Part shown: positions 1-64,000 of the stretch, in pieces
How the letters are laid out: each line of letters opens with the position of its first letter
How positions within the stretch are numbered: the stretch's first letter is position 1
Assembly: GCA_017550655.1 (NCBI GenBank)
Contig: JAFZOK010000013.1
Location: forward strand, 124,001-188,000
DNA length: 64,000 nt
Source of the DNA: Bacteroidales bacterium
GTDB taxonomy: Bacteria > Bacteroidota > Bacteroidia > Bacteroidales > UBA932
Direction of reading: 5' to 3'
Program-made: the position numbers and the translations under genes
Notes under the pieces: generated by a model
What the model was told of the DNA's origin: nothing
Database searches by the model: none
Seen by the model: only the letters and a program-made list of their open reading frames with translations

Positions 1-38
1 TCGGCAGGCTCAATTTTACTCGATCCAAAGCTTACCTT

Positions 39-3000
39 ATGCCATTGGATGCTTCTATAATCAAGGAAATAAAGAAAGAAAACGGCATCATTGTCCGTAC
101 ACCGGAACAATACAGGAGCATATACTTAGGAAGCCTTTTCATAATCCTGGCTGCGTGGCTGGCTGTATTCTTCTTTACCCTGAAGCTGGACAAAAAGAAA
201 GGGAAAACAAGCAACTATTCTATTATTGCGGCCGTAGCAGGCATCACATCTCTTGGCATCTTAACTCAATTCAGCATACCGGCACATCCTCTTCAGGACG
301 GTTTGAGGGCTGTGGAACAGCTTCTCAAGGGTTTATTGCCCGGAATTGGGCTCTTGATGCTGGCTTCCAGTATAGACTGGGCAGAGGTTTTCAAACGCAA
401 TAAAAAGGTTTACATAAAAGCATTTGGCGTTGACACGGCTCAGGGTATTTTGTTCGGTGCTTTTACGGTGATTACAGCTCTGCTGCTGCTATTCATAGGG
501 AGCGGTCCGGGTGGCGCCAAGGTCAATCTGTGGTTCTTTCAGGGCTCGCCAATCATAAAGTATTGTTTGGTTGGCTTCCTTGCAATATACCTGGCCAATA
601 GAATAGACACTATTCCTGCATTTGCTTCCAAAAACAACAATAAATACGATAGGAAACATCATCTAAAACTTATAGTTAAATTATGTGCTCTTGTTTGCCT
701 CCTGCTTGTTTTCCAGATTGTCTTTCTCGGCGATATGGGACCGGGTATCGTGCTCGCCCTGACAGCCATATGCCTTTACTCAACCTGCAGAAAAGACACT
801 CTGCCAATGATTTTTGGCACCCTGTCCTTTATCCTGATGTCTGTTCTTTGGAACTACATTATAGGCAATCACTGGACGCTGGCTTTGCCTCTGATCTGGG
901 GCTGTGGGTGGATAATCTACTGCCGTCATTTTAGAGGACAGATATATGAATCTGCCATTGTAGTAGTAATAGTTATCTCCGCCCTCATTTATGGGGGACA
1001 GTGGCTTGATTCTATAGGCCTTCATTCTATGGGAGAAAGACTGTCTGACAGAATAGAGATGTGGGACACCCCATTCTGCAACCACACACAGTCAGATCAG
1101 CTGGCACTGGCCATACAGGAATGTGCCGAGGGAGGCCTAACAGGTTCATCTACAAGCACGTCATACCTCGTCCCTGCATCGCACACAGATCTTGTTTGGC
1201 CTACATTCGTTTCTCACTTTGGAATCATTGGCGGAGCCGCTCTTATCTTCTTGTTTATTGTCCTGTTTTACAGCGGCTTAAAAATAGCAGTCAAATGCAA
1301 GACAGGATTCAGTTTTTATCTTGCCTCTGGCCTCATTTCCGTCATCGCAGTCCAGTGTCTTTTGATAACAGGCGGCACTATCGGACTCTGGCCCCTGACC
1401 GGAGTCAATATGTTCGGTTTGAGTTCCGGTTCTACAGATTTGGTTCTAAGTCTTGGGGCCGTTGGCGTTTTAATTAGTCTATCGCGTGAAAACTGTCCAG
1501 GCTATAACTGGAACGGGAAAAAGGATGCCGTAGAATCAAGGCTTCTGCTCTTTATGGTTTCTGTGCTTTTGTTGTTGACAATAATTACTGTTTCTTCCGT
1601 CTATAGCATATTCCTTAGAGACACCTATCTTACTAAATACACTATAGTACAGAAAAACAGCGGAGAAATTGCTGTAGAATACGCCCCGGCAATAGGAAAA
1701 TTCATCAAGAACAATCTGACAGCCGGAGAAATCTTTGACAGAGACGGCAACCCTCTAGCTTTGAACGGACCTCAGGGACGTATCTACCCCGCCGGTTCAA
1801 CCTGCTTCTTCTGGACTGGAGACATTAACACCCAGACCTTGTTTTCAAGAACAGACCGCTATACCGCCGGAGTACTTGCAGAGCCACGATGGCTCTCTTT
1901 TCTCCGCGGTTATGACAATCATCCCAAAAGAGTGATATTTGTTGCCGACAAGCTAAAGTCGCCTTATTTTCCAGACACTGATATATACAGAGAAGACACA
2001 GTTACCGTTTATGATTATAAGGAGGTTCTGCCATTCTACTATTCGCCGGAGAAGACTAAAGCGTTCAACGACTCAACCGCCGTAGCCAGCAGAAGCATAC
2101 ATCTCACTCTGGACAGCAAACTTCAGGAGGCTATAACGCTCTCTGCCGCAGACTTCTACGCCAATTGGACAGGCAGGGGCATCACTTCCAGAACAAGATT
2201 TTCCATTGTCGTGATTGATGCCGCTACAGGAGAGGTGCTTGCATCTCCTTGCTATCCGCAGGCAGACCAGAACAGGCTGAAGGCAATGGCAGAGGCTCAC
2301 ATCAATGTGTATCGCGATGATTCAGATATTCATTTCAAGGCTTTTCCGGATATGGACCTGGCGCTTTGCCACCCGACAAACCCGGGATCCATAATGAAAT
2401 TGTTCATTGCCGCAGCCGGCTTCAACAAAATTGGAGCCAGAATGGCAGAGCATAAAGAAACTGTCTATGACGCAGAAAAGATTTATGCCAAAGAGCCGAC
2501 CGGTACTGTCTCACTGCTTACGGCTCTTGTCAAATCAAGTGATATCTACTTTGTCAAATCTCTGAATGACCTTGACTTATTTAACGAAGCACTTAGACTC
2601 TACCGTGCCTGCGGTGTCTGCTTCAACGGCAAGCAGTCTTATTGCCTGTATTCTAACGTCTGCACCACCAATATCGATTCACTCAAAGCAGACCTTGCCC
2701 GCATTAGAGAGACAGGTTTAAGGAAATACAATAACTACTGCAACTCCCGCAAGCAGCGAAGACTCGTTGATTATGAATGGACTATGGCTTGGGGGCAGGG
2801 CCCTGTCAAAGCCTCGCCGATAGCCGTTGCCCGCCTGATTGGCGCAATTGTCAACAATGGAGTTCTTATGAAATCCAAATTCAACAGAGAAGAACCAGAT
2901 ACTGTCTTGGATACTCTCCTGACATCTCATAATGCAGAATTGCTGAGAAAGAATATGAAACCGCTTAGAAACGCCAAGATTAAAATCTGCGGAAAGACCG

Positions 3001-3221
3001 GCACATCAGAGCGTTACGACAGACTTTCTCCCAAAAGGAAAACAAACGACGCCTGGTACGGAGCCTATATAGACGGGAGCCTTAATCCAAAGACAGGACA
3101 TCCGCTCGCTGTTGTCGTAAGGTTTGAAAGAGTAAACGCAATGTCAACTTTAGCCGTCAATTATGTCGATAAATATTTGCTCGGCGTTTTGCAAAATCTC
3201 GGATATATGTCAAGTCTATAA
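39..3221 (+). CDS. SEDS (FtsW/RodA-like) glycosyltransferase fused to a penicillin-binding transpeptidase
   Basis: A single polypeptide of at least 1060 residues joins two peptidoglycan enzymes that are normally separate. The N-terminal half (about residues 25-490) has many hydrophobic segments and SEDS-type signatures: GDMGPG near 231-236 and an HTD followed by a Gly-rich segment near 382-400. After a last membrane segment near 505-530 comes a PBP-like transpeptidase with SxxK at S784-K787, SxD at S833-D835 (SxN is usual) and KTG at 986-988. It should polymerise and crosslink glycan strands at the inner membrane. The frame is open to the left edge of the window, so the ATG at 39 may be internal and the protein may extend further upstream. 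A kinase and an FHA protein follow within 20 bases or by overlap, suggesting phospho-regulation. The domain call is confident; the physiological role (growth, spore-like state, stress) is not known. Confidence 0.85.
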   Translation: MPLDASIIKEIKKENGIIVRTPEQYRSIYLGSLFIILAAWLAVFFFTLKLDKKKGKTSNYSIIAAVAGITSLGILTQFSIPAHPLQDGLRAVEQLLKGLLPGIGLLMLASSIDWAEVFKRNKKVYIKAFGVDTAQGILFGAFTVITALLLLFIGSGPGGAKVNLWFFQGSPIIKYCLVGFLAIYLANRIDTIPAFASKNNNKYDRKHHLKLIVKLCALVCLLLVFQIVFLGDMGPGIVLALTAICLYSTCRKDTLPMIFGTLSFILMSVLWNYIIGNHWTLALPLIWGCGWIIYCRHFRGQIYESAIVVVIVISALIYGGQWLDSIGLHSMGERLSDRIEMWDTPFCNHTQSDQLALAIQECAEGGLTGSSTSTSYLVPASHTDLVWPTFVSHFGIIGGAALIFLFIVLFYSGLKIAVKCKTGFSFYLASGLISVIAVQCLLITGGTIGLWPLTGVNMFGLSSGSTDLVLSLGAVGVLISLSRENCPGYNWNGKKDAVESRLLLFMVSVLLLLTIITVSSVYSIFLRDTYLTKYTIVQKNSGEIAVEYAPAIGKFIKNNLTAGEIFDRDGNPLALNGPQGRIYPAGSTCFFWTGDINTQTLFSRTDRYTAGVLAEPRWLSFLRGYDNHPKRVIFVADKLKSPYFPDTDIYREDTVTVYDYKEVLPFYYSPEKTKAFNDSTAVASRSIHLTLDSKLQEAITLSAADFYANWTGRGITSRTRFSIVVIDAATGEVLASPCYPQADQNRLKAMAEAHINVYRDDSDIHFKAFPDMDLALCHPTNPGSIMKLFIAAAGFNKIGARMAEHKETVYDAEKIYAKEPTGTVSLLTALVKSSDIYFVKSLNDLDLFNEALRLYRACGVCFNGKQSYCLYSNVCTTNIDSLKADLARIRETGLRKYNNYCNSRKQRRLVDYEWTMAWGQGPVKASPIAVARLIGAIVNNGVLMKSKFNREEPDTVLDTLLTSHNAELLRKNMKPLRNAKIKICGKTGTSERYDRLSPKRKTNDAWYGAYIDGSLNPKTGHPLAVVVRFERVNAMSTLAVNYVDKYLLGVLQNLGYMSSL

Positions 3222-3240
3222 TAGCGTAAAGGAACTAAAT

Positions 3241-4281
3241 ATGAATGAGATTTTGCTAGACCTGAACAAACAGTCTTTAACCTTCATAGGAGACAGTAAA
3301 GACAACTGGTTTATTGTCAGAGACGGTTGCTGGAGTTATAAGTTATTCCAGATGACTTGCCATAAAGCCTTTGAGAAAGAGAGAAGCATTCTAGAAGATA
3401 TTCAGGAATGCCCCCACCTCTGCCATATAAATTCTTGGGGTAAGGCCGTACGCGGCAATACATACTACCGCTGCATCAAAATGCAATGGTACGGCAACAA
3501 TGGAGCCGATTCATTGCTTAACCCCACATCACCGGTAGCCATTTCAGCCAACACGCTGTCTCAAAAGAATTTAACAAACCTGGCCAAAAAGCTTCTTGCC
3601 CCATTCATTGAACTTGAGGCCAAAGGCTACAGGCACAACGATATTGCACCCGAAAATCTCATCCAGAAAGAAGACTCCAGCTTTGTTCTTATCGATTTCG
3701 GTTCTGCCGTCAAACTTGAAGAAATCAAAAAAAGAGAAATCAGGCCCTCTGATATCCAGGGGCACAAAAACTTCTGCGCACCTGAGAAACAAGACGGCAG
3801 CATTACGGAAAGTTCAGACATCTATTCCTTTGGAATAATTCTCAAGATGATTGCAGCACGCGCCAAAAGCCTTGGAATAGATTGTTCTGAAGATTATCTG
3901 GCCATCGTTCATAAATGTATTGAATTCAAGCCCGATGCCAGATACCAGTCTTTCCGGGAAATAGAAGAAGCCCTGAACAATCTCCACTTTAACGTAGAGC
4001 CCCAAGACTTGGCCAATCCCGAAAAGCCTGCTCCGGCAATGGCTCCGGCAAAGATGCCGCCGAGGCCAAGACACAAGCAACTGGCCCTAAAATCTTTTGC
4101 CGTGGCGGCATTTGTGGCAGCCATTTCATTCTTGGCTATGGAAGTATATCTTACATATTTCAGGACATACGGAGATACTCCTACAGAAAAAGAAGCGGTC
4201 TTGAACCGTTCCATTTTCACAGACATAAAACTAACAGTATTAGACATAAAAAAAGCAAGCAACTATGAAGACAACCGCTAA
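3241..4281 (+). CDS. Membrane-anchored eukaryotic-like Ser/Thr protein kinase
   Basis: This 346-aa protein carries a kinase fold: a candidate ATP lysine at K34, a catalytic loop reading HND at 132-134 (HRD in most kinases) with N139, the DFG metal motif at 152-154 and APE at 180-182. The glycine-rich loop is poorly conserved. A Pro/Ala/Lys linker leads to one transmembrane helix at about 283-305 and a short tail of about 40 residues, so topology should be cytoplasmic kinase and short periplasmic end. The ATG at 3241 is chosen because it follows the SEDS-PBP stop by 19 bases with a purine-rich AAAGGAAC before it; a longer reading frame begins inside the upstream gene. It overlaps the FHA gene by 17 bases. 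Likely substrates are neighbouring proteins such as the FHA protein or the SEDS-PBP, which is inference. Confidence 0.85.
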   Translation: MNEILLDLNKQSLTFIGDSKDNWFIVRDGCWSYKLFQMTCHKAFEKERSILEDIQECPHLCHINSWGKAVRGNTYYRCIKMQWYGNNGADSLLNPTSPVAISANTLSQKNLTNLAKKLLAPFIELEAKGYRHNDIAPENLIQKEDSSFVLIDFGSAVKLEEIKKREIRPSDIQGHKNFCAPEKQDGSITESSDIYSFGIILKMIAARAKSLGIDCSEDYLAIVHKCIEFKPDARYQSFREIEEALNNLHFNVEPQDLANPEKPAPAMAPAKMPPRPRHKQLALKSFAVAAFVAAISFLAMEVYLTYFRTYGDTPTEKEAVLNRSIFTDIKLTVLDIKKASNYEDNR

Positions 4282-5017
4282 AACAAGAACAGGCCTTTTG
4301 CGCTTTATCAAAGTTATGATCCGGACTATGCTAGGACTAGAATCAGAACTGGAGCCCAACAGCAAGATAGGATTTTGCAACGCTATCGTTGAGGATATTA
4401 TAAATAAGCTTGGAGACCTGGTTTCAAACTCGGATTCAGTCTGTTTCTACACAGATGACTCTACGGCCGGAAACTTTTTGAACAGCATAGAGGGCCACAA
4501 CCTTCTTTCTTCCCAGCTGACAAGCAAGAACTTGGCGGAACTGTTGCCTCTTGCGGAGGGCATAAGCTGCGGCCAGGTTTTCGTACGCCCCTTGTCTGAA
4601 GCACCTAAAGACACAGAAGTTCGCAGCGTAAATAATCTGGATCTTCCCGTTCTTTACAAACTCTTCACACAAACTTGCAACACAGACTGCAAAATAACAA
4701 TTGAAGGTCAAGAGCCGTTTTATCTATCGGAGAAAAAGTCTATAAATGGTATTTATCCCTTTGGCAGGGAGGATAAGGAAAAGCCATTGCGGACCAATAG
4801 TTTTACACTGCCTTCAGACTGGAAAAACGTATCTCGCGCTCAAGGTATCATCTATCCCAAGAAAGGCCGATGGTTTATAAAGGGGCAAAACAGGCCCAAG
4901 ATGAACATCAATGGAGAACCCTTAGATATAGGTATAGGCAATGAGAAAGAGCTTGCAGGCAGCGGAACCATTGAAATCGGAACAACGCTCTTCAAGTACA
5001 GCATAGAAAGCAAATGA
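4265..5017 (+). CDS. Protein with degenerate C-terminal FHA domain
   Basis: The 250-aa product has no recognisable N-terminal family, but residues about 160-250 follow the FHA pattern: GR at 167-168, SRAQ at 190-193 where FHA domains have SRRH, NING at 214-217 matching the N-G strand turn, and a final GSGTIEIG strand like the usual L-x-GD-x-I-x-hG. The phosphothreonine-contacting His is replaced by Gln, so binding may be altered. FHA domains bind phosphothreonine, and this gene overlaps the kinase gene by 17 bases, so it probably reads out kinase activity. The N-terminal 150 residues are helical and acidic with no clear motif. The FHA assignment rests on pattern only; a structure prediction would settle it. 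Confidence 0.6.
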   Translation: MKTTAKTRTGLLRFIKVMIRTMLGLESELEPNSKIGFCNAIVEDIINKLGDLVSNSDSVCFYTDDSTAGNFLNSIEGHNLLSSQLTSKNLAELLPLAEGISCGQVFVRPLSEAPKDTEVRSVNNLDLPVLYKLFTQTCNTDCKITIEGQEPFYLSEKKSINGIYPFGREDKEKPLRTNSFTLPSDWKNVSRAQGIIYPKKGRWFIKGQNRPKMNINGEPLDIGIGNEKELAGSGTIEIGTTLFKYSIESK

Positions 5018-5036
5018 CAACACTTAACAGACAATC

Positions 5037-5843
5037 ATGACAAGAACTAATTTCATCAATTCTACCAAGAATCTCCTTAAGGCAACAAATGAATACTGCT
5101 CAAAACATTATAGAAGACTTGACGATATAGTCCGCTCAATGTTCTTCCTTATGCAAGACATCAGAACCTTTCTGGCGGCATCAGAAAGTGAAATGCAAGA
5201 CAACAAAAATATCCTGAAGCCTGTCAAGCAGACTTTAGCCATCGTTGACAAGAAAATCAAGAGGCTTGGCTGCGGCAAGAAGCCCACTAAAGGACAAAAG
5301 GCGCTTCTCGTCTTGCTGTCATTGTTTCAATACATACCCGGCATCAACAACGACAATCGTGACTGGAATTTTTTAAGACAAACGAGTGACATTATGCTTC
5401 CCCTGGTTTGGAAAAAACTCAAGCAGTTTCAACCAACGACCGGCCAAACATCTTATGCCAAAGCAATGCTGGGCCTGGTGGCATACGACTTATTGCGCAC
5501 GTTTGACGACAATCCGGAGGAATTCCAGACAGAAGAAAACCTATGCGAGTTCTCCATCCGAATGCTCTGTAACAACGATTGCCTAAAAGAAGACATATCT
5601 ACCCTGGGTGTGTTGTTTCTGATAAGATCCTATCAGCATCTGAAAAGGTCTGAATTAGAATATGAGGACAGTAAAAACTCACTGAACGAATCAAAAAAAC
5701 ATTTAACAGACCAGCAGGCAAAAGAATACCATATAGATGAATTATTAGGAAGAATGTATGACCAAGACAATAAATTAGAGTATATATTCTACCCCTTAGC
5801 CACTCCAAACCCCGAACAAAAAGATGCTTCTTTATACTCATAA
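5037..5843 (+). CDS. Unknown protein, paralogue of the gene at 6796
   Basis: I do not recognise a family. The 268-aa product has no signal peptide or transmembrane helix and appears mostly alpha-helical and basic. It shares extended similarity with the 234-aa protein at 6796-7500: both have NEYCSK near residue 16-20, PTKGQKA near 83-90, LSLFQYIP near 95-102, KAMLGL near 141, and end in a similar Leu-rich helix. At DNA level 25 bases starting at 5082 are identical to those at 6832, so the duplication is fairly recent or under constraint. It begins 19 bases after the FHA gene, so it is probably co-transcribed with the SEDS-PBP/kinase/FHA set. The last 20 residues differ from the paralogue. Confidence 0.75.
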   Translation: MTRTNFINSTKNLLKATNEYCSKHYRRLDDIVRSMFFLMQDIRTFLAASESEMQDNKNILKPVKQTLAIVDKKIKRLGCGKKPTKGQKALLVLLSLFQYIPGINNDNRDWNFLRQTSDIMLPLVWKKLKQFQPTTGQTSYAKAMLGLVAYDLLRTFDDNPEEFQTEENLCEFSIRMLCNNDCLKEDISTLGVLFLIRSYQHLKRSELEYEDSKNSLNESKKHLTDQQAKEYHIDELLGRMYDQDNKLEYIFYPLATPNPEQKDASLYS

Positions 5844-5983
5844 AGTTCCACGACATGTCAAAAAAGAGCAGTTTTCCTATAAATCTCCCTGCCTAAAATA
5901 GCCATAAAACGGCCTCCAGAAGCCCAAATAAGGCCGCTTGAGCATATTTTCACAACCCGTTTGCAAATTTTTGTCATTTTTTC

Positions 5984-6014
5984 TTGCTTATGTAATAATA
6001 TTATTCTACTTTTG
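5984..6014 (+). promoter_or_regulatory. Bacteroidetes-type promoter upstream of the sigma-like gene
   Basis: A TTG at 5984-5986 and the -7 element TACTTTTG at 6007-6014 are separated by 20 bases, matching the Bacteroidetes TTTG / TAnnTTTG promoter spacing. The predicted start near 6019 leaves about 34 bases of leader before the ATG at 6053. It sits in the 209-base gap that splits the left module into two transcription units; the rest of that gap shows no gene. Confidence 0.6.
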
Positions 6015-6052
6015 TTGTGTAATAAAAATATGGTCATTAAAACTTAACTATT

Positions 6053-6772
6053 ATGAAACAGCAGATTAACTCAGCAGATGAAAAAATGATTATTGATGTG
6101 GCCAAATATCTTCTTAACGACAAAAGAATAATGGGCTTGCTTTCAAAGCTCAATGCAAGCCCATCAGACTATGTGTCAGGAACTTGGATGAAGATAAAAG
6201 ACATTGACTTTTCTTCTGTCAATAGCCCGAAGGCATACATTAGAAGAACAATGATCAATCTCATCTATGATGATGCTGCAAAGGAGGGAATCCTCCAGCC
6301 CAAAAAACGTCCAAATCGTATCCCCTACGCTAGTAAGATCTTCATAGACGATGGTTTTGAAGATCTTGATGATGACAGCGCCAAGTCAAAGCAAACAAAA
6401 TCGGACAACATGCTTTCAACCACCGACGACTATGCTGTTGACAGAACTGATACGGATAGAATTATTGAAAACGCCATCGGTTATTATGCCCCTGGAGATT
6501 TGTACATAAAGATATCGAAGGTCCTTGTGAGGAGAAAGGGGTTTAATTCACAGCTTTGGCTGACAGCGGTGTTGGCGGAACTGAACGGCACAGGCATTGG
6601 AAAGGCTATTGCAGATTATGCCAGCACTCATCCGCTTGACAGTCTATCCAAAATATCAAGCATATTCTACAGGAACAGAAACAAGGTAGAGGAAAAAGGT
6701 CTTACAGCAGATGAAAGATATGATTTGTTGAACGACTTGAAGTGCTCCTATCCCGTCCAGCCGGGCAAATAA
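6053..6772 (+). CDS. Putative sigma-factor-like / helix-turn-helix regulatory protein
   Basis: The 239-aa product is not a clear member of any family I can name. Residues about 58-80 (SPKAYIRR followed by a Leu-Ile-Tyr-Asp helix and a basic stretch) resemble region 2 of ECF sigma factors, where an Ala-Tyr/Trp-Leu/Ile motif precedes an Asn and an Arg/Lys-rich helix. A low-complexity acidic linker (about 100-135) separates this from a second helical half in which a canonical region 4 is not obvious. It has its own promoter and is followed after 23 bases by the second paralogue. A role in switching on this module is inference from position and weak similarity. Confidence 0.45.
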   Translation: MKQQINSADEKMIIDVAKYLLNDKRIMGLLSKLNASPSDYVSGTWMKIKDIDFSSVNSPKAYIRRTMINLIYDDAAKEGILQPKKRPNRIPYASKIFIDDGFEDLDDDSAKSKQTKSDNMLSTTDDYAVDRTDTDRIIENAIGYYAPGDLYIKISKVLVRRKGFNSQLWLTAVLAELNGTGIGKAIADYASTHPLDSLSKISSIFYRNRNKVEEKGLTADERYDLLNDLKCSYPVQPGK

Positions 6773-6795
6773 ATCAAAATCAAATAGTTGCCGCT

Positions 6796-7500
6796 ATGAC
6801 TATCAATGATTCCATAGAAAAGCTCCTTCTTGCAACAAATGAATACTGCTCAAAACGTTACAGGAGAGCCGACGCTATGGTACGCCAGATTTTCTTTCTT
6901 TTTATGGGCATAAGAACCTTTTTGGGAAGAACAGAAAACGAATGGACGGCATACAAAGATTTATTGCTGCCCGTCAAGCGCACTTTAGCCAAAACAGAGA
7001 AAAGAATTATGAATCTCGGCATCCGCAAGGCTCCCACAAAAGGACAAAAAGCCATTCGCTTGATGTTGAGTCTGTTCCAGTATATTCCGTGCATTAATGC
7101 CAGAAATTGGGAAACCCTGAAAGAATCCAGCGCATCCGGCCTTCCGGCCATTTGGGAAAGATTCAAGCATCTAAGACTGACAACTTACCAGACATATTAT
7201 GTCAAAGCCATGCTCGGACTGCTTGCCCATCTGCTTTTATTATCTCCTGATGACAATCCTGACAGTTTTTATAAAAAGGAAAAACTGTGCGATTTTTCCA
7301 TTCAAATGCTGGATGACAGTCCTTTCTCAGATAACGACACTTTTGGAACACTGCTCTTCATACGGGCGAAACTGCATCATCACAGGATTCAAAGAGAATT
7401 TGAGGCTTGCAAGAATTCACTGGTTAAGTCAAAAAAGTATTTGTCCGAGCAGATGGTTCAATATTATGAAATTGACAAGCTCCTTGACAATATGAAATAA
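6796..7500 (+). CDS. Unknown protein, paralogue of the gene at 5037
   Basis: A 234-aa soluble, helical, basic protein of unrecognised family. It aligns with the product at 5037-5843 along its length, sharing NEYCSK, IRTFL, PVK-TLA, PTKGQKA and LSLFQYIP blocks and the C-terminal helix. The ATG at 6796 is preferred over one at 6742 because the latter lies inside the upstream gene and would add 18 residues absent from the paralogue. The gene follows the sigma-like gene by 23 bases and precedes the 422-aa unknown by 36 bases, so it is probably part of the second transcription unit of the module. Confidence 0.75.
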   Translation: MTINDSIEKLLLATNEYCSKRYRRADAMVRQIFFLFMGIRTFLGRTENEWTAYKDLLLPVKRTLAKTEKRIMNLGIRKAPTKGQKAIRLMLSLFQYIPCINARNWETLKESSASGLPAIWERFKHLRLTTYQTYYVKAMLGLLAHLLLLSPDDNPDSFYKKEKLCDFSIQMLDDSPFSDNDTFGTLLFIRAKLHHHRIQREFEACKNSLVKSKKYLSEQMVQYYEIDKLLDNMK

Positions 7501-7536
7501 AAAGTTATCATTAACCCTTAAAACCAACAATACATT

Positions 7537-8805
7537 ATGAATGAACAAGTTAACGGGAATCCCGTCATATATCAATCAATTTTGAGAGAGTGCAATAATC
7601 TCCTTCCGGCAGAATATGTTTCTGTGATAATGAATTATGAAACCGTTTGCAGGCAGATTGGTCTGTACAACGATTACTTTTATTGCGTGGCAGCTGTCAA
7701 AGATGCTCTAGGAAATGAAAACGCCTCAACAGAATTCTACGATATAATAAAAGATCTGTGTCTGGAGGCAATGAGCCTTTTCCGCATATTTAACGAGAAA
7801 CAGCAGGAAGTGCTTGAGGACCTCAGTTATTCCATTTATGTAATTGAAGAGTCTGCAGAATACATCTCAAAATACCTTATCCTGTCTGATATTTTCAGGA
7901 GTTACAGGCAAGGCGATGTTTCTGACCTAAAAAAAATAGTAAACTGGGCTCACCAGATAATAGATATAAGATCCAGGGTAATGCCTCCCGTATGCCACAA
8001 GGCCACAAATGCTTTTTTGTTTGAGTGCTGGAACTTTATGGATAGACTGCAACCAGACAATAATGTAGATGCCATTGCAAAATGCACCGTGGCGATGCTG
8101 GTTGGAAGACTGTCCCAAAACACACAGTTTACTAAAGAAGCAGAACCTGATAAAATTATGGATAGCATTGAGTTCTTCCTGCCCGAAAAAGAATACGATC
8201 TGTTTGCACAGATAGCTCGCGTAACGGTTTTTGAACTCAAAAGAAAAGAATTCAGAAAACTCTTTACAAAAGACCCTTCTTCTGTTGATATGGTTAATCA
8301 TTTGGTGTCGTTCCTCGGCGGTACTCTAGAATGTGTTTTGAGAGATGAACTTGATATAGACACCACAGACAGCTATCTGTCTGAGCTGGAATACTACGAG
8401 TCCAGGCTGAAGAACAACCAGGAAACGCAATATACAAAAAGGCAACTGATGATTCTGAAGTATGCCAAGACTGTTGTTTTCAACGATCCATACCCTCTTG
8501 GAATAGAAGAAGGTACCGACCCTATTGCCTGTAAGGCGACTTTAGACCGCATAATAAGCGAAGCCGCGGCCATCAGGATGGAAAACCAAGAGCTGCAGAT
8601 AATGTATGCCATTTTGGCTGCAATAGCCTTGAGCAACGCAGACCAGGTAGAAGATTATGATGATTTTGACACAGATGAATATCAAGCCATAGTTCAGTCC
8701 ATCACAAGCCAGGCCCGTGCTCTGATAGACAAGATTTCTCTCTGGCCGGATTTAAAAGCGGCACTTCTCCAGAAGCTAGATTTGTTCAAATATTTAACCA
8801 TATAA
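7537..8805 (+). CDS. Unknown 422-aa helical protein
   Basis: No family is recognised. The product is acidic, lacks a signal peptide or membrane segments, and consists of predicted amphipathic helices with Tyr/Phe-rich stretches, which might form a TPR-like or HEPN-like solenoid, though no repeat is evident by eye. It is the last gene of the left module, 36 bases after the second paralogue on the same strand, and no terminator is visible after it. Function is likely tied to the kinase/SEDS-PBP module, by position only. Confidence 0.65.
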   Translation: MNEQVNGNPVIYQSILRECNNLLPAEYVSVIMNYETVCRQIGLYNDYFYCVAAVKDALGNENASTEFYDIIKDLCLEAMSLFRIFNEKQQEVLEDLSYSIYVIEESAEYISKYLILSDIFRSYRQGDVSDLKKIVNWAHQIIDIRSRVMPPVCHKATNAFLFECWNFMDRLQPDNNVDAIAKCTVAMLVGRLSQNTQFTKEAEPDKIMDSIEFFLPEKEYDLFAQIARVTVFELKRKEFRKLFTKDPSSVDMVNHLVSFLGGTLECVLRDELDIDTTDSYLSELEYYESRLKNNQETQYTKRQLMILKYAKTVVFNDPYPLGIEEGTDPIACKATLDRIISEAAAIRMENQELQIMYAILAAIALSNADQVEDYDDFDTDEYQAIVQSITSQARALIDKISLWPDLKAALLQKLDLFKYLTI

Positions 8806-8836
8806 CTTATTTATAATTAAGAAATACTTAGGTTAA

Positions 8837-8868
8837 TTTGTTTAAAATATTCTTTCTTTGTATTTTTG
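8837..8868 (+). promoter_or_regulatory. Strong promoter for abiE genes, giving a leaderless transcript
   Basis: TTTG at 8837-8840 and TATTTTTG at 8861-8868 are spaced by 20 bases, a full match to the Bacteroidetes consensus. Transcription should begin at about 8872-8875, exactly at the GTG at 8873, so no untranslated leader is expected. Confidence 0.75.
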
Positions 8869-8872
8869 CCGC

Positions 8873-9502
8873 GTGAACGTAAAGAAGCATATATATAATG
8901 AATTTGCCGCCGGTTGTGCAAGGGTAAACGGCGGGTGCGTCGCTTATCACGGCGCTCTGCAATACTATGCCCTTCATACCCAGCAGTTCAACACAATTTA
9001 CCTGCATTCGGCCAAGCGCTTCCGCCCATTTGTCATCAACGGTGTTGCTTATGAATACCATCCGCTCAAGTTCACCTACAATATGGTTATCAGCAAGGAC
9101 CCAGACGGCAACCCATTTGCCGTAACCTCTCTCTCTCAGACAATTGTTGACTGCATCCGGCACATAGATTTAGCCGGCGGTTTGGAAGAATTGCTATATG
9201 CACTCTCCTCCATTTCCTGCGGACAGTTAAAGGAAAAAGACCTCCTTGTCTGCCTGGAAGCCTACGACAACGCATCTCTTTGGAGCAGGACAGGTTATCT
9301 TCTTTCTCTTTTTCAAAGCACCAACGGCATTAGCCAGCGCTTTCTGGACATCTGCCGCATCAAAGGCAGTGGCGTTAAAAACAAGATTGCCAGTTTCAAT
9401 AACGCCTTGGAGTATATATCCCAATGGAATTTATTTGTGCCTAAAAATCTGGGCAATATGATTACAAAAGGAACTGAATATGGGAACCAGGTCATATACT
9501 AA
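8873..9502 (+). CDS. abiEi: AbiEi-like antitoxin/regulator of a type IV toxin-antitoxin pair
   Basis: The 209-aa product resembles the C-terminal part of AbiEi proteins: a GG(C/I)xA-x-H/S-A-L pattern near residues 20-30 (GGCVAYHGAL), a beta-rich middle with YEYHPL, and a TSLSQTIVDC segment typical of the family. The usual N-terminal winged-helix appears short or missing. I place the start at the GTG at 8873, which coincides with the predicted transcription start; a TTG at 8858 in frame lies inside the promoter. The stop overlaps the downstream toxin gene by 23 bases. In known AbiE systems this partner represses the operon and neutralises the nucleotidyltransferase, giving phage-triggered abortive infection. 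Confidence 0.75.
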   Translation: MNVKKHIYNEFAAGCARVNGGCVAYHGALQYYALHTQQFNTIYLHSAKRFRPFVINGVAYEYHPLKFTYNMVISKDPDGNPFAVTSLSQTIVDCIRHIDLAGGLEELLYALSSISCGQLKEKDLLVCLEAYDNASLWSRTGYLLSLFQSTNGISQRFLDICRIKGSGVKNKIASFNNALEYISQWNLFVPKNLGNMITKGTEYGNQVIY

Positions 9503-10439
9503 AACAGAACTGAGCTCACTGATGGAGGCCACCGGTTATCCAATGGCTTCCATTGAGAAGACAATGCGCCTTCTTGATTTGCTCAAAGCTATTAATTCAA
9601 ACACCTTTTTGGGCGAAAACCTAGCATTAAAGGGCGGTACTGCTATCAATATCATCCACTATAGTGAAATCCCCAGGCTCAGTGTTGATTTAGATTTTGA
9701 TCTTGCCAGGAACACTCCTAAGGAGGAAATGCTGCAAGTTAAAGATGAGGTCTCTTCTCGAATCCGAGAGCTTACCGCTTCGTTAGGCTATTTCCTAAAT
9801 GACCCACGCCCTAACTACGCTATCCATCAGACGGAATTATTCTACCAAAGTGCAACAGGAAGCAGAGATAAAATCAAGCTGGATATCAACTGCCTGTCCC
9901 GCTGCCATATATTTGAGCCCGTTGTGCGGAAAGCTAAGAATCCCTTCCTTCCAGAAGACGTATTCCCTGTTAGAATGCTCTCCGAATATGAACTTTTCGG
10001 CGCCAAACTGAAAGCTCTGCTGGAGCGGAATACTCCCAGAGACATTTTTGATGCCTATACACTAGAACAGAAGGGATTATATCAAGATGAGGGCTCAATT
10101 GCATTAATACGCAAATGCTTAGCCTATTATCTTTCTCTGACCAGAGGCGTTGATATTGAAAAGGCTCTTGAAGCTATCCGAAACCGGCCCGTCCAAGACT
10201 TTAAGAAACAGTTGTTCCCAGTTCTGAAAACCGGATATGGCTTTGTGAACTGCAGCCTGATGTCATCAGAAGCCGTTAAAGGCGTTTCCCGCTTCCTGTC
10301 TTTCACAGAGAACGAGAACGCCTATCTGGAAGCTGCAAAATCAGGAACATACAATCCTAATCTCCTCTTCGATGACGCATTAGCAGAACGAGTCTCCGAT
10401 AATCCGGCTGCAAAGTTCTATATCACAAATGGCGCTTAA
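9480..10439 (+). CDS. abiEii: AbiEii/AbiGii nucleotidyltransferase toxin
   Basis: The 319-aa protein shows the DNA-polymerase-beta-like nucleotidyltransferase signature of AbiEii: KGGTAIN near residue 52-58, RLSVDLDFDL near 67-76 with the metal-binding acids, KLDIN near 132, and the family segment with GAKL, ALLERNTPRDIFD near 180-200. Members transfer nucleotides, reported for some relatives to be onto tRNA 3' ends, to stop growth after phage infection. It overlaps abiEi by 23 bases and should be translationally coupled. The protein looks intact and full length. Confidence 0.88.
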   Translation: MGTRSYTKTELSSLMEATGYPMASIEKTMRLLDLLKAINSNTFLGENLALKGGTAINIIHYSEIPRLSVDLDFDLARNTPKEEMLQVKDEVSSRIRELTASLGYFLNDPRPNYAIHQTELFYQSATGSRDKIKLDINCLSRCHIFEPVVRKAKNPFLPEDVFPVRMLSEYELFGAKLKALLERNTPRDIFDAYTLEQKGLYQDEGSIALIRKCLAYYLSLTRGVDIEKALEAIRNRPVQDFKKQLFPVLKTGYGFVNCSLMSSEAVKGVSRFLSFTENENAYLEAAKSGTYNPNLLFDDALAERVSDNPAAKFYITNGA

Positions 10440-10833
10440 TTGCTCAGCGATTGCTGCCTCTTTATTCCATTCTGACAACAATTCTTCTTTGCTCTGAAAG
10501 CAAGAGTTTTTTAGTTGCCTATCCTACCCTCAGAGGACTTCTCCGGAAACAAAAAACTTTTTTCCTGCGAAACTGCAAATTCTAGCAAATTATTCTGTCT
10601 ATATGTGTAGATTCACCTTTAATATGTCAAAGTTTCCAAGAAAAGTTTGCAATAGACCCAAGTACCGCAATAAAGAAACAAGCATAAACTCTTTGTTTCG
10701 TGATAAACTATCCAAAGGATAGGGGCAATACAATTGCCCAATAGAAGCTAATTTCATTTATAATTATTCAAAGTCGTATTATAAATATTAATTATGACTT
10801 ATCGTGCATTATTTGTAAATTTGTATTTGATAT
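10440..10833. other. Noncoding AT-rich gap between abiEii and the RiPP precursor
   Basis: About 390 bases without a credible gene on either strand. The AT content rises toward the right end. No clear terminator follows abiEii. A weak promoter for the precursor peptide lies at the right boundary (10816-10823). Confidence 0.6.
10816..10823 (+). promoter_or_regulatory. Possible -7 promoter element for the precursor peptide
   Basis: TAAATTTG fits the TAnnTTTG -7 consensus. No TTTG is found at the expected -33 distance. The ATG at 10834 lies only about 10 bases downstream, so the message would have almost no leader. Confidence 0.4.
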
Positions 10834-11031
10834 ATGTTAACACCGAAAGGGGCATTTCTGCGAAGCCTTATGAGCAGAGTAATGAAAGTTATGCTTAAAA
10901 ATCATTCTGAGAATTTCAGCTCTTTTTTCTTTAAGAAAGCTGATTCGAAGCAGATTGTTTTGCCTAGCTCCGCTTGCCAAGGTGGCGGAGGGTGCTATCA
11001 GTGCAAATGTGCTCCAAGGAAGAAAGTCTAA
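10834..11031 (+). CDS. Candidate RiPP precursor peptide, Cys-rich C-terminus
   Basis: This 65-aa frame sits directly upstream of a radical SAM/SPASM gene. The N-terminal 45 residues are basic and could be a leader; the C-terminal part is a plausible core with Cys at 48, 54, 57 and 59 around a Gly-rich run (CQGGGGC then YQCKC), ending APRKKV. Cys residues next to Gly/small residues are typical of peptides given thioether or related crosslinks by radical SAM enzymes. Alternative starts are the Met at 13, 17 or 20 of this frame; no strong ribosome binding site decides. A hairpin with a T tract follows at 11041. I do not recognise a named precursor family, so the product class is open. Confidence 0.65.
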   Translation: MLTPKGAFLRSLMSRVMKVMLKNHSENFSSFFFKKADSKQIVLPSSACQGGGGCYQCKCAPRKKV

Positions 11032-11040
11032 CTAAATTAC

Positions 11041-11065
11041 GGGGAGGCTTTTCTCCCCTTTTTTT
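11041..11065 (+). terminator. Hairpin with T tract between precursor and radical SAM gene
   Basis: GGGGAG at 11041-11046 pairs with CTCCCC at 11053-11058 over a six-base loop and is followed by seven Ts (11059-11065). The radical SAM ATG is at 11069. It looks like an intrinsic terminator that is partly read through, giving more precursor than enzyme. Confidence 0.75.
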
Positions 11066-11068
11066 ATA

Positions 11069-12367
11069 ATGTACCATCTTAATCCTTTTATCCACATATT
11101 CAAGCGGAAAGGCAAAATTGCGCTATATAACGCGCTAACTCTCAGTACGTTATACTTAAAGAAGGCCGACTATGACAGCATCTCATTCTCTAACCCGGCG
11201 AAAGAGCTACTAGATAATGAGTTTGTAGTTGGCCCGGATTTCGATTCACTAAATTATCTATCAGAGCATAAACCTAAAGAACTAACAGACGAGCTCTCTG
11301 TTGCTTATTTTCTACTGACATCTGGATGTAACCTCCGTTGTCGGTATTGTTTCGTTGAGACTAGGATGAATAATCATAAGACATCAGTAATGTCAGAAGA
11401 AACGGCCGAGGCTGGACTTAGAATGCTTCAGATGAATATTCCAAAGGACGCCACTCTAGTATTTTATGGCGGAGAACCATTTCTCAATTTCTCCGTCATG
11501 CAGTATATTGTTAGAAGATGCCGAGAGTTGGAGTTAGATGCTCATTTTGTCGTAGTAACAAATGGGCTCTTAATCACTCCTGAAATAGCCTCCTATCTTG
11601 CGGACAACAAATTCGAAGTAGGAATAAGTCTGGATGGTGAAAAAGGCATAAACGATTCCATGCGAGTGGATTATGAGAACCAAGGTTCTTTTGACGAGAT
11701 TGAGAAAGCCATAACCATATTAATGGATAAGGGTATTGTCCCCAGTATTAGTTGCACTCTATCAAAGCATAATTGGGAGAATCCTGGGAATATCATAAAC
11801 TTAATCAAGAAATACCAACTTCCAGGCTTTGGATATAATCTGCCCGCAATAAATGGGAATATTCGATTCTCTAAGGAAGAACGCGCTATCTTGATTAAGC
11901 ATTTGATTGAGGCTGAAACCGAAGTGGTTAAGCATCGGTTAATAGAAGACAAAGTTGTGGACAGGAGGCTAAAATCCTTTGTGGAACACCATAGCTGGCT
12001 GAAAGATTGTGCTGCTTATGGGCAGCAATTTGTCATCACACCAAAGGGGAAAGTTGGTGTATGTCATGGATTATGGCCAGATGAAACAAATGGAGAATCT
12101 AAGACATACTACAGCGTGGATGTTACATATGATAAACCATTACGTGAACATCCAGATTGGAAAGAGTGGTTTAATAGAACACCATATAATATGCCTGAGT
12201 GTTGGTCCTGCCCTAGTATTGCACTATGTGGTGGTGGCTGTGCAAAGAACTCTCTTCTGACAAAATCCAATATCTGGAACAAAGACGAAGATATTTGTCA
12301 GCTAATGGAACAGCTCCTACCTTGGACAATTTGGACTTATTATGATTTAACTAAAAACGCATATTAG
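11069..12367 (+). CDS. Radical SAM/SPASM peptide maturase
   Basis: The 432-aa enzyme has the radical SAM cluster motif CxxxCxxC at C87, C91 and C94, followed by a GGEP motif near 134-137 that binds SAM in the family. The C-terminal region has SPASM-type cysteines at about C317, C378, C381, C387, C391 and C410, which should hold auxiliary iron-sulfur clusters. The N-terminal 70 residues may bind the leader of the precursor. SPASM enzymes of this size next to a Cys-rich small peptide usually install thioether, C-C or similar crosslinks. The start at 11069 has no ribosome binding site and sits 3 bases after the terminator T tract, consistent with low expression. No transporter or protease is seen next to it. 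Confidence 0.85.
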   Translation: MYHLNPFIHIFKRKGKIALYNALTLSTLYLKKADYDSISFSNPAKELLDNEFVVGPDFDSLNYLSEHKPKELTDELSVAYFLLTSGCNLRCRYCFVETRMNNHKTSVMSEETAEAGLRMLQMNIPKDATLVFYGGEPFLNFSVMQYIVRRCRELELDAHFVVVTNGLLITPEIASYLADNKFEVGISLDGEKGINDSMRVDYENQGSFDEIEKAITILMDKGIVPSISCTLSKHNWENPGNIINLIKKYQLPGFGYNLPAINGNIRFSKEERAILIKHLIEAETEVVKHRLIEDKVVDRRLKSFVEHHSWLKDCAAYGQQFVITPKGKVGVCHGLWPDETNGESKTYYSVDVTYDKPLREHPDWKEWFNRTPYNMPECWSCPSIALCGGGCAKNSLLTKSNIWNKDEDICQLMEQLLPWTIWTYYDLTKNAY

Positions 12368-12418
12368 TAGTTAGATGTAACAACTCATTATAAACATATA
12401 AAGAATTATTGAAGATAT

Positions 12419-13156
12419 ATGGCAAGGCTTGGAAGAGATTACGAAGATGACCCAACCCCATGGGGAGATTATGTTGTTTTTTCTGATGAAGGCAAGAGGC
12501 TCAGAAAGTTTCCAGACAACGATGATGGCCGGGCTCAAGCAGAAGCTTATTATCATGAGGTTCAGCAACTAGATAATCAGAAGAAAATAATCACTCAAAA
12601 CCAAGAAATTATCGAGGCCAATAAACGATCTCCCATTTATCGCACACCCGCCCCGTACATAGATCCAGAGTACCTTGAGTGGAAGAGGGTAAAGGAAAAA
12701 CGCCTCGCTCAAGAACAGGTGGAGAAGAAAAAGATAAGGAAAGTTCGTCGAGCTATAATCCCTGCTGGTTATGTTGATTTAGGGTTGCCAAGCGGGACCT
12801 TATGGAAAGCAACAAACGAAAGCGGTTTCTTTACATATAGTGAAGCCAAAAAACTTTTCGGCGAAAAACTGCCTTCAAAATCACAATGGGAAGAATTGAA
12901 AAATTCTTGTAGATGGGAATGGACGGAGGGCAGCTATAAAGTTATAGGGAAAGGAGGTCGTTATATTTTTCTTCCGGCTGCGGGCTGGCGCTACTCAGAC
13001 GGCAGTGTCAGCGGAGTGGGCTCCACTGGCCGCTATTGGTCTTCAACACCGAATGGCCCACTCTACGCCTGGATCCTCTACTTCAATTCTAGTGAAGTGC
13101 GCCTTTACGACCACGTCCGAAGCCTCGGTCGTTCCGTCCGAATAGTCATAGATTAA
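12419..13156 (+). CDS. Protein with C-terminal FISUMP / C-type-lectin-like domain
   Basis: The 245-aa product has no signal peptide. Residues 1-115 are charged and partly coiled coil (Gln/Glu/Lys-rich at about 45-110). From about 118 it follows the Bacteroidales version of the Fibrobacter succinogenes major domain: YVDLGLPSGTLW, LPSKSQWEEL, FLPAAGWR, GRYWSST and a final GRSVRIV. This fold is related to formylglycine-generating-enzyme/C-type lectins used as diversified targets in retroelements. The last 150 bases are more GC-rich than the first part of the gene and many codons in the terminal 40 residues end in C or T. It follows the radical SAM gene by 51 bases, so it may be a passenger of the same block; a role in peptide binding or export is speculative. 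Confidence 0.7.
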   Translation: MARLGRDYEDDPTPWGDYVVFSDEGKRLRKFPDNDDGRAQAEAYYHEVQQLDNQKKIITQNQEIIEANKRSPIYRTPAPYIDPEYLEWKRVKEKRLAQEQVEKKKIRKVRRAIIPAGYVDLGLPSGTLWKATNESGFFTYSEAKKLFGEKLPSKSQWEELKNSCRWEWTEGSYKVIGKGGRYIFLPAAGWRYSDGSVSGVGSTGRYWSSTPNGPLYAWILYFNSSEVRLYDHVRSLGRSVRIVID

Positions 13157-13388
13157 TGATTGCCCTCACAAGTGGACATTCAGATGATATTGAATAACTG
13201 TTTGTCTATCCGAACAAAGGCCGACAGACAAATATACAGGGTTGGATTCGGCAGGAGTGGGTAATTTTCGGAAAACAGATAGTTTTTCCTAAAACCTAAA
13301 AAGTATATTCTTATTACCATAATAATATTTCTTTTATTTATCTGCACTTTTATAGACAGGTTTTTATTTCTGGGCTGACTATTTGTTG

Positions 13389-13396
13389 TATATTTG
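13389..13396 (+). promoter_or_regulatory. -7 promoter element for the esterase gene
   Basis: TATATTTG matches the TAnnTTTG consensus. Predicted leader is about 24 bases to the ATG at 13425. The -33 element is weak. Confidence 0.45.
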
Positions 13397-13424
13397 TGTA
13401 GAAACAGACTTTTTTATCGCGATT

Positions 13425-14282
13425 ATGAAAAAATATTTTCTCTCTTTGATTGTGCTGGTGGCATTCTCTGTTTTTGCGAATGCCAGCAAGGTGGTAACGG
13501 ACAGCATCTATTCTAAAAACCTGAACTGCTGGCAAAAATATAATGTATACATTCCAACAGGATTTGAAAAGTCAGAGAAGCAATATCCTGTGGTTTACCT
13601 GCTTCACGGCCTGTACGGAGCTTATGATAACTGGGCTAAGCAAGGCGGTATGAAACTGGTTATAGATGAGCTGATTGGATCGGGAGAAGCAGATGAAATG
13701 GTTATAATTATGCCTAATGCAGGAGATTCAGACGTAAGAAACTACCAGAACGGCTATTTCAACGTGGTAGACTGGCCTTACGAGGACTTCTTCTTCAACG
13801 AATTGCTTCCGGCTGCCGAGAAGAAATACAGGGTTATCGGCGACAAGGAGCACCGCGCCATTATGGGACTTTCAATGGGCGGTGGCGGTTCTGTGGTCTA
13901 TTCCCAGAGACATCCGGATATGTTCTCTTCCTGCTATGCAATGAGCGCCTGGCTAGACAACAAAATGGGCGAGGTTGGAGGAAACAACCAGAAGAAAGAC
14001 AAGCTCTACATAGTCTGTGAAAGCGTTGCCGAACATTCCGCAATCAACTTTGTTGAGAAGGCAGATGATGCAACTATTGCAAAGCTCAGGACAGTGAAAT
14101 GGTTCATAGACTGTGGAGACGATGACTTCTTGATGGATCTTTCCGTACTGCTTTACCAGAAGATGAGAGACAAGAAAATCAAGGCAGAACTGAGAATCCG
14201 CAACGGCGTGCACAACTGGGAATATTGGCATACTGCACTCAGGATGGCCCTTCCGTTTGCTTCCAGGAATTTTGCCAAGTAG
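13425..14282 (+). CDS. Secreted esterase of the alpha/beta-hydrolase (esterase D/Ag85-like) family
   Basis: The 285-aa product starts with a signal peptide (MKKY, a hydrophobic core to about residue 17, then a small-residue cleavage region). Mature sequence shows LLHG near 58-61 (oxyanion region), the nucleophile elbow GLSMGG near 145-150, and a late His in NGVHNWEYW near 262. The family hydrolyses acyl or feruloyl esters or simple carboxylates in the periplasm. The ATG at 13425 is chosen over an upstream one at 13383 because it gives the signal peptide and lies after the promoter. It converges on rplQ with a shared terminator between. Confidence 0.85.
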   Translation: MKKYFLSLIVLVAFSVFANASKVVTDSIYSKNLNCWQKYNVYIPTGFEKSEKQYPVVYLLHGLYGAYDNWAKQGGMKLVIDELIGSGEADEMVIIMPNAGDSDVRNYQNGYFNVVDWPYEDFFFNELLPAAEKKYRVIGDKEHRAIMGLSMGGGGSVVYSQRHPDMFSSCYAMSAWLDNKMGEVGGNNQKKDKLYIVCESVAEHSAINFVEKADDATIAKLRTVKWFIDCGDDDFLMDLSVLLYQKMRDKKIKAELRIRNGVHNWEYWHTALRMALPFASRNFAK

Positions 14283-14299
14283 TTTTTGGGGTATGATAC

Positions 14300-14332
14300 A
14301 AAAAGCCGCAACCTTTCGATTGCGGCTTTTTT
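14300..14332. terminator. Bidirectional terminator between esterase and rplQ
   Basis: A 12-base perfect stem (arms at 14300-14311 and 14320-14331, GC core GCCGC) with an A tract on the left and a T tract on the right, so it can stop transcription from both the esterase and the ribosomal operon. Confidence 0.9.
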
Positions 14333-14365
14333 CGTAGGTCAGGTTTTATGACCTTCTTGGAGCGC

Positions 14366-14839
14366 TTACTCAGCCTTTGGCTCCTCTTTAGGCTCCTCAG
14401 CCTTTGGAGCGGCCTTCTTTGCGCGGCTTCTTCTTGTGGAAGCCTTCTTCTCAGCCTTAACCTCCTTCTCAACGGGAGCAGCGGAGAAATCAACCAGCTC
14501 GATGTAAGCCATATCGGCAGCGTCGCCGGCACGGAAGCCTGTCTTCAGGATACGGGTGTATCCGCCTGGACGGTCTGCAACCTTAGGGGCAACTGTACGG
14601 AAGAGCTCGGTAACTGCCTCTTTCTGCTTGAGGTAGCTGAATACGACACGGCGGTTTGCCGTAGTGTCGTTCTTGCTCTTTGTGATCAGCGGCTCAACAT
14701 ACTCCCTCAAAGACTTAGCCTTTGCAAGTGTTGTCTCTATGTGCTTGTTCAGTATGAGTGAAGAAGCCATGTTGGAGAGCATAGCCTTACGGTGACCGCT
14801 CTGGCGTCCAAGATGATTTACTGCTTTATTGTGTCTCAT
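14366..14839 (-). CDS. rplQ: 50S ribosomal protein L17
   Basis: 157 aa. The first 115 residues are a standard L17, starting MRHNKAV and containing the [10 protein letters not shown] helix. The last 40 residues are a Lys/Ala/Glu/Pro-rich tail typical of Bacteroidetes L17. It lies 8 bases after rpoA as last gene of the alpha operon and ends before the bidirectional terminator at 14300. L17 sits near the peptide exit tunnel of the large subunit. Confidence 0.97.
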
Positions 14840-14847
14840 TTCTCAAT

Positions 14848-15837
14848 CTATTTTTCGATGTTATACTTGCTGATGTCCATTCCGAAGTGCAGGCCGTGCT
14901 TTTCAACCAAAGCCTCGATTTCTGTCATGGACTTCTTTCCGAAGTTGCGGAACTTCATAAGTTCGCTCTTCTGGTGAGATACGAGGTCTGCGAAAGTCTC
15001 GATATCGGCTGCCTTGAGGCAGTTGATAGCCCTGACGCTCAGATCCTGATCGGTGAGCTTGTTGTTCAGAAGCTGACGCATTCTCATATCGTCCTCGTTG
15101 AGAGCAGGATCGTCGTTCTTACCAGGATCGTCGATCTCTATCTTGTCCTCTGAGAAGAGCATGAAGTGATATATCAGAATCTTTGCGGCCTCCAGAAGGG
15201 CATCCTTAGGGTTGATGCTTCCGTCTGTGGTGATTTCAAGGGAGAGACTCTCATAATCTGTCTTCTGTGCAATACGGCAAGGAGCCACCACATACTTGAC
15301 ATTGATTATCGGAGTGAAGATGGAATCTATTGCGATAGTTCCAAGAGGAGCGTTCTCCACCTTGTTTTCCTCTGCAGGCACCCAACCCCTTCCCTTTCCG
15401 ATGGTAAGGGTGATGACCAGTTTCACGGATTCCTCCATGGAGCAGATGTGCTGCTCTGGATTCAGAACCTTGAATGCAGAAAGTTTCTTGGATATATCAT
15501 CGGCGGTAAACTCTTTCTTACCCCCAATCGTAAATGTCACGGCTTCGCCTTCTTCTGTCTCGATCATCCTCTTGAACCTTACTTTCTTCAGGTTGAGGAT
15601 AATATCGATCACACCCTCGATAACGCCGGGGATGGTGGCAAACTCGTGGTCTACGCCCTCAATCTTTACGGAAGTGATTGCAAAGCCTTCGAGGGAGGAG
15701 AGCAGTACTCTTCTGAGCGCGTTGCCAATGGTGATGCCGTATCTTGGCTCGAGAGGTTTGAACTCGAACTTTCCTACGGTATCCGTAGACTCAAGCACCA
15801 GAAGCTTTTCGGGTTTTTGAAATGCTAATATCGCCAT
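14848..15837 (-). CDS. rpoA: DNA-directed RNA polymerase alpha subunit
   Basis: 329 aa. The N-terminal domain contains [10 protein letters not shown] near 39-48, which mediates dimerisation and beta/beta-prime assembly. The C-terminal domain (about 250-320) has the helix-hairpin-helix pattern ending in GKKSMTEIE, which contacts UP elements and regulators. It lies between rpsD and rplQ as usual. No frameshift or missing segment is seen. No strong Shine-Dalgarno sequence precedes the ATG. Confidence 0.98.
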
Positions 15838-15848
15838 ATTTTCAGTTT

Positions 15849-16469
15849 TTATTTAGAGTAGAGTTCGACGATGAGCTGCTCGTTGATGTTCTCAGGAATC
15901 TCGGTTCTGTCAGGCAGGTTGAGGAACTTGCCTTCCAGCTTCTCAGGATTCCACTCGAGCCAGGAGTAATGTGCTGGAGATGAAGCCAGGGATGCCTGTA
16001 CAACCTCAAGGCTCTTGGATCTCTCTCTTACTCCGACGATATCGCCTGGCTTAACGTGAGCGGAAGGAATACCCATAACATTGCCGTTGAGGACAATGTG
16101 ACGGTGGCTCACCAGCTGGCGGGCAGCTGCTCTTGTAGGAGCGATTCCGAGGCGGTAAACGATGTTGTCAAGTCTTGACTCGAGGAGCATGATTAGGTTT
16201 TCACCCTTGACTCCCTTCATTCTTGAAGCCTCGGTATAAAGGTTACGGAACTGTCTCTCGAGAACGCCGTAGGTGTACTTTACCTTCTCTTTCTCCTTCA
16301 ACTGAGTACCGTACTCTGATACTTTCTTTCTCTTCTTTGCGGCACCGTGCTGGCCTGAAGGGTAGTTCTTGTTATCCCTTACCCTCTTTTCATAAGCCTT
16401 GTCAGGTCCATAAATCGGCTCGCCGAACTTGCGGGCGATTTTTGTCTGTGGTCCAGTATATCTAGCCAT
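15849..16469 (-). CDS. rpsD: 30S ribosomal protein S4
   Basis: 206 aa, starting MARYTGP, with the S4 RNA-binding domain containing [12 protein letters not shown] near 110-121 and [10 protein letters not shown] near 125-134. The N-terminal zinc-type cysteines found in some S4 proteins are absent. S4 is a primary 16S rRNA binder and in many bacteria represses its own operon. Located 11 bases before rpoA and 20 bases after rpsK. Confidence 0.97.
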
Positions 16470-16489
16470 ATTCTTATACGATTAATCAG

Positions 16490-16879
16490 TTAAACTCTGC
16501 GGCGGCCCTTTGGACGGCAACCATTGTGAGGAAGCGGAGTAACATCGATGATCTCGGTTACCTCGATACCTGCATTGTGAATAGCCCTGATGGCGGACTC
16601 GCGGCCAGCGCCAGGACCCTTAACATAAGCCTTAACCTTGTGCAGTCCTGCGTCAACAGCAACCTTTGCACAATCTTCTGCAGCTACCTGAGCTGCGTAA
16701 GGAGTGTTCTTCTTGGATCCTCTGAAGCCCATCTTTCCGGCTGAGGACCAGCTGATAACCTGACCCTTTGAGTTGGTCAGGGTTACTATAACGTTGTTGA
16801 ATGTAGAAGAGATATGGGCCTGACCCACTGCATCTACCTTTACAACTCTCTTTCTGTTTGATACTACTTTCTTTGCCAT
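16490..16879 (-). CDS. rpsK: 30S ribosomal protein S11
   Basis: 129 aa with the S11 signatures [14 protein letters not shown] and a C-terminal PHNGCRP(K)GRRRV. It lines the mRNA exit platform. A strong GGGAGGA lies 8 bases before the start (16888-16894 on the plus strand), which is notable for this phylum. Confidence 0.97.
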
Positions 16880-16895
16880 AATCTAAGTCCTCCCA

Positions 16896-17273
16896 TTATT
16901 TGGTTGCCTTCTTCTTGTTAGCAACAGTCTTTTTCTTTCCCTTGCGGGTACGGGCGTTGTTCTTAGTGCTTTGCCCTCTTACAGGCAGACCCAGTCTATG
17001 ACGGATACCTCTGTAACAACCGATATCCATAAGACGCTTGATGTTCAGCTGAGTGGCGGTACGGAGCTCGCCCTCAATCTTATACTCGTCTGCAATCGTC
17101 TTTCTTATTGCAGCAATCTGGTCATCTGTCCAATCCTGCACCTTGATGTTGCGGTCAATGCCGTTGCGGTCAAGGATTTTTTGGGCAGAGCTGCGACCAA
17201 TTCCGAAGATATAGGTAAGACCTATCTCTCCCCTTTTGTTTTTTGGTAAATCTACACCGGCTATACGTGCCAT
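16896..17273 (-). CDS. rpsM: 30S ribosomal protein S13
   Basis: 125 aa, starting [10 protein letters not shown], with the helix-two-turn-helix near 14-30 and [14 protein letters not shown] near 90-103, ending in a basic tail that reaches the A and P sites. Begins the alpha operon cluster after rpmJ, with a 62-base gap between them. Confidence 0.97.
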
Positions 17274-17335
17274 ATTCTATTGATTGGTTTGATTTGATAA
17301 ATTATTATCTGTTTTACAATCCTTTACAGGGATTA

Positions 17336-17452
17336 TTATCCCTGACGCATCTTGAACTTAGGGTTCTTCTTGCAGATGATGTAAACGCGTCCCTTGCGTC
17401 TTACGATCTTGCAATCTTCACTGCGCTTTTTTACTGAAGCTTTGACTTTCAT
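17336..17452 (-). CDS. rpmJ: 50S ribosomal protein L36 (zinc-free form)
   Basis: A 38-aa protein, [15 protein letters not shown] at the start and KFKMRQG at the end. Only two of the zinc ligands remain: the first Cys of the CxxC pair is replaced and the final His is Phe, so this is the C-minus type that does not need zinc. It lies between infA (43 bases) and rpsM (62 bases), its standard place. Confidence 0.95.
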
Positions 17453-17495
17453 TGTATCTTGATTTTTTTGATTTATTCCTTATAAGCCGATCACA

Positions 17496-17714
17496 TTATT
17501 TGTACCTGAAGGATATACGGCCTTTTGTCAGGTCGTATGGAGACATCTCCACCTTTACCCTGTCGCCCGGAAGAATCTTGATGTAGTGCATCCTCATCTT
17601 GCCGGAGATGTGGGCGAGAATTACCGGACCGTTGTCCAGTTCCACCTTGAACATTGCGTTGGACAGAGCTTCCAGTATTACGCCGTCCCTTTCAATAGCT
17701 TCTTGTTTTGCCAT
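17496..17714 (-). CDS. infA: Translation initiation factor IF-1
   Basis: 72 aa with a single OB fold: [13 protein letters not shown] at the N-terminus, [11 protein letters not shown] in the middle and [11 protein letters not shown] at the end. It occupies the A site during initiation. Only one base separates it from map, so they are co-translated; it precedes rpmJ as in most bacteria. Confidence 0.97.
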
Positions 17715-17715
17715 A

Positions 17716-18489
17716 TCAGTATTCCTTGATCTTTTTAATGTAATCGAATGTAGTCAATATATCCGGCCTGCCTTTCCTTACGGCAACGGCAAACTCGAAA
17801 TGGGCGGATTTCTTTCCGTCTGCGGTAGCTACTCCCCAACCGTCCTTCTTCTCGTAAACTTCCTTCGCTCCCGCATTAATCATTGGTTCTATGCAGATAA
17901 CCATTCCTTCGCGGAGTTTCTTTCCTGTTCCGGGCTTTCCGTAGTTGGGAACCATAGGATCCTCGTGCATATCCCTTCCCAGTCCGTGGCCCACGAGCTC
18001 TCTTACAACAGAGAAGCCCCTGGCCTCGCAATATGACTGGATGGCATGTCCGATGTCTCCTGTCCTGTTCCCCTCTACGGCCTTTTCGGCGCCCAGAAGA
18101 AGGCTTTCCTCCGTTGTCTTGAGAAGGAAAGCTGTCTCCTCATCCACTTCCCCTACAGGAAAAGTGTAGGCTGAATCTCCATAGAAACCCTTGTAGACGG
18201 TACCGCAATCCACCGAGATGATATCACCCTCCTGAAGTACATAGCCATCGGGAATCCCGTGCACCACCATGTCGTTGACACTCAGGCAGAGCGTAGCCGG
18301 AAAACCTCCGTACCCCAGAAAGCCTGGCACCGCTCCGTGATCTCGGATAAAGGTTTCGGCAATCTTGTCAAGCTGCTTGGTTGTTACACCCGGAGCAACA
18401 TGCTTGCCTACCTCTGCCAGGGTTTTGGACACCAGGATGGCGTTCTCTCTGAGAATCTCTATCTCTTCCGATGTCTTGTAGTGAATCAT
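17716..18489 (-). CDS. map: Methionine aminopeptidase type I
   Basis: 257 aa with the pita-bread fold landmarks: [10 protein letters not shown] near 76-85, the metal ligand Asp in ISVDCGT near 97 and in GDSAYTF near 108, [12 protein letters not shown] near 172 and CIEPM near 206. Removes the N-terminal Met from nascent proteins. Located between secY (33 bases) and infA (1 base), as in many bacterial spc operons. Confidence 0.97.
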
Positions 18490-18522
18490 CTTATATCGGC
18501 TTCAATGACTTATAACTGTCTG

Positions 18523-19839
18523 CTATCTTCCCTTTAACCTTCCGGTCTTGGTAAGTCCGTCATAATGCCTCATCAGCAGATGGCTTTCAATCTGCTGCAG
18601 CGTATCCAGCACAACGCCCACCATAATCAGCAGGGATGTGCCGCCGTAGAACTGTGCAAACTGGTTGTTAACTCCAACTATCATAGCCAGTGCAGGAAGA
18701 ATACCCACGATGGCCAGGAAAATGGAACCAGGCAGAGTGATACGGGACATTATAGAGTCTATGTACTCGGCTGTCTGCTTGCCAGGCTTTACGCCAGGGA
18801 TGAAACCGCCGTTCTTCTTCATTTCTTCCGCCATCTGAGTCGGGTTGATGATAACGGTAGTGTAGAAGTAAGTGAAGATGATGATCAGGAATGCGAATAC
18901 CGCATTGTACCAGAATCCCTTCACGTCTGAGAACGTGGCTGCAAAACCTCTAGTGGCCTCAAAGCGGGAGAACATCAGCGGGAACATCATAAGAGCCTGT
19001 GCAAATATGATAGGCATAACGTTGGCAGCATTGATCTTCAGAGGGATGTACTGTCTTACGCCACCATACTGCTTGTTGCCTACGATCCTCTTCGCATACT
19101 GTACAGGAACTTTTCTGGTACCCTGAACGAGAGCGATGGTGAGAGCGAAGACAATGAACAGGAGTATGAATTCAACAATCAGCATCAGAGGGCCGCCCAC
19201 GCTTGCGTTCATCCTTGTACCGATTTCAGCAATCAGAGCGTGAGGCAGTCTGGCTACAATACCGATCATAATGATCAGGGAAATACCGTTGCCGATACCG
19301 CGGTCCGTGATTCTTTCGCCGAGCCACATAATAAACATGGTTCCTCCGATAAGCACCAGAGTTGCAAACAGGTTGAAGGAGAATCCCTGAAGCAGGAACG
19401 CCTCCTTAGGAAGCTGTGCGTGAAGGTTCTGAAGATAAGCCGGGCCCTGGATTGCCAGAATCACGATGGTCAGGTAACGGGTCCACTGGTTCATCTTCCT
19501 TCTTCCGCTCTCGCCTTCCTTCTGAAGCTTCTGGAAGTAAGGAACCATAATGCCGAGGAGCTGGAGCACGATAGATGCGGAGATGTAAGGCATTACACCG
19601 AGCGCAAAAATCGAAGCGTTTCCGAAAGCTCCTCCGGAGAACATATTGAGCAATCCCAGAAGACCCTCTGAAGTCTGAGCCGTCAAATCTGAATTGGCGA
19701 TCAGGTTAGGGTTGATTCCCGGCATCACTACAAAGCTTCCAAGACGATAGACCAGAATGAGGAGAAGGGTGTATACGATTCTCTTCCTCAAATCCTCGAT
19801 CTTGAAAATGTTCCTTATAGTTTCAATAAGTTTCTTCAT
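18523..19839 (-). CDS. secY: Preprotein translocase subunit SecY
   Basis: 438 aa with ten predicted membrane helices. Recognisable blocks are FVVMPGINP after the first helix, MPYISASIV near 84, a plug region with small residues near 60-75, and GGFIPGVKPG in the large cytoplasmic loop that contacts SecA and the ribosome. Follows rplO by 9 bases. Confidence 0.97.
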   Translation of the reverse strand: MKKLIETIRNIFKIEDLRKRIVYTLLLILVYRLGSFVVMPGINPNLIANSDLTAQTSEGLLGLLNMFSGGAFGNASIFALGVMPYISASIVLQLLGIMVPYFQKLQKEGESGRRKMNQWTRYLTIVILAIQGPAYLQNLHAQLPKEAFLLQGFSFNLFATLVLIGGTMFIMWLGERITDRGIGNGISLIIMIGIVARLPHALIAEIGTRMNASVGGPLMLIVEFILLFIVFALTIALVQGTRKVPVQYAKRIVGNKQYGGVRQYIPLKINAANVMPIIFAQALMMFPLMFSRFEATRGFAATFSDVKGFWYNAVFAFLIIIFTYFYTTVIINPTQMAEEMKKNGGFIPGVKPGKQTAEYIDSIMSRITLPGSIFLAIVGILPALAMIVGVNNQFAQFYGGTSLLIMVGVVLDTLQQIESHLLMRHYDGLTKTGRLKGR

Positions 19840-19848
19840 TGTTGTTTG

Positions 19849-20295
19849 TTAGATTACAGTTGCTGTTCCGTTCAATGCCTCTATCTTGGCAATTGCACTC
19901 TTGGAGAATGCGTTTGCAGATACGTTGAGCTTGCTCTTGAGTTCTCCGTTACCGAGAATCTTCACCAGGTCGTTCTTGGAAACAAGACCGTTCTGGATGA
20001 AAGTCTCGCGGCTGATGGAGTCAACTCCCAGCTTCTCGCTCAGAGACTGAAGGGATGAAAGGTTGATAACCTTGTAAACAACTTTCTTGGTGTTGGTGAA
20101 ACCGAACTTAGGCAGCTGCCTCTGAATAGGCATCTGACCTCCCTGGAAACCAAGCTTGTTGGCATAACCGCTGCGCTGCTTGGCACCGTTCATACCGCGT
20201 GTAGCTGTTCCGCCGTGTCCGCTTCCTTCTCCGCGACCGATTCTCTTTTCCTTTCCCAAGGAACCCTTTGCAGGTTTTAATGTATTGAGTTTCAT
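19849..20295 (-). CDS. rplO: 50S ribosomal protein L15
   Basis: 148 aa starting MKLNTLKPAKGS with the GRG-GSGHGGTATRG and PIQRQLPKFGF segments of L15. GGAGGA lies 6 bases before the ATG (20302-20307 on the plus strand), a clear Shine-Dalgarno sequence. Follows rpmD by 12 bases. Confidence 0.97.
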   Translation of the reverse strand: MKLNTLKPAKGSLGKEKRIGRGEGSGHGGTATRGMNGAKQRSGYANKLGFQGGQMPIQRQLPKFGFTNTKKVVYKVINLSSLQSLSEKLGVDSISRETFIQNGLVSKNDLVKILGNGELKSKLNVSANAFSKSAIAKIEALNGTATVI

Positions 20296-20307
20296 CTGTT
20301 GTCCTCC

Positions 20308-20487
20308 TTAAATTTCCTCAATCACTACAAGGTGACGGACCTTCTCGATCATACCCTTGATGACTGGAGTAAGTTCAACTTCTACGGAATGGTGAATCTT
20401 CTTGATTCCTAAAGCCTCGAGAGTGGCAATCTGCCTCTTGGTGGCGCCGCTCCTTCCTCTTACCTGTGTAACTTTTACTTTAGCCAT
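20308..20487 (-). CDS. rpmD: 50S ribosomal protein L30
   Basis: 59 aa: starts MAKVKVTQVRGRSG, contains TLEALGIKKI and ends VVIEEI, the normal length and pattern of L30. AAGGAGA precedes the ATG by 6 bases (20494-20500 on the plus strand). It lies between rpsE and rplO as expected for the spc operon. Confidence 0.95.
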   Translation of the reverse strand: MAKVKVTQVRGRSGATKRQIATLEALGIKKIHHSVEVELTPVIKGMIEKVRHLVVIEEI

Positions 20488-20498
20488 AATGAATCTCC

Positions 20499-21029
20499 TT
20501 ATCCGTTAAATACTTTATTCATAGGAACGCCTCTCAGACCTGCTACGGTATAAGCGTCTCTCATCTGTGCAAGGGCTGCGATAGTAGCCTTTACCAGGTT
20601 GTGAGGGTTGGACGATCCCTTGGATTTTGCAAGCACGTTGTGGATACCTACAGACTCGAACACGGCACGCATAGCACCACCGGCCTTTACTCCAGTACCA
20701 GGAGCGGCTGGCTTCATGAATACTTCTGCACCACCGAATTTTGCGGTCTGCTCGTGAGGAATCGTGTTATTGTAAACAGGAACCTTCACAAGATTCTTCT
20801 TGGCATCCTCGATTGCCTTGGAGATAGCTGTGGTAACCTCGTTGGCCTTGCCAAGTCCGTATCCTACAACACCTTTCTCATCTCCTACAACTACTATGGC
20901 TGCGAAGCTGAAGTGGCGGCCACCCTTTGTAACCTTGGTTACTCTGTTGATAGCAACCAACCTGTCCTTAAGCTCGAGATCAGTAGTTCTGATGTCTTTG
21001 TTCTTATTGTTCATCTCTGCCATAGCCAT
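20499..21029 (-). CDS. rpsE: 30S ribosomal protein S5
   Basis: 176 aa with [10 protein letters not shown]-like [19 protein letters not shown] near 48-65 and [14 protein letters not shown] near 113. The first ATG overlaps the rplR stop by one base (TAATG), favouring coupled translation; a second Met three codons later is an alternative. S5 shapes the mRNA entry channel and helps decoding accuracy. Confidence 0.96.
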
Positions 21030-21385
21030 TAGAATTTAAGACCGCCCTTGCGTGCGGCGTCTGCCAAACTTTTAACTCTTCCGTGATAAAGGTAACCTCC
21101 GCGGTCGAATGCCACTTCAGAAATGCCCTTTGCCTGGGCAACCTTAGCTGCGGCTGCTCCAACCAGAGCTGCAACCTCTGTCTTGGTCTTTCCTTCGGTC
21201 TGAGCTGCAACGTCCTTGTCAAGGGAAGAAGCTGCTGCCAAAGTAACACCATTAACATCGTCGATGAACTGAACATAGATCTGCTTGTTGGATCTGAACA
21301 CGCTCATCCTTGGTCTTTCGGCCGTACCGCTGACAATCTTGCGGATACGGTAACGGATTCTCTGTCTTCTTTCTATCTTATTCAT
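21029..21385 (-). CDS. rplR: 50S ribosomal protein L18
   Basis: 118 aa with RIRYRIRK and [16 protein letters not shown] at the N-terminus and [21 protein letters not shown] at the C-terminus. Binds 5S rRNA. GGAGGA occurs 6 bases before the ATG (21392-21397 on the plus strand). Confidence 0.97.
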
Positions 21386-21398
21386 AACCTATCCTCCA

Positions 21399-21956
21399 TT
21401 ATTTAGCTGCGGCTGTCTTTCCTGCCTTTCTGCGGAGCACTTCACCCTCGAACTTGATACCCTTGCCCTTGTAAGGTTCAGGCTTGCGCAGTGAACGTAC
21501 CTTTGCGGCAACCATTCCGAGCAGCTGCTTGTCTGCACTCTTGAGAATCAGAATCGGGTTAGCTCCCTTCTTCACCTGAGGAACCTCAGCGGTAACCTCT
21601 GCTGGAAGCTGGAGATAGATGTCGTGAGAATAACCGAGGCTGAACTTGAGAGTCTGGCCGGCTGCCTCTACACGGTAACCTACACCCACGAGTTCCTGCT
21701 TGGTCTGGAAACCCTCAGAAACTCCTACAACCATGTTGTGTATCAAAGCACGGTAAAGTCCGTGCATGGATCTGTGGCGCGGCTGGTCTGTAGGTCTCTT
21801 TACAGACAGCACGCCTCCCTCAACGGAGACCTCGATATCCGGATCAACCTTCTGGGTGAGCTCTCCCTTAGGGCCTTTAACCTTTACCACATTATTATCT
21901 ACGGAGACTGAAACTCCTTGTGGAAGGCTTACAGGTAATTTTCCTATTCTTGACAT
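21399..21956 (-). CDS. rplF: 50S ribosomal protein L6
   Basis: 185 aa with two related beta-sheet domains, beginning MSRIGKLPV and ending with the EPYKGKGIKFEGEVLRRKAGK motif that binds 23S rRNA near the sarcin-ricin loop. Lies 13 bases before rplR. No strong Shine-Dalgarno sequence is visible. Confidence 0.97.
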   Translation of the reverse strand: MSRIGKLPVSLPQGVSVSVDNNVVKVKGPKGELTQKVDPDIEVSVEGGVLSVKRPTDQPRHRSMHGLYRALIHNMVVGVSEGFQTKQELVGVGYRVEAAGQTLKFSLGYSHDIYLQLPAEVTAEVPQVKKGANPILILKSADKQLLGMVAAKVRSLRKPEPYKGKGIKFEGEVLRRKAGKTAAAK

Positions 21957-21975
21957 ATTCTTAAAATATTATCTG

Positions 21976-22371
21976 TTAGTAAACATAGCAAAGCACCTCG
22001 CCGCCTACGTTCTGCAGCCTGGCTTCCTTGTCTGTCATAATACCCTTTGAGGTAGAGAGGATGGCGATTCCCAGTCCGTTGAGGACTCTTGGCATATTCT
22101 CCACTCCCCTGTACTGCCTCAGACCCGGACGGCTTACCCTGACAATCTTCCTGATGGCAGGAGTCTTGGTCTCAGGATGGTACTTGAGCGCAATCTTGAT
22201 AGTTCCTACGGGCTGACCCTCCACAACCTTGTAGCTGAGAATGTAACCCTTCTCGAAGAGTACCCTTGTCAGCTCCTTCTTCATTCTGGAGGCAGGAATT
22301 TCAACCACCTTATGGTTGGCCCTGTAGGCATTCCTGATTCTTGTCAAAAAATCTGAAATCGGATCAGTCAT
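21976..22371 (-). CDS. rpsH: 30S ribosomal protein S8
   Basis: 131 aa starting MTDPISDFLTRIRNA and ending with STSKGIMTDKEAR and GGEVLCYVY. S8 binds helix 21 of 16S rRNA and in enterobacteria represses the spc operon; no such operator was identified here. Confidence 0.97.
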   Translation of the reverse strand: MTDPISDFLTRIRNAYRANHKVVEIPASRMKKELTRVLFEKGYILSYKVVEGQPVGTIKIALKYHPETKTPAIRKIVRVSRPGLRQYRGVENMPRVLNGLGIAILSTSKGIMTDKEARLQNVGGEVLCYVY

Positions 22372-22415
22372 TGTCTTGTGTTTTTAATAATCGATATCCT
22401 TTAGTTAACTATTTT

Positions 22416-22685
22416 TTACCAGCTTGCCTTGCGTACGCCAGGGATCAGGCCCTTGGAAGCCATCTCTCTGAACTGTATTCTGCTGATTCCGAATACTCTC
22501 ATATATCCCTTTGGCCTTCCGGTCAGGGAGCAGCGGTTGTGAAGCCTTACAGGAGAAGCGTTCTTCGGAAGCTTGTCCAGAGCTGCATAATCGCCAGCGG
22601 CCTTGAGAGCCTTGCGTTTCTCAGCATATTTGGCGCACAGTTTCGCACGTTTAACTTCACGTGCCTTCATTGATTCTTTTGCCAT
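22416..22685 (-). CDS. rpsN: 30S ribosomal protein S14 (zinc-free form)
   Basis: 89 aa, long zinc-independent S14: N-terminal [13 protein letters not shown], then [25 protein letters not shown] and a C-terminal RKASW. Only one of the zinc cysteines remains. Located 15 bases after rplE and 44 before rpsH. Confidence 0.96.
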
Positions 22686-22700
22686 ATACTATCTGTTTTA

Positions 22701-23348
22701 TTATTTCTTCTTGAACGGAACTCCGAAGGCTGCCAGGAGAGCGCGTGCCTCCTCGTCCTTGGTTGTGCTGGTAACGAAGGTGATCTCCATTCCGAGAACC
22801 TTTGATACCTTGTCAATGTCGATTTCCGGGAAGATGATCTGCTCCTTCAGGCCGAGGGTGTAGTTACCCTTGCCGTCGAACTTCTCCTCAACGCCCTTGA
22901 AATCGCGGATACGAGGCAGGGAAACCTTGATGAGTCTCTCCATGAACTCGTACATCTTTGCTCTGCGAAGAGTAACCTTGCATCCGATAGGCATTCCCTT
23001 TCTCAGCTTGAAGGAAGCGATGTCCTTTCTTGAGTAGGTCAGGATAGCCTTCTGGCCGGTGATCAGTGCGAGCTCCTCGGCTGCGTTCTCGACAATCTTC
23101 TTGTCTGCAACTCCGGCGCCTACGCCCTGGTTGATAGTTATCTTCACGAGTCTTGGAATCTGCATGGCGGAGGTGAAGCCAAACTGCTTCTTGAGTTCGC
23201 CAGCTATTCTTTCCTTGTACTCCTTCTGCAGGTTAGGAATCCATCCCTTAGGAACTACCTGCTCGCCGCCCTGCTTCTTAGCCTTGCTTTCGCCCTTGGC
23301 CTGCTTTGCGCCCTTGGCGGCCTGCTCTTTCTTAACTTCCTTTGCCAT
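22701..23348 (-). CDS. rplE: 50S ribosomal protein L5 with N-terminal extension
   Basis: 215 aa, against about 180 in most bacteria. Residues from about 36 ([11 protein letters not shown], then MQIPRL) match L5 and continue to the usual end. The first 35 residues are an added Lys/Ala/Glu/Gln-rich, disordered-looking segment. The upstream ATG is supported by GGGGAGGA 9 bases before it and a one-base overlap with rplX. L5 binds 5S rRNA and forms an intersubunit bridge. Confidence 0.95.
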
Positions 23349-23671
23349 TATTTGATTTCCTCCCCTGATTTTTTAGCGTAACGTACAAGCTTGCCCTTAT
23401 CGTTGAGGCGGCGTCCGATTCTGGTTGGACCGCCCTTGGAAGGGTCTACAAGCTGCAAATTGGAAATATGTATAGGAGCCTCCTGCTTGATGATACCACC
23501 CTGAGGGTTGTTGGCATTAGGCTTTGTGTTCTTGCTTACCATGTTGAGTCCCTCAACGATGGCGCGCATGTTCTTACGGTCAACTCTGAGAACCTTACCG
23601 GTCTTTCCTTTCTCGTTACCGGCGTTTACGAAGACCATGTCACCTTTCTTAACGTGGAATTTTGCATTCAT
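23348..23671 (-). CDS. rplX: 50S ribosomal protein L24
   Basis: 107 aa with a KOW motif: [22 protein letters not shown] near 7-28 and [17 protein letters not shown] further on. An assembly initiator at the 5' end of 23S rRNA. AGGAGGA lies 6 bases before the ATG (23678-23684 on the plus strand). Overlaps rplE by one base. Confidence 0.97.
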
Positions 23672-23688
23672 TGTCAGTCCTCCTATGA

Positions 23689-24054
23689 TTAAAGTACCTC
23701 AGGGGCAAGTGAAACAATCTTCATATAGTTATCGCGGAGCTCTCTTGCAACAGGACCGAAAATACGGGTTCCCCTTACCTCGCCCTGGTTGTCCAGGAGG
23801 ACGCAAGCGTTCTCGTCGAATCTAATGTAAGAACCGTCTGCACGGCGGATCTCTTTCTTTGTCCTAACAACTACTGCCTTGGATACTGAACCCTTCTTGG
23901 CGTCAGCTCCAGGGATAGCACTCTTTACCGCTACCACGATCTTGTCTCCTACTCCGGCATAGCGGCGTCTGGTACCACCAAGCACGCGGATGCAGAGAAC
24001 TTCCTTTGCACCGCTGTTGTCGGCTACCATCAATCTTGATTCCTGCTGTATCAT
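23689..24054 (-). CDS. rplN: 50S ribosomal protein L14
   Basis: 121 aa, starting [17 protein letters not shown] with the L14 signature [21 protein letters not shown] and ending LAPEVL. Forms an intersubunit bridge. Three bases after rpsQ. Confidence 0.97.
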
Positions 24055-24057
24055 AGC

Positions 24058-24312
24058 TTATTTAACTTTTTCAACGATTTCAACTAATCTCCAGCGCTTT
24101 GTCTTGGACAGAGGACGGGTCTCCATGATCCTTACGGTATCACCCTCGGAGCACTCGTTCTTCTCGTCGTGCGCTACGAACTTTGTGGTTTTATTTACGA
24201 ACTTGCCGTAAATAGGGTGTTTCTCTTTGGTCTTGACAGCTACGACGGCGCTCTTGTCCATCTTGTTGCTGACTACAACACCTACTCTTACTTTCCTAAG
24301 CTTCCTTTCCAT
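24058..24312 (-). CDS. rpsQ: 30S ribosomal protein S17
   Basis: 84 aa OB-fold protein with [19 protein letters not shown] and [32 protein letters not shown]. Its start overlaps the rpmC stop by one base. Confidence 0.97.
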
Positions 24313-24515
24313 TATTTGCTCTGTTTTTTATTCTCGATTTCAGTCAGGATAGTAAGCATCCTGGTGATATCTTTCTTGGCCTTTTTAATCTGAGATGTAT
24401 TCTCTAATGGAGAGACAGCGTGGTTGAGAAGCATCTGGTTCAGGGCTGCGCGGCTAGTATCAAGCTTCTCCCTGAGCTCCTTCTCGCTCATTTCGCGTAT
24501 TTCTTTGGTATCCAT
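24312..24515 (-). CDS. rpmC: 50S ribosomal protein L29
   Basis: 67 aa, two long helices, with [14 protein letters not shown] at the N-terminus and [16 protein letters not shown] near 43-58. Located at the tunnel exit where it helps dock the signal recognition particle. Follows rplP by 14 bases. Confidence 0.95.
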
Positions 24516-24529
24516 AATCTAAATCTCAT

Positions 24530-24952
24530 TTACTGTTTAACATAATCCCTTCTTACTACAAACTTGGTAGAAACAGGGAGTTTCTGGGCTCCGAGTCTCA
24601 GGGCCTCCTTGGCAACTTCCATAGGAACACCCTCAACCTCGATAAGCATTCTACCAGGGGTTACAGGGGCAACGAATCCCTCAGGGCTACCTTTACCCTT
24701 ACCCATACGTACTTCTGCAGGTTTCTTTGTGAATGGCTTGTCCGGGAAAATACGGATCCAAACATATCCTTCACGCTTCATATAACGGACTACAGCCTGA
24801 CGTGCAGCCTCTATCTGCTGACCGGTCATCCAGCAAGACTCAAGGGTCTTGATTCCGAAAGAACCGAATGCAAGCTGAGTTCCTCTGTGGGCCTGTCCTT
24901 TCATACGGCCCTTCTGCATCCTTCTGAATTTGGTTTTCTTTGGTTGTAACAT
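24530..24952 (-). CDS. rplP: 50S ribosomal protein L16, first gene of the detached spc operon
   Basis: 140 aa starting [15 protein letters not shown], the standard L16 start; a Met ten codons further upstream (24982) is not conserved. Contains [14 protein letters not shown] and [17 protein letters not shown]16 organises the A-site tRNA path. In nearly all bacteria rpsC precedes it directly; here the next sequence upstream is a promoter, repeats and a transposase-like gene, so the S10 operon is broken at this point. Confidence 0.97.
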
Positions 24953-25017
24953 AGCTTTTAGCTTTATCTTGTTAATTTTCAACGACTTAGGTTGTAACGG
25001 AACCTCGCGTTGGGGTG

Positions 25018-25048
25018 CAAAGGTAAAACAAATATCTGAATCTGCAAA
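25018..25048 (-). promoter_or_regulatory. Promoter of the rplP-rplQ ribosomal operon
   Basis: On the minus strand TTTG (25048-25045) and TACCTTTG (25025-25018) are separated by 19 bases, a full consensus match. The predicted start is near 25013, leaving a leader of about 60 bases that contains a small AGGTT/AACCT hairpin, a possible autoregulatory site. Confidence 0.8.
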
Positions 25049-25199
25049 TTTTTTCGCTAAAATTTTTATTCATTTTGGCCAAAATTTTTTGATAGTCAAC
25101 CCACCAATTCTCAGCGATTTATAAATCTGCAAACTCTCCCCGATACCCGCATTTTGGATTTCTGAACCAAAAATTTTTCAAAAAACGCACCTTCCCGCC

Positions 25200-25357
25200 A
25201 GGCAGAGCAGACCTCCTCCTTAATCCTTCGCTTCGCTCATCCCGACCTGCCTGACGGCAGGCCACCCATTCATGATGGCCATGGGCGGCCACAGGATTGC
25301 CGGAGGAGTCTGCCTCTGCCAATCATTGTGCCAGTGCAGGCTGACTGCCTGGCACAA
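25200..25357. repeat. Structured palindromic element (long imperfect inverted repeat plus hairpin)
   Basis: Arms at about 25201-25227 and 25294-25320 are imperfect inverted copies (GGCAGAG, CAGAC and CTCCTCC blocks) and could fold into a long hairpin with internal CCTGCC/GGCAGG and GGCC/GGCC stems. Next to it, 25326-25334 and 25349-25357 form a perfect 9-base inverted repeat with a second inner stem. It resembles a mobile palindromic repeat rather than a terminator. Confidence 0.6.
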
Positions 25358-25370
25358 ATCGCGGAGAATA

Positions 25371-25561
25371 CTGTCAGGTCCCCTCGGAAAACATGGGACC
25401 TAGCAGAAAAACGCAGGAAATACTGTCAGGTCCCCTCGGAAAACATGGGACCTAGCAGAAAAACGCAGGAAATACTGTCAGGTCCCCTCGGAAAACATGG
25501 GACCTGGCAGGAAATCGCGGAGAATACCGTCAAGTCCCCTCGAAATCTGGGGACCTAGCAG
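25371..25561. repeat. REP-like palindromic repeats, four copies left of the RAYT gene
   Basis: Four copies of a 36-base unit at 25371-25406, 25423-25458, 25475-25510 and 25527-25561, spaced exactly 52 bases apart. Each can form a hairpin with AGGTCCC and GGGACCT arms around a 12-base loop; the fourth copy is diverged. Sequences between units are also nearly identical. This is the layout expected of REP/BIME elements beside their transposase. Confidence 0.85.
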
Positions 25562-25721
25562 CCAATTGAGTGATACTTGGCGAGTTAGAAAGTAATCATT
25601 ATATTTGGCGTGCAAAACGGAGTTCTCCAGCAAGAAGATTCGATAGATTGAAATTAGGTGAGAGAAAGATGTGGGGATAGAAGTGCTTTTTAAGAAGTTA
25701 TTGTGGTTTTAAATTTATCGA

Positions 25722-26579
25722 ATGAGTATGAATGATTTTTGGCTTGTCTCTACGGAGCATTTGGAGGATCGTCTTTGGTTTAAGGACGAAGAAGATTTTA
25801 AGTCTGGGATGAACCATGTTGCGATTCTTGCCGCAACTTCCCCTGCCCAAATTATGGCATTTGTTCTGATGTCTAACCATGTTCACTTTGTTGTCGGTGG
25901 CAGCAAGGATGAAGCTTTAGATTTTGTTACCCGTTTCAAGAAACGGTATTCACAGTACTACAGTGACAAATATTCGTACAAGGGCTTACTTTCCAATAAC
26001 CGGATAGATCTACGTGAACTGTCCTTTACGAACGATTCTTTTGAGAGAGCGGTCGCTTATGTTCAGATGAACCCTGTTGCAGCAAACATCTGCATACACC
26101 CATCCGGATATCCGTGGGGTACCGGAAGCTCGTTTTTCTATACAGCTCAATCTAACAGAAAGACCATTTCAAATCTAACTAAAGCCGATTGTTTAAGATT
26201 GCTACATAGCAGAACAGCACTCCCACCGCATTATATCGTTGACGAAAGAGGATTCATAGATCCAGCTTCCTATGCAAACGTGGAATTCGTTGAATCTGTA
26301 TTCAGGTCTCCAGGTCGGATGAATTTCTTTCTGAATGCATCTTCTAAGGCAAGGAAGGAAAGTGGAATACCGTCCTTTAGCGATAAGGTGATCTCTTTGG
26401 CTTTAAAAGAATTATGCGTTTCAATGTTCAACAAGTCGGATCTGAAAGAGTTAGGAGAGAGTCAAACAGCGGAGGTTCTTAAGCAGATCCATTACCGATT
26501 TTCCGCCGACCCAAATCAGATTGCTAGAGCATGCGGAATTACTTACAAGGCAGTAACTAAACTCCTCGATTCCTACTAA
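25722..26579 (+). CDS. REP-associated tyrosine transposase (RAYT, Y1/HUH family)
   Basis: The 285-aa product has the HUH metal motif in NHVHFVV near residue 52, preceded by a FVLMS strand, and a helix with a candidate catalytic Tyr in YVQMNPVAANI near 112, all typical of the TnpA_REP/Y1 transposase family. The C-terminal 100 residues look like a DNA-binding extension: helices with IARACGITYKAVTKLL near 265-282 resembling helix-turn-helix. It is flanked by four palindromic repeats on the left and two on the right. RAYTs cut and join single-stranded REP DNA; they are usually domesticated, vertically inherited genes that do not move as an insertion sequence. Confidence 0.85.
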   Translation: MSMNDFWLVSTEHLEDRLWFKDEEDFKSGMNHVAILAATSPAQIMAFVLMSNHVHFVVGGSKDEALDFVTRFKKRYSQYYSDKYSYKGLLSNNRIDLRELSFTNDSFERAVAYVQMNPVAANICIHPSGYPWGTGSSFFYTAQSNRKTISNLTKADCLRLLHSRTALPPHYIVDERGFIDPASYANVEFVESVFRSPGRMNFFLNASSKARKESGIPSFSDKVISLALKELCVSMFNKSDLKELGESQTAEVLKQIHYRFSADPNQIARACGITYKAVTKLLDSY

Positions 26580-26596
26580 CCATACCGTTGAGAAAA

Positions 26597-26684
26597 CTGT
26601 CAGGTCCCCTCGGAAAACATGGGACCTAGCAGGAAAACGGGCGGAAAACTGTCAGGTCCCCTCGGAGAACATGGGACCTAGCAG
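26597..26684. repeat. REP-like palindromic repeats, two copies right of the RAYT gene
   Basis: Two copies of the same 36-base unit at 26597-26632 and 26649-26684, again 52 bases apart and in the same orientation as those on the left, with one base difference between them in the loop. They lie between the transposase stop and the dipeptidase stop. Confidence 0.85.
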
Positions 26685-26721
26685 GAAATTGTGGGGAAAT
26701 GGCCAAGAAAATGGCAAGTTT

Positions 26722-27876
26722 CTATTTGAATTGGGAGGCGTAGACTTCGCAGGCTTTCCAGACGCGGAGGAGGTTTCCGCCCCAGAAGGCTTTGAGTTCC
26801 TCTGCGGTCCAGCCACGTTTGAGGAGTTCCACTGTGAGGTTCTTCATCTGGGCGGAATTATCCATTCCGACAACGCCACCGCCGCCGTCAAAGTCTGTTC
26901 CCAGGCCTACATGGCGGTATCCCACGAGGTTTTTGATGTGGTCTATGTGGTTTGCCAGAACGGCAACGCCTACTTTATAGTATGGAAGGTCATCGCTGAG
27001 GAAAAATCTTCCGGTGCCTACCTGGATTACTCCGTCAACCGCGGCGATGGCGCGGATTTCATCGTCCGTGAGGTTTCTGGTCTGGGACGGCTTGAGAGCC
27101 TTGCAGCCGGAATGGGAAGCCAGAACCGGAGCCTTGATTACCTTGAGTACATCCACAAGGGCCTCGGAGGAAATGTGGGACACGTCCACCATTATGCCCA
27201 GCTGCTGCATCCTCTCCACAACCTTCTCCCCGAACGGGCTCAGGCCGTGCCCGGTATTCGGATACCAGTAATAGGACTTGACGTAGCGGCTACCGTCGCA
27301 GATCTGGTTTGGGGTGTTGTGGGAAAGGGTTATGTACTTGACGCCCATCCTGGCGAACTCGTCCAGATCCTCCAGGGTGCGGACAGGATATCCGTTCTCG
27401 ATGCATAGAACCACTATCCTCTTGCCCTCTTTCTTCAGGCGGTAGACATCCTCTGTGCTGTAGGCAATGCCGGCCTCGGCGCTGCAGTAACTGGTGACAT
27501 AGTCCTTCCAGAGTTGAAGCTCGCTGTGGCACCAGTTGTAGGCGGAATCCAGGGATTTCTGGTTCTGCCACGGACCCTGGTCCAGATAGATTGCAAAGAA
27601 AGCCCCGTCCTGTCCGCCGCGCCTCATAAGCTCGAAGCTGGTCTGCCCCTTGGCCACCGTATAGTGACCATCCGGATGCATCATATAGGTTGGAGTGTCC
27701 ACGTGAGTGTCAAAAGAGATAGCCACCTTGTGGATGCTGTCTGCTAGAGCCATATACTCTGCATCGGTAAGGTTGAGCGCTCCGCTCCTTTTGCATTTTC
27801 CGCAATGCTCCTGGGCCCCGGCATAAGAGACCGTCAGGAATAACAGGGCGGCAAATATTACGAGGATTCTTTTCAT
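26722..27876 (-). CDS. Secreted M19 family (renal-type) dipeptidase
   Basis: 384 aa with a signal peptide ending near AGA at about 20. The amidohydrolase metal ligands appear as the HxD in DTHVD near 57-61, a Glu in CIEN near 171, His in VDVSHIS near 238 and His in ASHSG near 260; GLGTDFDGG near 326-334 completes the M19 pattern. Hydrolyses dipeptides, often with a D-residue or dehydropeptides. The gene lies downstream of gltS on the same strand (91 bases apart), suggesting joint use of amino acids released from peptides. Confidence 0.9.
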   Translation of the reverse strand: MKRILVIFAALLFLTVSYAGAQEHCGKCKRSGALNLTDAEYMALADSIHKVAISFDTHVDTPTYMMHPDGHYTVAKGQTSFELMRRGGQDGAFFAIYLDQGPWQNQKSLDSAYNWCHSELQLWKDYVTSYCSAEAGIAYSTEDVYRLKKEGKRIVVLCIENGYPVRTLEDLDEFARMGVKYITLSHNTPNQICDGSRYVKSYYWYPNTGHGLSPFGEKVVERMQQLGIMVDVSHISSEALVDVLKVIKAPVLASHSGCKALKPSQTRNLTDDEIRAIAAVDGVIQVGTGRFFLSDDLPYYKVGVAVLANHIDHIKNLVGYRHVGLGTDFDGGGGVVGMDNSAQMKNLTVELLKRGWTAEELKAFWGGNLLRVWKACEVYASQFK

Positions 27877-27967
27877 TGTATCTATATGTTTTTATTTCTT
27901 TTATTGTCTAGTCATTTGGTTTCTGGGCTTTAACGCATCAATGTGGTCTTGCCGATTTGCCTTGAAA

Positions 27968-29359
27968 CTATTGGCCTTTGCGCCTCCACCACTTCATGGA
28001 TATGGCCAGGAGTATCAGAAGGGCGCTGGCTGCAAGGCAGATCCACATAAGCAGCCCGCCCCATCCTGCAGTAAAGGCAATCGGGACAAGGGTTATGAGG
28101 ATAATCTCCACAGGAGCGATTGGAAGATAGGCCAGGGCGTAATCGTCCATAGTCTTGCTCTTCATCTGAGGATCAACGATTCTCTCCAGGGCTATGCCCA
28201 TAGCCATAGTGCCGGTCCACCAGCCCCAGGAGAAGATGGAACGCTCAAACCAGTAGCTTGGGCTGAGCCTTCTTCCAAAGTAGAACGTAATGGAAAATAC
28301 CACGGCAACACCCACAAGAACCAGAACCAGCAGAGGCAGCCAGTACTGCACAACCACTCCGAGTTTGATTGAAGCAACTCCGCAGGTAACCAGAAGGTCC
28401 GTGAAGAAACTCCCTTCTCTCTGGACGGTCTCGCGGCTTACATAGTTGGAAACCTTTGTCAGGTCGAACAGCTTCTTCAGGATCAGTCCCGCAACGAAAG
28501 CGCAGGAGAATACCGGAAGCTCAAGCCCGTTGTACGGAGCAGGAAGCCCTCCGCACCAGTTCTTCACTGCCACGCTGAGCACATAGCCCAGGAACGCAAC
28601 AACAAACACGATGGCAAAATGGAAAGTCAGGTGCTCGATGGATATGGAAGAAGTTGTGGCCTGGCCGAGGGAATCCCTCTTGCCCTCAGGCAGAAGGCCT
28701 GTCCTCAGCTCTGGAGGAAGATCTTTAAAATCGGCGATGAATTTGGTCTGCTTGTGCCGTGCGCCCCATTTGATTATGAAAAGGCCGAAAATGATGGCCA
28801 TAATCACTCCAACGGTGGCAGTGGTCATGCCGAGGGTCATGGCATCGTCCCACTTTAGGCCGCCCGGAAGGTTTTCAAAGGCACTGCCGATAGCAGCTGC
28901 CGTTCCGTGCCCGCCATAGAATCCTGTAGGGAGCATGGCTCCGAACGCGCTGTTGAGGTCCGGCCAGATGGTCTTGAAGAGATAGATTCCAAGAAGACCC
29001 ATAATGCCCCACTGGAGAAGCATTCCCAGCTGGGCGTAAACCCACATCGGCCCCACACGGGTAACAACCTCCTTGACAGAAGCTTTCTGTGCGGAGAACG
29101 GAAGGGTGGCAAAAACCAGGGCAATCAAAACGGCCGCATAGGAAGAAAGGTTTCCTGAAAACGGAATCCATCCAAGGCCGTGAGGACCAAGGGCCAGACC
29201 AAGAAGTCCGGCAATAAGGCTTGGCGGTATGAACAGTTTCTGGACCAGTTTGACTTTAACCCTGATGAACTTGCCCACCAGCATAAGGGCAAAGAGAAAG
29301 CCCATATCCACCAGGAACACCCAAGGCGTAAAGCCCTGAAAATGGAAGAAATCGTTCAT
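27968..29359 (-). CDS. gltS: Sodium/glutamate symporter (GltS family)
   Basis: 463 aa with 10-12 hydrophobic segments. The GltS hallmark TGFYGGHGTAAAIG near 146-159 is one of the two reentrant-loop signatures; a second Gly/Ala-rich loop follows in the C-terminal half. It imports glutamate with sodium. A linker region near 205-235 is hydrophilic and longer than in E. coli GltS. The downstream secreted dipeptidase may supply substrate. Starts within a region of divergent promoters shared with the DUF4294 gene. Confidence 0.85.
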   Translation of the reverse strand: MNDFFHFQGFTPWVFLVDMGFLFALMLVGKFIRVKVKLVQKLFIPPSLIAGLLGLALGPHGLGWIPFSGNLSSYAAVLIALVFATLPFSAQKASVKEVVTRVGPMWVYAQLGMLLQWGIMGLLGIYLFKTIWPDLNSAFGAMLPTGFYGGHGTAAAIGSAFENLPGGLKWDDAMTLGMTTATVGVIMAIIFGLFIIKWGARHKQTKFIADFKDLPPELRTGLLPEGKRDSLGQATTSSISIEHLTFHFAIVFVVAFLGYVLSVAVKNWCGGLPAPYNGLELPVFSCAFVAGLILKKLFDLTKVSNYVSRETVQREGSFFTDLLVTCGVASIKLGVVVQYWLPLLVLVLVGVAVVFSITFYFGRRLSPSYWFERSIFSWGWWTGTMAMGIALERIVDPQMKSKTMDDYALAYLPIAPVEIILITLVPIAFTAGWGGLLMWICLAASALLILLAISMKWWRRKGQ

Positions 29360-29381
29360 TGCCTAACTTTTAAGACAAACA

Positions 29382-29389
29382 CAAATATA
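29382..29389 (-). promoter_or_regulatory. -7 element for gltS
   Basis: TATATTTG on the minus strand, about 22 bases before the gltS ATG. No good -33 element at the usual distance. Confidence 0.4.
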
Positions 29390-29411
29390 CAAAAATGCAC
29401 AAGTTTTGCAG

Positions 29412-29419
29412 TATTTTTG
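29412..29419 (+). promoter_or_regulatory. -7 element for the DUF4294 gene, leaderless
   Basis: TATTTTTG with the GTG start codon five bases downstream of its last base, the same geometry as at the abiE promoter. Transcription should start at or within a base or two of the GTG. Confidence 0.5.
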
Positions 29420-29423
29420 AGAT

Positions 29424-30200
29424 GTGAAAACTTCCGCACGCATATTGAAAGCGTTTGTACTGGCGGGGCTGCTTGCAAGCCTGCCCGGGGCGGGAGCTTT
29501 CGCCCAGGGGAGAGACACCATCAAAAAATCGCTGAGCGAATTTGAAAGGATCCAAAAAGACAAGCGGGCAATTGAGGAGAGGATACGCCGCCGCGAGGAA
29601 AGGATGCGCAAGCTGGAAATGGAAAAGGCAAAGGCTGGCGTTACCGGAACCTGGTATGCTATGGCCTATCAGGTTGTGGAAGGTGATACTATCTTCCTGG
29701 ACCAGCTTCCGGCAATATTCAAGTTCGCCCGGATGAAAGGAAACCGCAACCGCCAGAACTGGAGACAGTACCGCCGCCTGGTCTATAACTTCAAGAAAAC
29801 CTATCCATACGCCCTTCAGGCAAGGGAAATAATCCAGGAAGCGGACAGCGTACTTGCCGTAAGCAACTTTACCGAGGCGGAAAGGGAACGCTACATAGAA
29901 CAATACCAGAAAAAACTCTTCAAGCAGTTTGAAAAGCCGATGCGGGACCTTACCATTTCCCAGGGAGGCCTTCTGCTCAAGCTCATCGACAGGGAACTGG
30001 GACGCACATCCTTCTATATCATACGCGAGTACAGGGGAAGGCTCTCCGCCGGCTTCTGGCAGACGGTGGCCCGCATATTCGGAAATGATCTCAAGAAGCC
30101 TTACGACAGATTCGGGGAAGACCGCCAGGTGGAGGACCTGGTGATGCTGTACAATATGGGGGCGTTCGACTCCCTGTACTATTCAATGTTCACGAAATAG
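29424..30200 (+). CDS. DUF4294 family exported protein
   Basis: 258 aa. The GTG at 29424 gives a signal peptide (KTSAR then a hydrophobic run to AFAQG near 25). A charged coiled coil (about 30-70, Glu/Arg-rich) precedes the DUF4294 domain from about 75: GTWYAMAYQVVEGDTIFLDQLP and RQYRRLVYNFKKTYPYA, ending in DLVMLYNMG. The family is widespread in Bacteroidetes and of unknown function. No other start gives the signal peptide. Next gene lpxH is convergent. Confidence 0.85.
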   Translation: MKTSARILKAFVLAGLLASLPGAGAFAQGRDTIKKSLSEFERIQKDKRAIEERIRRREERMRKLEMEKAKAGVTGTWYAMAYQVVEGDTIFLDQLPAIFKFARMKGNRNRQNWRQYRRLVYNFKKTYPYALQAREIIQEADSVLAVSNFTEAERERYIEQYQKKLFKQFEKPMRDLTISQGGLLLKLIDRELGRTSFYIIREYRGRLSAGFWQTVARIFGNDLKKPYDRFGEDRQVEDLVMLYNMGAFDSLYYSMFTK

Positions 30201-30219
30201 ATTTTTCTCTGCGACGAGT

Positions 30220-30993
30220 TCAGAAAACAGGTGTTTCCCTTTTCAGAGAAACTCCGTCAAAGACCATATAGTCAGGATTGTGGATCCAGTCCCCGAGAAT
30301 GGAGAAATCACCGCCGCCCTCCAGTTGAACGGTTAATGGCAGATGATAGTGCCCGAAGATGAAGTGGTCCGCCCTTTTCTCCCCTTTTTTCTCAAGGTCC
30401 TTCTGGAAAGACTCCGCCCAAGCGGAGCCATCCCTTTCAATGGCCTGCCTGTTTTCGGCGATTGTCTTCTCGTCCTCGCTCTTGTAGCGGGTCAGGCGGT
30501 TGTGGCGGCTCCAGCTGTGCCCCAGGAGCATAGCCCATCTCGGATGAAGGGCGCTGAACAGCACCTGAGGGACCTTGCTCTTGAAGCCTGCGTTCATGAA
30601 CCTGTACATCCTGGTAGAGTGCCAGATTGCGTCCCCGTGGCCTATGCAGAACCGGACCCCGCCGATATCCACAACAGAGGGCTGAGGAAGAATTGTAACC
30701 CCCACTTCCGTCTGCAGATAATTGTAGGTCCAGATATCGTGGTTCCCGTTTATGAAAAAGAGTTTCACCCCGCGGTCCGCCAGACGGGCCAGAGCCCCGA
30801 GCGTGCGGGTGAATTTTCTCGGAATAACGTCCTTGTATTCGTACCAGAAATCAAATATGTCGCCGAGAAGATAAACCTGAGCGGTTTCTTCCGGCAAAGA
30901 CTCCAGAAATGAGGCGAATTGCTTTTCCCTCAGCACCGGGTCCTGGTATTCCAGCCCCAGATGAGTGTCCGCTATGAAATAACTCAGGGCCAT
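30220..30993 (-). CDS. lpxH: UDP-2,3-diacylglucosamine diphosphatase
   Basis: 257 aa metallophosphoesterase with the ligand blocks ADTHLG near 8-13, GDIFDFW near 44-50, GNHD near 82-85, GHGDAIWHS near 118 and FGHYHLP near 213-219. LpxH removes UMP in lipid A synthesis at the inner membrane; the DFW and HS residues support LpxH over other calcineurin-like enzymes. It directly follows uppP (no gap), part of an envelope gene run with ftsX. Confidence 0.88.
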   Translation of the reverse strand: MALSYFIADTHLGLEYQDPVLREKQFASFLESLPEETAQVYLLGDIFDFWYEYKDVIPRKFTRTLGALARLADRGVKLFFINGNHDIWTYNYLQTEVGVTILPQPSVVDIGGVRFCIGHGDAIWHSTRMYRFMNAGFKSKVPQVLFSALHPRWAMLLGHSWSRHNRLTRYKSEDEKTIAENRQAIERDGSAWAESFQKDLEKKGEKRADHFIFGHYHLPLTVQLEGGGDFSILGDWIHNPDYMVFDGVSLKRETPVF

Positions 30994-31932
30994 CTAGCCG
31001 ATGCAATACGGAAGAACTATGCAGAGCACACCTACGATGAAGCAGTAAACGGCAAAGCCCCACAGGCGGAACTTCTTGAGTATCTGCACCATAGTTGTGC
31101 AGGCAAAAAGTCCGGCAAGGAAGGCGGCCAGGAATCCGCACAAAACCGGAAGGGAAAGGAAATTGCCCATATCCGCTCCACGCAGACCTTTGATTATCTC
31201 AAGGAAGGCTTCTCCCAGAATCGGAACTATCACCATAAGGAACGCGAACTGCGCTATGGAAGTCTTCTTTACCTTGGACATCAGACCCGTGGCGATGGTT
31301 GCGCCTGAACGGGAAAGTCCCGGAAGCACCGCAAAGCTCTGGGCGACTCCCACCAGGAAAGCCTGCCAGTAGTTGATGCCGTTCTGGAGGGAGAAGATCT
31401 TGCGCTTCTCCGGACCGGTCATCTCTTCCGTAACGGTCATCCTGTCCGCAATCTTCTGGGCCTTGTCCTCAGCGTCCTTGCCGTGCTTGAGATCCCTTAC
31501 GGCGGAGATGATTTCGCATACAAGAAGAAGCACTGCCGTAACTATCAGCATAATGCCCACAACAAGAAGTCCGTTGCCTGTATGGCGGGCAACTCTTTCC
31601 GTATCGAAAATCCTCTCTACCCAATCCTTCAGCAAAAAGCCCACGAAGAGTATCGGAATCATGGAAACAAGTATCTTCAGGACATAGTCCTTCTCCTTGT
31701 TCATGCCTTTTGTCAAACAACCTTTTCCGATTCTGGAGATAGGTTTCCAGAACACCACCAGGGTACTCAGCACAGTAGCCACGTGAACGGCCACGTCAAA
31801 GGCCAGGTTGCCTTCCCCGCTGATTCCCAAAGTTTCCTGCATTATGGTCAGATGTCCGCTGCTGCTGATAGGAAGGAATTCCGCAATTCCCTGAACCAGG
31901 CCCAGAATCAGACCATGCCACCATTCCATCAT
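30994..31932 (-). CDS. uppP: Undecaprenyl-diphosphatase
   Basis: 312 aa membrane protein with the BacA/UppP signatures LVQGIAEFLPISSSGHL near 12-28 and LPGLSRSGATI near 205-215, plus about eight membrane segments. Recycles the lipid carrier for peptidoglycan and other glycans. There is an extra hydrophilic loop at about 125-180, longer than in E. coli. A second Met at residue 2 is an alternative start. One base separates it from the DUF3098 gene. Confidence 0.93.
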   Translation of the reverse strand: MMEWWHGLILGLVQGIAEFLPISSSGHLTIMQETLGISGEGNLAFDVAVHVATVLSTLVVFWKPISRIGKGCLTKGMNKEKDYVLKILVSMIPILFVGFLLKDWVERIFDTERVARHTGNGLLVVGIMLIVTAVLLLVCEIISAVRDLKHGKDAEDKAQKIADRMTVTEEMTGPEKRKIFSLQNGINYWQAFLVGVAQSFAVLPGLSRSGATIATGLMSKVKKTSIAQFAFLMVIVPILGEAFLEIIKGLRGADMGNFLSLPVLCGFLAAFLAGLFACTTMVQILKKFRLWGFAVYCFIVGVLCIVLPYCIG

Positions 31933-31933
31933 A

Positions 31934-32167
31934 TTATTGTTTCTTTACTTTAATAATCGCGACAGTTGTCCCAACAGCGCCGGCTATGATTATGATTGGA
32001 GCAAGCACCAGACGCCTGAAACTGAATATTTCCGGAGAAAACTGGCTGGGATCTCCGCTTCCCCCGCCGCAAAGCAGCAGGTATCCGGCCACCATTACCA
32101 GAAATCCCACAATCACCCATATCAGGTTCTTCTTCGGGAGAGCGAAAAAATCTCTATTCTCTTCCAT
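31934..32167 (-). CDS. DUF3098 small membrane protein
   Basis: 77 aa with two transmembrane helices (about 15-33 and 54-72) separated by a Gly/Ser/Pro loop that ends in FSFRR. This is DUF3098, a Bacteroidetes-specific family that is routinely found between ftsX and uppP. Function unknown; position suggests cell division or envelope biogenesis. Confidence 0.88.
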   Translation of the reverse strand: MEENRDFFALPKKNLIWVIVGFLVMVAGYLLLCGGGSGDPSQFSPEIFSFRRLVLAPIIIIAGAVGTTVAIIKVKKQ

Positions 32168-32185
32168 ATCTTGTTTTTCGCATTA

Positions 32186-33067
32186 TCAATAATTATACAT
32201 CCTGTCCACGGACATGGAGGTCATCCTCCTTACGGTTACCAGCGTGCAGAAATAGCAAAGCAATATTCCCAGCACCAGCAGTCCGAGGCCGCAATATAGG
32301 AAAGATTCCGTACCGATGATAGACCAGAGCTGCGGAATCTGTCTTTTTGCCACCGCAACAAAGGCGTACAAACCGCCAATGGCAAGCAATGCGCTAAGAG
32401 CTCCCTGAAGCACCGCGTTCCCGAGGAAAGGCCTCTGGATGAAGGACCTTGTGGCCCCCACCAGCTGCATTGTCCTGATAGAGAATCTGCGTGAAAAGAT
32501 GTTTAGCCTTACCGTGTTGTTTACCAGCACTATGGAGATAATGGCCAACAGCCCCACAAAAAACGCAAATACGATTCCGACACGCCTCAGGTTACGGTTG
32601 ATGGCGGAAATCAGCCCCTCCTCGTACTTGATGTCATCCACCAGCGGATCCTCGCACAGGATCTCCTTCAGGCGGGCGATGCTGTCCGGCTGGAAATACT
32701 CGTTTTTCAGCTGAAGATCCACGGAAGCTGGAATAGGATTGGATTCGAATATTTCCAGGAAATCCTCGCCGAGGAAATCTTTCATCTCCTGGGTTCCCCT
32801 CTCCTGGGTAATGAGCTCGGAGGCCGCCACCTGAGGCATCTGCGCCAGGTTTTGGGCAAACTGTTCCGCCTGGGAAGGCGTGGCCTTGTCGGTGAGCATA
32901 ACAGACAACTTCACGTTTTCCTTGAAATAGGCGGAAACTTTGCGGGCGCTCAGAAGAAGAATGGCAAACAGCCCTGCGATGAAAAGCACCAGGGCGATGC
33001 TGATCACTGAGGATATGTAAGAGCGCCAAAAACGCCTTCGCAGAGTATTCTTTTCCTTCCTGTCCAT
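32186..33067 (-). CDS. ftsX: Cell division permease FtsX
   Basis: 293 aa with four membrane helices: one near 20-42, a large extracytoplasmic domain (about 45-155), then three more with the FtsX-type segment RTMQLVGATRSFIQRPFL near 210. FtsX with FtsE activates peptidoglycan hydrolases at the septum; ftsE is not in this window. The ATG at 33067 (MDRKEK) is chosen since an earlier Met at 33103 lies inside the promoter region and adds a non-conserved stretch. Confidence 0.9.
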   Translation of the reverse strand: MDRKEKNTLRRRFWRSYISSVISIALVLFIAGLFAILLLSARKVSAYFKENVKLSVMLTDKATPSQAEQFAQNLAQMPQVAASELITQERGTQEMKDFLGEDFLEIFESNPIPASVDLQLKNEYFQPDSIARLKEILCEDPLVDDIKYEEGLISAINRNLRRVGIVFAFFVGLLAIISIVLVNNTVRLNIFSRRFSIRTMQLVGATRSFIQRPFLGNAVLQGALSALLAIGGLYAFVAVAKRQIPQLWSIIGTESFLYCGLGLLVLGILLCYFCTLVTVRRMTSMSVDRMYNY

Positions 33068-33081
33068 ATAGATACGACCGC

Positions 33082-33089
33082 CAAAGTTA
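33082..33089 (-). promoter_or_regulatory. -7 element for ftsX operon
   Basis: TAACTTTG on the minus strand, about 15 bases before the ftsX ATG at 33067. The -33 element is not evident. Supports the downstream ftsX start. Confidence 0.4.
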
Positions 33090-33120
33090 TAAAAATGAAG
33101 CAAGAGTTAAAAAAATTTGT

Positions 33121-33128
33121 TATCTTTG
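33121..33128 (+). promoter_or_regulatory. -7 element for the GT5-like gene
   Basis: TATCTTTG, 17 bases before the ATG at 33146, so the leader is about 12 bases. Divergent from the ftsX promoter. No clear -33 box. Confidence 0.45.
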
Positions 33129-33145
33129 CATAAACTATTTTACGG

Positions 33146-33973
33146 ATGAAAGCGCCTGTCAGGATTTTATACATAAGTTCGGAGATAACACCGTACATTC
33201 CGGAGACCCCTGTGGCCCTTGCCGGCAGATATGTGCCGCAGGCAGCACAGGAAAACGGAATGGAGATCCGCTCGTTCATGCCTAAATACGGCTGCATCAA
33301 CGAGAGGAGAAACCAGCTCCACGAAGTCATCCGCCTCTCCGGAATGAACATTGTGGTCAGCGATGTGGACAGGCCGCTTGTTATCAAGGTAGCATCCATT
33401 CCCCAGGCCCGTCTGCAGGTCTATTTCATAGAGAACGAAGACTATTTCAAGAGGAAATTCATCTTCCGTGACGAGAAGGACACTTTCTTCGCCGATAACG
33501 ACGAAAGAGCCATACTGTTTGCCCGCGGAGTGCTTGAAACCGTCAAAAAGCTCAGGTGGCAGCCTACAATAGTCCACTGCAACGGATGGCTGGCCAACCT
33601 CATCCCTCTCTACCTGAAGAAGGCCTACAAGGCAGACCCGATCTTCACGGACTGCAAGGTGATAGTGTCTCTCTACGACGAGGTCGCCAGGGAACGCTTC
33701 AGCGGAGGCTTTGCAAAGAAAGTCCTTATGGGCAACCTCAAGCCAGCAGACGTGGAGCTTCTAAACACCCCTACTGGCATAAATCTTGCTAAACTTGCCG
33801 TCAAGTATGCAGACGGAGTGATTGCCGCCAGCCGCACTCTCAGCAAGGAGGTTCTGGATTTTGCCGCCAAGGAAAAGGTTCCAACTCTCTCCTTCTCCGA
33901 GATAACAGCCGGTACCGATGCTGCATACGCCAACAGATACATTAAGTTTTACGGAAAATTTTTGAAAGAGTAA
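33146..33973 (+). CDS. Glycogen/starch synthase-like protein, N-terminal GT5 domain only
   Basis: 275 aa corresponding to the N-terminal Rossmann half of GT5 glycogen synthases: ILYISSEITPYIP near 7-19, PKYGCIN near 47, TIVHCNGW near 140-147, ending after the region of ADGVIAASRTLSKEV. The C-terminal ADP-glucose-binding half is missing, but this short form is common and conserved in Bacteroidetes, so it is not a recent truncation. The synthase KxGG motif is absent (TPYIPET in its place), so activity as a synthase is doubtful. It overlaps the DUF4270 gene by one base. Confidence 0.82.
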   Translation: MKAPVRILYISSEITPYIPETPVALAGRYVPQAAQENGMEIRSFMPKYGCINERRNQLHEVIRLSGMNIVVSDVDRPLVIKVASIPQARLQVYFIENEDYFKRKFIFRDEKDTFFADNDERAILFARGVLETVKKLRWQPTIVHCNGWLANLIPLYLKKAYKADPIFTDCKVIVSLYDEVARERFSGGFAKKVLMGNLKPADVELLNTPTGINLAKLAVKYADGVIAASRTLSKEVLDFAAKEKVPTLSFSEITAGTDAAYANRYIKFYGKFLKE

Positions 33974-35379
33974 TGCATTCAAGATTTCGTGCAGTTGCCT
34001 TATCCATTTCGATATCCCTGGCCCTTGCGGCCACTTCCTGCATAACTGTAGACAACACTTTAGGAGTAAACAACATCCCTGACGAATACGCCCTCAAACT
34101 TCAGACCGTCACCCTCCGGCTTCCTCTTCAGACCAGGATGATGGACAGTATGCAGAGCCTTAACACCAGCACAGCCGTTCTGGGAGCGTTCCGCACAGAA
34201 GAGTTCGGTCTTTCCTCCCACAGTTTTGCCACCAACTTCTTTCATTACGCCATCAAGAGCGTAAACCTGGGAACAGACCGCAAGATAAAGCACATATATC
34301 TTACGATGCAGAAATCGTCCTCGCTGATTCTGGACGCCAGCCAAGACGGTCTTCCTCAGAACATCCACGTCTATCACATGAACCGCGTGGTGGACACAAC
34401 CTACAAGTACAACTGCGACCTTAAGGACTCCGACTATGACCACACCCCTATAGACACAGGAGGCGTTATCTATACCGGAGGAGATACACTGAGGCTCTAT
34501 CTGAAAAACAGCTTTGGGCAGAAAATAATTAACGCAACCCAGAGAGAGCTGGATTCTTCCACGGTTTTCATGGAAAAATTCAAGGCCCTTCTCTTTACCT
34601 GCGACCCTCCGGAGGAGGGAACTACAGGAGGAAGGCTTAATGTTTTCAGCACAAGCGGCGCATATGTTTACGTAACGTTCAATTTCCAGCCGACCTGGGA
34701 AAGCGGCCTTGCAAGGAAAGACACAACCATAGTTCTGCCTCTGGGAGAGAACACCTACACCCAGAATTTCTCCACCTATTCTTCCAAGCCTCTGGAAAAT
34801 CCGAATCCGCAGGAATACATCACCGTAGAAGGCCTTGGCGGGCTTAAGGCATACACAGATCCGTTAAAACTAAAAGAAAATCTGGACGAATGGATGTCCA
34901 AAAACGGTTATGATTTCAAGAAAGTGGTTATCTGCAAGGCAACCTACAAACTGCCTTTTGTCACGGATAAATCCAACGTGACTTTCATCAACAGATGCTT
35001 CCCGGCTTCATTGTTCCCTAACTGCAGGGAAAAGGACACCAGCAGCTATTATTACTATTCTCCTCTTGAAGACGTCTATTCAATCGGAAACCAGACCGGT
35101 AGCGTAAACAGGTCTTTGAGTTGCTATACGGGAGATATTTCCAGCCACATCCAGAAGATGTGCAACAAGGAAATGAGCGAGATTGCCTCCAACTGGAAGA
35201 AATACGCTATGTGGTTCAGCACAGTTGAGGAGAACACTACCAGCAACTACTACTCTTCTTCAACGGCCACTTCCTACTCTCTGGACCGCACATCCTACTC
35301 GATTGCAAAGCTTAACGGCCCGCTTCACGACAACTACCCGACCATTGAAATTGTCTTCGCCCTCCTCAACGACCAATAG
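33973..35379 (+). CDS. DUF4270 lipoprotein
   Basis: 468 aa with a lipoprotein signal (hydrophobic stretch then ATSCIT, Cys near 23), so it is anchored to the outer membrane or surface. The rest is beta-rich with Tyr/Ser/Thr-rich patches and matches the DUF4270 family that often follows the short GT5 protein in Bacteroidetes. The start overlaps the previous stop by one base (TAATG). Function unknown; linked to surface carbohydrate by position only. A strong bidirectional terminator follows. Confidence 0.82.
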   Translation: MHSRFRAVALSISISLALAATSCITVDNTLGVNNIPDEYALKLQTVTLRLPLQTRMMDSMQSLNTSTAVLGAFRTEEFGLSSHSFATNFFHYAIKSVNLGTDRKIKHIYLTMQKSSSLILDASQDGLPQNIHVYHMNRVVDTTYKYNCDLKDSDYDHTPIDTGGVIYTGGDTLRLYLKNSFGQKIINATQRELDSSTVFMEKFKALLFTCDPPEEGTTGGRLNVFSTSGAYVYVTFNFQPTWESGLARKDTTIVLPLGENTYTQNFSTYSSKPLENPNPQEYITVEGLGGLKAYTDPLKLKENLDEWMSKNGYDFKKVVICKATYKLPFVTDKSNVTFINRCFPASLFPNCREKDTSSYYYYSPLEDVYSIGNQTGSVNRSLSCYTGDISSHIQKMCNKEMSEIASNWKKYAMWFSTVEENTTSNYYSSSTATSYSLDRTSYSIAKLNGPLHDNYPTIEIVFALLNDQ

Positions 35380-35405
35380 CAATTCATTAAGGAAAGCATA
35401 AAAAG

Positions 35406-35440
35406 AGAGGATGACCGGAAGGCCATCCTCTTTCTTTTTG
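35406..35440. terminator. Terminator between DUF4270 gene and TonB receptor gene
   Basis: AGAGGATG (35406-35413) pairs with CATCCTCT (35424-35431) followed by a T-rich tract; A-rich sequence on the left lets it work for both converging genes. Confidence 0.85.
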
Positions 35441-35455
35441 CTTGGAACGAAGTTC

Positions 35456-38400
35456 CTAGAACAGAAGTCTGAGTCCGAACATCATACCCCAGGTTGAGCC
35501 TGTAGAAACCGTCTTCTTCCAGGAGTTTGAACTGTAGAAGTTCTCTACAACGCTCATCGGATCGTTGGCGGTTGCATTGGCGTTCAGCCTGAACTTAGGA
35601 ACTCCACCGGTGTTGTTGACGAAGGTCAGAGGGCGGAGGTTGTCGTAGCTCTGGTTGGTCATGCTCTTATAGGCACCCCACTTCTTGTTAAGAAGATTGC
35701 CAACATTCACGATATCCAGGCTGGCCTGGAGAGTGAATCTGCGGTTGGTTCCGAAATTGGAGAAGATATCCTGCATGATCTTGAAATCCCATCTGTTGTG
35801 CCAAGGAGCAACATAAGAGAATCTCTTTGCATACTGTCCCTTGTGCTTGCGCAGATACTTGGTGTCGTTAACATACTGCCAGAAGGTGGACTCTGCCAGA
35901 GAAGCAGGAACGGTAACCTTATGGGTAACACCGCTGGCGTCTTTCCAGTTGTAAGTGTAGTCAACGAAAGTTACATCCTTAGGATTTCCAGGGATGAACA
36001 TAAGGTCTGCGGTGTAGCCGTCCTTGTTCATATCGTTGGAGTAAGTCCAGTTGCATCTTCCCTGTGCGCTTCCGGTGTAGAGGAGGGAAACGGTGGTTGC
36101 AAAATGCTTAGCCCACTCGAACCTGTAGGAAATGTTACCCACTACCCTGTGAGGAACTGCAAAGTTGGAGTAGCTCAGCTCAGGATCGTTGAGGTAATTG
36201 ATAACAGGGTTGGAGCTCCATGCGGATGCTGCGGTAGAACCAGGGTTGGAAGTTACGTCCTTTGCAATAGTATAGGTGTAGGCGATGCTTCCGCTGAAAC
36301 CTCTGCTGGCGTTCTTGGTCAGCTGTGCGGTCAGGGAGTTCTGGAAGCCCTTGTTGGTGTTGGTAAGCAACATTGCACTGCCTACGCCGGCATTGATCTT
36401 CTGGGTTGTCCAGTAAGGCCTCATATCCGCTCCGCTATAGTAGCCTGCAGGGTACTCCATATTGATGTTCTTCTGCATTACGGCGTTGATATCCTTTGAG
36501 TAGATTTCCTCAAGGGTCAGGACCATATTGTAAGGAAGCTCAAAGTCAACGGCGATATTGCTTCTCCAAACCTGAGGCATACGGAACTTCTTGTCAACCT
36601 CGCAGAGAGCCGGGCTGTTAGGAAGCTTGCCAGGGGTCGTAGGCAGAAGAGTAGGATTTGCATCTATCTGCTTGCGGAAATCAGGATTGAAGGTAATGTG
36701 GTTGTCTGCCAGAGTCTTAAGGCTGGTGATGGTAACCTCAGGAGACTGGATCATACCGGAACCGTTAGGCTGGTTGGTGAACCAAACGAATGGAAGGAAT
36801 CCGGTGAACAGGCCTGTACCACCACGAACCTGGATACTGCGGTCGCCGAGAACGTCCCAGTTGAAGCCGATTCTAGGAGAGAAGGTAAATCTGCTCTTAG
36901 GCCACTTGCCGCTCTGGATGCTGTAGTTCTTCTCTGCAGTTCCGATTCCGTAGTGGTCTCTCCAGGAGTTGTTCCACTTGTTGAACTTGTATTCGTCAAC
37001 TGCCGCATTGGTCTCAAGATCGTTGAGATAGAGAGGAAGCTCAGCCCTGAGGCCGTAGGTCAGCTTGAAGTTGTCTGAAGGCTTCCACTCGTCCTGAGCG
37101 TACAGGGAAACCATTCCGAAGGTCAGCTCAACACCTGGCATCTCGCCTGCAGTGTAAGCGTACTGCAGACCGAAGGATGTAGGTGTAGCGCCTGCATAGA
37201 ATGCTTCCATACCGTCTGCATACTTGATACCGGTTGCAGGGTCAACAGTATTGTTGTAGTCGTACCTGTAGTAGGAAGTACCCTCTCTCATATAGTTGTT
37301 CTTGAAGTACAGCTGGTCGTAACCTGCACCTACGGTAATGTTGTGGTCGCCGAGGGAGAATGTCAGGTTATCCTTGAAAGTGAGGGTGTTGTTCTTTACA
37401 TCATTGTTGTATGAGAAGAGCTCGTATCCGAAGGACATGTACTGGTCTCCGCCCTTGTAGATATCAACGAACGGGAAGATGTCGGAATCGGAAGTTCTCT
37501 TGTCCTCGATCATTGTGTAGGAAGCCAGGAAATTGTTGGAAACCCTGCCCCAGTTGGAGTTCAACTCGGCGGTTATACTTCTAACCGTATTCTCGAATCC
37601 GTACCATGCGTTCTGGAATGATACTGCCTGAGCAGAGCTTCTTCCGGATCCTCTTGTGCCAGGAGCGGAGGTAGAGTTGGTCAGGTTGTCTGAAGTTCCT
37701 ACAACCTCGTTGTAACGGAGGGTGAACTTGCTGGCCTTGCTGATATTCCAGTCAATTCTTGCCAGGATCTTGTGGTTCTTCTCCTCAAAGTTGCGGAAGT
37801 TCTGATAAGGGCCTGCCTCATATCCGTAGGTAGAGAGCAGGTAGTCGTGCATTCTCTGAAGATCTGAAACCAGGGTTCTGGAAGTCTTGGTTGCCTGGTC
37901 TGCTGTTCCGGAAGTACCCGGCTCCCAAGCGCCTGAAGGCTTGGTGGTCTTTTCAAGCTCGCCGCTTATGAAGAAGAAGAGCTTGTCCTTAATGATAGGA
38001 CCGCCGAGGGTTACGCCAAAGGTCTGTGCCTTGGAATCGTGAGCACCTGCAACCTTGCTGTTTCCAACCTTGTCTCCAGTGAAGGATTTAGGCCTGAAAT
38101 AGGTATAGACGCTTCCGGTGAAACGGTTTGTACCGCTCTTGGTAACTGCGTTGATGGAAGCACCGGTGAACTGGCTCTGACGGATATCGAACGGTGCCAG
38201 GTTTACGGTAATTTCCTCGATTGCGTCCAGAGCGATAGGCTGTGCCTGTCCGCCAGGAAGAATCTGGGTGGTGCTAAGACCAAAGTTGTTGTTGAAAGCG
38301 GCACCGTCAATGGTAACGGTGTTCATTCTGTTGTCCCTGCCGCCGAAGGAAGTTCCGTTGGCCTGTGGAGTCAGCTTGGTGAAATCGGTGATACCCCTGC

Positions 38401-38860
38401 TGATGGAAGGGAGCTGGCGCAGCTGGGCAGTGCTGATGTTGGTGGAAGCACCATCCTTGTCTGAGTTCAGCATCGGATTTACTACACCGCCTTTTACAAC
38501 GATAGCGTCCAGAGCGACAGCCTGCTCGGTCATGGTGATGTTGCGGACGAAGTTCTCACCCAGTTTCAGGTAAGCTCCGTCTGTCTTTGCGTCAGCATAG
38601 CCGAGGAGAGTAGCTGTAACTTCATAAGGACCGCCGACTCTCATGTTAGGGATACGGTAGTTACCGTTGTTGTCGGTTGTAGAGTAGTACTTTGTTCCAG
38701 AAGGAGTGTGCGTGGCAATCACAGTTGCACCCGCAACAGCACTTCCGTCCTTTTCGGTTACCTTGCCGCTCATGGAGGATGTGGTAACCTGAGCGTAAAC
38801 GCTTGAGGCTACGAACATGCTCATAACCAGCAAGGCAAACAGCTTAATTGTTTTTTTCAT
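35456..38860 (-). CDS. TonB-dependent outer membrane receptor (Oar-like)
   Basis: 1134 aa. Signal peptide from the ATG at 38860 (MKKTIKLFALL) to VYAQV near 24; an upstream Met at 38968 adds 36 unrelated residues. Residues about 27-110 are a carboxypeptidase-regulatory-like beta-sandwich (GKVTEKDGSAVAGATV), then a plug domain (about 120-240, with TIDGAAFNN) and a beta-barrel ending in Phe. The shape is that of Oar/CirA-type receptors rather than SusC, and no susD partner is adjacent. Substrate unknown; adhesins and metal or peptide uptake have been suggested for relatives. Convergent with DUF4270, divergent from metK. Confidence 0.9.
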   Translation of the reverse strand: MKKTIKLFALLVMSMFVASSVYAQVTTSSMSGKVTEKDGSAVAGATVIATHTPSGTKYYSTTDNNGNYRIPNMRVGGPYEVTATLLGYADAKTDGAYLKLGENFVRNITMTEQAVALDAIVVKGGVVNPMLNSDKDGASTNISTAQLRQLPSISRGITDFTKLTPQANGTSFGGRDNRMNTVTIDGAAFNNNFGLSTTQILPGGQAQPIALDAIEEITVNLAPFDIRQSQFTGASINAVTKSGTNRFTGSVYTYFRPKSFTGDKVGNSKVAGAHDSKAQTFGVTLGGPIIKDKLFFFISGELEKTTKPSGAWEPGTSGTADQATKTSRTLVSDLQRMHDYLLSTYGYEAGPYQNFRNFEEKNHKILARIDWNISKASKFTLRYNEVVGTSDNLTNSTSAPGTRGSGRSSAQAVSFQNAWYGFENTVRSITAELNSNWGRVSNNFLASYTMIEDKRTSDSDIFPFVDIYKGGDQYMSFGYELFSYNNDVKNNTLTFKDNLTFSLGDHNITVGAGYDQLYFKNNYMREGTSYYRYDYNNTVDPATGIKYADGMEAFYAGATPTSFGLQYAYTAGEMPGVELTFGMVSLYAQDEWKPSDNFKLTYGLRAELPLYLNDLETNAAVDEYKFNKWNNSWRDHYGIGTAEKNYSIQSGKWPKSRFTFSPRIGFNWDVLGDRSIQVRGGTGLFTGFLPFVWFTNQPNGSGMIQSPEVTITSLKTLADNHITFNPDFRKQIDANPTLLPTTPGKLPNSPALCEVDKKFRMPQVWRSNIAVDFELPYNMVLTLEEIYSKDINAVMQKNINMEYPAGYYSGADMRPYWTTQKINAGVGSAMLLTNTNKGFQNSLTAQLTKNASRGFSGSIAYTYTIAKDVTSNPGSTAASAWSSNPVINYLNDPELSYSNFAVPHRVVGNISYRFEWAKHFATTVSLLYTGSAQGRCNWTYSNDMNKDGYTADLMFIPGNPKDVTFVDYTYNWKDASGVTHKVTVPASLAESTFWQYVNDTKYLRKHKGQYAKRFSYVAPWHNRWDFKIMQDIFSNFGTNRRFTLQASLDIVNVGNLLNKKWGAYKSMTNQSYDNLRPLTFVNNTGGVPKFRLNANATANDPMSVVENFYSSNSWKKTVSTGSTWGMMFGLRLLF

Positions 38861-38904
38861 AAAAATTAAAATATAAGGTTTTTGTTGTTGTTCAAATGAA
38901 CAAG

Positions 38905-38935
38905 CGAAAATACAAAATGCCAAAGACATTCCCAA
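38905..38935 (-). promoter_or_regulatory. Probable promoter of the TonB receptor gene
   Basis: On the minus strand TTG (38935-38933) and TATTTTCG (38912-38905) are 20 bases apart. The -7 box differs from consensus at one base. Leader about 40 bases. Confidence 0.45.
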
Positions 38936-38983
38936 CAAACATTCAAGGAAAAAAATACCCTTTTTCAAATAAATCGCAATTTG

Positions 38984-39015
38984 TTTGCTTAGTGTATAAA
39001 AATATGATACTTTTG
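38984..39015 (+). promoter_or_regulatory. Promoter of metK
   Basis: TTTG (38984-38987) and TACTTTTG (39008-39015) are 20 bases apart, a full consensus match. The transcript begins near 39020, just before the riboswitch. Confidence 0.8.
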
Positions 39016-39033
39016 CCGCCGATTATAAACACC

Positions 39034-39083
39034 GGTGGACGGATTTGACTGCTTGCAACCACGCTAAAAAATGCTAAAATCGT
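39034..39083 (+). ncRNA. SAM-II riboswitch aptamer
   Basis: The leader of metK contains the SAM-II pattern: GTGG (39035-39038) pairs with CCAC (39059-39062) enclosing GATTTGACTGCTTGCAA, followed by an A-rich linker and the GCTAAAA pseudoknot strand at 39073-39079. All conserved blocks of the class are present in order and spacing. SAM-II binds S-adenosylmethionine, the product of MetK, giving feedback control. Best known from alphaproteobacteria with some Bacteroidetes members. Confidence 0.88.
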
Positions 39084-39090
39084 ATCAGAC

Positions 39091-39122
39091 AAATCCTCCG
39101 CCACAAACGGAGATTTTTTATT
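39091..39122 (+). promoter_or_regulatory. Expression-platform hairpin covering the metK ribosome binding region
   Basis: CTCCG (39096-39100) pairs with CGGAG (39108-39112), extended by AAAT/ATTT, and is followed by a T-rich run before the ATG at 39125. The right arm includes GGAG, the only Shine-Dalgarno-like sequence, so the hairpin may hide it or act as a terminator when SAM is bound. Confidence 0.6.
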
Positions 39123-39124
39123 TT

Positions 39125-40393
39125 ATGGCATACCTGTTTACATCAGAATCGGTGTCCGAAGGACATCCTGATAAAGTTGCGGACCAGATATCGGACGCAA
39201 TACTGGACCAGTTCCTCATCCGGGATGAGGAGAGCAAGGTTGCTTGCGAGACTTTCGTGAGCACAGGCCTCGTGGTAATAGGAGGAGAAGTTAAAAGCGA
39301 GGCTTACGTGGACATTCAGAAGACAGCTCGCGACGTAATCAACAGCATCGGCTACACCAAGGCCGAATACAAGTTCGACGGCTCAAGCTGCGGAATCCTC
39401 TCCGCCCTTCACGAGCAGAGCCCGGACATCAACCGCGGAGTGGAGCGCAAGAAAGAGGAAGACCAGGGAGCAGGCGACCAGGGCATAATGTTCGGCTACG
39501 CTTGCCGAGAGACAGAAGACTTTATGCCTCTGCCTATCTGGCTGAGCCACAATCTTCTTGTTACGCTCGCCGATATACGCAAGAATACAAAGCTGATGCC
39601 TTACCTCAGGCCAGACGCCAAGAGCCAGTTCACCATTGAATACTCTGACGACCGCAAGCCAATCAAGGTCCACACCATAGTTCTTTCAACCCAGCACGAC
39701 GAGTTCGGCAAGGATGCCGAGATGCTCAAGAAGATAAGGGAAGACGTTCAGTCCATCCTTATCCCGAGGATGCTGAAAAAGATGCCCGAGAATATCAAGA
39801 AGCTCTTCAGCAAAGGCTATAAGCTCTATGTAAACCCTACCGGCAAATTTGTCATCGGAGGCCCTCACGGAGACACCGGCCTAACCGGAAGGAAGATAAT
39901 CGTGGATACATACGGCGGACGTGGAGCCCACGGTGGCGGCGCCCTCAGCGGCAAGGATCCGAGCAAAGTGGACCGCAGCGCAGCATACGCAGCCCGCTAC
40001 ATCGCCAAGAACCTGGTTGCCGCCGGAGTCTGCGACGAATGCCAGATCCAGATTTCATACGCCATCGGAGTGGCAAGGCCTCTGAGCATCTTCATCAACA
40101 CCTTCGGAACCTGCAAGGTTAAGAGAAACGGCAAGACTCTGACAAACGGCCAGATCGCCGAGGCAGTTGGCAAACTGTTCGACCTGCGCCCAGCCAAGAT
40201 CATAGAGAAATTCGGCCTCAAGAACCCTGTCTACGCCCCTTGCGCCGCCTACGGCCACATGGGAAGGAAGCCTTATGTTCAGGAAGTTACGCTACTCCGC
40301 GATGGCAAGAAGATACGCCGCAAAGTGCAGTTCTTCGGATGGGAACTGACAGACTCGGTAGGAAAGATCAGGAAGAATTTCGGCCTCAGTTAA
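39125..40393 (+). CDS. metK: S-adenosylmethionine synthetase
   Basis: 422 aa beginning [21 protein letters not shown], the canonical MetK start; a Met 18 codons upstream lies inside the riboswitch. Further motifs are [10 protein letters not shown] near 135-144, [14 protein letters not shown] near 245-258 and the Gly-rich [26 protein letters not shown] near 262. Makes SAM from methionine and ATP. Regulated by the SAM-II riboswitch in its leader. The last 8 bases overlap the end of mutS2 on the opposite strand. Confidence 0.97.
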
Positions 40394-42890
40394 GGTCAAC
40401 AACAGTAATTCCGGCTCCGCCCAGGCGGACATCCTCGTCTTTGCAGCTGACTACGGACGGATTCGTCTTCAGCCACTTCCGGATTTCCTCCTTGAGGACT
40501 CCGGTACCTTTTCCGTGCAGTATCCTCACCCTTGAAGCACCAACCAGGGTGGCATCGTCTATGAATTTGGATACGCTCACCAGGGCCTCGTCAAGCCTCT
40601 GGCCGCGGATATCAATCTCATCCTTGAAAGAAAGCTTGCGCTTTGAAATGCTCTCGTCAATGTTTATGCTGTAGTTCCTCAGCGATGAGGCCGGCTTTGC
40701 TCCGCCCTGATTCTGGAATTCTTTGTTTGATATGACGGTCAGACTGTCTTTCTTGACGCGGCTTGTGATGTCTCCAACGGAAATTGTAACGTTCCTGCCC
40801 TCGATCTTCATCACTTCCCCTATCAGGCCGCTACCCTCTACCTTGACCTTTGCGCCGACCTCAAGAGTCAGTTTCTTCGGTTCTTCCTTCTTGGTTTCTG
40901 GCTGCTGGTGTTCACGGCGAGCCTTTCGCTGAGCCTGGCGTTCCTTCCTTTCCTGCAAAGACTTCATCTTCGCCTCGATCTTGAGATCACGGTCGCTGAG
41001 CTCTCCCTCCTGGATTTTCTGCCCGGCATCCTTCAGGGCCTGGCGGGCCTGCTTGGTGGCCTCCTTCTCCGCCTGAGCCTCCTTTATCTTCTTGATGGTG
41101 GATTCCACCTTCCTGTTTGCCTCGGCGATGATTCTCTGGGCCTCCTCCTTTGCCTCCTCGATTATCTGCTTTTTGGTCTGGCGGATCTCCGAGAGTTCCT
41201 TGGAATATTTCTCGGTGACTGACTCCAGAGTCTTGTCCGTGTTGCGGATACGCGCCAGCTTCTCGTCCAGCTTGCGGCGGTTACGGGAGATTGTGCGGAG
41301 CTGCTTTTCAAGGTCGATGAAATCCTCTCCGGCCTTTTCCTCGGCCCTTTTCACGATATGCTCCGGAAGCCCCATCTTCCTTGCCAGGTCAAAGGCGAAG
41401 GAATTGCCCGGAACCCCAATCTCCAGCTTGTAGAGCGGAGCTATATTCACGCTGTCGAACAGCATCGCACCGTTGATAACGCCCTTGCTTCCTTCGGCAT
41501 AGACTTTCAGGTTTGTATAGTGGGTTGTAATCACCCCGTATGTTCCCCTTTCCTCCAGTTCCTCCAGAATAGTCTGGGCGATAGCGCCTCCCGCTGCAGG
41601 CTCCGTTCCGCTGCCGAACTCGTCAATGAGCACCAGCGTGCTGGAAGAAGCTGCCTTGAGCAGATTCCTCATATTCAGCAGATGGGAACTGTAGGTGGAA
41701 AGGTCGTTCTCCATGCTCTGCTGGTCTCCGATGTCTATCAGTATGTTGTCAAATACAGGGAACTCGCTCTTCTGGTTGCAGGAAGTAGGCATTCCCCACT
41801 GGAACATATACTGAAGTATGCCCACCGTCTTAAGCGCCACGGACTTTCCGCCGGCATTCGGACCTGATATCACAAGTATGTGCTTGTCTTTTGTAAGGAT
41901 GAGGTCTGTCGGAACAATCTTCTTGCCCTCCCTTGTCAGTGCAGACTCCAGGAGAGGATGCCTTCCCTCATATATCCTCAGCGATCCGTCCTCCGACAGA
42001 ACCGGCATTCCTGCCCTCATTCCGCCTGCACACTCAGCCTTGGCACGTATGAAATCCACCTCGCCGATGAACCTCGCCCCGTCCATAAGTTCCGGAATGT
42101 AAGGGCGGAGGAAATCCGTGAACTCCATCAGAATACGGGCAATCTCCCTCTGGCGGTCAAAAGTAAGGCGGCGGATGCGGTTATTGAGCTCCACCACCTC
42201 CATAGGCTCGATGAAGAACGTCTTTCCGCTGGCGGAAGCGTCCTGCACAATGCCGGGAATGCTTCTCTTGCTGGTGGCGTTTACCGGAATCAGCATCTTT
42301 CCGTCACGCACGGAAATCGTGGCGTCCTCATCCGCAAGATTATCCGCCTTGGCCTTTTTCAGAATCGACTCTATCCTGCGGCTTACGGAACTCTGGGCCT
42401 GGCGCAATTCTGAAGAAATCTTGTGAAGCTCAGCCGATGCAGTATCTTTTACAATTCCGTTCTTGTCCAGGATGGAATCAATCCTTGCAGTAACAGTCGG
42501 ATAATACTGAACAGGAATTGCCAGAGCCTTGAGGAACGGATATTTTTCCTCCTTCGTGGAAGAAAGGAAAGAAGTCACGGCCCTGAGGTTCCCCATAAAA
42601 TCGGCGAGCTTGGTCATATTCTCCACTGAAATGGAGCTGCTCTCCTTCTTCAGGCTCGGGAGAAAACCGGTGCAGTCCGTAAAGCCTCCCTGCGGAAACT
42701 TGGTCTCCATAATGGAGATCTGAATCATCTCGTCCACCAGATGCTGCCGGCGGAGGATTTCTTCAGGGTCGGTAGAAATAGCTTCTTCCTCAGCCCTTTG
42801 CGATGCGTATAAGGTTGAGCAGCGGCCCTTCACCCGTTCTCTGACAAAGCCGAATCCTATCTTGTTTTCCAGTAAGGCGGTATCTTTCAT
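40386..42890 (-). CDS. mutS2: MutS2 family protein
   Basis: 834 aa. Walker A GPNAGGKS near 342-349, Walker B with [13 protein letters not shown] near 415-427, a long coiled coil (about 520-640, Glu/Lys/Arg-rich), a KOW-like beta segment and a C-terminal Smr nuclease domain with [11 protein letters not shown] near 755 and HGKGTGVL near 792. MutS2 suppresses recombination and, in other bacteria, rescues collided ribosomes; Smr cuts nucleic acid. It follows the PHP phosphatase gene by 11 bases and is tail-to-tail with metK. Confidence 0.95.
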
Positions 42891-42901
42891 TTCTTCCTGT
42901 T

Positions 42902-43711
42902 TTAATAGAGCACTGGACTCCGGTTCTCAAAATACGTCAGGCGCGGAAAACCGCATTTGGCGCAAATCTCTGCAAAAGTTTCAAACTTGTCGCAGAGCCT
43001 TCCGGAATCGTGGGAATCGCTTCCCAGAGTCACGAACTCCCCGCCCAGTTCCCTGAAACGGCGGAGAATACTTTCATCCAGGACCTGCAGATGCTCTCCG
43101 TGGAGGTCGTATGTCTTGGTGTTGATTTCCAGAGCCTTGCCGTTTTCAGCCAAAAACTTCAGAAGCGTATCCAGTTCGTCCGGAAAATCCGCATAGCGGA
43201 TATCCCTTACTTCATACGGAGCGTAGCGGGCCACATAGTCAAAGTGCCCGATGATGTCGAAGTCCCCGAAAGCCTTTGCCGTTTCAAAAACCAGCTGAAG
43301 CACTCTGGAATAAGCCTGGCGGAAATCCTTTCCCTCGTAGTAGTTTCCATAATACGGATCTTCCCCGTCTACAAAATGTATGGAGGCTATTATCTGGTCA
43401 AATGAATGCCCCGCAACATATTCACGCGAATGTTCCAAGTTCTCCGGAGTGAGCCCTATCTCTATGCCTTTGAGAATCTTGCATCCCCCATCCGGGAAAA
43501 CTTCCAGTGTCTGCTTTTCTATTTCTTTCTGCTGGGCCTCTATGCTGAACTCGAACAGTCCCGGATTCCTCGGAGCGTCCAGATCCAGATGATCCGTAAG
43601 GCAAATTCCGCCCGCTCCCGCCTTTTTTGCCTGGATGAGAAGATCCCTTACCGTGGCCTTGCTGTCGGGAGAAAACTCGGAATGTGTGTGCGTATCAACA
43701 AAAAAGCTCAT
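42902..43711 (-). CDS. PHP-family histidinol-phosphatase-like protein
   Basis: 269 aa with PHP metal ligands: DTHTHSEFSPD near 6-16, CLTDHLD near 37-43, GIEIGLT near 82, IASIHFVD near 107, GHFDYVARY near 154 and GSDSHDSG near 232. Closest to HisK-type histidinol phosphatases (HisJ family), though PHP proteins also act as nucleases or exopolysaccharide phosphatases. Not beside other his genes; it heads a two-gene unit with mutS2. Confidence 0.8.
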   Translation of the reverse strand: MSFFVDTHTHSEFSPDSKATVRDLLIQAKKAGAGGICLTDHLDLDAPRNPGLFEFSIEAQQKEIEKQTLEVFPDGGCKILKGIEIGLTPENLEHSREYVAGHSFDQIIASIHFVDGEDPYYGNYYEGKDFRQAYSRVLQLVFETAKAFGDFDIIGHFDYVARYAPYEVRDIRYADFPDELDTLLKFLAENGKALEINTKTYDLHGEHLQVLDESILRRFRELGGEFVTLGSDSHDSGRLCDKFETFAEICAKCGFPRLTYFENRSPVLY

Positions 43712-43773
43712 GCAAAAGGGTAAATTTTACCGTTTGGCGTGCAAAATTACTTATTTCTTGCAAACTTTCCCGA

Positions 43774-44508
43774 ATGAAGCTGAAAGAGAGACTGAAAAAA
43801 GACTTCCGCCTATGGGCCCGCAGCCTTGCGGACTTGTTCCTGAAAAGGGAATGCATCTGCTGCGGCAGACTTCTGGAAGCCTTCGAAAGCGATGTGTGCA
43901 CATTCTGCCTTGCGGAACTGCCGTCTTCCTTCACCTGGACCTCGGAAGAATCCCCCGCGGACAAGACATTCTGGGGAAGAACGCGCATAGAGAAAGTGAC
44001 CAGCCTTTTCCTCTACAACGGCAAATACCGCAACCTGGTGTATTCCATAAAGTATGGCGGCAATATCCGCCTCGGCACAAGGCTCGGCCGCATGCTAGGA
44101 GAAGTTATCGCCGAGGAAGATATAGACTTTATTGTTCCTGTTCCCCTGCATCCGCGCAAGAAGTGGAAAAGGGGCTACAACCAGTCTGAAGAAATCGGGC
44201 GTGGCATTCTTCTGGAGTTGAGAGAAAAGAGCCCTGACGTAAAGATGGAAAAGCGGCTTCTGAAAAGGAAGGATTTCACCCCCACACAGACAAGGAAAGA
44301 CAGGGCGGACCGCTGGACAAATGTGCGGGACGCTTTTCGGGTAAACCTTAAAAGGGCAAAAGCTCTCGCTGGAAACGGAAAGGTTCCAAAGATCCTGATT
44401 TGCGATGACGTTTTGACTACCGGAGCAACTCTTGACGCCTGCGCCAGCCTTCTGCACGAAGCCATCAACTGCAGAATCAGCATCGCGACCCTGGCCTACG
44501 TCCCTTAG
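43774..44508 (+). CDS. ComF family phosphoribosyltransferase-like protein
   Basis: 244 aa. N-terminal cysteine pairs (CICCG near 27-31 and CTFC near 43-46) form the zinc ribbon of ComF; the PRPP-binding signature ICDDVLTTGATL lies near 210-221. ComF/GntX proteins are linked to DNA uptake in naturally competent bacteria but are also found in species with no known competence. The ATG at 43774 gives the standard start; one at 43684 lies in the divergent gene region. cdaA follows after 46 bases. Confidence 0.88.
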   Translation: MKLKERLKKDFRLWARSLADLFLKRECICCGRLLEAFESDVCTFCLAELPSSFTWTSEESPADKTFWGRTRIEKVTSLFLYNGKYRNLVYSIKYGGNIRLGTRLGRMLGEVIAEEDIDFIVPVPLHPRKKWKRGYNQSEEIGRGILLELREKSPDVKMEKRLLKRKDFTPTQTRKDRADRWTNVRDAFRVNLKRAKALAGNGKVPKILICDDVLTTGATLDACASLLHEAINCRISIATLAYVP

Positions 44509-44524
44509 TTTCATCCGTTTTTAT

Positions 44525-44532
44525 TACATTTG
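44525..44532 (+). promoter_or_regulatory. -7 element for cdaA
   Basis: TACATTTG, 23 bases before the cdaA ATG at 44555. No strong -33 box. Confidence 0.35.
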
Positions 44533-44554
44533 CCGGCGGAAAAGATTGCCGGTT

Positions 44555-45340
44555 ATGCTGGATTTCATCAACATACATTGGATAGACATCATAGACATCC
44601 TGCTTGTGGGGCTGCTCATCTATCAGATTTACAAACTGATACGCGGAACGGCCGCTATGAGCATATTCATCGGCATCATCATCCTGTATTTCATCTGGCT
44701 GGTGGTCAAGACTCTCCACATGGAACTCCTGAGCGCCATTATGGGACAGGTTCTGGGAGTTGGAGTGCTGGCCCTGATCATAATCTTCCAGCAGGAAATC
44801 CGCAGGTTCCTCATCCATCTGGGCAACAACTCTTTCCACCGCAACAGCAACTTCCTTACCCGCACGCTCTTCGGCAGCAACAGCAAGACCGTTTCTCTGG
44901 CAACTTTGGACGAGCTCACCCAAGCCGTAAGGAAAATGGCCGAAACCAAGACCGGAGCCCTCATAGTGATGACGCACCGCTCTCCCCTGGAAAGTGTTAC
45001 TGAAACCGGAGACAGGATAGACGCCACCATCAACCGCAGGCTCATAGAAAACCTTTTCTTCAAGAATTCCCCTCTTCACGACGGAGCCCTGGTTATGGAC
45101 ACTAACCGCCTGATTGCGGCAAGATGCACCCTCCCGATTTCCGAGAACCAGAACATTCCTGCCAATTACGGAATGCGCCACAGGGCAGCCGTAGGCATAA
45201 CGGAACAGTCGGACGCCACGGCAATCGTGGTCTCCGAGGAAACGGGGGAAATATCATTTGTAAAAGACGGGGAAATCAAGACCATCAGCTCCATCACGGA
45301 GCTAAGGCTTGCTATTGAGAATTCTTACTCTGCTTCTTGA
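44555..45340 (+). CDS. cdaA: Diadenylate cyclase CdaA (c-di-AMP synthase)
   Basis: 261 aa with three N-terminal membrane helices (about 12-75) and a cytoplasmic DAC domain carrying PLHDGALV near 168-175 and MRHRAAVG near 204-211, the two catalytic motifs. Makes cyclic di-AMP, which controls osmolyte uptake and wall homeostasis. The usual regulator gene cdaR is not adjacent, as is typical in Bacteroidetes. The ATG at 44555 starts the first membrane helix. Its 3' end overlaps the convergent next gene by 29 bases. Confidence 0.95.
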   Translation: MLDFINIHWIDIIDILLVGLLIYQIYKLIRGTAAMSIFIGIIILYFIWLVVKTLHMELLSAIMGQVLGVGVLALIIIFQQEIRRFLIHLGNNSFHRNSNFLTRTLFGSNSKTVSLATLDELTQAVRKMAETKTGALIVMTHRSPLESVTETGDRIDATINRRLIENLFFKNSPLHDGALVMDTNRLIAARCTLPISENQNIPANYGMRHRAAVGITEQSDATAIVVSEETGEISFVKDGEIKTISSITELRLAIENSYSAS

Positions 45341-45743
45341 GTTCGGATTTTAGATACCACTTTCCGTCTTTGCCCTTCTTGTAGTCCTTGCCCTTGCCAA
45401 TGTGGCGGAGGTATCCAATGTACTGCTGCTCGTCCAGGACCTTCTTCATGGCCGCCATGTTTTTCTGCTGCCACTGCTCGTTTACTGTGCGGTAAGTTTC
45501 AGGATCCTGCATTCCGGACCTCTGCAAATCCTCCATTGCCGCCATCACTCCAACATAGTTTGCGGTCAGAATGGAATCTACATAAAACTCCTGGGAATCT
45601 GTCAGATTGAGTTTCTTTACCAGAGCCTTGGTGTCTTTTTGTGCTATTTCTTCAGGTGTTGGCTGCTTGTCGTTCTGCGCAAAAGAAGACACGGTCCCCA
45701 GCGACAGGAAGAATATTGCCGTAAGAACAAGAATCTTTTTCAT
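45312..45743 (-). CDS. Small exported protein, possibly Spy/CpxP-like
   Basis: 143 aa with a clear signal peptide (MKKILVLTAIFF to SFAQN near 22). The mature part is helical and charged, with LNLTDSQEFYVDSIL and a Gln/Met-rich helix, ending in a basic segment. Such short periplasmic helical proteins resemble Spy/CpxP-type chaperones, but no LTxxQ motif pair is complete, so the function is open. The ATG at 45743 is preferred over 45794, which would put 17 residues before the signal peptide. Confidence 0.7.
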   Translation of the reverse strand: MKKILVLTAIFFLSLGTVSSFAQNDKQPTPEEIAQKDTKALVKKLNLTDSQEFYVDSILTANYVGVMAAMEDLQRSGMQDPETYRTVNEQWQQKNMAAMKKVLDEQQYIGYLRHIGKGKDYKKGKDGKWYLKSELKKQSKNSQ

Positions 45744-45807
45744 ATCGAAATTTAGTATCTTTACTTCGCTTAATGCAAAAATAATGCGAAACAAAGTTAA
45801 TGAAATT

Positions 45808-47520
45808 ATGAAATACAGAATCAGTATTATCGCAATGGCTGCAGCTCTGCTTACGATGGCATCCGCTCAAATAGGCGAGGCCTGCACCAACATCATCGTG
45901 ACAAAAGGGGCTTCCAAGGACGGAAGCGTGATGGTAACATACGCCGCAGACTCCCACACCCAGTACGGAGAACTTTACCACCACAACGGAGGGGTTTGGC
46001 CGAAGGGTACAATGATCAAAGTCTATGAATGGGACTCCGGCCGCTACCTTATGGATATTCCGCAGGTTTCCAGAACCTATTCAACAATGGGCAACATGAA
46101 CGAGTTCCAGCTCATCATTACCGAAACCACATTCGGCGGACTTGAATCTCTTGTGGACACTACCGGCGGAATAGACTACGGCTCCATCATCTATCTCACC
46201 CTCCAGAGGGCAAAGACCGCAAGGGAAGCCATCAAGACAATTGCCTGGTTTGTGGAAACCTACGGCTACTGCTCCGAGGGCGAGAGTTTCTCCATTGCAG
46301 ACAAGGACGAGGCCTGGATTCTGGAAATCGTGGGCAAGGGCGTTAAGCTCGGAAAAGACGGGAAGAACCTCAACAAGGGAGCCAACTGGGTGGCTATACG
46401 CATTCCGGACGGCTACATATCTGGCCACGCCAACTGCTCCAGAATCTCCACCTTCCCTCTCAACGATCCCGAGAACTGCCTCTATTCCAAGGACATCATA
46501 AAGTTCGCCAAGGAAAACGGCTATTATGACGGACCGGACAACGAGTTCAGCTTCTGCGATGCTTTTGCTCCGGCTTCATTCGGTACCCTGAGAGGCTGCG
46601 AGACCAGGGTATGGAGCTTCTTCAACATACTCGGCGGCGGAAAAATCGGAGACAAGGACGCTTCTTTCTACGTTGACTACGCTTCCGGAAAGAATCCGGC
46701 CAACAAGATGCCTCTGTACATCAAGCCCTCTCATCCTCTTACAGTTAAGGATGTCGCCGATGCAATGAGAGACCACTTTGAGGACACTCCTTTCGAATTC
46801 CGCTACGACCTTGGCGCCGGCCCTTACCAGAATCCTTACAGATGGAGGCCTATGTCTTTCATCTCAGACGGCAAGAAATACGAGTTCGAGAGATCCGTCG
46901 CCACCCAGCAGACAGGATTCTGGCTGCTCGGACAGGCAAGGGGATGGCTACCTGATATTGTGGGCGGCATTATCTGGTTTGGAGTGGACGACACCGCCAC
47001 CAGCTGCCTCACTCCGGTCTATTCCAGCGGACTTGAGGCCCCTATGTGCTTCAGGGTAGGTAACGGAAGCATGGTCAAGTATTCCGACTCTTCCGCCTTC
47101 TGGCTTTTCAACCGCATAGCCAACTTTGCCTACAGCCGCTATATGGACATTGCTCCCGAGGTTAGGGTGGCCATTGACGAGCACGAGAACGGCGCTCTGA
47201 AGATTATCCCTGAGATTGATGCCAACGCTACCAGAATCCTCTCCGAGAGCAAGGACGAGCAGAAGGTGAAGGCTTACCTCACAGACTGGTCAAACATGTT
47301 TGCAGACAGGATGTTCCGCAAGTTCAAGAAACTGGATGAGTACCTCCTTGTAAAATATATTGACGGCAACATCAAGAAGCAGAATCCTGACGGAAGCTTC
47401 AAGACCATCCATAACGAGGACAACATCGTGATGCCGGACCAGCCGGGATATCCGCAGAAATGGCTGGATGCCATCTCCAAGGAAATGGAACCGATCCCAG
47501 TCAACGAAAAGACATATTAA
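45808..47520 (+). CDS. C69 family dipeptidase, secreted
   Basis: 570 aa with a signal peptide to about residue 20. The catalytic Cys is C26 in GEACTNII; in this N-terminal nucleophile family it becomes the first residue after maturation. Following blocks are TYAADSHTQYGELYHH, MGNMNEFQL and ITETTFGG, then EGESFSIAD and a long C-terminal part with FWLLGQARGWLP. Hydrolyses dipeptides outside or in the periplasm. Met 68 of a longer frame is the start because it creates the signal peptide. A terminator hairpin follows directly. Confidence 0.9.
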   Translation: MKYRISIIAMAAALLTMASAQIGEACTNIIVTKGASKDGSVMVTYAADSHTQYGELYHHNGGVWPKGTMIKVYEWDSGRYLMDIPQVSRTYSTMGNMNEFQLIITETTFGGLESLVDTTGGIDYGSIIYLTLQRAKTAREAIKTIAWFVETYGYCSEGESFSIADKDEAWILEIVGKGVKLGKDGKNLNKGANWVAIRIPDGYISGHANCSRISTFPLNDPENCLYSKDIIKFAKENGYYDGPDNEFSFCDAFAPASFGTLRGCETRVWSFFNILGGGKIGDKDASFYVDYASGKNPANKMPLYIKPSHPLTVKDVADAMRDHFEDTPFEFRYDLGAGPYQNPYRWRPMSFISDGKKYEFERSVATQQTGFWLLGQARGWLPDIVGGIIWFGVDDTATSCLTPVYSSGLEAPMCFRVGNGSMVKYSDSSAFWLFNRIANFAYSRYMDIAPEVRVAIDEHENGALKIIPEIDANATRILSESKDEQKVKAYLTDWSNMFADRMFRKFKKLDEYLLVKYIDGNIKKQNPDGSFKTIHNEDNIVMPDQPGYPQKWLDAISKEMEPIPVNEKTY

Positions 47521-47533
47521 AAGCACAAAAATA

Positions 47534-47570
47534 CCCTGCCAGTTACTTTCTGACAGGGCATTTCTTTTTT
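47534..47570. terminator. Terminator after the C69 peptidase gene
   Basis: CCCTG-c-CAG pairs with CTG-a-CAGGG (47534-47558) and a T-rich run follows. The opposite strand has an A/T-rich flank, so it may also serve the convergent DUF4465 gene. Confidence 0.8.
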
Positions 47571-47582
47571 GCGCTGTACGTA

Positions 47583-48413
47583 TTACAGAATGTTGGCTTT
47601 GTTAGGGGTAACGGTTGTGCCATTGTCAACTCTTACAACGATGCAGTCAATTGCAACATAAGCAGGAGTGTTAAGTCCGTAGAGTCCCTTGTCTGAACCG
47701 TCCATATCTATCTTCAGGGTGTGGATTCTTCCAAGGCCAGACAGTGCAACAGGCTGCCACTGCTCAAGCAGGAACTTGCCGCCATCCTTGTAGTTGGCAA
47801 GATAAACTTCGATCTTGCCGGTCTGATTACCCTTCGCATCGAGACCGATGAAGATAACCTTGAACCAGCCGTTATCGATTGGAACACCGCTTCCGAGGTC
47901 AGTGGTCATCTGTGCAACTGCGTAAGAAGTGTTGGTGATGTACAGTCCTTCAATAACCCTTGTGGTGGTATCGGTATCGGTGAAGTTCATTGTAGGAGCA
48001 TTGTTCCATCCGTTAGGGTCTGCCCATCCGAAAGAAACGAGACAGTGTTCGGTGTTATTGTATCCAGGATAACCTCTCAGGTTCTTGTAGTTGACTGCGA
48101 GCTGACTCTTGTACCAGTTTGCGGCATCCTCCGGAACGAGGTTGACTGCAGGGAAGTTGCCCACTGCAATGCCTCCGGAATAATACTGGTCATCAACAGG
48201 CTTTGAACCCAGACCGGTGTTCTTGTCCAGCCAGTAATAACCCTTTCCGTAAAGGTTTTCTCCGTAAACGTCTGAAGCGTACATTCCGGTTTCAAGGTCA
48301 TCGAAAGTGGCTACAACCTGGTGGTAAGGAACGTCCGGGGTGTGGCTCTTGTTGCAGGAAACCATCACGGCGGCTGCAATCAGAACCATCGCTGAAAGAA
48401 AAATCTTTTTCAT
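47583..48413 (-). CDS. DUF4465 lipoprotein
   Basis: 276 aa. Signal with lipobox VMVSC and acylated Cys near 20, then a beta-rich domain with FDDLETG, a GGIAVGNF segment and a Trp/Asn/Gly-rich stretch fitting DUF4465, a Bacteroidetes surface family often near TonB receptors or in heme- and cobalamin-related loci. No such partner is adjacent here. The ATG at 48413 gives the lipoprotein signal; an upstream Met at 48470 would add 19 residues. Ligand unknown. Confidence 0.8.
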   Translation of the reverse strand: MKKIFLSAMVLIAAAVMVSCNKSHTPDVPYHQVVATFDDLETGMYASDVYGENLYGKGYYWLDKNTGLGSKPVDDQYYSGGIAVGNFPAVNLVPEDAANWYKSQLAVNYKNLRGYPGYNNTEHCLVSFGWADPNGWNNAPTMNFTDTDTTTRVIEGLYITNTSYAVAQMTTDLGSGVPIDNGWFKVIFIGLDAKGNQTGKIEVYLANYKDGGKFLLEQWQPVALSGLGRIHTLKIDMDGSDKGLYGLNTPAYVAIDCIVVRVDNGTTVTPNKANIL

Positions 48414-48534
48414 AACAAATCGATATTTAATTAACATTAGCTTTCGTTTTGCCGGTGCAAATATATACAAACATCGTGATTCCGTATCTCCACAATACCA
48501 AATTCTGGGTATGGACAGCCTTGAGTGTTTGCAT

Positions 48535-48542
48535 TATCTTTG
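48535..48542 (+). promoter_or_regulatory. -7 element for feoAB
   Basis: TATCTTTG with the ATG at 48554 only 11 bases later, leaving a leader of about 7 bases. No Fur box was recognised and no -33 box matches. Confidence 0.45.
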
Positions 48543-48553
48543 CGGCCGGAATT

Positions 48554-50950
48554 ATGGCAAAACTGTCTGAACTGAACACGGGAGAAAAAGGCGTCATCGT
48601 CAAGATCCAGGGCCACGGAGGATTCCGCAAGAGGATCATCGAGATGGGCTTTATCCAGGGGAAAATCGTGGAAGTGCTCCACAAGGCTCCCCTGCAGGAC
48701 CCTGTTGAGTATCAGATTCTCGGATATCACGTGTCACTGAGGCTCAGCGAAGCTTCCCAGATAGAGGTCATCTCCGTGGAGGAGGCTGAGCACCTTGCCA
48801 AGGAACATAATCCGAGGACCGGCAACTTTATGCCAACCTGCATAGGATGCTCGGAAAGCAATTGCAGGTTCCGGGACTCTGTCGCCAAGGCCACGGAAGA
48901 GGAAGACGCCCTGTATCGCGGAGCAAGGGAAAAGAGCAGGGAGATTACAGTAGCGCTCGTGGGCAACCCCAACTGTGGCAAGACGAGCCTATTCAACCGG
49001 GCCAGCGGAAGCCACCAGAGGGTGGGCAACTACAGCGGAGTAACCGTGGATGCAGTAAAGGGCAAAATGTACTACAAGGGCTACCGCATCACGCTGATAG
49101 ACCTTCCGGGAACCTATTCCATCTCCGCCTACAGTCCGGAGGAAAAATATGTGCGCCACTCCATTGTCCATGACCATCCGGATGTAATCCTGAACGTGGT
49201 GGATTCCTCCAACCTGGAAAGGAATCTTTTCCTGACCACCCAGCTCATAGACATGAACCTGAAGATGGTCATCGCCCTCAACATGTTCGACGAGCTGGAA
49301 GAAAAGGGAGACACTCTGGACTACAGGGAACTTGAAAGGCTGCTGGGAGTACCTATGGTGCCTACGGTATCCGTCAAGAACCGCGGCATCGCCACCCTGT
49401 TCGACACCATAATAGACGTGTACGAGGAAAACGGGAATGTACAGGGCATCCTAAAGCACATCCACGTAAACCACGGGCCGGTAATTGAAAGAAGCGTCAA
49501 CCGCATCCGGGAGGAAATCTACAAGAACCCTAATGCAATTGACGAATTTACTCCGCGATACATTGCCTTACGTATCCTCCAGAAAGACAAGGAAATAGAA
49601 AAGGCTCTGGACAGTTTCTCCAACAAGGGGGAAATCCTCAAGGTCAGGGACAGCGAAGCCCTGGCAATTGAAAGGGAACTCCACGACTCTCCGGAAAACG
49701 CCATTATGGACGCCAAGTACGGCTTCATAGACGGAGCCCTCAGGGAAACCTATCGCAGAGGAGAAAGAAAACCCGGCAAAACACTTTCCGAAAAGATAGA
49801 TAACATTGTTACGGGAAGATGGCTGGGCTTCCCTGTTTTCCTCATCGCGATGTACCTTATTTTCCAGGCAACCTTCTCCCTTGGGCAGTACCCGATGGAC
49901 TGGATAGGTTCCGGAGTGGACTCTCTGGGAGATAAAGTCGGCTCAGCGATGAGCGATGGCTGGCTGAAGGCCCTGATTGTGGACGGTATCATTACAGGAG
50001 TGGGAGGAGTGCTGGTATTCCTGCCTAACATACTGATCCTCTTCTTCTTCATAAGTCTTATGGAGGCCAGCGGCTATATGGCCAGGGCCGCCTTCATAAT
50101 GGACAGGCTGATGCACCTTATCGGCCTTCACGGCAGAAGTTTCATTCCGCTGATGATGGGATTCGGCTGCAACGTTCCGGCGGTTATGGCCACAAGGACC
50201 ATCGAGAACCGCAACGCCAGGATGATCACCATCCTCATCAACCCCCTTATGAGCTGCAACGCCAGGCTTCCTATCTACCTGCTTCTGGCGGGAGTTTTCT
50301 TCCCGAAGAGCGCCGGCCTGGTAATCTTCTGCATCTATCTCGGTGGAGTTCTGCTTGCAGGACTTATGGCAAAACTGTTCAGCAGGGTGCTCTTCAACTC
50401 GGACGAAACCCCGTTCGTGATGGAACTTCCGCCCTACAGGGTTCCAACCCTCAAGTCTCTCCTCCGCGATACCTGGGACAAGGGCAAGCAGTACCTTCAC
50501 AAGATTGCAACCGTCATCCTTATCGGAACCCTAATAGTCTGGGCTCTTAGTTACTTCCCGTCCTGCGACCCGGACCCTGCCGCAAGGCTGGAGCACTCCT
50601 GGCTCGCTGCCATCGGGAACTTCATAAGCCCGGTCCTCGCCCCTCTGGGCTTCCACTGGCAGGAAAGCGTTTCCCTCCTTAGCGGAATGGCCGCCAAGGA
50701 AATCGTGGTCAGCACTATGAATATGCTCTACACGGTTGACGGCCAGCTGATAATAGGAAGCGTCCTCACTCCGGCCATCGCCCTTGCGTTTATGGCCTTT
50801 ACCCTCATCTACTTCCCTTGCGTTGCAACAATCGGCGCCATAAAATCAGAAACCGGCAGCTGGAAATGGGCAATCTTCACAGTCTGCTACACCCTCATCC
50901 TCGCCTGGATTGTGGCCCTCTTCATCTCCAAGGTCTTTGCCTTCCTGTAA
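48554..50950 (+). CDS. feoB: FeoA-FeoB fusion ferrous iron transporter
   Basis: 798 aa. Residues about 1-75 are a FeoA SH3-like domain (LNTGEKGVIVKI, GFIQGKIVEVLHKAPLQDP). A linker holds Cys at about 94, 97 and 102 (CIGCSESNC). The FeoB GTPase follows: G1 GNPNCGKTSLFN near 135, G3 DLPGTYS near 179, a helical GDI-like part, and membrane domains with two Gate motifs (GFGCNVPAVMATRTI and the later SGMAAKEIVVST). It imports Fe2+ across the inner membrane. FeoAB fusions are usual in Bacteroidetes. The start at 48554 excludes 35 hydrophobic residues from a longer frame that overlap the promoter. Confidence 0.95.
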   Translation: MAKLSELNTGEKGVIVKIQGHGGFRKRIIEMGFIQGKIVEVLHKAPLQDPVEYQILGYHVSLRLSEASQIEVISVEEAEHLAKEHNPRTGNFMPTCIGCSESNCRFRDSVAKATEEEDALYRGAREKSREITVALVGNPNCGKTSLFNRASGSHQRVGNYSGVTVDAVKGKMYYKGYRITLIDLPGTYSISAYSPEEKYVRHSIVHDHPDVILNVVDSSNLERNLFLTTQLIDMNLKMVIALNMFDELEEKGDTLDYRELERLLGVPMVPTVSVKNRGIATLFDTIIDVYEENGNVQGILKHIHVNHGPVIERSVNRIREEIYKNPNAIDEFTPRYIALRILQKDKEIEKALDSFSNKGEILKVRDSEALAIERELHDSPENAIMDAKYGFIDGALRETYRRGERKPGKTLSEKIDNIVTGRWLGFPVFLIAMYLIFQATFSLGQYPMDWIGSGVDSLGDKVGSAMSDGWLKALIVDGIITGVGGVLVFLPNILILFFFISLMEASGYMARAAFIMDRLMHLIGLHGRSFIPLMMGFGCNVPAVMATRTIENRNARMITILINPLMSCNARLPIYLLLAGVFFPKSAGLVIFCIYLGGVLLAGLMAKLFSRVLFNSDETPFVMELPPYRVPTLKSLLRDTWDKGKQYLHKIATVILIGTLIVWALSYFPSCDPDPAARLEHSWLAAIGNFISPVLAPLGFHWQESVSLLSGMAAKEIVVSTMNMLYTVDGQLIIGSVLTPAIALAFMAFTLIYFPCVATIGAIKSETGSWKWAIFTVCYTLILAWIVALFISKVFAFL

Positions 50951-51008
50951 TCACGATAATAATCCCTTTATTTTTTACCTTTCATTTCCAAAGACAGATA
51001 TTTTTCGT

Positions 51009-51016
51009 TAACTTTG
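51009..51016 (+). promoter_or_regulatory. -7 element for the small-peptide/fimbrillin operon
   Basis: TAACTTTG followed by about 65 bases of leader to the ATG at 51087. -33 box weak. Confidence 0.4.
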
Positions 51017-51086
51017 GTAGTTGCAGGGGATATTGCAGGGTTCAAGACGATTATTCATAGTATCTCAAAATAAAAACATTTCAGTT

Positions 51087-51233
51087 ATGAAAAAGATCTT
51101 GTCAAACTACTTGCAGCCAGTGACGAAAGTCTATCTGGTTCAGACAGAAGCCTTTATCTGTCAAAGCGGAGACCCGAACTCCGTACCTGATCCCGATGAT
51201 TATGATGACGGTGGAGAAGGATTCGATTGGTAA
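51087..51233 (+). CDS. 48-aa acidic peptide upstream of a fimbrillin-like gene
   Basis: MKKILSNYLQPVT at the start, one Cys at 26, then an Asp/Pro/Gly-rich tail ending EGFDW. It has no signal peptide and an acidic C-terminus. Short proteins of this build (basic start, YxxP, a single ser/Cys patch, acidic Trp-terminated end) are often seen next to fimbrillin-like or surface lipoprotein genes in Bacteroidales; function unknown. The ATG at 51087 is chosen since longer frames from 51021 would run through the leader. 35 bases to the lipoprotein ATG. Confidence 0.6.
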   Translation: MKKILSNYLQPVTKVYLVQTEAFICQSGDPNSVPDPDDYDDGGEGFDW

Positions 51234-51268
51234 CAAACCCTATTGTTAAACTTTAAAAGAACATCGAA

Positions 51269-52732
51269 ATGAAAGCAAAAGTATTTTTAGCAATCGCTGC
51301 TGTTGCTCTTTTGGCAATAGGCTGCTCTGAAAAAGGCGACACCGTTCCCGAGACTGCAAAAGGCATCACTTTCAAGGCTACCGTAAAGCCTGCCAAAACC
51401 AAGGCGGTTACGGATGCAGGGAACACCCTCGAAGTCAACTGGGCCGTGAATGAAACTATCGCTCTTATTTATTCAGTTGGCGGAAATGACTATAACGCTA
51501 CCGCTACAATTACAGATGTAAGCGGAACCGGAATAGCGACCATTACAGCAACCCTGGAAGAAGGAGTTGCAGACGGAGATGACGTCATTTTGATATATCC
51601 GGCTTCAGTGGCGAACGGAGCAACTGGAGATATTGACTGGACTAAGGTTGATGAACAGGATGGAACCCTCTGCGCAGAGCGCGACATCCGCATGGGATGG
51701 GGCACTCTTGCCGTAGACGGCTCAACGGCATCTCTTAACGGAGGAACCTCTATGGATGCTGCGTTTCCTATCTGCAAGTTCTCCATCAAAGACGCAGACG
51801 GAGCCAATGACATTGACTTAAGCTCTCTGAAAATATCTGATGAATCTGGCACCGTCTTCGCTACCATTACCCCAACCACTCCGACAAGCACCCTTTATGT
51901 TACTATGCCGGCCGAGATTAATTCCGGACTCCTCTGGTTCGAAGCTACTTCATCCGACGGCAAGCCATATATTGCAAAAGGAACCGCTAACCTTAGCGCA
52001 GGCATGTTCTACACTCCAACCGTTAAAATGGCAACCATCGGCAACGCTATCGGAGCCAACGGAAAGTTCTACAAGAACAAAACTGATGCTGTTGCCGCAG
52101 GTACTTTGGTTTCCGCCGTTATTGTTTATCTCGGCGAAGAAACCGCTGAGGCAGGCTATACCCATGGACTTGCCATAGCAATCTATAATGCCGGAGGATC
52201 GGCAGGAACCACAAAGAAATGGTCTCCGAATTCAGGGACCCACAACCCTCGCGGGTATACAAGCCTTAGCGCAGCCATTGCAGCAAAAGAATCCGGCTCT
52301 GTAAATTCCGCGGGAAAGGACGATGAAACTAACTTCCCTGCATTCTACGCTGCTTTGCACAACGACATCAAGGCTTCAAACGTGGTAAGCGGAACTTCAA
52401 AAGCCCTGCCTTCTTCGGGGACATCGGGCTGGTTCCTTCCTTCAGCATTCCAATGGAGTCAGATTCTAAAAACCGTGAATGGCGTTTCCGCTGATTTAAC
52501 CGAAACGATGAGTACCAAAATGGCTTTTTACTATTTGACCAATTGCGTGAAAAACGTTACCGGCCAAGACCTTATAGGCGACTTGAGCGGAAGCCACCAA
52601 TTCCACACAAGCTCAGAATATGATGCAGATAAAAGTTGGCAGTATAATCAGAATTCACCAGACGGCACTGGTCAGGGAAAGGTTGGATTAAAAACCGCTT
52701 CCTGTTATGTAGTTGCAACACTGGCTTTCTAG
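51269..52732 (+). CDS. Fimbrillin-like (Mfa1/FimA-type) surface lipoprotein
   Basis: 487 aa. Lipoprotein signal with lipobox near IGC (Cys at about 19). The start of the mature protein has the fimbrillin pattern ITFKATV, KTKAVT and VNWAVNETIAL (about 35-70). A long Thr/Ala/Gly-rich beta region follows, and the last 180 residues contain GWFLPSAFQW (DUF1566/FISUMP-like), so it may combine a pilin-like and a lectin-like fold. Probably displayed on the cell surface. Followed after 20 bases by the next gene, so it heads an operon with three unknown proteins. Confidence 0.75.
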   Translation: MKAKVFLAIAAVALLAIGCSEKGDTVPETAKGITFKATVKPAKTKAVTDAGNTLEVNWAVNETIALIYSVGGNDYNATATITDVSGTGIATITATLEEGVADGDDVILIYPASVANGATGDIDWTKVDEQDGTLCAERDIRMGWGTLAVDGSTASLNGGTSMDAAFPICKFSIKDADGANDIDLSSLKISDESGTVFATITPTTPTSTLYVTMPAEINSGLLWFEATSSDGKPYIAKGTANLSAGMFYTPTVKMATIGNAIGANGKFYKNKTDAVAAGTLVSAVIVYLGEETAEAGYTHGLAIAIYNAGGSAGTTKKWSPNSGTHNPRGYTSLSAAIAAKESGSVNSAGKDDETNFPAFYAALHNDIKASNVVSGTSKALPSSGTSGWFLPSAFQWSQILKTVNGVSADLTETMSTKMAFYYLTNCVKNVTGQDLIGDLSGSHQFHTSSEYDADKSWQYNQNSPDGTGQGKVGLKTASCYVVATLAF

Positions 52733-52752
52733 GAATCTTAACACAATCGGGT

Positions 52753-53559
52753 ATGAAAAAGTTAATGATTATGGCAATGGCAACACTGCTCGGGACTTCC
52801 CTTCTTGCCCAGAACAAGGAAGTGATTGCTGAAATAAACCAGAAAGGAACCGTAGAAACAGATCTTATTTACATCTCTACGGACGAGTGGGTTTCCAGTA
52901 TCACGGAAGAAATGGCAAAGTTCAACAAGAACGACCTTCGGTTCATCGCTGAGCAAACGGAAAATGAAATAGCGCGTCTGGACGGTATTCTCAATACCCG
53001 CAGCGATATCATAAAGAACGAGACCAATCCTACTAAGCAGATCAAAAAACTTGAAAAGTATTTCACGGACCTGGAGAAGGCCGCGGAATGCTTTACCAAG
53101 GCCGAGACGCTGAAAGCCAGGGCCCTCAAGGTCCACGACACCGCTGAAAGCTACCGCAATATGGTCCGCAACAATATGCCTGTGGAAAAGCTGACAAGTT
53201 TCACTTGGTTCATCAAAGACAGCTACGGCAACACAAGAAAAGTAAGGCTGGCAAGAAACGATAACGGAAAGGCTGAAATATCATACGACGATACCGAAAA
53301 GGCCGTTGTTGACGATTCCATTTTCGACACCGTGGACAAAATGATCAAAGAAGGCCAAGTATATGACCTTGTGAAGCAATACTCGCCTATAGCAATTCTT
53401 CTGGATGCTAACGATGTGTGGAGCTGGTACATTTCGATGACCTTTGGTTCCCAGAACATCTTCTCTTCTGGCTCAGGCGTAGACCCGGATCACAGGGATG
53501 CCCTGGTAGAAATTCTCGAGTACATCCGCAAAGTCTTCGAAGACGCCAGCGCAAAATAA
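52753..53559 (+). CDS. Exported protein of unknown function
   Basis: 268 aa with a signal peptide (MKKLMIMAMATLLG to LLAQN). The mature part is acidic and helical, with a long charged central helix (about 60-130: Lys/Glu/Asn-rich, possible coiled coil) and a more beta-like C-terminal third (TWFIKDSYGNTRKVRLAR). No family is recognised. The stop and the next start overlap by one base (TAATG), so it is translated with the TPR protein. Confidence 0.65.
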   Translation: MKKLMIMAMATLLGTSLLAQNKEVIAEINQKGTVETDLIYISTDEWVSSITEEMAKFNKNDLRFIAEQTENEIARLDGILNTRSDIIKNETNPTKQIKKLEKYFTDLEKAAECFTKAETLKARALKVHDTAESYRNMVRNNMPVEKLTSFTWFIKDSYGNTRKVRLARNDNGKAEISYDDTEKAVVDDSIFDTVDKMIKEGQVYDLVKQYSPIAILLDANDVWSWYISMTFGSQNIFSSGSGVDPDHRDALVEILEYIRKVFEDASAK

Positions 53560-54746
53560 TGAGAAAAACAATCTATCTCTATATCGTGATGTGGATTATG
53601 GTCTGTGCACCCGTGAGTGCGCAGACCACCCACCGCGATTCCGTGCTCTCCCAGGCGCGGTACCTGAAAAGCATTTTCCGTACGGACGATGCCATAGAAA
53701 TGCTGTCTGAACTGGTGCAGCCAGAAGCCATGGATGAGGTAGTGCTGGCAGAACTTGCAGACTGCCATTTCCAGAGTGGAGACTATGATACGGCATCGGG
53801 GACATATTTCCTGCTTTCCTCCCTCAAGCCGGACAACATCCTCTATAAGGTCAGGCTGATGCAGGCCTACTACCGGCTGAAGGCATATCCACAGAGCATC
53901 CAGACAGGCAAGGCGGTGCTGCACTTAGACTCCATTCCCGCTGTAATCAGTTATGTGGGAGACGGCTTCCGCCAGATGAAGCAGACAGATTCGGCCCTTT
54001 GGTACTACCGCAGGTCATTGGCCCTAAAGCCTATGAACGAGACGGTCCTGTCAAAGGCAATGGGCATACTAATTGACAGCAGCAACTATGACGGTGCTAT
54101 AGCTATCTGTGAAAATTTCCTCGCCGAGGATCCGGACAACGAGACCATTGCTTCTCTCAAAGGCCTGGCCCTGTACAGGAACAAAGATTACGAATCCGCC
54201 ATCAAGATATTCCAGAGGCTGGAAGATATCGGAAACGACTCTTACCCCATCCACTATTTTCTGGGGCAGAGCTACTGGCATACCCAGACAAAATACCGGG
54301 CAGAGCAGGAACTTCTTGCCGCCTGGGAGATTGATTCAAGTGACGTGAACCTGGCATATTCCATAGCCTCTATCAAATCGGAATTCCTTTATCCGTTTGA
54401 GGAAGATGTGAAGCCTTGGCTGGACAAGGCATTGGATATGATTCAGCCGGACCCGTCAACGATGTCCCGCATACATCAGCTTTACGGCCTGGGATACTAC
54501 AGGAGACAAGACTCCTGGGACAAGGCCATAGAACATTACAAGGAAGCCTACCGCTATAACCCGAAGTTCATTGCAGCCCTTTCCACCATAGCCTACTGCT
54601 ACCAGATCAAGAAAGAATACAAAAAGGCAATTGAATGGTACGAAAAGTATCTGAAGGTTGTAAGCCCCGGAACCAAGGGGTACATATTCGCCAGGGATAA
54701 TCTGGATTTCCTCAAAGGCGAGTTATTTATGGAAGAACAGAATTAA
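53559..54746 (+). CDS. Exported TPR-repeat protein
   Basis: 395 aa with a signal peptide to SAQTT at about 21. The rest consists of about eight TPR-like units, with the pattern W/Y-LG-Y-A-P visible in LADCHFQSGDYDTASGTYF, SLALKPMNETVLSKA, LGYYRRQDSWDKAIEHYKEAYRYNP and AYCYQIKKEYKKAIEWYEKYLK. A periplasmic scaffold for protein contacts. The start at 53559 is one base inside the previous stop. Longer frames from 53418 read through the upstream gene. Seven bases precede the next gene. Confidence 0.8.
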   Translation: MRKTIYLYIVMWIMVCAPVSAQTTHRDSVLSQARYLKSIFRTDDAIEMLSELVQPEAMDEVVLAELADCHFQSGDYDTASGTYFLLSSLKPDNILYKVRLMQAYYRLKAYPQSIQTGKAVLHLDSIPAVISYVGDGFRQMKQTDSALWYYRRSLALKPMNETVLSKAMGILIDSSNYDGAIAICENFLAEDPDNETIASLKGLALYRNKDYESAIKIFQRLEDIGNDSYPIHYFLGQSYWHTQTKYRAEQELLAAWEIDSSDVNLAYSIASIKSEFLYPFEEDVKPWLDKALDMIQPDPSTMSRIHQLYGLGYYRRQDSWDKAIEHYKEAYRYNPKFIAALSTIAYCYQIKKEYKKAIEWYEKYLKVVSPGTKGYIFARDNLDFLKGELFMEEQN

Positions 54747-54752
54747 ACAGGA

Positions 54753-56024
54753 ATGGAAAACAAAAAGAACCCAACCGGTTACTCCTGGATAAGACAGTTG
54801 CTCATCAGTATTCTAGGCACCTCTATCGGCGTCGGTCTGACATTTGGAGTCAACCGCCTCGTGGACAGCAGCAAGCAGCGGGAAGCCCGGCACCAGACAG
54901 CAATTATGGCTGTGTGCGACATCGACGAGATTTCCCAAAGCCTCAAGGAAGAAATCCGGCTGGAAGACAGCCTGTTCAAGGTAACTATGTATGTGGCTAC
55001 CCACCAGGAGCTTATAGACTCCCTGCCGATAGACACGCTTGATATGGCATTCAAATACCTGTATGACGATCCTATGGAGGTGAAGAGCTGGACAGCAGAT
55101 ACAAAGGAGAATGCCTTCAACAGCGGTATAGACGCCCGCATGAATCTTGGGAACAATAAGTTCTACGATAATATCCAGACGTGCTACTATATGCGCCGCT
55201 CACTGATAAAAGTAATGGAGGAGGCTCCTGTGTTCTGCCGTCCAATCAGTAAGGACGTCTACGAGGATTTCCTTCAGAAGCTGCCTCCAGCCGCAATAGA
55301 TTATAACGGAATTCCACACCCCAATGCCAGGCGGATGATGATGAAGCAGGTTTTTGCACAAGGCCTGACAACTCTCTATATCAAACGCTACTTCTCCAGA
55401 AGGAACGCCTATATACTGGCCGCCAACAAGCTGGAATTGCTGAACCGGGAGAACAAACTGCTGATGAACATCACAGACAAGGAGATAGAAACATATCTCA
55501 AAAAGAATTCGGATAATGTTTCCGACCGGATTTCTGCAGATATGATAGCGGGTACCTGGGAGGCTGGCCTTAACAACAACCAGCAGACGTTTGTGTTCCA
55601 CGGAGACAGTACCGTGGAGAAGACTTTCAAGATGGAAGGAAGTTTCCAGATTGTGCTCCCTGAAGAACAGGAAGAGCTATTTGTGCTTACCCCATTGACC
55701 ATCTTCTTGAAAGGACGGTGGTCTCTTAAGGGAGACTCTCTGATTACAGACTTTGATGCCAGTACTGTAGAACTGCTCTCTTTTGACATGGACGTCAGCA
55801 ACTTCCCTCAGGCCGCACTGGAACGGCTGAAAGACAGCCTGGAAATCAAGAAAGAAATGATGAAGAACTATATCCTGGATGGTTTAAGGCATCAGACTTT
55901 CAAGGACGTATGCGCTGTCTCCCTTGACAGGAGCGCCAGCACGATGATGTGGTCAGAAGAAACAATCAACCCAACCGGCAAGAAAGAAACAACCACGCTG
56001 CAACTCTACCGGAAACCCAAGTAG
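54753..56024 (+). CDS. Membrane-anchored protein of unknown function with lipocalin-like C-terminus
   Basis: 423 aa. One transmembrane helix near 14-34 follows a short N-terminus; the large remainder should be periplasmic or cytoplasmic. The middle (about 40-260) is helical, and about 265-420 contains GTWEAGLNNNQQTF and later short strands that resemble small lipocalin-like domains used in Bacteroidetes lipoproteins. No enzyme motif is seen. Last gene of the operon; its 3' end is followed by the tRNA-Glu terminator on the opposite strand. Confidence 0.6.
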   Translation: MENKKNPTGYSWIRQLLISILGTSIGVGLTFGVNRLVDSSKQREARHQTAIMAVCDIDEISQSLKEEIRLEDSLFKVTMYVATHQELIDSLPIDTLDMAFKYLYDDPMEVKSWTADTKENAFNSGIDARMNLGNNKFYDNIQTCYYMRRSLIKVMEEAPVFCRPISKDVYEDFLQKLPPAAIDYNGIPHPNARRMMMKQVFAQGLTTLYIKRYFSRRNAYILAANKLELLNRENKLLMNITDKEIETYLKKNSDNVSDRISADMIAGTWEAGLNNNQQTFVFHGDSTVEKTFKMEGSFQIVLPEEQEELFVLTPLTIFLKGRWSLKGDSLITDFDASTVELLSFDMDVSNFPQAALERLKDSLEIKKEMMKNYILDGLRHQTFKDVCAVSLDRSASTMMWSEETINPTGKKETTTLQLYRKPK

Positions 56025-56040
56025 AATCGCACAAAAAGAA

Positions 56041-56070
56041 AAGAGGAAAACTCTTTCGAATTTTCCTCTT
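56041..56070. terminator. Hairpin between the unknown membrane protein gene and tRNA-Glu
   Basis: Perfect 10-base stem (56041-56050 with 56061-56070) with A/T-rich flanks on both sides, serving the plus-strand operon and the minus-strand tRNA. Confidence 0.8.
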
Positions 56071-56073
56071 GTG

Positions 56074-56145
56074 TAGGAGATAGGAGAATCGAACTCCTAT
56101 TTAGGGAATGAGAATCCCTTGTCCTAACCGTTAGACGAATCTCCC
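56074..56145 (-). tRNA. tRNA-Glu (anticodon CTC)
   Basis: 72 bases folding into a cloverleaf: acceptor GGGAGAT with ATCTCCT, D-arm with GTCTAACGGTTAGGAC, anticodon stem AGGGA/TCCCT with loop TTCTCAT (anticodon CTC, reading GAG), T-arm AGGAG/CTCCT with loop TTCGATT. Discriminator A; CCA is not encoded. Pair 1-72 is G-U, which is unusual. Confidence 0.92.
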
Positions 56146-56164
56146 TTGTCCCCGATTGGGACTG

Positions 56165-56194
56165 CAAAGATATGAAATAGTTTCTATTCTGCAA
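56165..56194 (-). promoter_or_regulatory. Promoter of tRNA-Glu
   Basis: On the minus strand TTG (56194-56192) and TATCTTTG (56172-56165) are separated by 19 bases. The start would be near 56160, 15 bases before the mature tRNA. Confidence 0.65.
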
Positions 56195-56202
56195 GTTTTC
56201 TT

Positions 56203-57144
56203 TTAGTAGCGGTCGCTGTCTGGAGTGGTCTCTTCGCTCTTTATGAGTTCAACCGCAGCCTGCTCTCCAAGGGAAAGGGTTATGGTGCTGTTGTCTTCTA
56301 CAGGCTTGTACCAGTCCTTGGAAGAAAAGTAATCTTTCAGGTCTTTAGATGCGAAATTGTAGCCGTGGCGGGCAAGGATCTCGTTGCGCATAATGCGGAG
56401 GGTCTTCTTGTCAAAGCCCCTTACCATAGACCTGTTTATCAGCATCATGCTAGTCCAAGGGAAACGTCCCTCACCCTTGTCTATGTACTTGAGGCGGGCG
56501 TAAAGGGAACCTTTGCTCCAGTAATCATTACTCTCGTCGTAAGAGGCATTGTACAGTTCCATCCCGGTGAGAGTTATATCGTAGAAGAAACTGTTATTGC
56601 CAACGGTTATGATATTTGAAGGAGTGTCGTACTCTTCACCGAATTTGAAGGATGTCTTATTCGGAACAAGATTTCCGAGAATGCAGTCTCCGTAGTCAAA
56701 AAGATACTTCTGCCCCTTCTCGTCTGTGTATTCCCCGTTCATCTGCGCCATCTGGTCAAATGTCATTTTATCGTACAGGTTATCATCGTCAGCATAGCGG
56801 AACACTATCTCCGAAAGCAGGCCATTGTGGAAAACCTCCAGGAAATGCCATGCATTCTTTTGGTCATAGATATATTTTACAATGTCCCCGGCCTTGCCTA
56901 TCGCAGCATAGTCACTGTCTTCGTCAAGACTTGTAAGGGTGTATACCCCAGCCGTTTCCGTTGGCTTGAGGCCAAAACGGTAACCACCCTCGTGGCAGGA
57001 ACCGCCCATAAATGTCAGGTTGTCTTCAGTGCCGTTCATAATGAAGATGAGGTCTCCGGTTATCCAGTTGTATTTTCCCTTGAACTGGGAAAAAGCGCCG
57101 GCGCAGACAAAAAGCAGCGCAAGAGTAATCAGTATCTTTTTCAT
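56203..57144 (-). CDS. Exported protein with C-terminal YARHG domain
   Basis: 313 aa. Signal peptide MKKILITLALLFVCAGAFSQ. The N-terminal 230 residues are beta-rich with Asp/Gly/Tyr patches and no recognised family. Residues about 265-305 have IMRNEILARHGYNF and DYFSSKDWYKP, the YARHG pattern, a short extracellular domain of unknown role often in lipoproteins and wall-associated proteins. The ATG at 57144 is chosen over 57177 for the signal peptide. Confidence 0.75.
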   Translation of the reverse strand: MKKILITLALLFVCAGAFSQFKGKYNWITGDLIFIMNGTEDNLTFMGGSCHEGGYRFGLKPTETAGVYTLTSLDEDSDYAAIGKAGDIVKYIYDQKNAWHFLEVFHNGLLSEIVFRYADDDNLYDKMTFDQMAQMNGEYTDEKGQKYLFDYGDCILGNLVPNKTSFKFGEEYDTPSNIITVGNNSFFYDITLTGMELYNASYDESNDYWSKGSLYARLKYIDKGEGRFPWTSMMLINRSMVRGFDKKTLRIMRNEILARHGYNFASKDLKDYFSSKDWYKPVEDNSTITLSLGEQAAVELIKSEETTPDSDRY

Positions 57145-57165
57145 CGCGATAAATATTGGTACGAA

Positions 57166-57173
57166 CAAAGATA
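57166..57173 (-). promoter_or_regulatory. -7 element for the YARHG gene
   Basis: TATCTTTG on the minus strand, 22 bases before the ATG at 57144. No -33 box at the usual spacing. Confidence 0.4.
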
Positions 57174-57194
57174 GCAAATCTTGCCCAATTTGAT

Positions 57195-57202
57195 TAAATT
57201 TG
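57195..57202 (+). promoter_or_regulatory. -7 element for the beta-lactamase-fold gene
   Basis: TAAATTTG, 27 bases before the ATG at 57229. -33 box not found. Confidence 0.4.
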
Positions 57203-57228
57203 TAAGTTAGTGCAAAGTACTCGGCGAT

Positions 57229-58425
57229 ATGAACAGCAAACTGAACAAAATTTTATGCGGAGCCGGCCTGATTCTGGCGGTTGTGGCTATTTCCATCCGC
57301 CTTGCCGGCTGCAACAACAAGGAAAAAGCCATGGAACAGAGACAGGCTATGTTTGAAGACTCTCTCCTGACTATGATCAGGGAGCACAACATCCCTATGA
57401 TTCAGGTAAAGTACACCGCCCCCGGAGACAGCGTTTACTGCCAGGTTGGAGTAACGCCTTGGTCTACGGAAAAACCGGTTGCAATTGACTCCACCGAATT
57501 CAGCTACAGGGAGACCGGAAAGGCAGACTACGAGAAAGATGCTGTCTTCCAGGCCGCATCGCTGAGCAAAGTGGTGTTTGCCTACACCGTGCTGAAAATG
57601 TACGACAAGGGAGAGATAGACATAGACCGCCCTCTGTACGAATACACGGATATAGACCGCTTTGTGGATAAGGATATGGCAAAAAAACTGACCGCAAGGC
57701 TGATACTTATGCACCGCAGCGGAATAGACGACTGGGCCGCCAGCCCGTCTTCGGATGCCTGGCCAACCGCCCCTATCAACTTCACGTTCCCGGTGGATTC
57801 AATCTTCGGATATTCCGGAGAAGGATATGCCTTCCTGCAGAGGGCAGTGGAAGCAATCAAGGGAAAAGACATCCAGTCCATCGCCAAGGAATATGTGTTT
57901 GAACCTTTGGACATGCCGCTCTCTTCCTACGAGTGGATTCCGGAATTCGAGGGTATAACCACAGCTTCCGTAAAGCGCAACGGAGAAAGCCAGGGCGTAA
58001 GGCAATTCCCGAGGCAGAATGTGGCCTATACGCTTAGGACCAACGCTATAGATTATACCAAGTTCCTTAAGGCAATTATGAACGGAACAGGTCTAAGTGC
58101 TGAGAGCCATGCCCTGATGATAACCCCTTGCAGCGGACTTGCAACGCAGTTCCCTCCGAAGGTAAGGCCAATCGACGAGAAGAAGACAATCTTCTGGGGC
58201 CTTGGAATCGGAATAGAGGAAAACCCTCATTACGGCAGGGTGCTCTGGCACTGGGGAGACAACGGAAATACCAAGGCTCTGTTCATAATCCTTCCGGCAC
58301 AGAAGAAGACTCTGGTATATTTCGCAAACAGCGGAGCGGGCCACGAAATCGCCAACCGTGTGCTGAACCTTTTCCTCGGCGACAAGACTCCTTTCGACAT
58401 CGAAGACTGGATCAACCAGGAATAG
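57229..58425 (+). CDS. Serine hydrolase of the beta-lactamase/PBP4-like family
   Basis: 398 aa lipoprotein-like or membrane-anchored protein (hydrophobic run 7-26, then GCNNK with Cys near 28). The class C-type active site shows SLSK at S111-K114 and a late HWGDNGN (HxG), with GEGY as candidate for the YxN element. Relatives are esterases, D-aminopeptidases and transpeptidase-like hydrolases; resistance function is unlikely. The next gene starts 12 bases later, so it may be co-transcribed with the lipid/polyketide operon or simply adjacent. Confidence 0.8.
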   Translation: MNSKLNKILCGAGLILAVVAISIRLAGCNNKEKAMEQRQAMFEDSLLTMIREHNIPMIQVKYTAPGDSVYCQVGVTPWSTEKPVAIDSTEFSYRETGKADYEKDAVFQAASLSKVVFAYTVLKMYDKGEIDIDRPLYEYTDIDRFVDKDMAKKLTARLILMHRSGIDDWAASPSSDAWPTAPINFTFPVDSIFGYSGEGYAFLQRAVEAIKGKDIQSIAKEYVFEPLDMPLSSYEWIPEFEGITTASVKRNGESQGVRQFPRQNVAYTLRTNAIDYTKFLKAIMNGTGLSAESHALMITPCSGLATQFPPKVRPIDEKKTIFWGLGIGIEENPHYGRVLWHWGDNGNTKALFIILPAQKKTLVYFANSGAGHEIANRVLNLFLGDKTPFDIEDWINQE

Positions 58426-58437
58426 AACCACCGGCTG

Positions 58438-59802
58438 ATGGAATTGCGGAAAACATTCAAGGGCGGGCTTTACTATATGGGCTTCAAGGAGTTCATACGT
58501 CTCCTTTTCAACCATTTCCTCTACAGGAAGGTTTACAGTATCGGAGACGGAAAGATCCTTCCGGACGGCAAGGCGCAGGTGATAGCATCCAACCACCAGA
58601 ACTGCCTGGTGGACGCTATTGCAGTTATGCTGGCCTTCAAGGGGCCGGGAAGAAGGCCTTTCTTCTGGGCGAGGGCGGACATCTTTGCAGTCAACCGGTT
58701 GCTGGAGAAATACCTGAGGTTCCTTGGCATTATGCCGGCTTTCAGGATGGATCACGAGGGGATGGAGGATGTGGGAAAGAACGGCGCCTCCTTTGAAGAA
58801 AGCTACCATCTTCTCACTCACGGGCAGAGCGTGATGATATTCCCCGAGGCCGGCCATCAGGACAAGAGGTTCCTGGGGCACTTTACCGGCGGCTACACCA
58901 CAATGGCTTTCAAGGCCGCGGAACAGACCGGATTCGAAAAGGAAATCTTCATACTTCCCGTAGCCAACCATTACTCCAACTACTTTGGAATGAGGAGGGA
59001 GATGTGCGTGATGTTTTCAGATCCGGTATCGCTGAAGCCTTACTATGAGCTCTACAAGGAAAAGCCGAGGACCGCGATGAGGGAAGTCAACCAGGTTGTA
59101 CGCGAGGCCATCTCCTCCATGATGCTGGACATACAGGACCTTGACAACTACCAGGCCATAGATTTCCTCAGGACAAACTACGGCAAGTCCTTTGCCTTCA
59201 TCCGCAAGAAACCGTACGGGACCCTTCCGGAAAAACTCGCGGCGGAAAAAGAATTCACGGCATCTCTGGACGGTCTGGAAGAAGAAACGAAAAAGTCCGT
59301 TTACAGCCAGGCGGAGAATTTGCGGAAAGGGCTTGAAGAAAGCCGGCTGAAATTCGAATCGCTGAGCAGGAAACCATCCTGGACTTCAACGATATTGAAG
59401 ATTGTGGGCCTTGTGGCACTGCTGCCTCTTTGGATATTCTCCCTGTGGCCGAATTTCCTTCTGTACCACATCCCTAAGCGGCTGACAAAAAGAACGGGAG
59501 ACAAGATGCTTTTGTCCTCGTTCCTGCTTGCTGTTAACGCCGTAATAGCCATACCGCTTTTCACAGTGGTTTCCTTTGCTCTGGTGTGGTGGCTGCTCAC
59601 CATCTATATGGCTGTCCTCTACGTTCTTCTGATGCCGTTCCTGGCCCTTCTGTGCTGGTACTATACAGAATGGTGGGCATCCATAAAGCAGGATTTGAGG
59701 CTTCTGGAATTTTATAAGAAATCAAAAATTGCTAACTTGCGCACTTTAAGGAAAGAGAGCGAAAAACTGGAAGACCGGCTGTGGTCTTTGTTCAAGATAT
59801 GA
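58438..59802 (+). CDS. PlsC-like acyltransferase
   Basis: 454 aa. The NHxxxxD motif is NHQNCLVD near 47-54 and the second block FPEAGHQDKR near 136-145 replaces the usual FPEG(T/G). A C-terminal third with two or three membrane helices (about 320-410) and a basic tail anchors it. Such proteins acylate glycerophosphate, but members in polyene or lipid clusters may transfer an unusual acyl group. Its stop overlaps the ketosynthase start (ATGA), showing tight coupling. Confidence 0.8.
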   Translation: MELRKTFKGGLYYMGFKEFIRLLFNHFLYRKVYSIGDGKILPDGKAQVIASNHQNCLVDAIAVMLAFKGPGRRPFFWARADIFAVNRLLEKYLRFLGIMPAFRMDHEGMEDVGKNGASFEESYHLLTHGQSVMIFPEAGHQDKRFLGHFTGGYTTMAFKAAEQTGFEKEIFILPVANHYSNYFGMRREMCVMFSDPVSLKPYYELYKEKPRTAMREVNQVVREAISSMMLDIQDLDNYQAIDFLRTNYGKSFAFIRKKPYGTLPEKLAAEKEFTASLDGLEEETKKSVYSQAENLRKGLEESRLKFESLSRKPSWTSTILKIVGLVALLPLWIFSLWPNFLLYHIPKRLTKRTGDKMLLSSFLLAVNAVIAIPLFTVVSFALVWWLLTIYMAVLYVLLMPFLALLCWYYTEWWASIKQDLRLLEFYKKSKIANLRTLRKESEKLEDRLWSLFKI

Positions 59803-61019
59803 AAAGAAGAGTTGTCATTACAGGAATGGGAATATACTCCTGCCTCGGAAAGACTTTGGACGAGGTCAGGGATTCCCTCTACTACGGAAAAAGCGGCATA
59901 GTGTTCGATCCCGTAAGAAAGGAACTGGGATTCCTGTCCGCCTTGACGGGGCACGTGGAAATCCCTAATCTCAAGGGAATCCTCAGCCGTAACCAGAGAG
60001 TCTATATGCCGGAACAGGCAATGTACGCATATTGCGCCACGGCGGATGCGCTAAGGGACGCCCGCATAGACCAGGAGTATCTGGACAGCCACGAGGTGGG
60101 CATTCTCTACGGAAACGACTCCAGCGCAGACCCGGTAGTAGCCAGCGTGGATTCCATGAGGCAGAAGGGAGACACCTCCCTGATCGGCAGCGGCGGAATC
60201 TTCAAGAGCATGAACTCCACAGTCACGATGAACCTCTCCTGCATATTCAAGCTCAAGGGAATAAACCTTACCGTAAGCGGCGCCTGCGCCAGCGGAAGCC
60301 ATTCCATCGGCTGGGGAAGCATGCTCATCCAGAACGGGCTGCAGAATATGGTGATCTGCGGCGGAGCGCAGGAAGTGAATCCATTCTCAGTATGCAGCTT
60401 CGACGGAATCGGAGCTTTCTCCAAGAGGGAGAGCGAGCCTGAGAAGGCATCCCGCCCGTTCGACCGCCACAGAGACGGACTTGTTCCTTCCGGCGGTGCT
60501 GCCACTGTCATTCTGGAAGACTATGAGAGCGCCGTCAAGAGAGGCGCCCCTATTATCGCCGAGGTACTAGGATACGGCTTCTCTTCCAACGGAGACCACA
60601 TCTCCGTTCCGAATGTGGACGGCCCGGCAAGGAGCCTGAAGATGGCGCTTGCGCATTCCGGACTTACTCCGGCCCGGATCGGCTACATAAACGCCCACGC
60701 CACCAGCACAATGGTGGGAGACCAGAACGAGGCCAAGGCCATCTACCAGGTATTCGGAGACGTTATGCCGCCTGTCACCAGCACCAAGAGCCAGACCGGC
60801 CACGAAATGTGGATGGCGGGAGCAAGCGAGGTAATCTACTCCATACTGATGATGAAGGGCGGCTTCATCGGGGCAAACGTCAACTTCGAGGAGCCTGACG
60901 AGGACTCAGCCAAGCTGAACATTCCGGCAAAGAGAATAGAGAGAAGCTTCGACACGTTCCTTTCCAATTCCTTCGGATTCGGCGGAACCAACTCCACGCT
61001 TGTGGTCAAGAACCTTTGA
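59799..61019 (+). CDS. Beta-ketoacyl-ACP synthase (FabF/KAS II-like)
   Basis: 406 aa condensing enzyme. Nucleophile C163 in SGACASGSH, catalytic His in NAHATST near 302 and in TGHEMWMAGA near 336; the Lys in the SKT/TKSQTG segment is also present. Unlike housekeeping FabF it lies with an acyltransferase, its own ACP, an MMPL exporter and an oxidoreductase. That company is seen in aryl polyene/flexirubin-type and unusual lipid pathways. The start ATG overlaps the preceding stop. Confidence 0.9.
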   Translation: MKRRVVITGMGIYSCLGKTLDEVRDSLYYGKSGIVFDPVRKELGFLSALTGHVEIPNLKGILSRNQRVYMPEQAMYAYCATADALRDARIDQEYLDSHEVGILYGNDSSADPVVASVDSMRQKGDTSLIGSGGIFKSMNSTVTMNLSCIFKLKGINLTVSGACASGSHSIGWGSMLIQNGLQNMVICGGAQEVNPFSVCSFDGIGAFSKRESEPEKASRPFDRHRDGLVPSGGAATVILEDYESAVKRGAPIIAEVLGYGFSSNGDHISVPNVDGPARSLKMALAHSGLTPARIGYINAHATSTMVGDQNEAKAIYQVFGDVMPPVTSTKSQTGHEMWMAGASEVIYSILMMKGGFIGANVNFEEPDEDSAKLNIPAKRIERSFDTFLSNSFGFGGTNSTLVVKNL

Positions 61020-61040
61020 TAACAAATAAAAACCTAAAAT

Positions 61041-61289
61041 ATGACAAAAGAAGAACTGATTGCCAAAACCATTGATATTCTGGCAGATGAATTCGAGGTA
61101 GAAAAGGAGGACATCACTCCTGATGCAGACATCAAGAAGACTCTGGATCTCGACAGTCTCTCTCTGGTTGACCTTGTAGCCCTGATTGAAGAAACCTTCG
61201 ACATCAAGATCAAGGGCACGGACCTGATGAAGACAACCACTTTCAGCCAACTCTACGACTTCCTCTTCGAGAGAATCAGCGCAAAATAA
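61041..61289 (+). CDS. Acyl carrier protein
   Basis: 82 aa, acidic, with the phosphopantetheine site Ser in DLDSLSLVDL near 36-45. It likely carries growing chains for the neighbouring ketosynthase rather than serving general fatty acid synthesis. Starts 21 bases after the ketosynthase and ends immediately before the exporter start. Confidence 0.92.
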   Translation: MTKEELIAKTIDILADEFEVEKEDITPDADIKKTLDLDSLSLVDLVALIEETFDIKIKGTDLMKTTTFSQLYDFLFERISAK

Positions 61290-63803
61290 ATGACCCGTCT
61301 GGCCCTGGCCGTCTACCGCTTTTTCAGGAAGAGGCGCGCGGTATTCTACATAACCCTCCTGGGCAGTTTCATCCTGCTGGCCTGGCTGGCCGGCCGGATG
61401 TACTATGAGGAGGATATTACCAAACTCCTCCCGGCAACGGAAGAAAACAGCGGCGTCAGGTATGTCTTTGACAAGCTCAGAGTCAAGGACAAGATATTAG
61501 TGGAGCTAAGGATCACGGATACCACTATGTCCCCACAAGATATGGTGGACACGCTTGTAAGCGCTTCCGACAGGCTCTGCGATTCCATTAAGGCTCACGA
61601 CAAGGGCGGCTATATGGAAGACATATTCAACAGGATAGACCCTTCTCTGCTGGAGGACGGAGCCTTCCTGATTCTGGACAACGCCCCTTGCTTCCTGGAC
61701 AGCACATTCTACCCGTCTCTTGACAACCTGCTGAACTCCAAGAGCCTGGATTCCCTTATGCAGAGCAATGCGGAACTTCTTGAAGAAGACGCTTCCGGAA
61801 TGTGGTACGACATTATCTGCAAAGATCCTCTGGCCTTCCGCAGCCTGGCGATGAAAAACCTCGCCTCAGCCGGAGGAGACCTCTCGGACGGTTCCGCCCA
61901 CAAGGAAAAGGGAAAGCTCACACTCACCGATTTCCATCTGATGAGTTCGGACAGCACCGTTGCCCTTGCTTATGTTTCTCCGGCGTTCCGGGCTATGGAC
62001 AGCAAGTCCGGCTCCCATCTGATAAGCCTGATCGAGGATGAGGCGGAAGAACTCTACAAGGTATGCCCGCAGGTAGAAGTTCTTATCTGCGGAAAATCCA
62101 CAAAGAGCGTCTACACTGCAAGGCGCATAAAGAAAGACCTGGTGCTGACCGTCAGCATTGCCCTGATTATCATCATACTTATAATCGGATATTGCTTCCG
62201 GACAAAGGATACGCTGCTGTATATGCTGATGCCTCTTGTCTGGGGAGTTGTGGCAGCCATAGCCGCCGTCTATCTCATCCAGGGGCAGATGTCCTTCATT
62301 GCGCTGGGCATCGGGTGCATCGTGATTGGAGTAGCTCTCAGCTACTGCATCCACATAATAACCCACCACAAGTACATTGCATCCGTTGAGCAGGTTATAA
62401 CGGACCAGGCAAAGCCGGTGGCTCTGGGATGCATCACAACCGTGGGCTCTCTCCTGGGACTGATTTTCACAAAATCATCTCTCCTCAGCGATTTCGGCCT
62501 GATGGCATCGCTGGTAATGGTGGGAACGACTCTGGCCGCCATATTCTTCCTTCCTCAATTCTTCAAGAACTCCACGGGCAAGAAAAACGACAAGGCATTT
62601 GAGGCAATCGAGAAGATTACCACCCGCCCGTACCACAAGAGCGGCTGGGTTATAATTCTGGTTGTCGTCCTGTTTGTCCTCAGCGTTATCTTCACTAGAG
62701 GAAGGGCCAACTTCGACACGGACCTTTTCCACCTTGCCTACAGCGACCCTAAGCTTGTAACTGCCGAACAGGTCTATGACACTAAACTCGAAAACGGCCT
62801 GCAGGTAAAGCACATAGCCGTGCGTTCAAAGGATCTGGACAGCGCCCTGGCCCTTAACCAGGTTCTGGCAAAGGAGTGCCAGGCACTTCAGGACAGGGGC
62901 CTGATAGCTTCCTTCAGCTCGGTTTCCAACCTTCTTCTCCCGTCCATTGAACAGGATGAAAGAATCAGCCTTTGGAACGCGTACTTTACATCGCAGAAGA
63001 AAGAGCAGGTCAAGAAAATGACCGCGGCCGCTGCCAATCGCAACGGCTTTGAAGCGGATATGTTCACTCCTTTCTACGAGGCTCTGGACAAGGAATATTC
63101 TCCAGTGGACGTGTTCTCGGGCGGAACCATTCCAAACGAGATAATGGGCAACTTCATCGAGAAGAACGAAGACGGAACCTACCTGGTTCTCACCGCAATA
63201 AAGACCAGAGACAAGGACAGCCTGTGGAGGGCCTCTGAAATACTAGCGGAGGGCGGTCATGACAAGGACAGAGCCCTGGCAAACGGGGTTGTCGTGATAG
63301 ACCCTCTGTTCTACACCACCAATATGCTGGAGATTATGGAAAGCGACTTCAACACCGTGCTGCTGATTTCCTCCATCTTCGTACTCGTAATCCTGCTACT
63401 GGCATTCAGGAACATTGTCCACGCCATCATAGCCTTCCTGCCTATGTTCATGAGCTGGTTCATGGTGCTTGGCTTCATGAAGCTCTTCGGCATAGAGTTC
63501 AACCTGATCAATATGGTCATCTCCACTTTCATCTTCGGAATGGGAGTGGACTACAGCATCTTCGTGATGGACGGCCTTATAAAGGGCAAGGAAAGGGAAG
63601 ATCTTCTCAAATACCACCGCAGCGCCATTTTCTTCTCCGCCGTGATGCTGATCCTGGCGGTAAGCAGCCTGTTGTTTGCCGTTCATCCGGCCATTTCCTC
63701 CATCGGCCTTTCAACCCTGGCGGGAATGATTTCCACAATCGTGATTACCTTCACCCTGCAGCCTTACCTGTTCTACAAGTGGGAGGCCTACAGACATAAA
63801 TGA
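61290..63803 (+). CDS. MMPL/RND-family exporter
   Basis: 837 aa with twelve predicted helices in two repeats: one helix near 17-35, a periplasmic domain to about 280, five helices (about 285-430), then a second copy with a helix near 450, a loop and five helices (about 690-825). GMGVDYSIFVMDG near 755 is the RND-type motif. MMPL exporters in this gene setting move lipid or polyene products to the outer membrane. Directly abuts the ACP gene (stop then ATG) and overlaps the next start. Confidence 0.88.
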   Translation: MTRLALAVYRFFRKRRAVFYITLLGSFILLAWLAGRMYYEEDITKLLPATEENSGVRYVFDKLRVKDKILVELRITDTTMSPQDMVDTLVSASDRLCDSIKAHDKGGYMEDIFNRIDPSLLEDGAFLILDNAPCFLDSTFYPSLDNLLNSKSLDSLMQSNAELLEEDASGMWYDIICKDPLAFRSLAMKNLASAGGDLSDGSAHKEKGKLTLTDFHLMSSDSTVALAYVSPAFRAMDSKSGSHLISLIEDEAEELYKVCPQVEVLICGKSTKSVYTARRIKKDLVLTVSIALIIIILIIGYCFRTKDTLLYMLMPLVWGVVAAIAAVYLIQGQMSFIALGIGCIVIGVALSYCIHIITHHKYIASVEQVITDQAKPVALGCITTVGSLLGLIFTKSSLLSDFGLMASLVMVGTTLAAIFFLPQFFKNSTGKKNDKAFEAIEKITTRPYHKSGWVIILVVVLFVLSVIFTRGRANFDTDLFHLAYSDPKLVTAEQVYDTKLENGLQVKHIAVRSKDLDSALALNQVLAKECQALQDRGLIASFSSVSNLLLPSIEQDERISLWNAYFTSQKKEQVKKMTAAAANRNGFEADMFTPFYEALDKEYSPVDVFSGGTIPNEIMGNFIEKNEDGTYLVLTAIKTRDKDSLWRASEILAEGGHDKDRALANGVVVIDPLFYTTNMLEIMESDFNTVLLISSIFVLVILLLAFRNIVHAIIAFLPMFMSWFMVLGFMKLFGIEFNLINMVISTFIFGMGVDYSIFVMDGLIKGKEREDLLKYHRSAIFFSAVMLILAVSSLLFAVHPAISSIGLSTLAGMISTIVITFTLQPYLFYKWEAYRHK

Positions 63804-64000
63804 AATACGACGCCATCATACTAGGCAGCGGACTGGGAGGTCTGGAATGCGCCTTCATACTCGCAAAATGCGGTATGAACGTGTGCGTAGTGGAAAAGAA
63901 CGCCGCACTGGGAGGATGCCTTCAGAGTTTCCGCAGGGGAAAGGATGAGTTCGATACCGGCTTCCACTATGTGGGAGCGCTTGGAAAAGGCCAGATTCTG
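63800..64000 (+). CDS. FAD/NAD(P)-binding oxidoreductase, phytoene-desaturase-like, cut by the window edge
   Basis: Only the first 67 codons are present. MKYDAIILGSGLGGLECA gives a dinucleotide-binding GxGxxG at 9-14, followed by an Glu at the end of the second strand (VEKN) and a GG motif, as in phytoene desaturase/CrtI and all-trans-retinol saturase-like enzymes. The start overlaps the exporter stop (ATGA), so it belongs to the same operon. Full function cannot be judged from this part. Confidence 0.75.
   Translation, partial: MKYDAIILGSGLGGLECAFILAKCGMNVCVVEKNAALGGCLQSFRRGKDEFDTGFHYVGALGKGQIL

Follow-up and report, generated by a model that had tools for sequence, protein, structure and literature searches.

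A candidate FibroRumin-like RiPP cassette of one Cys-rich peptide and one radical SAM/SPASM enzyme in a Bacteroidales genome

The stretch of 64,000 nucleotides of a Bacteroidales genome analysed here (the window) carries a gene for a small Cys-rich peptide directly followed by a gene for a radical SAM/SPASM enzyme, and this pair is best read, with a probability of about 0.72, as a minimal, divergent FibroRumin-type RiPP cassette. The cassette is most likely a distant relative of the named, little-studied FibroRumin family and not a new class; a FibroRumin-like mode of action is most likely, although the curated cut-offs do not admit the pair as a formal member. In the original prediction the class of the pair could not be named. 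It fits FibroRumin (TIGR04136/TIGR04135), but reaches neither of the two curated cut-offs.

Table 1. Features of the locus and their coordinates in the window
Feature	Position	Strand	Basis or remark
Candidate RiPP precursor, 65 aa	10834..11031	+	Leader start MLTPK, core SACQGGGGCYQCKCAPRKKV
Precursor Cys core, C48 to C59	10975..11010	+	C-x5-C-x2-C-x-C, direct sequence reading
Stem-loop GGGGAGGCTTTTCTCCCC then seven T, possible leaky terminator	11041..11065	+	Terminator-like site; folding z -3.4
FibroRumin-like radical SAM/SPASM peptide maturase (432 aa)	11069..12367	+	TIGR04136 199.9 bits; PF04055 64.6 bits; tree
CxxxCxxC, radical SAM 4Fe-4S cluster, C87/C91/C94	11327..11350	+	Invariant in 20 aligned enzymes
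SPASM region with its seven Cys, C314 to C410	12008..12298	+	Invariant in 20 aligned enzymes
FISUMP-like protein (245 aa), next gene 3' of the enzyme	12419-13156	+	TIGR02145 18.2 bits, cut-off 41.65

The two genes and the family of the enzyme

The small frame had been singled out for its four Cys around a Gly run and its position directly 5' of a radical SAM enzyme with no transporter or protease next to it; its coordinates and the composition of the locus were both confirmed. All four Cys (residues 48, 54, 57 and 59) lie inside the final 18 residues and flank four Gly, giving the C-terminal pattern C-QGGGG-C-YQ-C-K-C, and the peptide holds 12 K/R against 2 D/E. Both genes are on the + strand, separated by a gap of 37 nt. 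The ORF listing for 10440-11068 held no second Cys-rich ORF besides the 65-aa frame, and no double Gly was read in the sequence ahead of the core. A domain search of the window's genome yielded one C39 peptidase domain, located on another contig. A match of the peptide to nqrF in the family search (E 0.021) was judged to be due to chance.

The enzyme had been predicted to carry CxxxCxxC and several SPASM Cys, and three and seven Cys, respectively, were found. The latter occupy positions 314, 332, 378, 381, 387, 391 and 410, a spacing that we take to be that of a SPASM domain, and all ten cluster Cys were unchanged across 20 aligned enzymes, the window's included. Among 88 NCBIfam matches the top family was TIGR04136, the FibroRumin maturase, with 199.9 bits, where the curated cut-off is 400, and a lead of 73 bits over the second-best family. 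PapB (126.7 bits), CefB (115.2 bits), SCIFF (113.2 bits), nif11-type (110.5 bits) and quinohemoprotein maturase (107.5 bits) families followed and cyclophane maturases were also matched, the enzyme lying under every curated cut-off among the 25 of the 88 matched families that were shown. By cut-off the enzyme falls outside TIGR04136, since the enzymes of canonical loci scored 974.5, 954.8 and 707.4 bits. TIGR04136 was likewise the best family in all seven relatives of a first scoring and in all eight further FibroRumin-like relatives (204.7-349.4 bits), in each case below the cut-off; among the relatives scored, a set without two enzymes of locus L016, the window's enzyme had the lowest score. 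The best relative of solved structure was 5wgg (E 5e-24), presumably CteB. A profile comparison of the enzyme's N-terminus with those of other maturases, made with regard to an RRE, gave a probability of 46 (E 2e-4), which weakly suggests an RRE at this end of the enzyme.

A maximum-likelihood tree of 39 enzymes placed the window's enzyme inside 20 FibroRumin-like rows, split from the 19 others at 100/100. These 19 rows had been picked from 67 other maturases, not each classified, and some of them adjoin SCIFF-like peptides; the window's enzyme and that of L017 were restored after an enzyme filter had dropped them, and L141 was left out. The window's branch was long (2.0), had no supported sister and, according to a warning of the tree tool, meets another long branch, so that its placement may be wrong.

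Peptides and hairpins beside related enzymes

Nineteen loci besides the window were read (L004-L010, L012-L020, L098, L099 and L141); L098 is a near-copy of L099, and L007 shares its genome with L010. A small ORF holding four or more Cys stood beside the enzyme in 15 of the 19, upstream in 14 loci and downstream in one (L017), and these homologous peptide/enzyme pairs lend good support to the RiPP pair of the original prediction. L016 and L018 showed a small ORF with three Cys beside the enzyme. No ORF of at least four Cys was found beside the enzyme outside larger ORFs in L008 and L009, the L009 screen being limited to ORFs of four or more Cys. The enzymes of these two loci, without a Cys-rich peptide, adjoin a radical SAM-like ORF of about 310 aa (CNEKCIFCPC / CNEKCVFCPC; L107, L108), a combination that is probably a different system.

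It had also been expected that the core would be conserved and the leader variable, and this was only half borne out. Core Cys number and spacing differed widely among the relatives, and six of them (L005, L007, L010, L012, L015 and L019) keep a peptide start of the form M[LIFK]xP[KGN], resembling MLTPK of the window's peptide. This M-x-x-P start falls at an inner ATG in L005 and L012, and VLTPR occurs inside the ORF of L016. In many cores the first Cys are separated by Gly (CGGGC, CGSGC, CTGGGGGQAC; CQGGGGC in the window). An extra ORF near L010 (L105, 12655-12837) begins with MLIPN; in that neighbourhood (9298-12837) the L010 maturase is followed by an FHA protein, a kinase-PEGA-FGE fusion and this second FibroRumin-like ORF. 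With TIGR04135 (cut-off 45), four canonical peptides scored 54.9-93.2 bits and five of eight divergent ones 14.8-22.6 bits; such sub-cut-off matches are near noise, as control genomes matched in 6/14 cases at E up to 10 and in 3/14 at E 0.1. Neither the window's peptide, set against the same cut-off of 45 bits, nor the window's genome was matched by TIGR04135 at E up to 10.

Intergenic stretches of ten loci were folded and compared with 200 dinucleotide shuffles each. Six of the ten reached z <= -2.7 (window -3.4, L004 -4.5, L007 -4.5, L012 -5.5, L015 -2.7 and L019 -3.9), and folding was weaker in L006 (-1.9), L016 (-1.6), L010 (-1.2) and L013 (+0.6). The L012 stretch included 24 nt of the enzyme gene, the L098 stretch, which lies inside the enzyme gene, was excluded, and the gap between peptide and enzyme is 5 nt or less in L005, L014 and L020. 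A terminator scan found 5 sites in the window's region versus 2.7 +/- 1.6 in shuffles. By eye, a T run after the stem was confined to the window, L004 and L010, indicating that the other hairpins may serve processing or stability and not termination. The hairpin of the window may be a leaky terminator which raises the precursor over the enzyme.

A profile of 12 relatives' peptides missed the window's peptide (2.7 bits, rank 313 of 9,884), so that its membership is based on position, start motif, Cys pattern and intergenic hairpin. On a start-anchored matrix of eight leaders the peptide ranked 20 of 27,505 starts and 8 of 9,382 first starts; its score was 3.2, against 36.7-45.5 for seven members used in building the matrix, and ten chance ORFs scored higher. 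The start motif alone occurred in 35 and the core pattern alone in 27 of 9,383 distinct small ORFs, and both together in five, i.e. the window's and four relatives', by patterns composed after the window's peptide had been seen. Of the small ORFs situated outside large ones, 2,606 were distinct, and 38 of these were Cys-dense. By reading, 15 of these 38 were FibroRumin-type precursors, the window's included, and 23, or about 0.9%, were background; a Cys-dense ORF alone is therefore not very rare, but one before such an enzyme is.

Unlikely, in our estimate, is the alternative that the FibroRumin-like maturase is real and the 65-aa ORF a chance frame, the true substrate being elsewhere or lost. 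The miss by the relatives' profile, the roughly 0.9% of background small ORFs that are equally Cys-dense, and L008 and L009 with no four-Cys peptide beside the enzyme would all fit a chance frame. Such a frame would, however, have to combine position, MLTPK start, Cys-Gly-Cys pattern and hairpin by coincidence; moreover, 10440-11068 offers no other Cys-rich ORF as substrate, and TIGR04135 matches nothing in the genome at E up to 10.

Proposed chemistry and comparison with known systems

In the FibroRumin-type cassette proposed here, the 65-aa peptide would be the precursor and its basic N-terminal part (MLTPK...) the leader, which would be held by the enzyme, probably via the N-terminal domain of the latter. 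The enzyme, with two auxiliary SPASM clusters, would join Cys thiols in the core, CQGGGGCYQCKC, to carbons close by, each thioether bridge costing 2 H. Partial termination at the hairpin and T run between the genes would keep the precursor in excess. The leader may then be cleaved and the product exported by a system encoded elsewhere, or the peptide may be retained in the cell. According to two sources (PMC11002830, PMC8326336), PapB, CteB and QhpD form thioethers from Cys to a non-alpha carbon, and the known ranthipeptide acceptors are Asp, Glu, Asn and Thr. As these are the nearest characterised relatives, such a thioether is the first guess, and the precursor is probably thioether-bridged. 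None of these four acceptor residues is present in the window's core, which leaves room for other radical chemistry.

A RiPP pair with non-thioether chemistry (e.g. C-C/C-N links or epimerisation), or a metal-binding Cys peptide, that merely resembles FibroRumin would agree with the missing usual acceptors, with the cyclophane maturases among the enzyme's matches and with an enzyme that reaches the curated cut-off of none of the 25 families shown. We nevertheless hold it to be quite improbable, as Cys is the conserved core feature in the relatives and the next best characterised families (PapB, SCIFF and quinohemoprotein maturase) form thioethers (PMC11002830, PMC8326336).

The divergent FibroRumin-type cassette shares with FibroRumin (TIGR04136/TIGR04135) a small Cys-rich peptide directly ahead of a radical SAM/SPASM enzyme and a core end C-x2-C-x-C, which reads CTGCKC in L098 and CYQCKC in the window. 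Unlike the canonical system, which has two precursors, the window has one, with four Cys and a Gly run, and it is without the UvrA-like ATPase that follows the enzyme in L100 and L141. The pair in L012, from a MAG titled Patescibacteria, resembles the window's in its start MLIPK, CTGGGGGQACKC and an intergenic hairpin, but has five Cys, and its enzyme reaches 279 bits on TIGR04136. Ranthipeptide maturases of the PapB, SCIFF/CteB and QhpD type are likewise radical SAM/SPASM enzymes using Cys thiols and are among the next best families; the window's enzyme, however, scores 126.7 bits against a cut-off of 340 for PapB (NF047865), 113.2 against 425 for SCIFF (TIGR03974) and 107.5 against 453 for the quinohemoprotein QhpD type. 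Its precursor shows neither the SCIFF nor the Cys-xxx-Asp pattern of ranthipeptides and has four Cys, versus six in about 45 residues in SCIFF. That the pair is a separate RiPP class, related to FibroRumin only through the general SPASM fold, would accord with scores below both FibroRumin cut-offs and with no accessory gene in common with the two FibroRumin loci in which the gene after the enzyme was inspected, but is highly improbable, as L012, L004 and L006 are intermediate in enzyme score (219-280 bits) and in peptide style.

In two canonical loci, L100 (5538-7673; a genome of the genus Ruminococcus) and L141 (6397-8490; a Campylobacter plasmid), two precursors and the maturase are followed by a gene for a UvrA-like ABC ATPase, which overlaps the maturase gene by 17 nt and 14 nt, respectively. 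These ATPases gave 339.7 (L100) and 311.8 bits (L141) on TIGR00630, under the cut-off, and possibly serve self-protection. Genes with similar starts were seen after the maturase in three Bacteroidota FibroRumin-like loci (L104 8926-9762, L103 8784-9692 and L019 6341-7180); two of the three, scanned with Pfam, showed a weak nucleoside deoxyribosyltransferase or CAP12/TIR likeness, below cut-offs.

A wider reading, which we consider unlikely, is that FibroRumin-like pairs form a broad, horizontally moving Cys/Gly peptide family, with the window as a new subtype that has a four-Cys Gly core and an undescribed bridge pattern. Such a family would have a common leader start and often an intergenic hairpin, and would exchange UvrA-like ATPase, deoxyribosyltransferase/TIR-like and FISUMP partners; the window's subtype would perhaps be used in competition or defence. 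Common leader start and intergenic hairpin are testable aids for locating more pairs. FibroRumin, TIGR04136, TIGR04135 and IPR026404 were not found mentioned in the literature searched, a limited collection, and the family may thus be unstudied at the bench. With one precursor, one enzyme and four Cys, the window's pair would be a convenient small substrate on which to elucidate the chemistry.

Distribution and genomic context

Among the matches listed, the enzyme of L012 was the closest, with 32% identity. The window's own genome was the only one with an enzyme match among 61 related genomes at E 1e-20, among 39 same-genus genomes at E 1e-45 and in a phylum sample of 395 genomes at E 1e-60; in an order sample, 7 of 393 genomes matched at E 1e-25, the window's own counted. 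An alignment-based scan of named genomes gave at least 540 confirmed relatives, and the best 80 of these (of at least 540) were kept. Canonical FibroRumin enzymes occurred in 2 of 29 genomes in the genus of the L034 genome, titled Ruminococcus albus, and also on a Campylobacter plasmid. A plasmid search returned 20 enzyme matches, with one annotated FibroRumin among the 8 of 20 listed, and a phage search four distant, unannotated ones. Single-sequence scans of genome contigs and viral contigs gave no confirmed relative of the enzyme, and an alignment-based search of viral contigs gave 12 distant matches, of which five were inspected. One of these five, the viral-collection locus L130 (3668-5368), has a Cys-rich 76-aa ORF (CYCPCEC) ahead of a radical SAM peptide maturase. 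This enzyme was rejected as a relative; it scores 323.6 bits on TIGR04148, above the cut-off of 300, and aligns with the window's enzyme over the radical SAM half only.

The cassette sits on a 782-kb contig, in a stretch with a GC content of 0.424 versus 0.499. In a comparison spanning 16-kb stretches, the flanking ribosomal protein gene was located in eleven same-genus genomes, five of which match the window only from about 13413 on, indicating that the cassette lies in a strain-variable stretch. Encoded in the same stretch are an AbiEi/AbiEii toxin-antitoxin pair, an FtsW-PBP fusion, a Ser/Thr kinase, a protein with a weak match to FHA and, immediately after the enzyme, the FISUMP-like protein.

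The part played in the cassette by the FISUMP-like gene is uncertain. Its protein aligns with two proteins encoded downstream of the L005 maturase (L103 9670-10977 and 11291-12949), with 37.5% identity over 104 aa and 49% over 61 aa, and two other FISUMP matches were found in the window's genome. A link of FISUMP, kinase and FHA genes with these loci was considered and is no more than noted here: FISUMP was seen downstream in the window and L103, and FHA with a kinase-FGE fusion in L105, but none in the other neighbourhoods listed, as judged mostly from ORF starts and without a control. At 39-5017 of the window, FtsW/RodA and a penicillin-binding transpeptidase are joined in one 1060-aa ORF, followed by the Ser/Thr kinase and the weak FHA-like ORF, an order resembling actinobacterial pbpA-rodA-pknB-fha. 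Two further ORFs of the window, 5037-5843 and 6742-7500, have similar starts (LLATNEYCSKRYRR / LKATNEYCSKHYRR) and no Pfam match, and are likely a duplicated family of no recognised Pfam domain.
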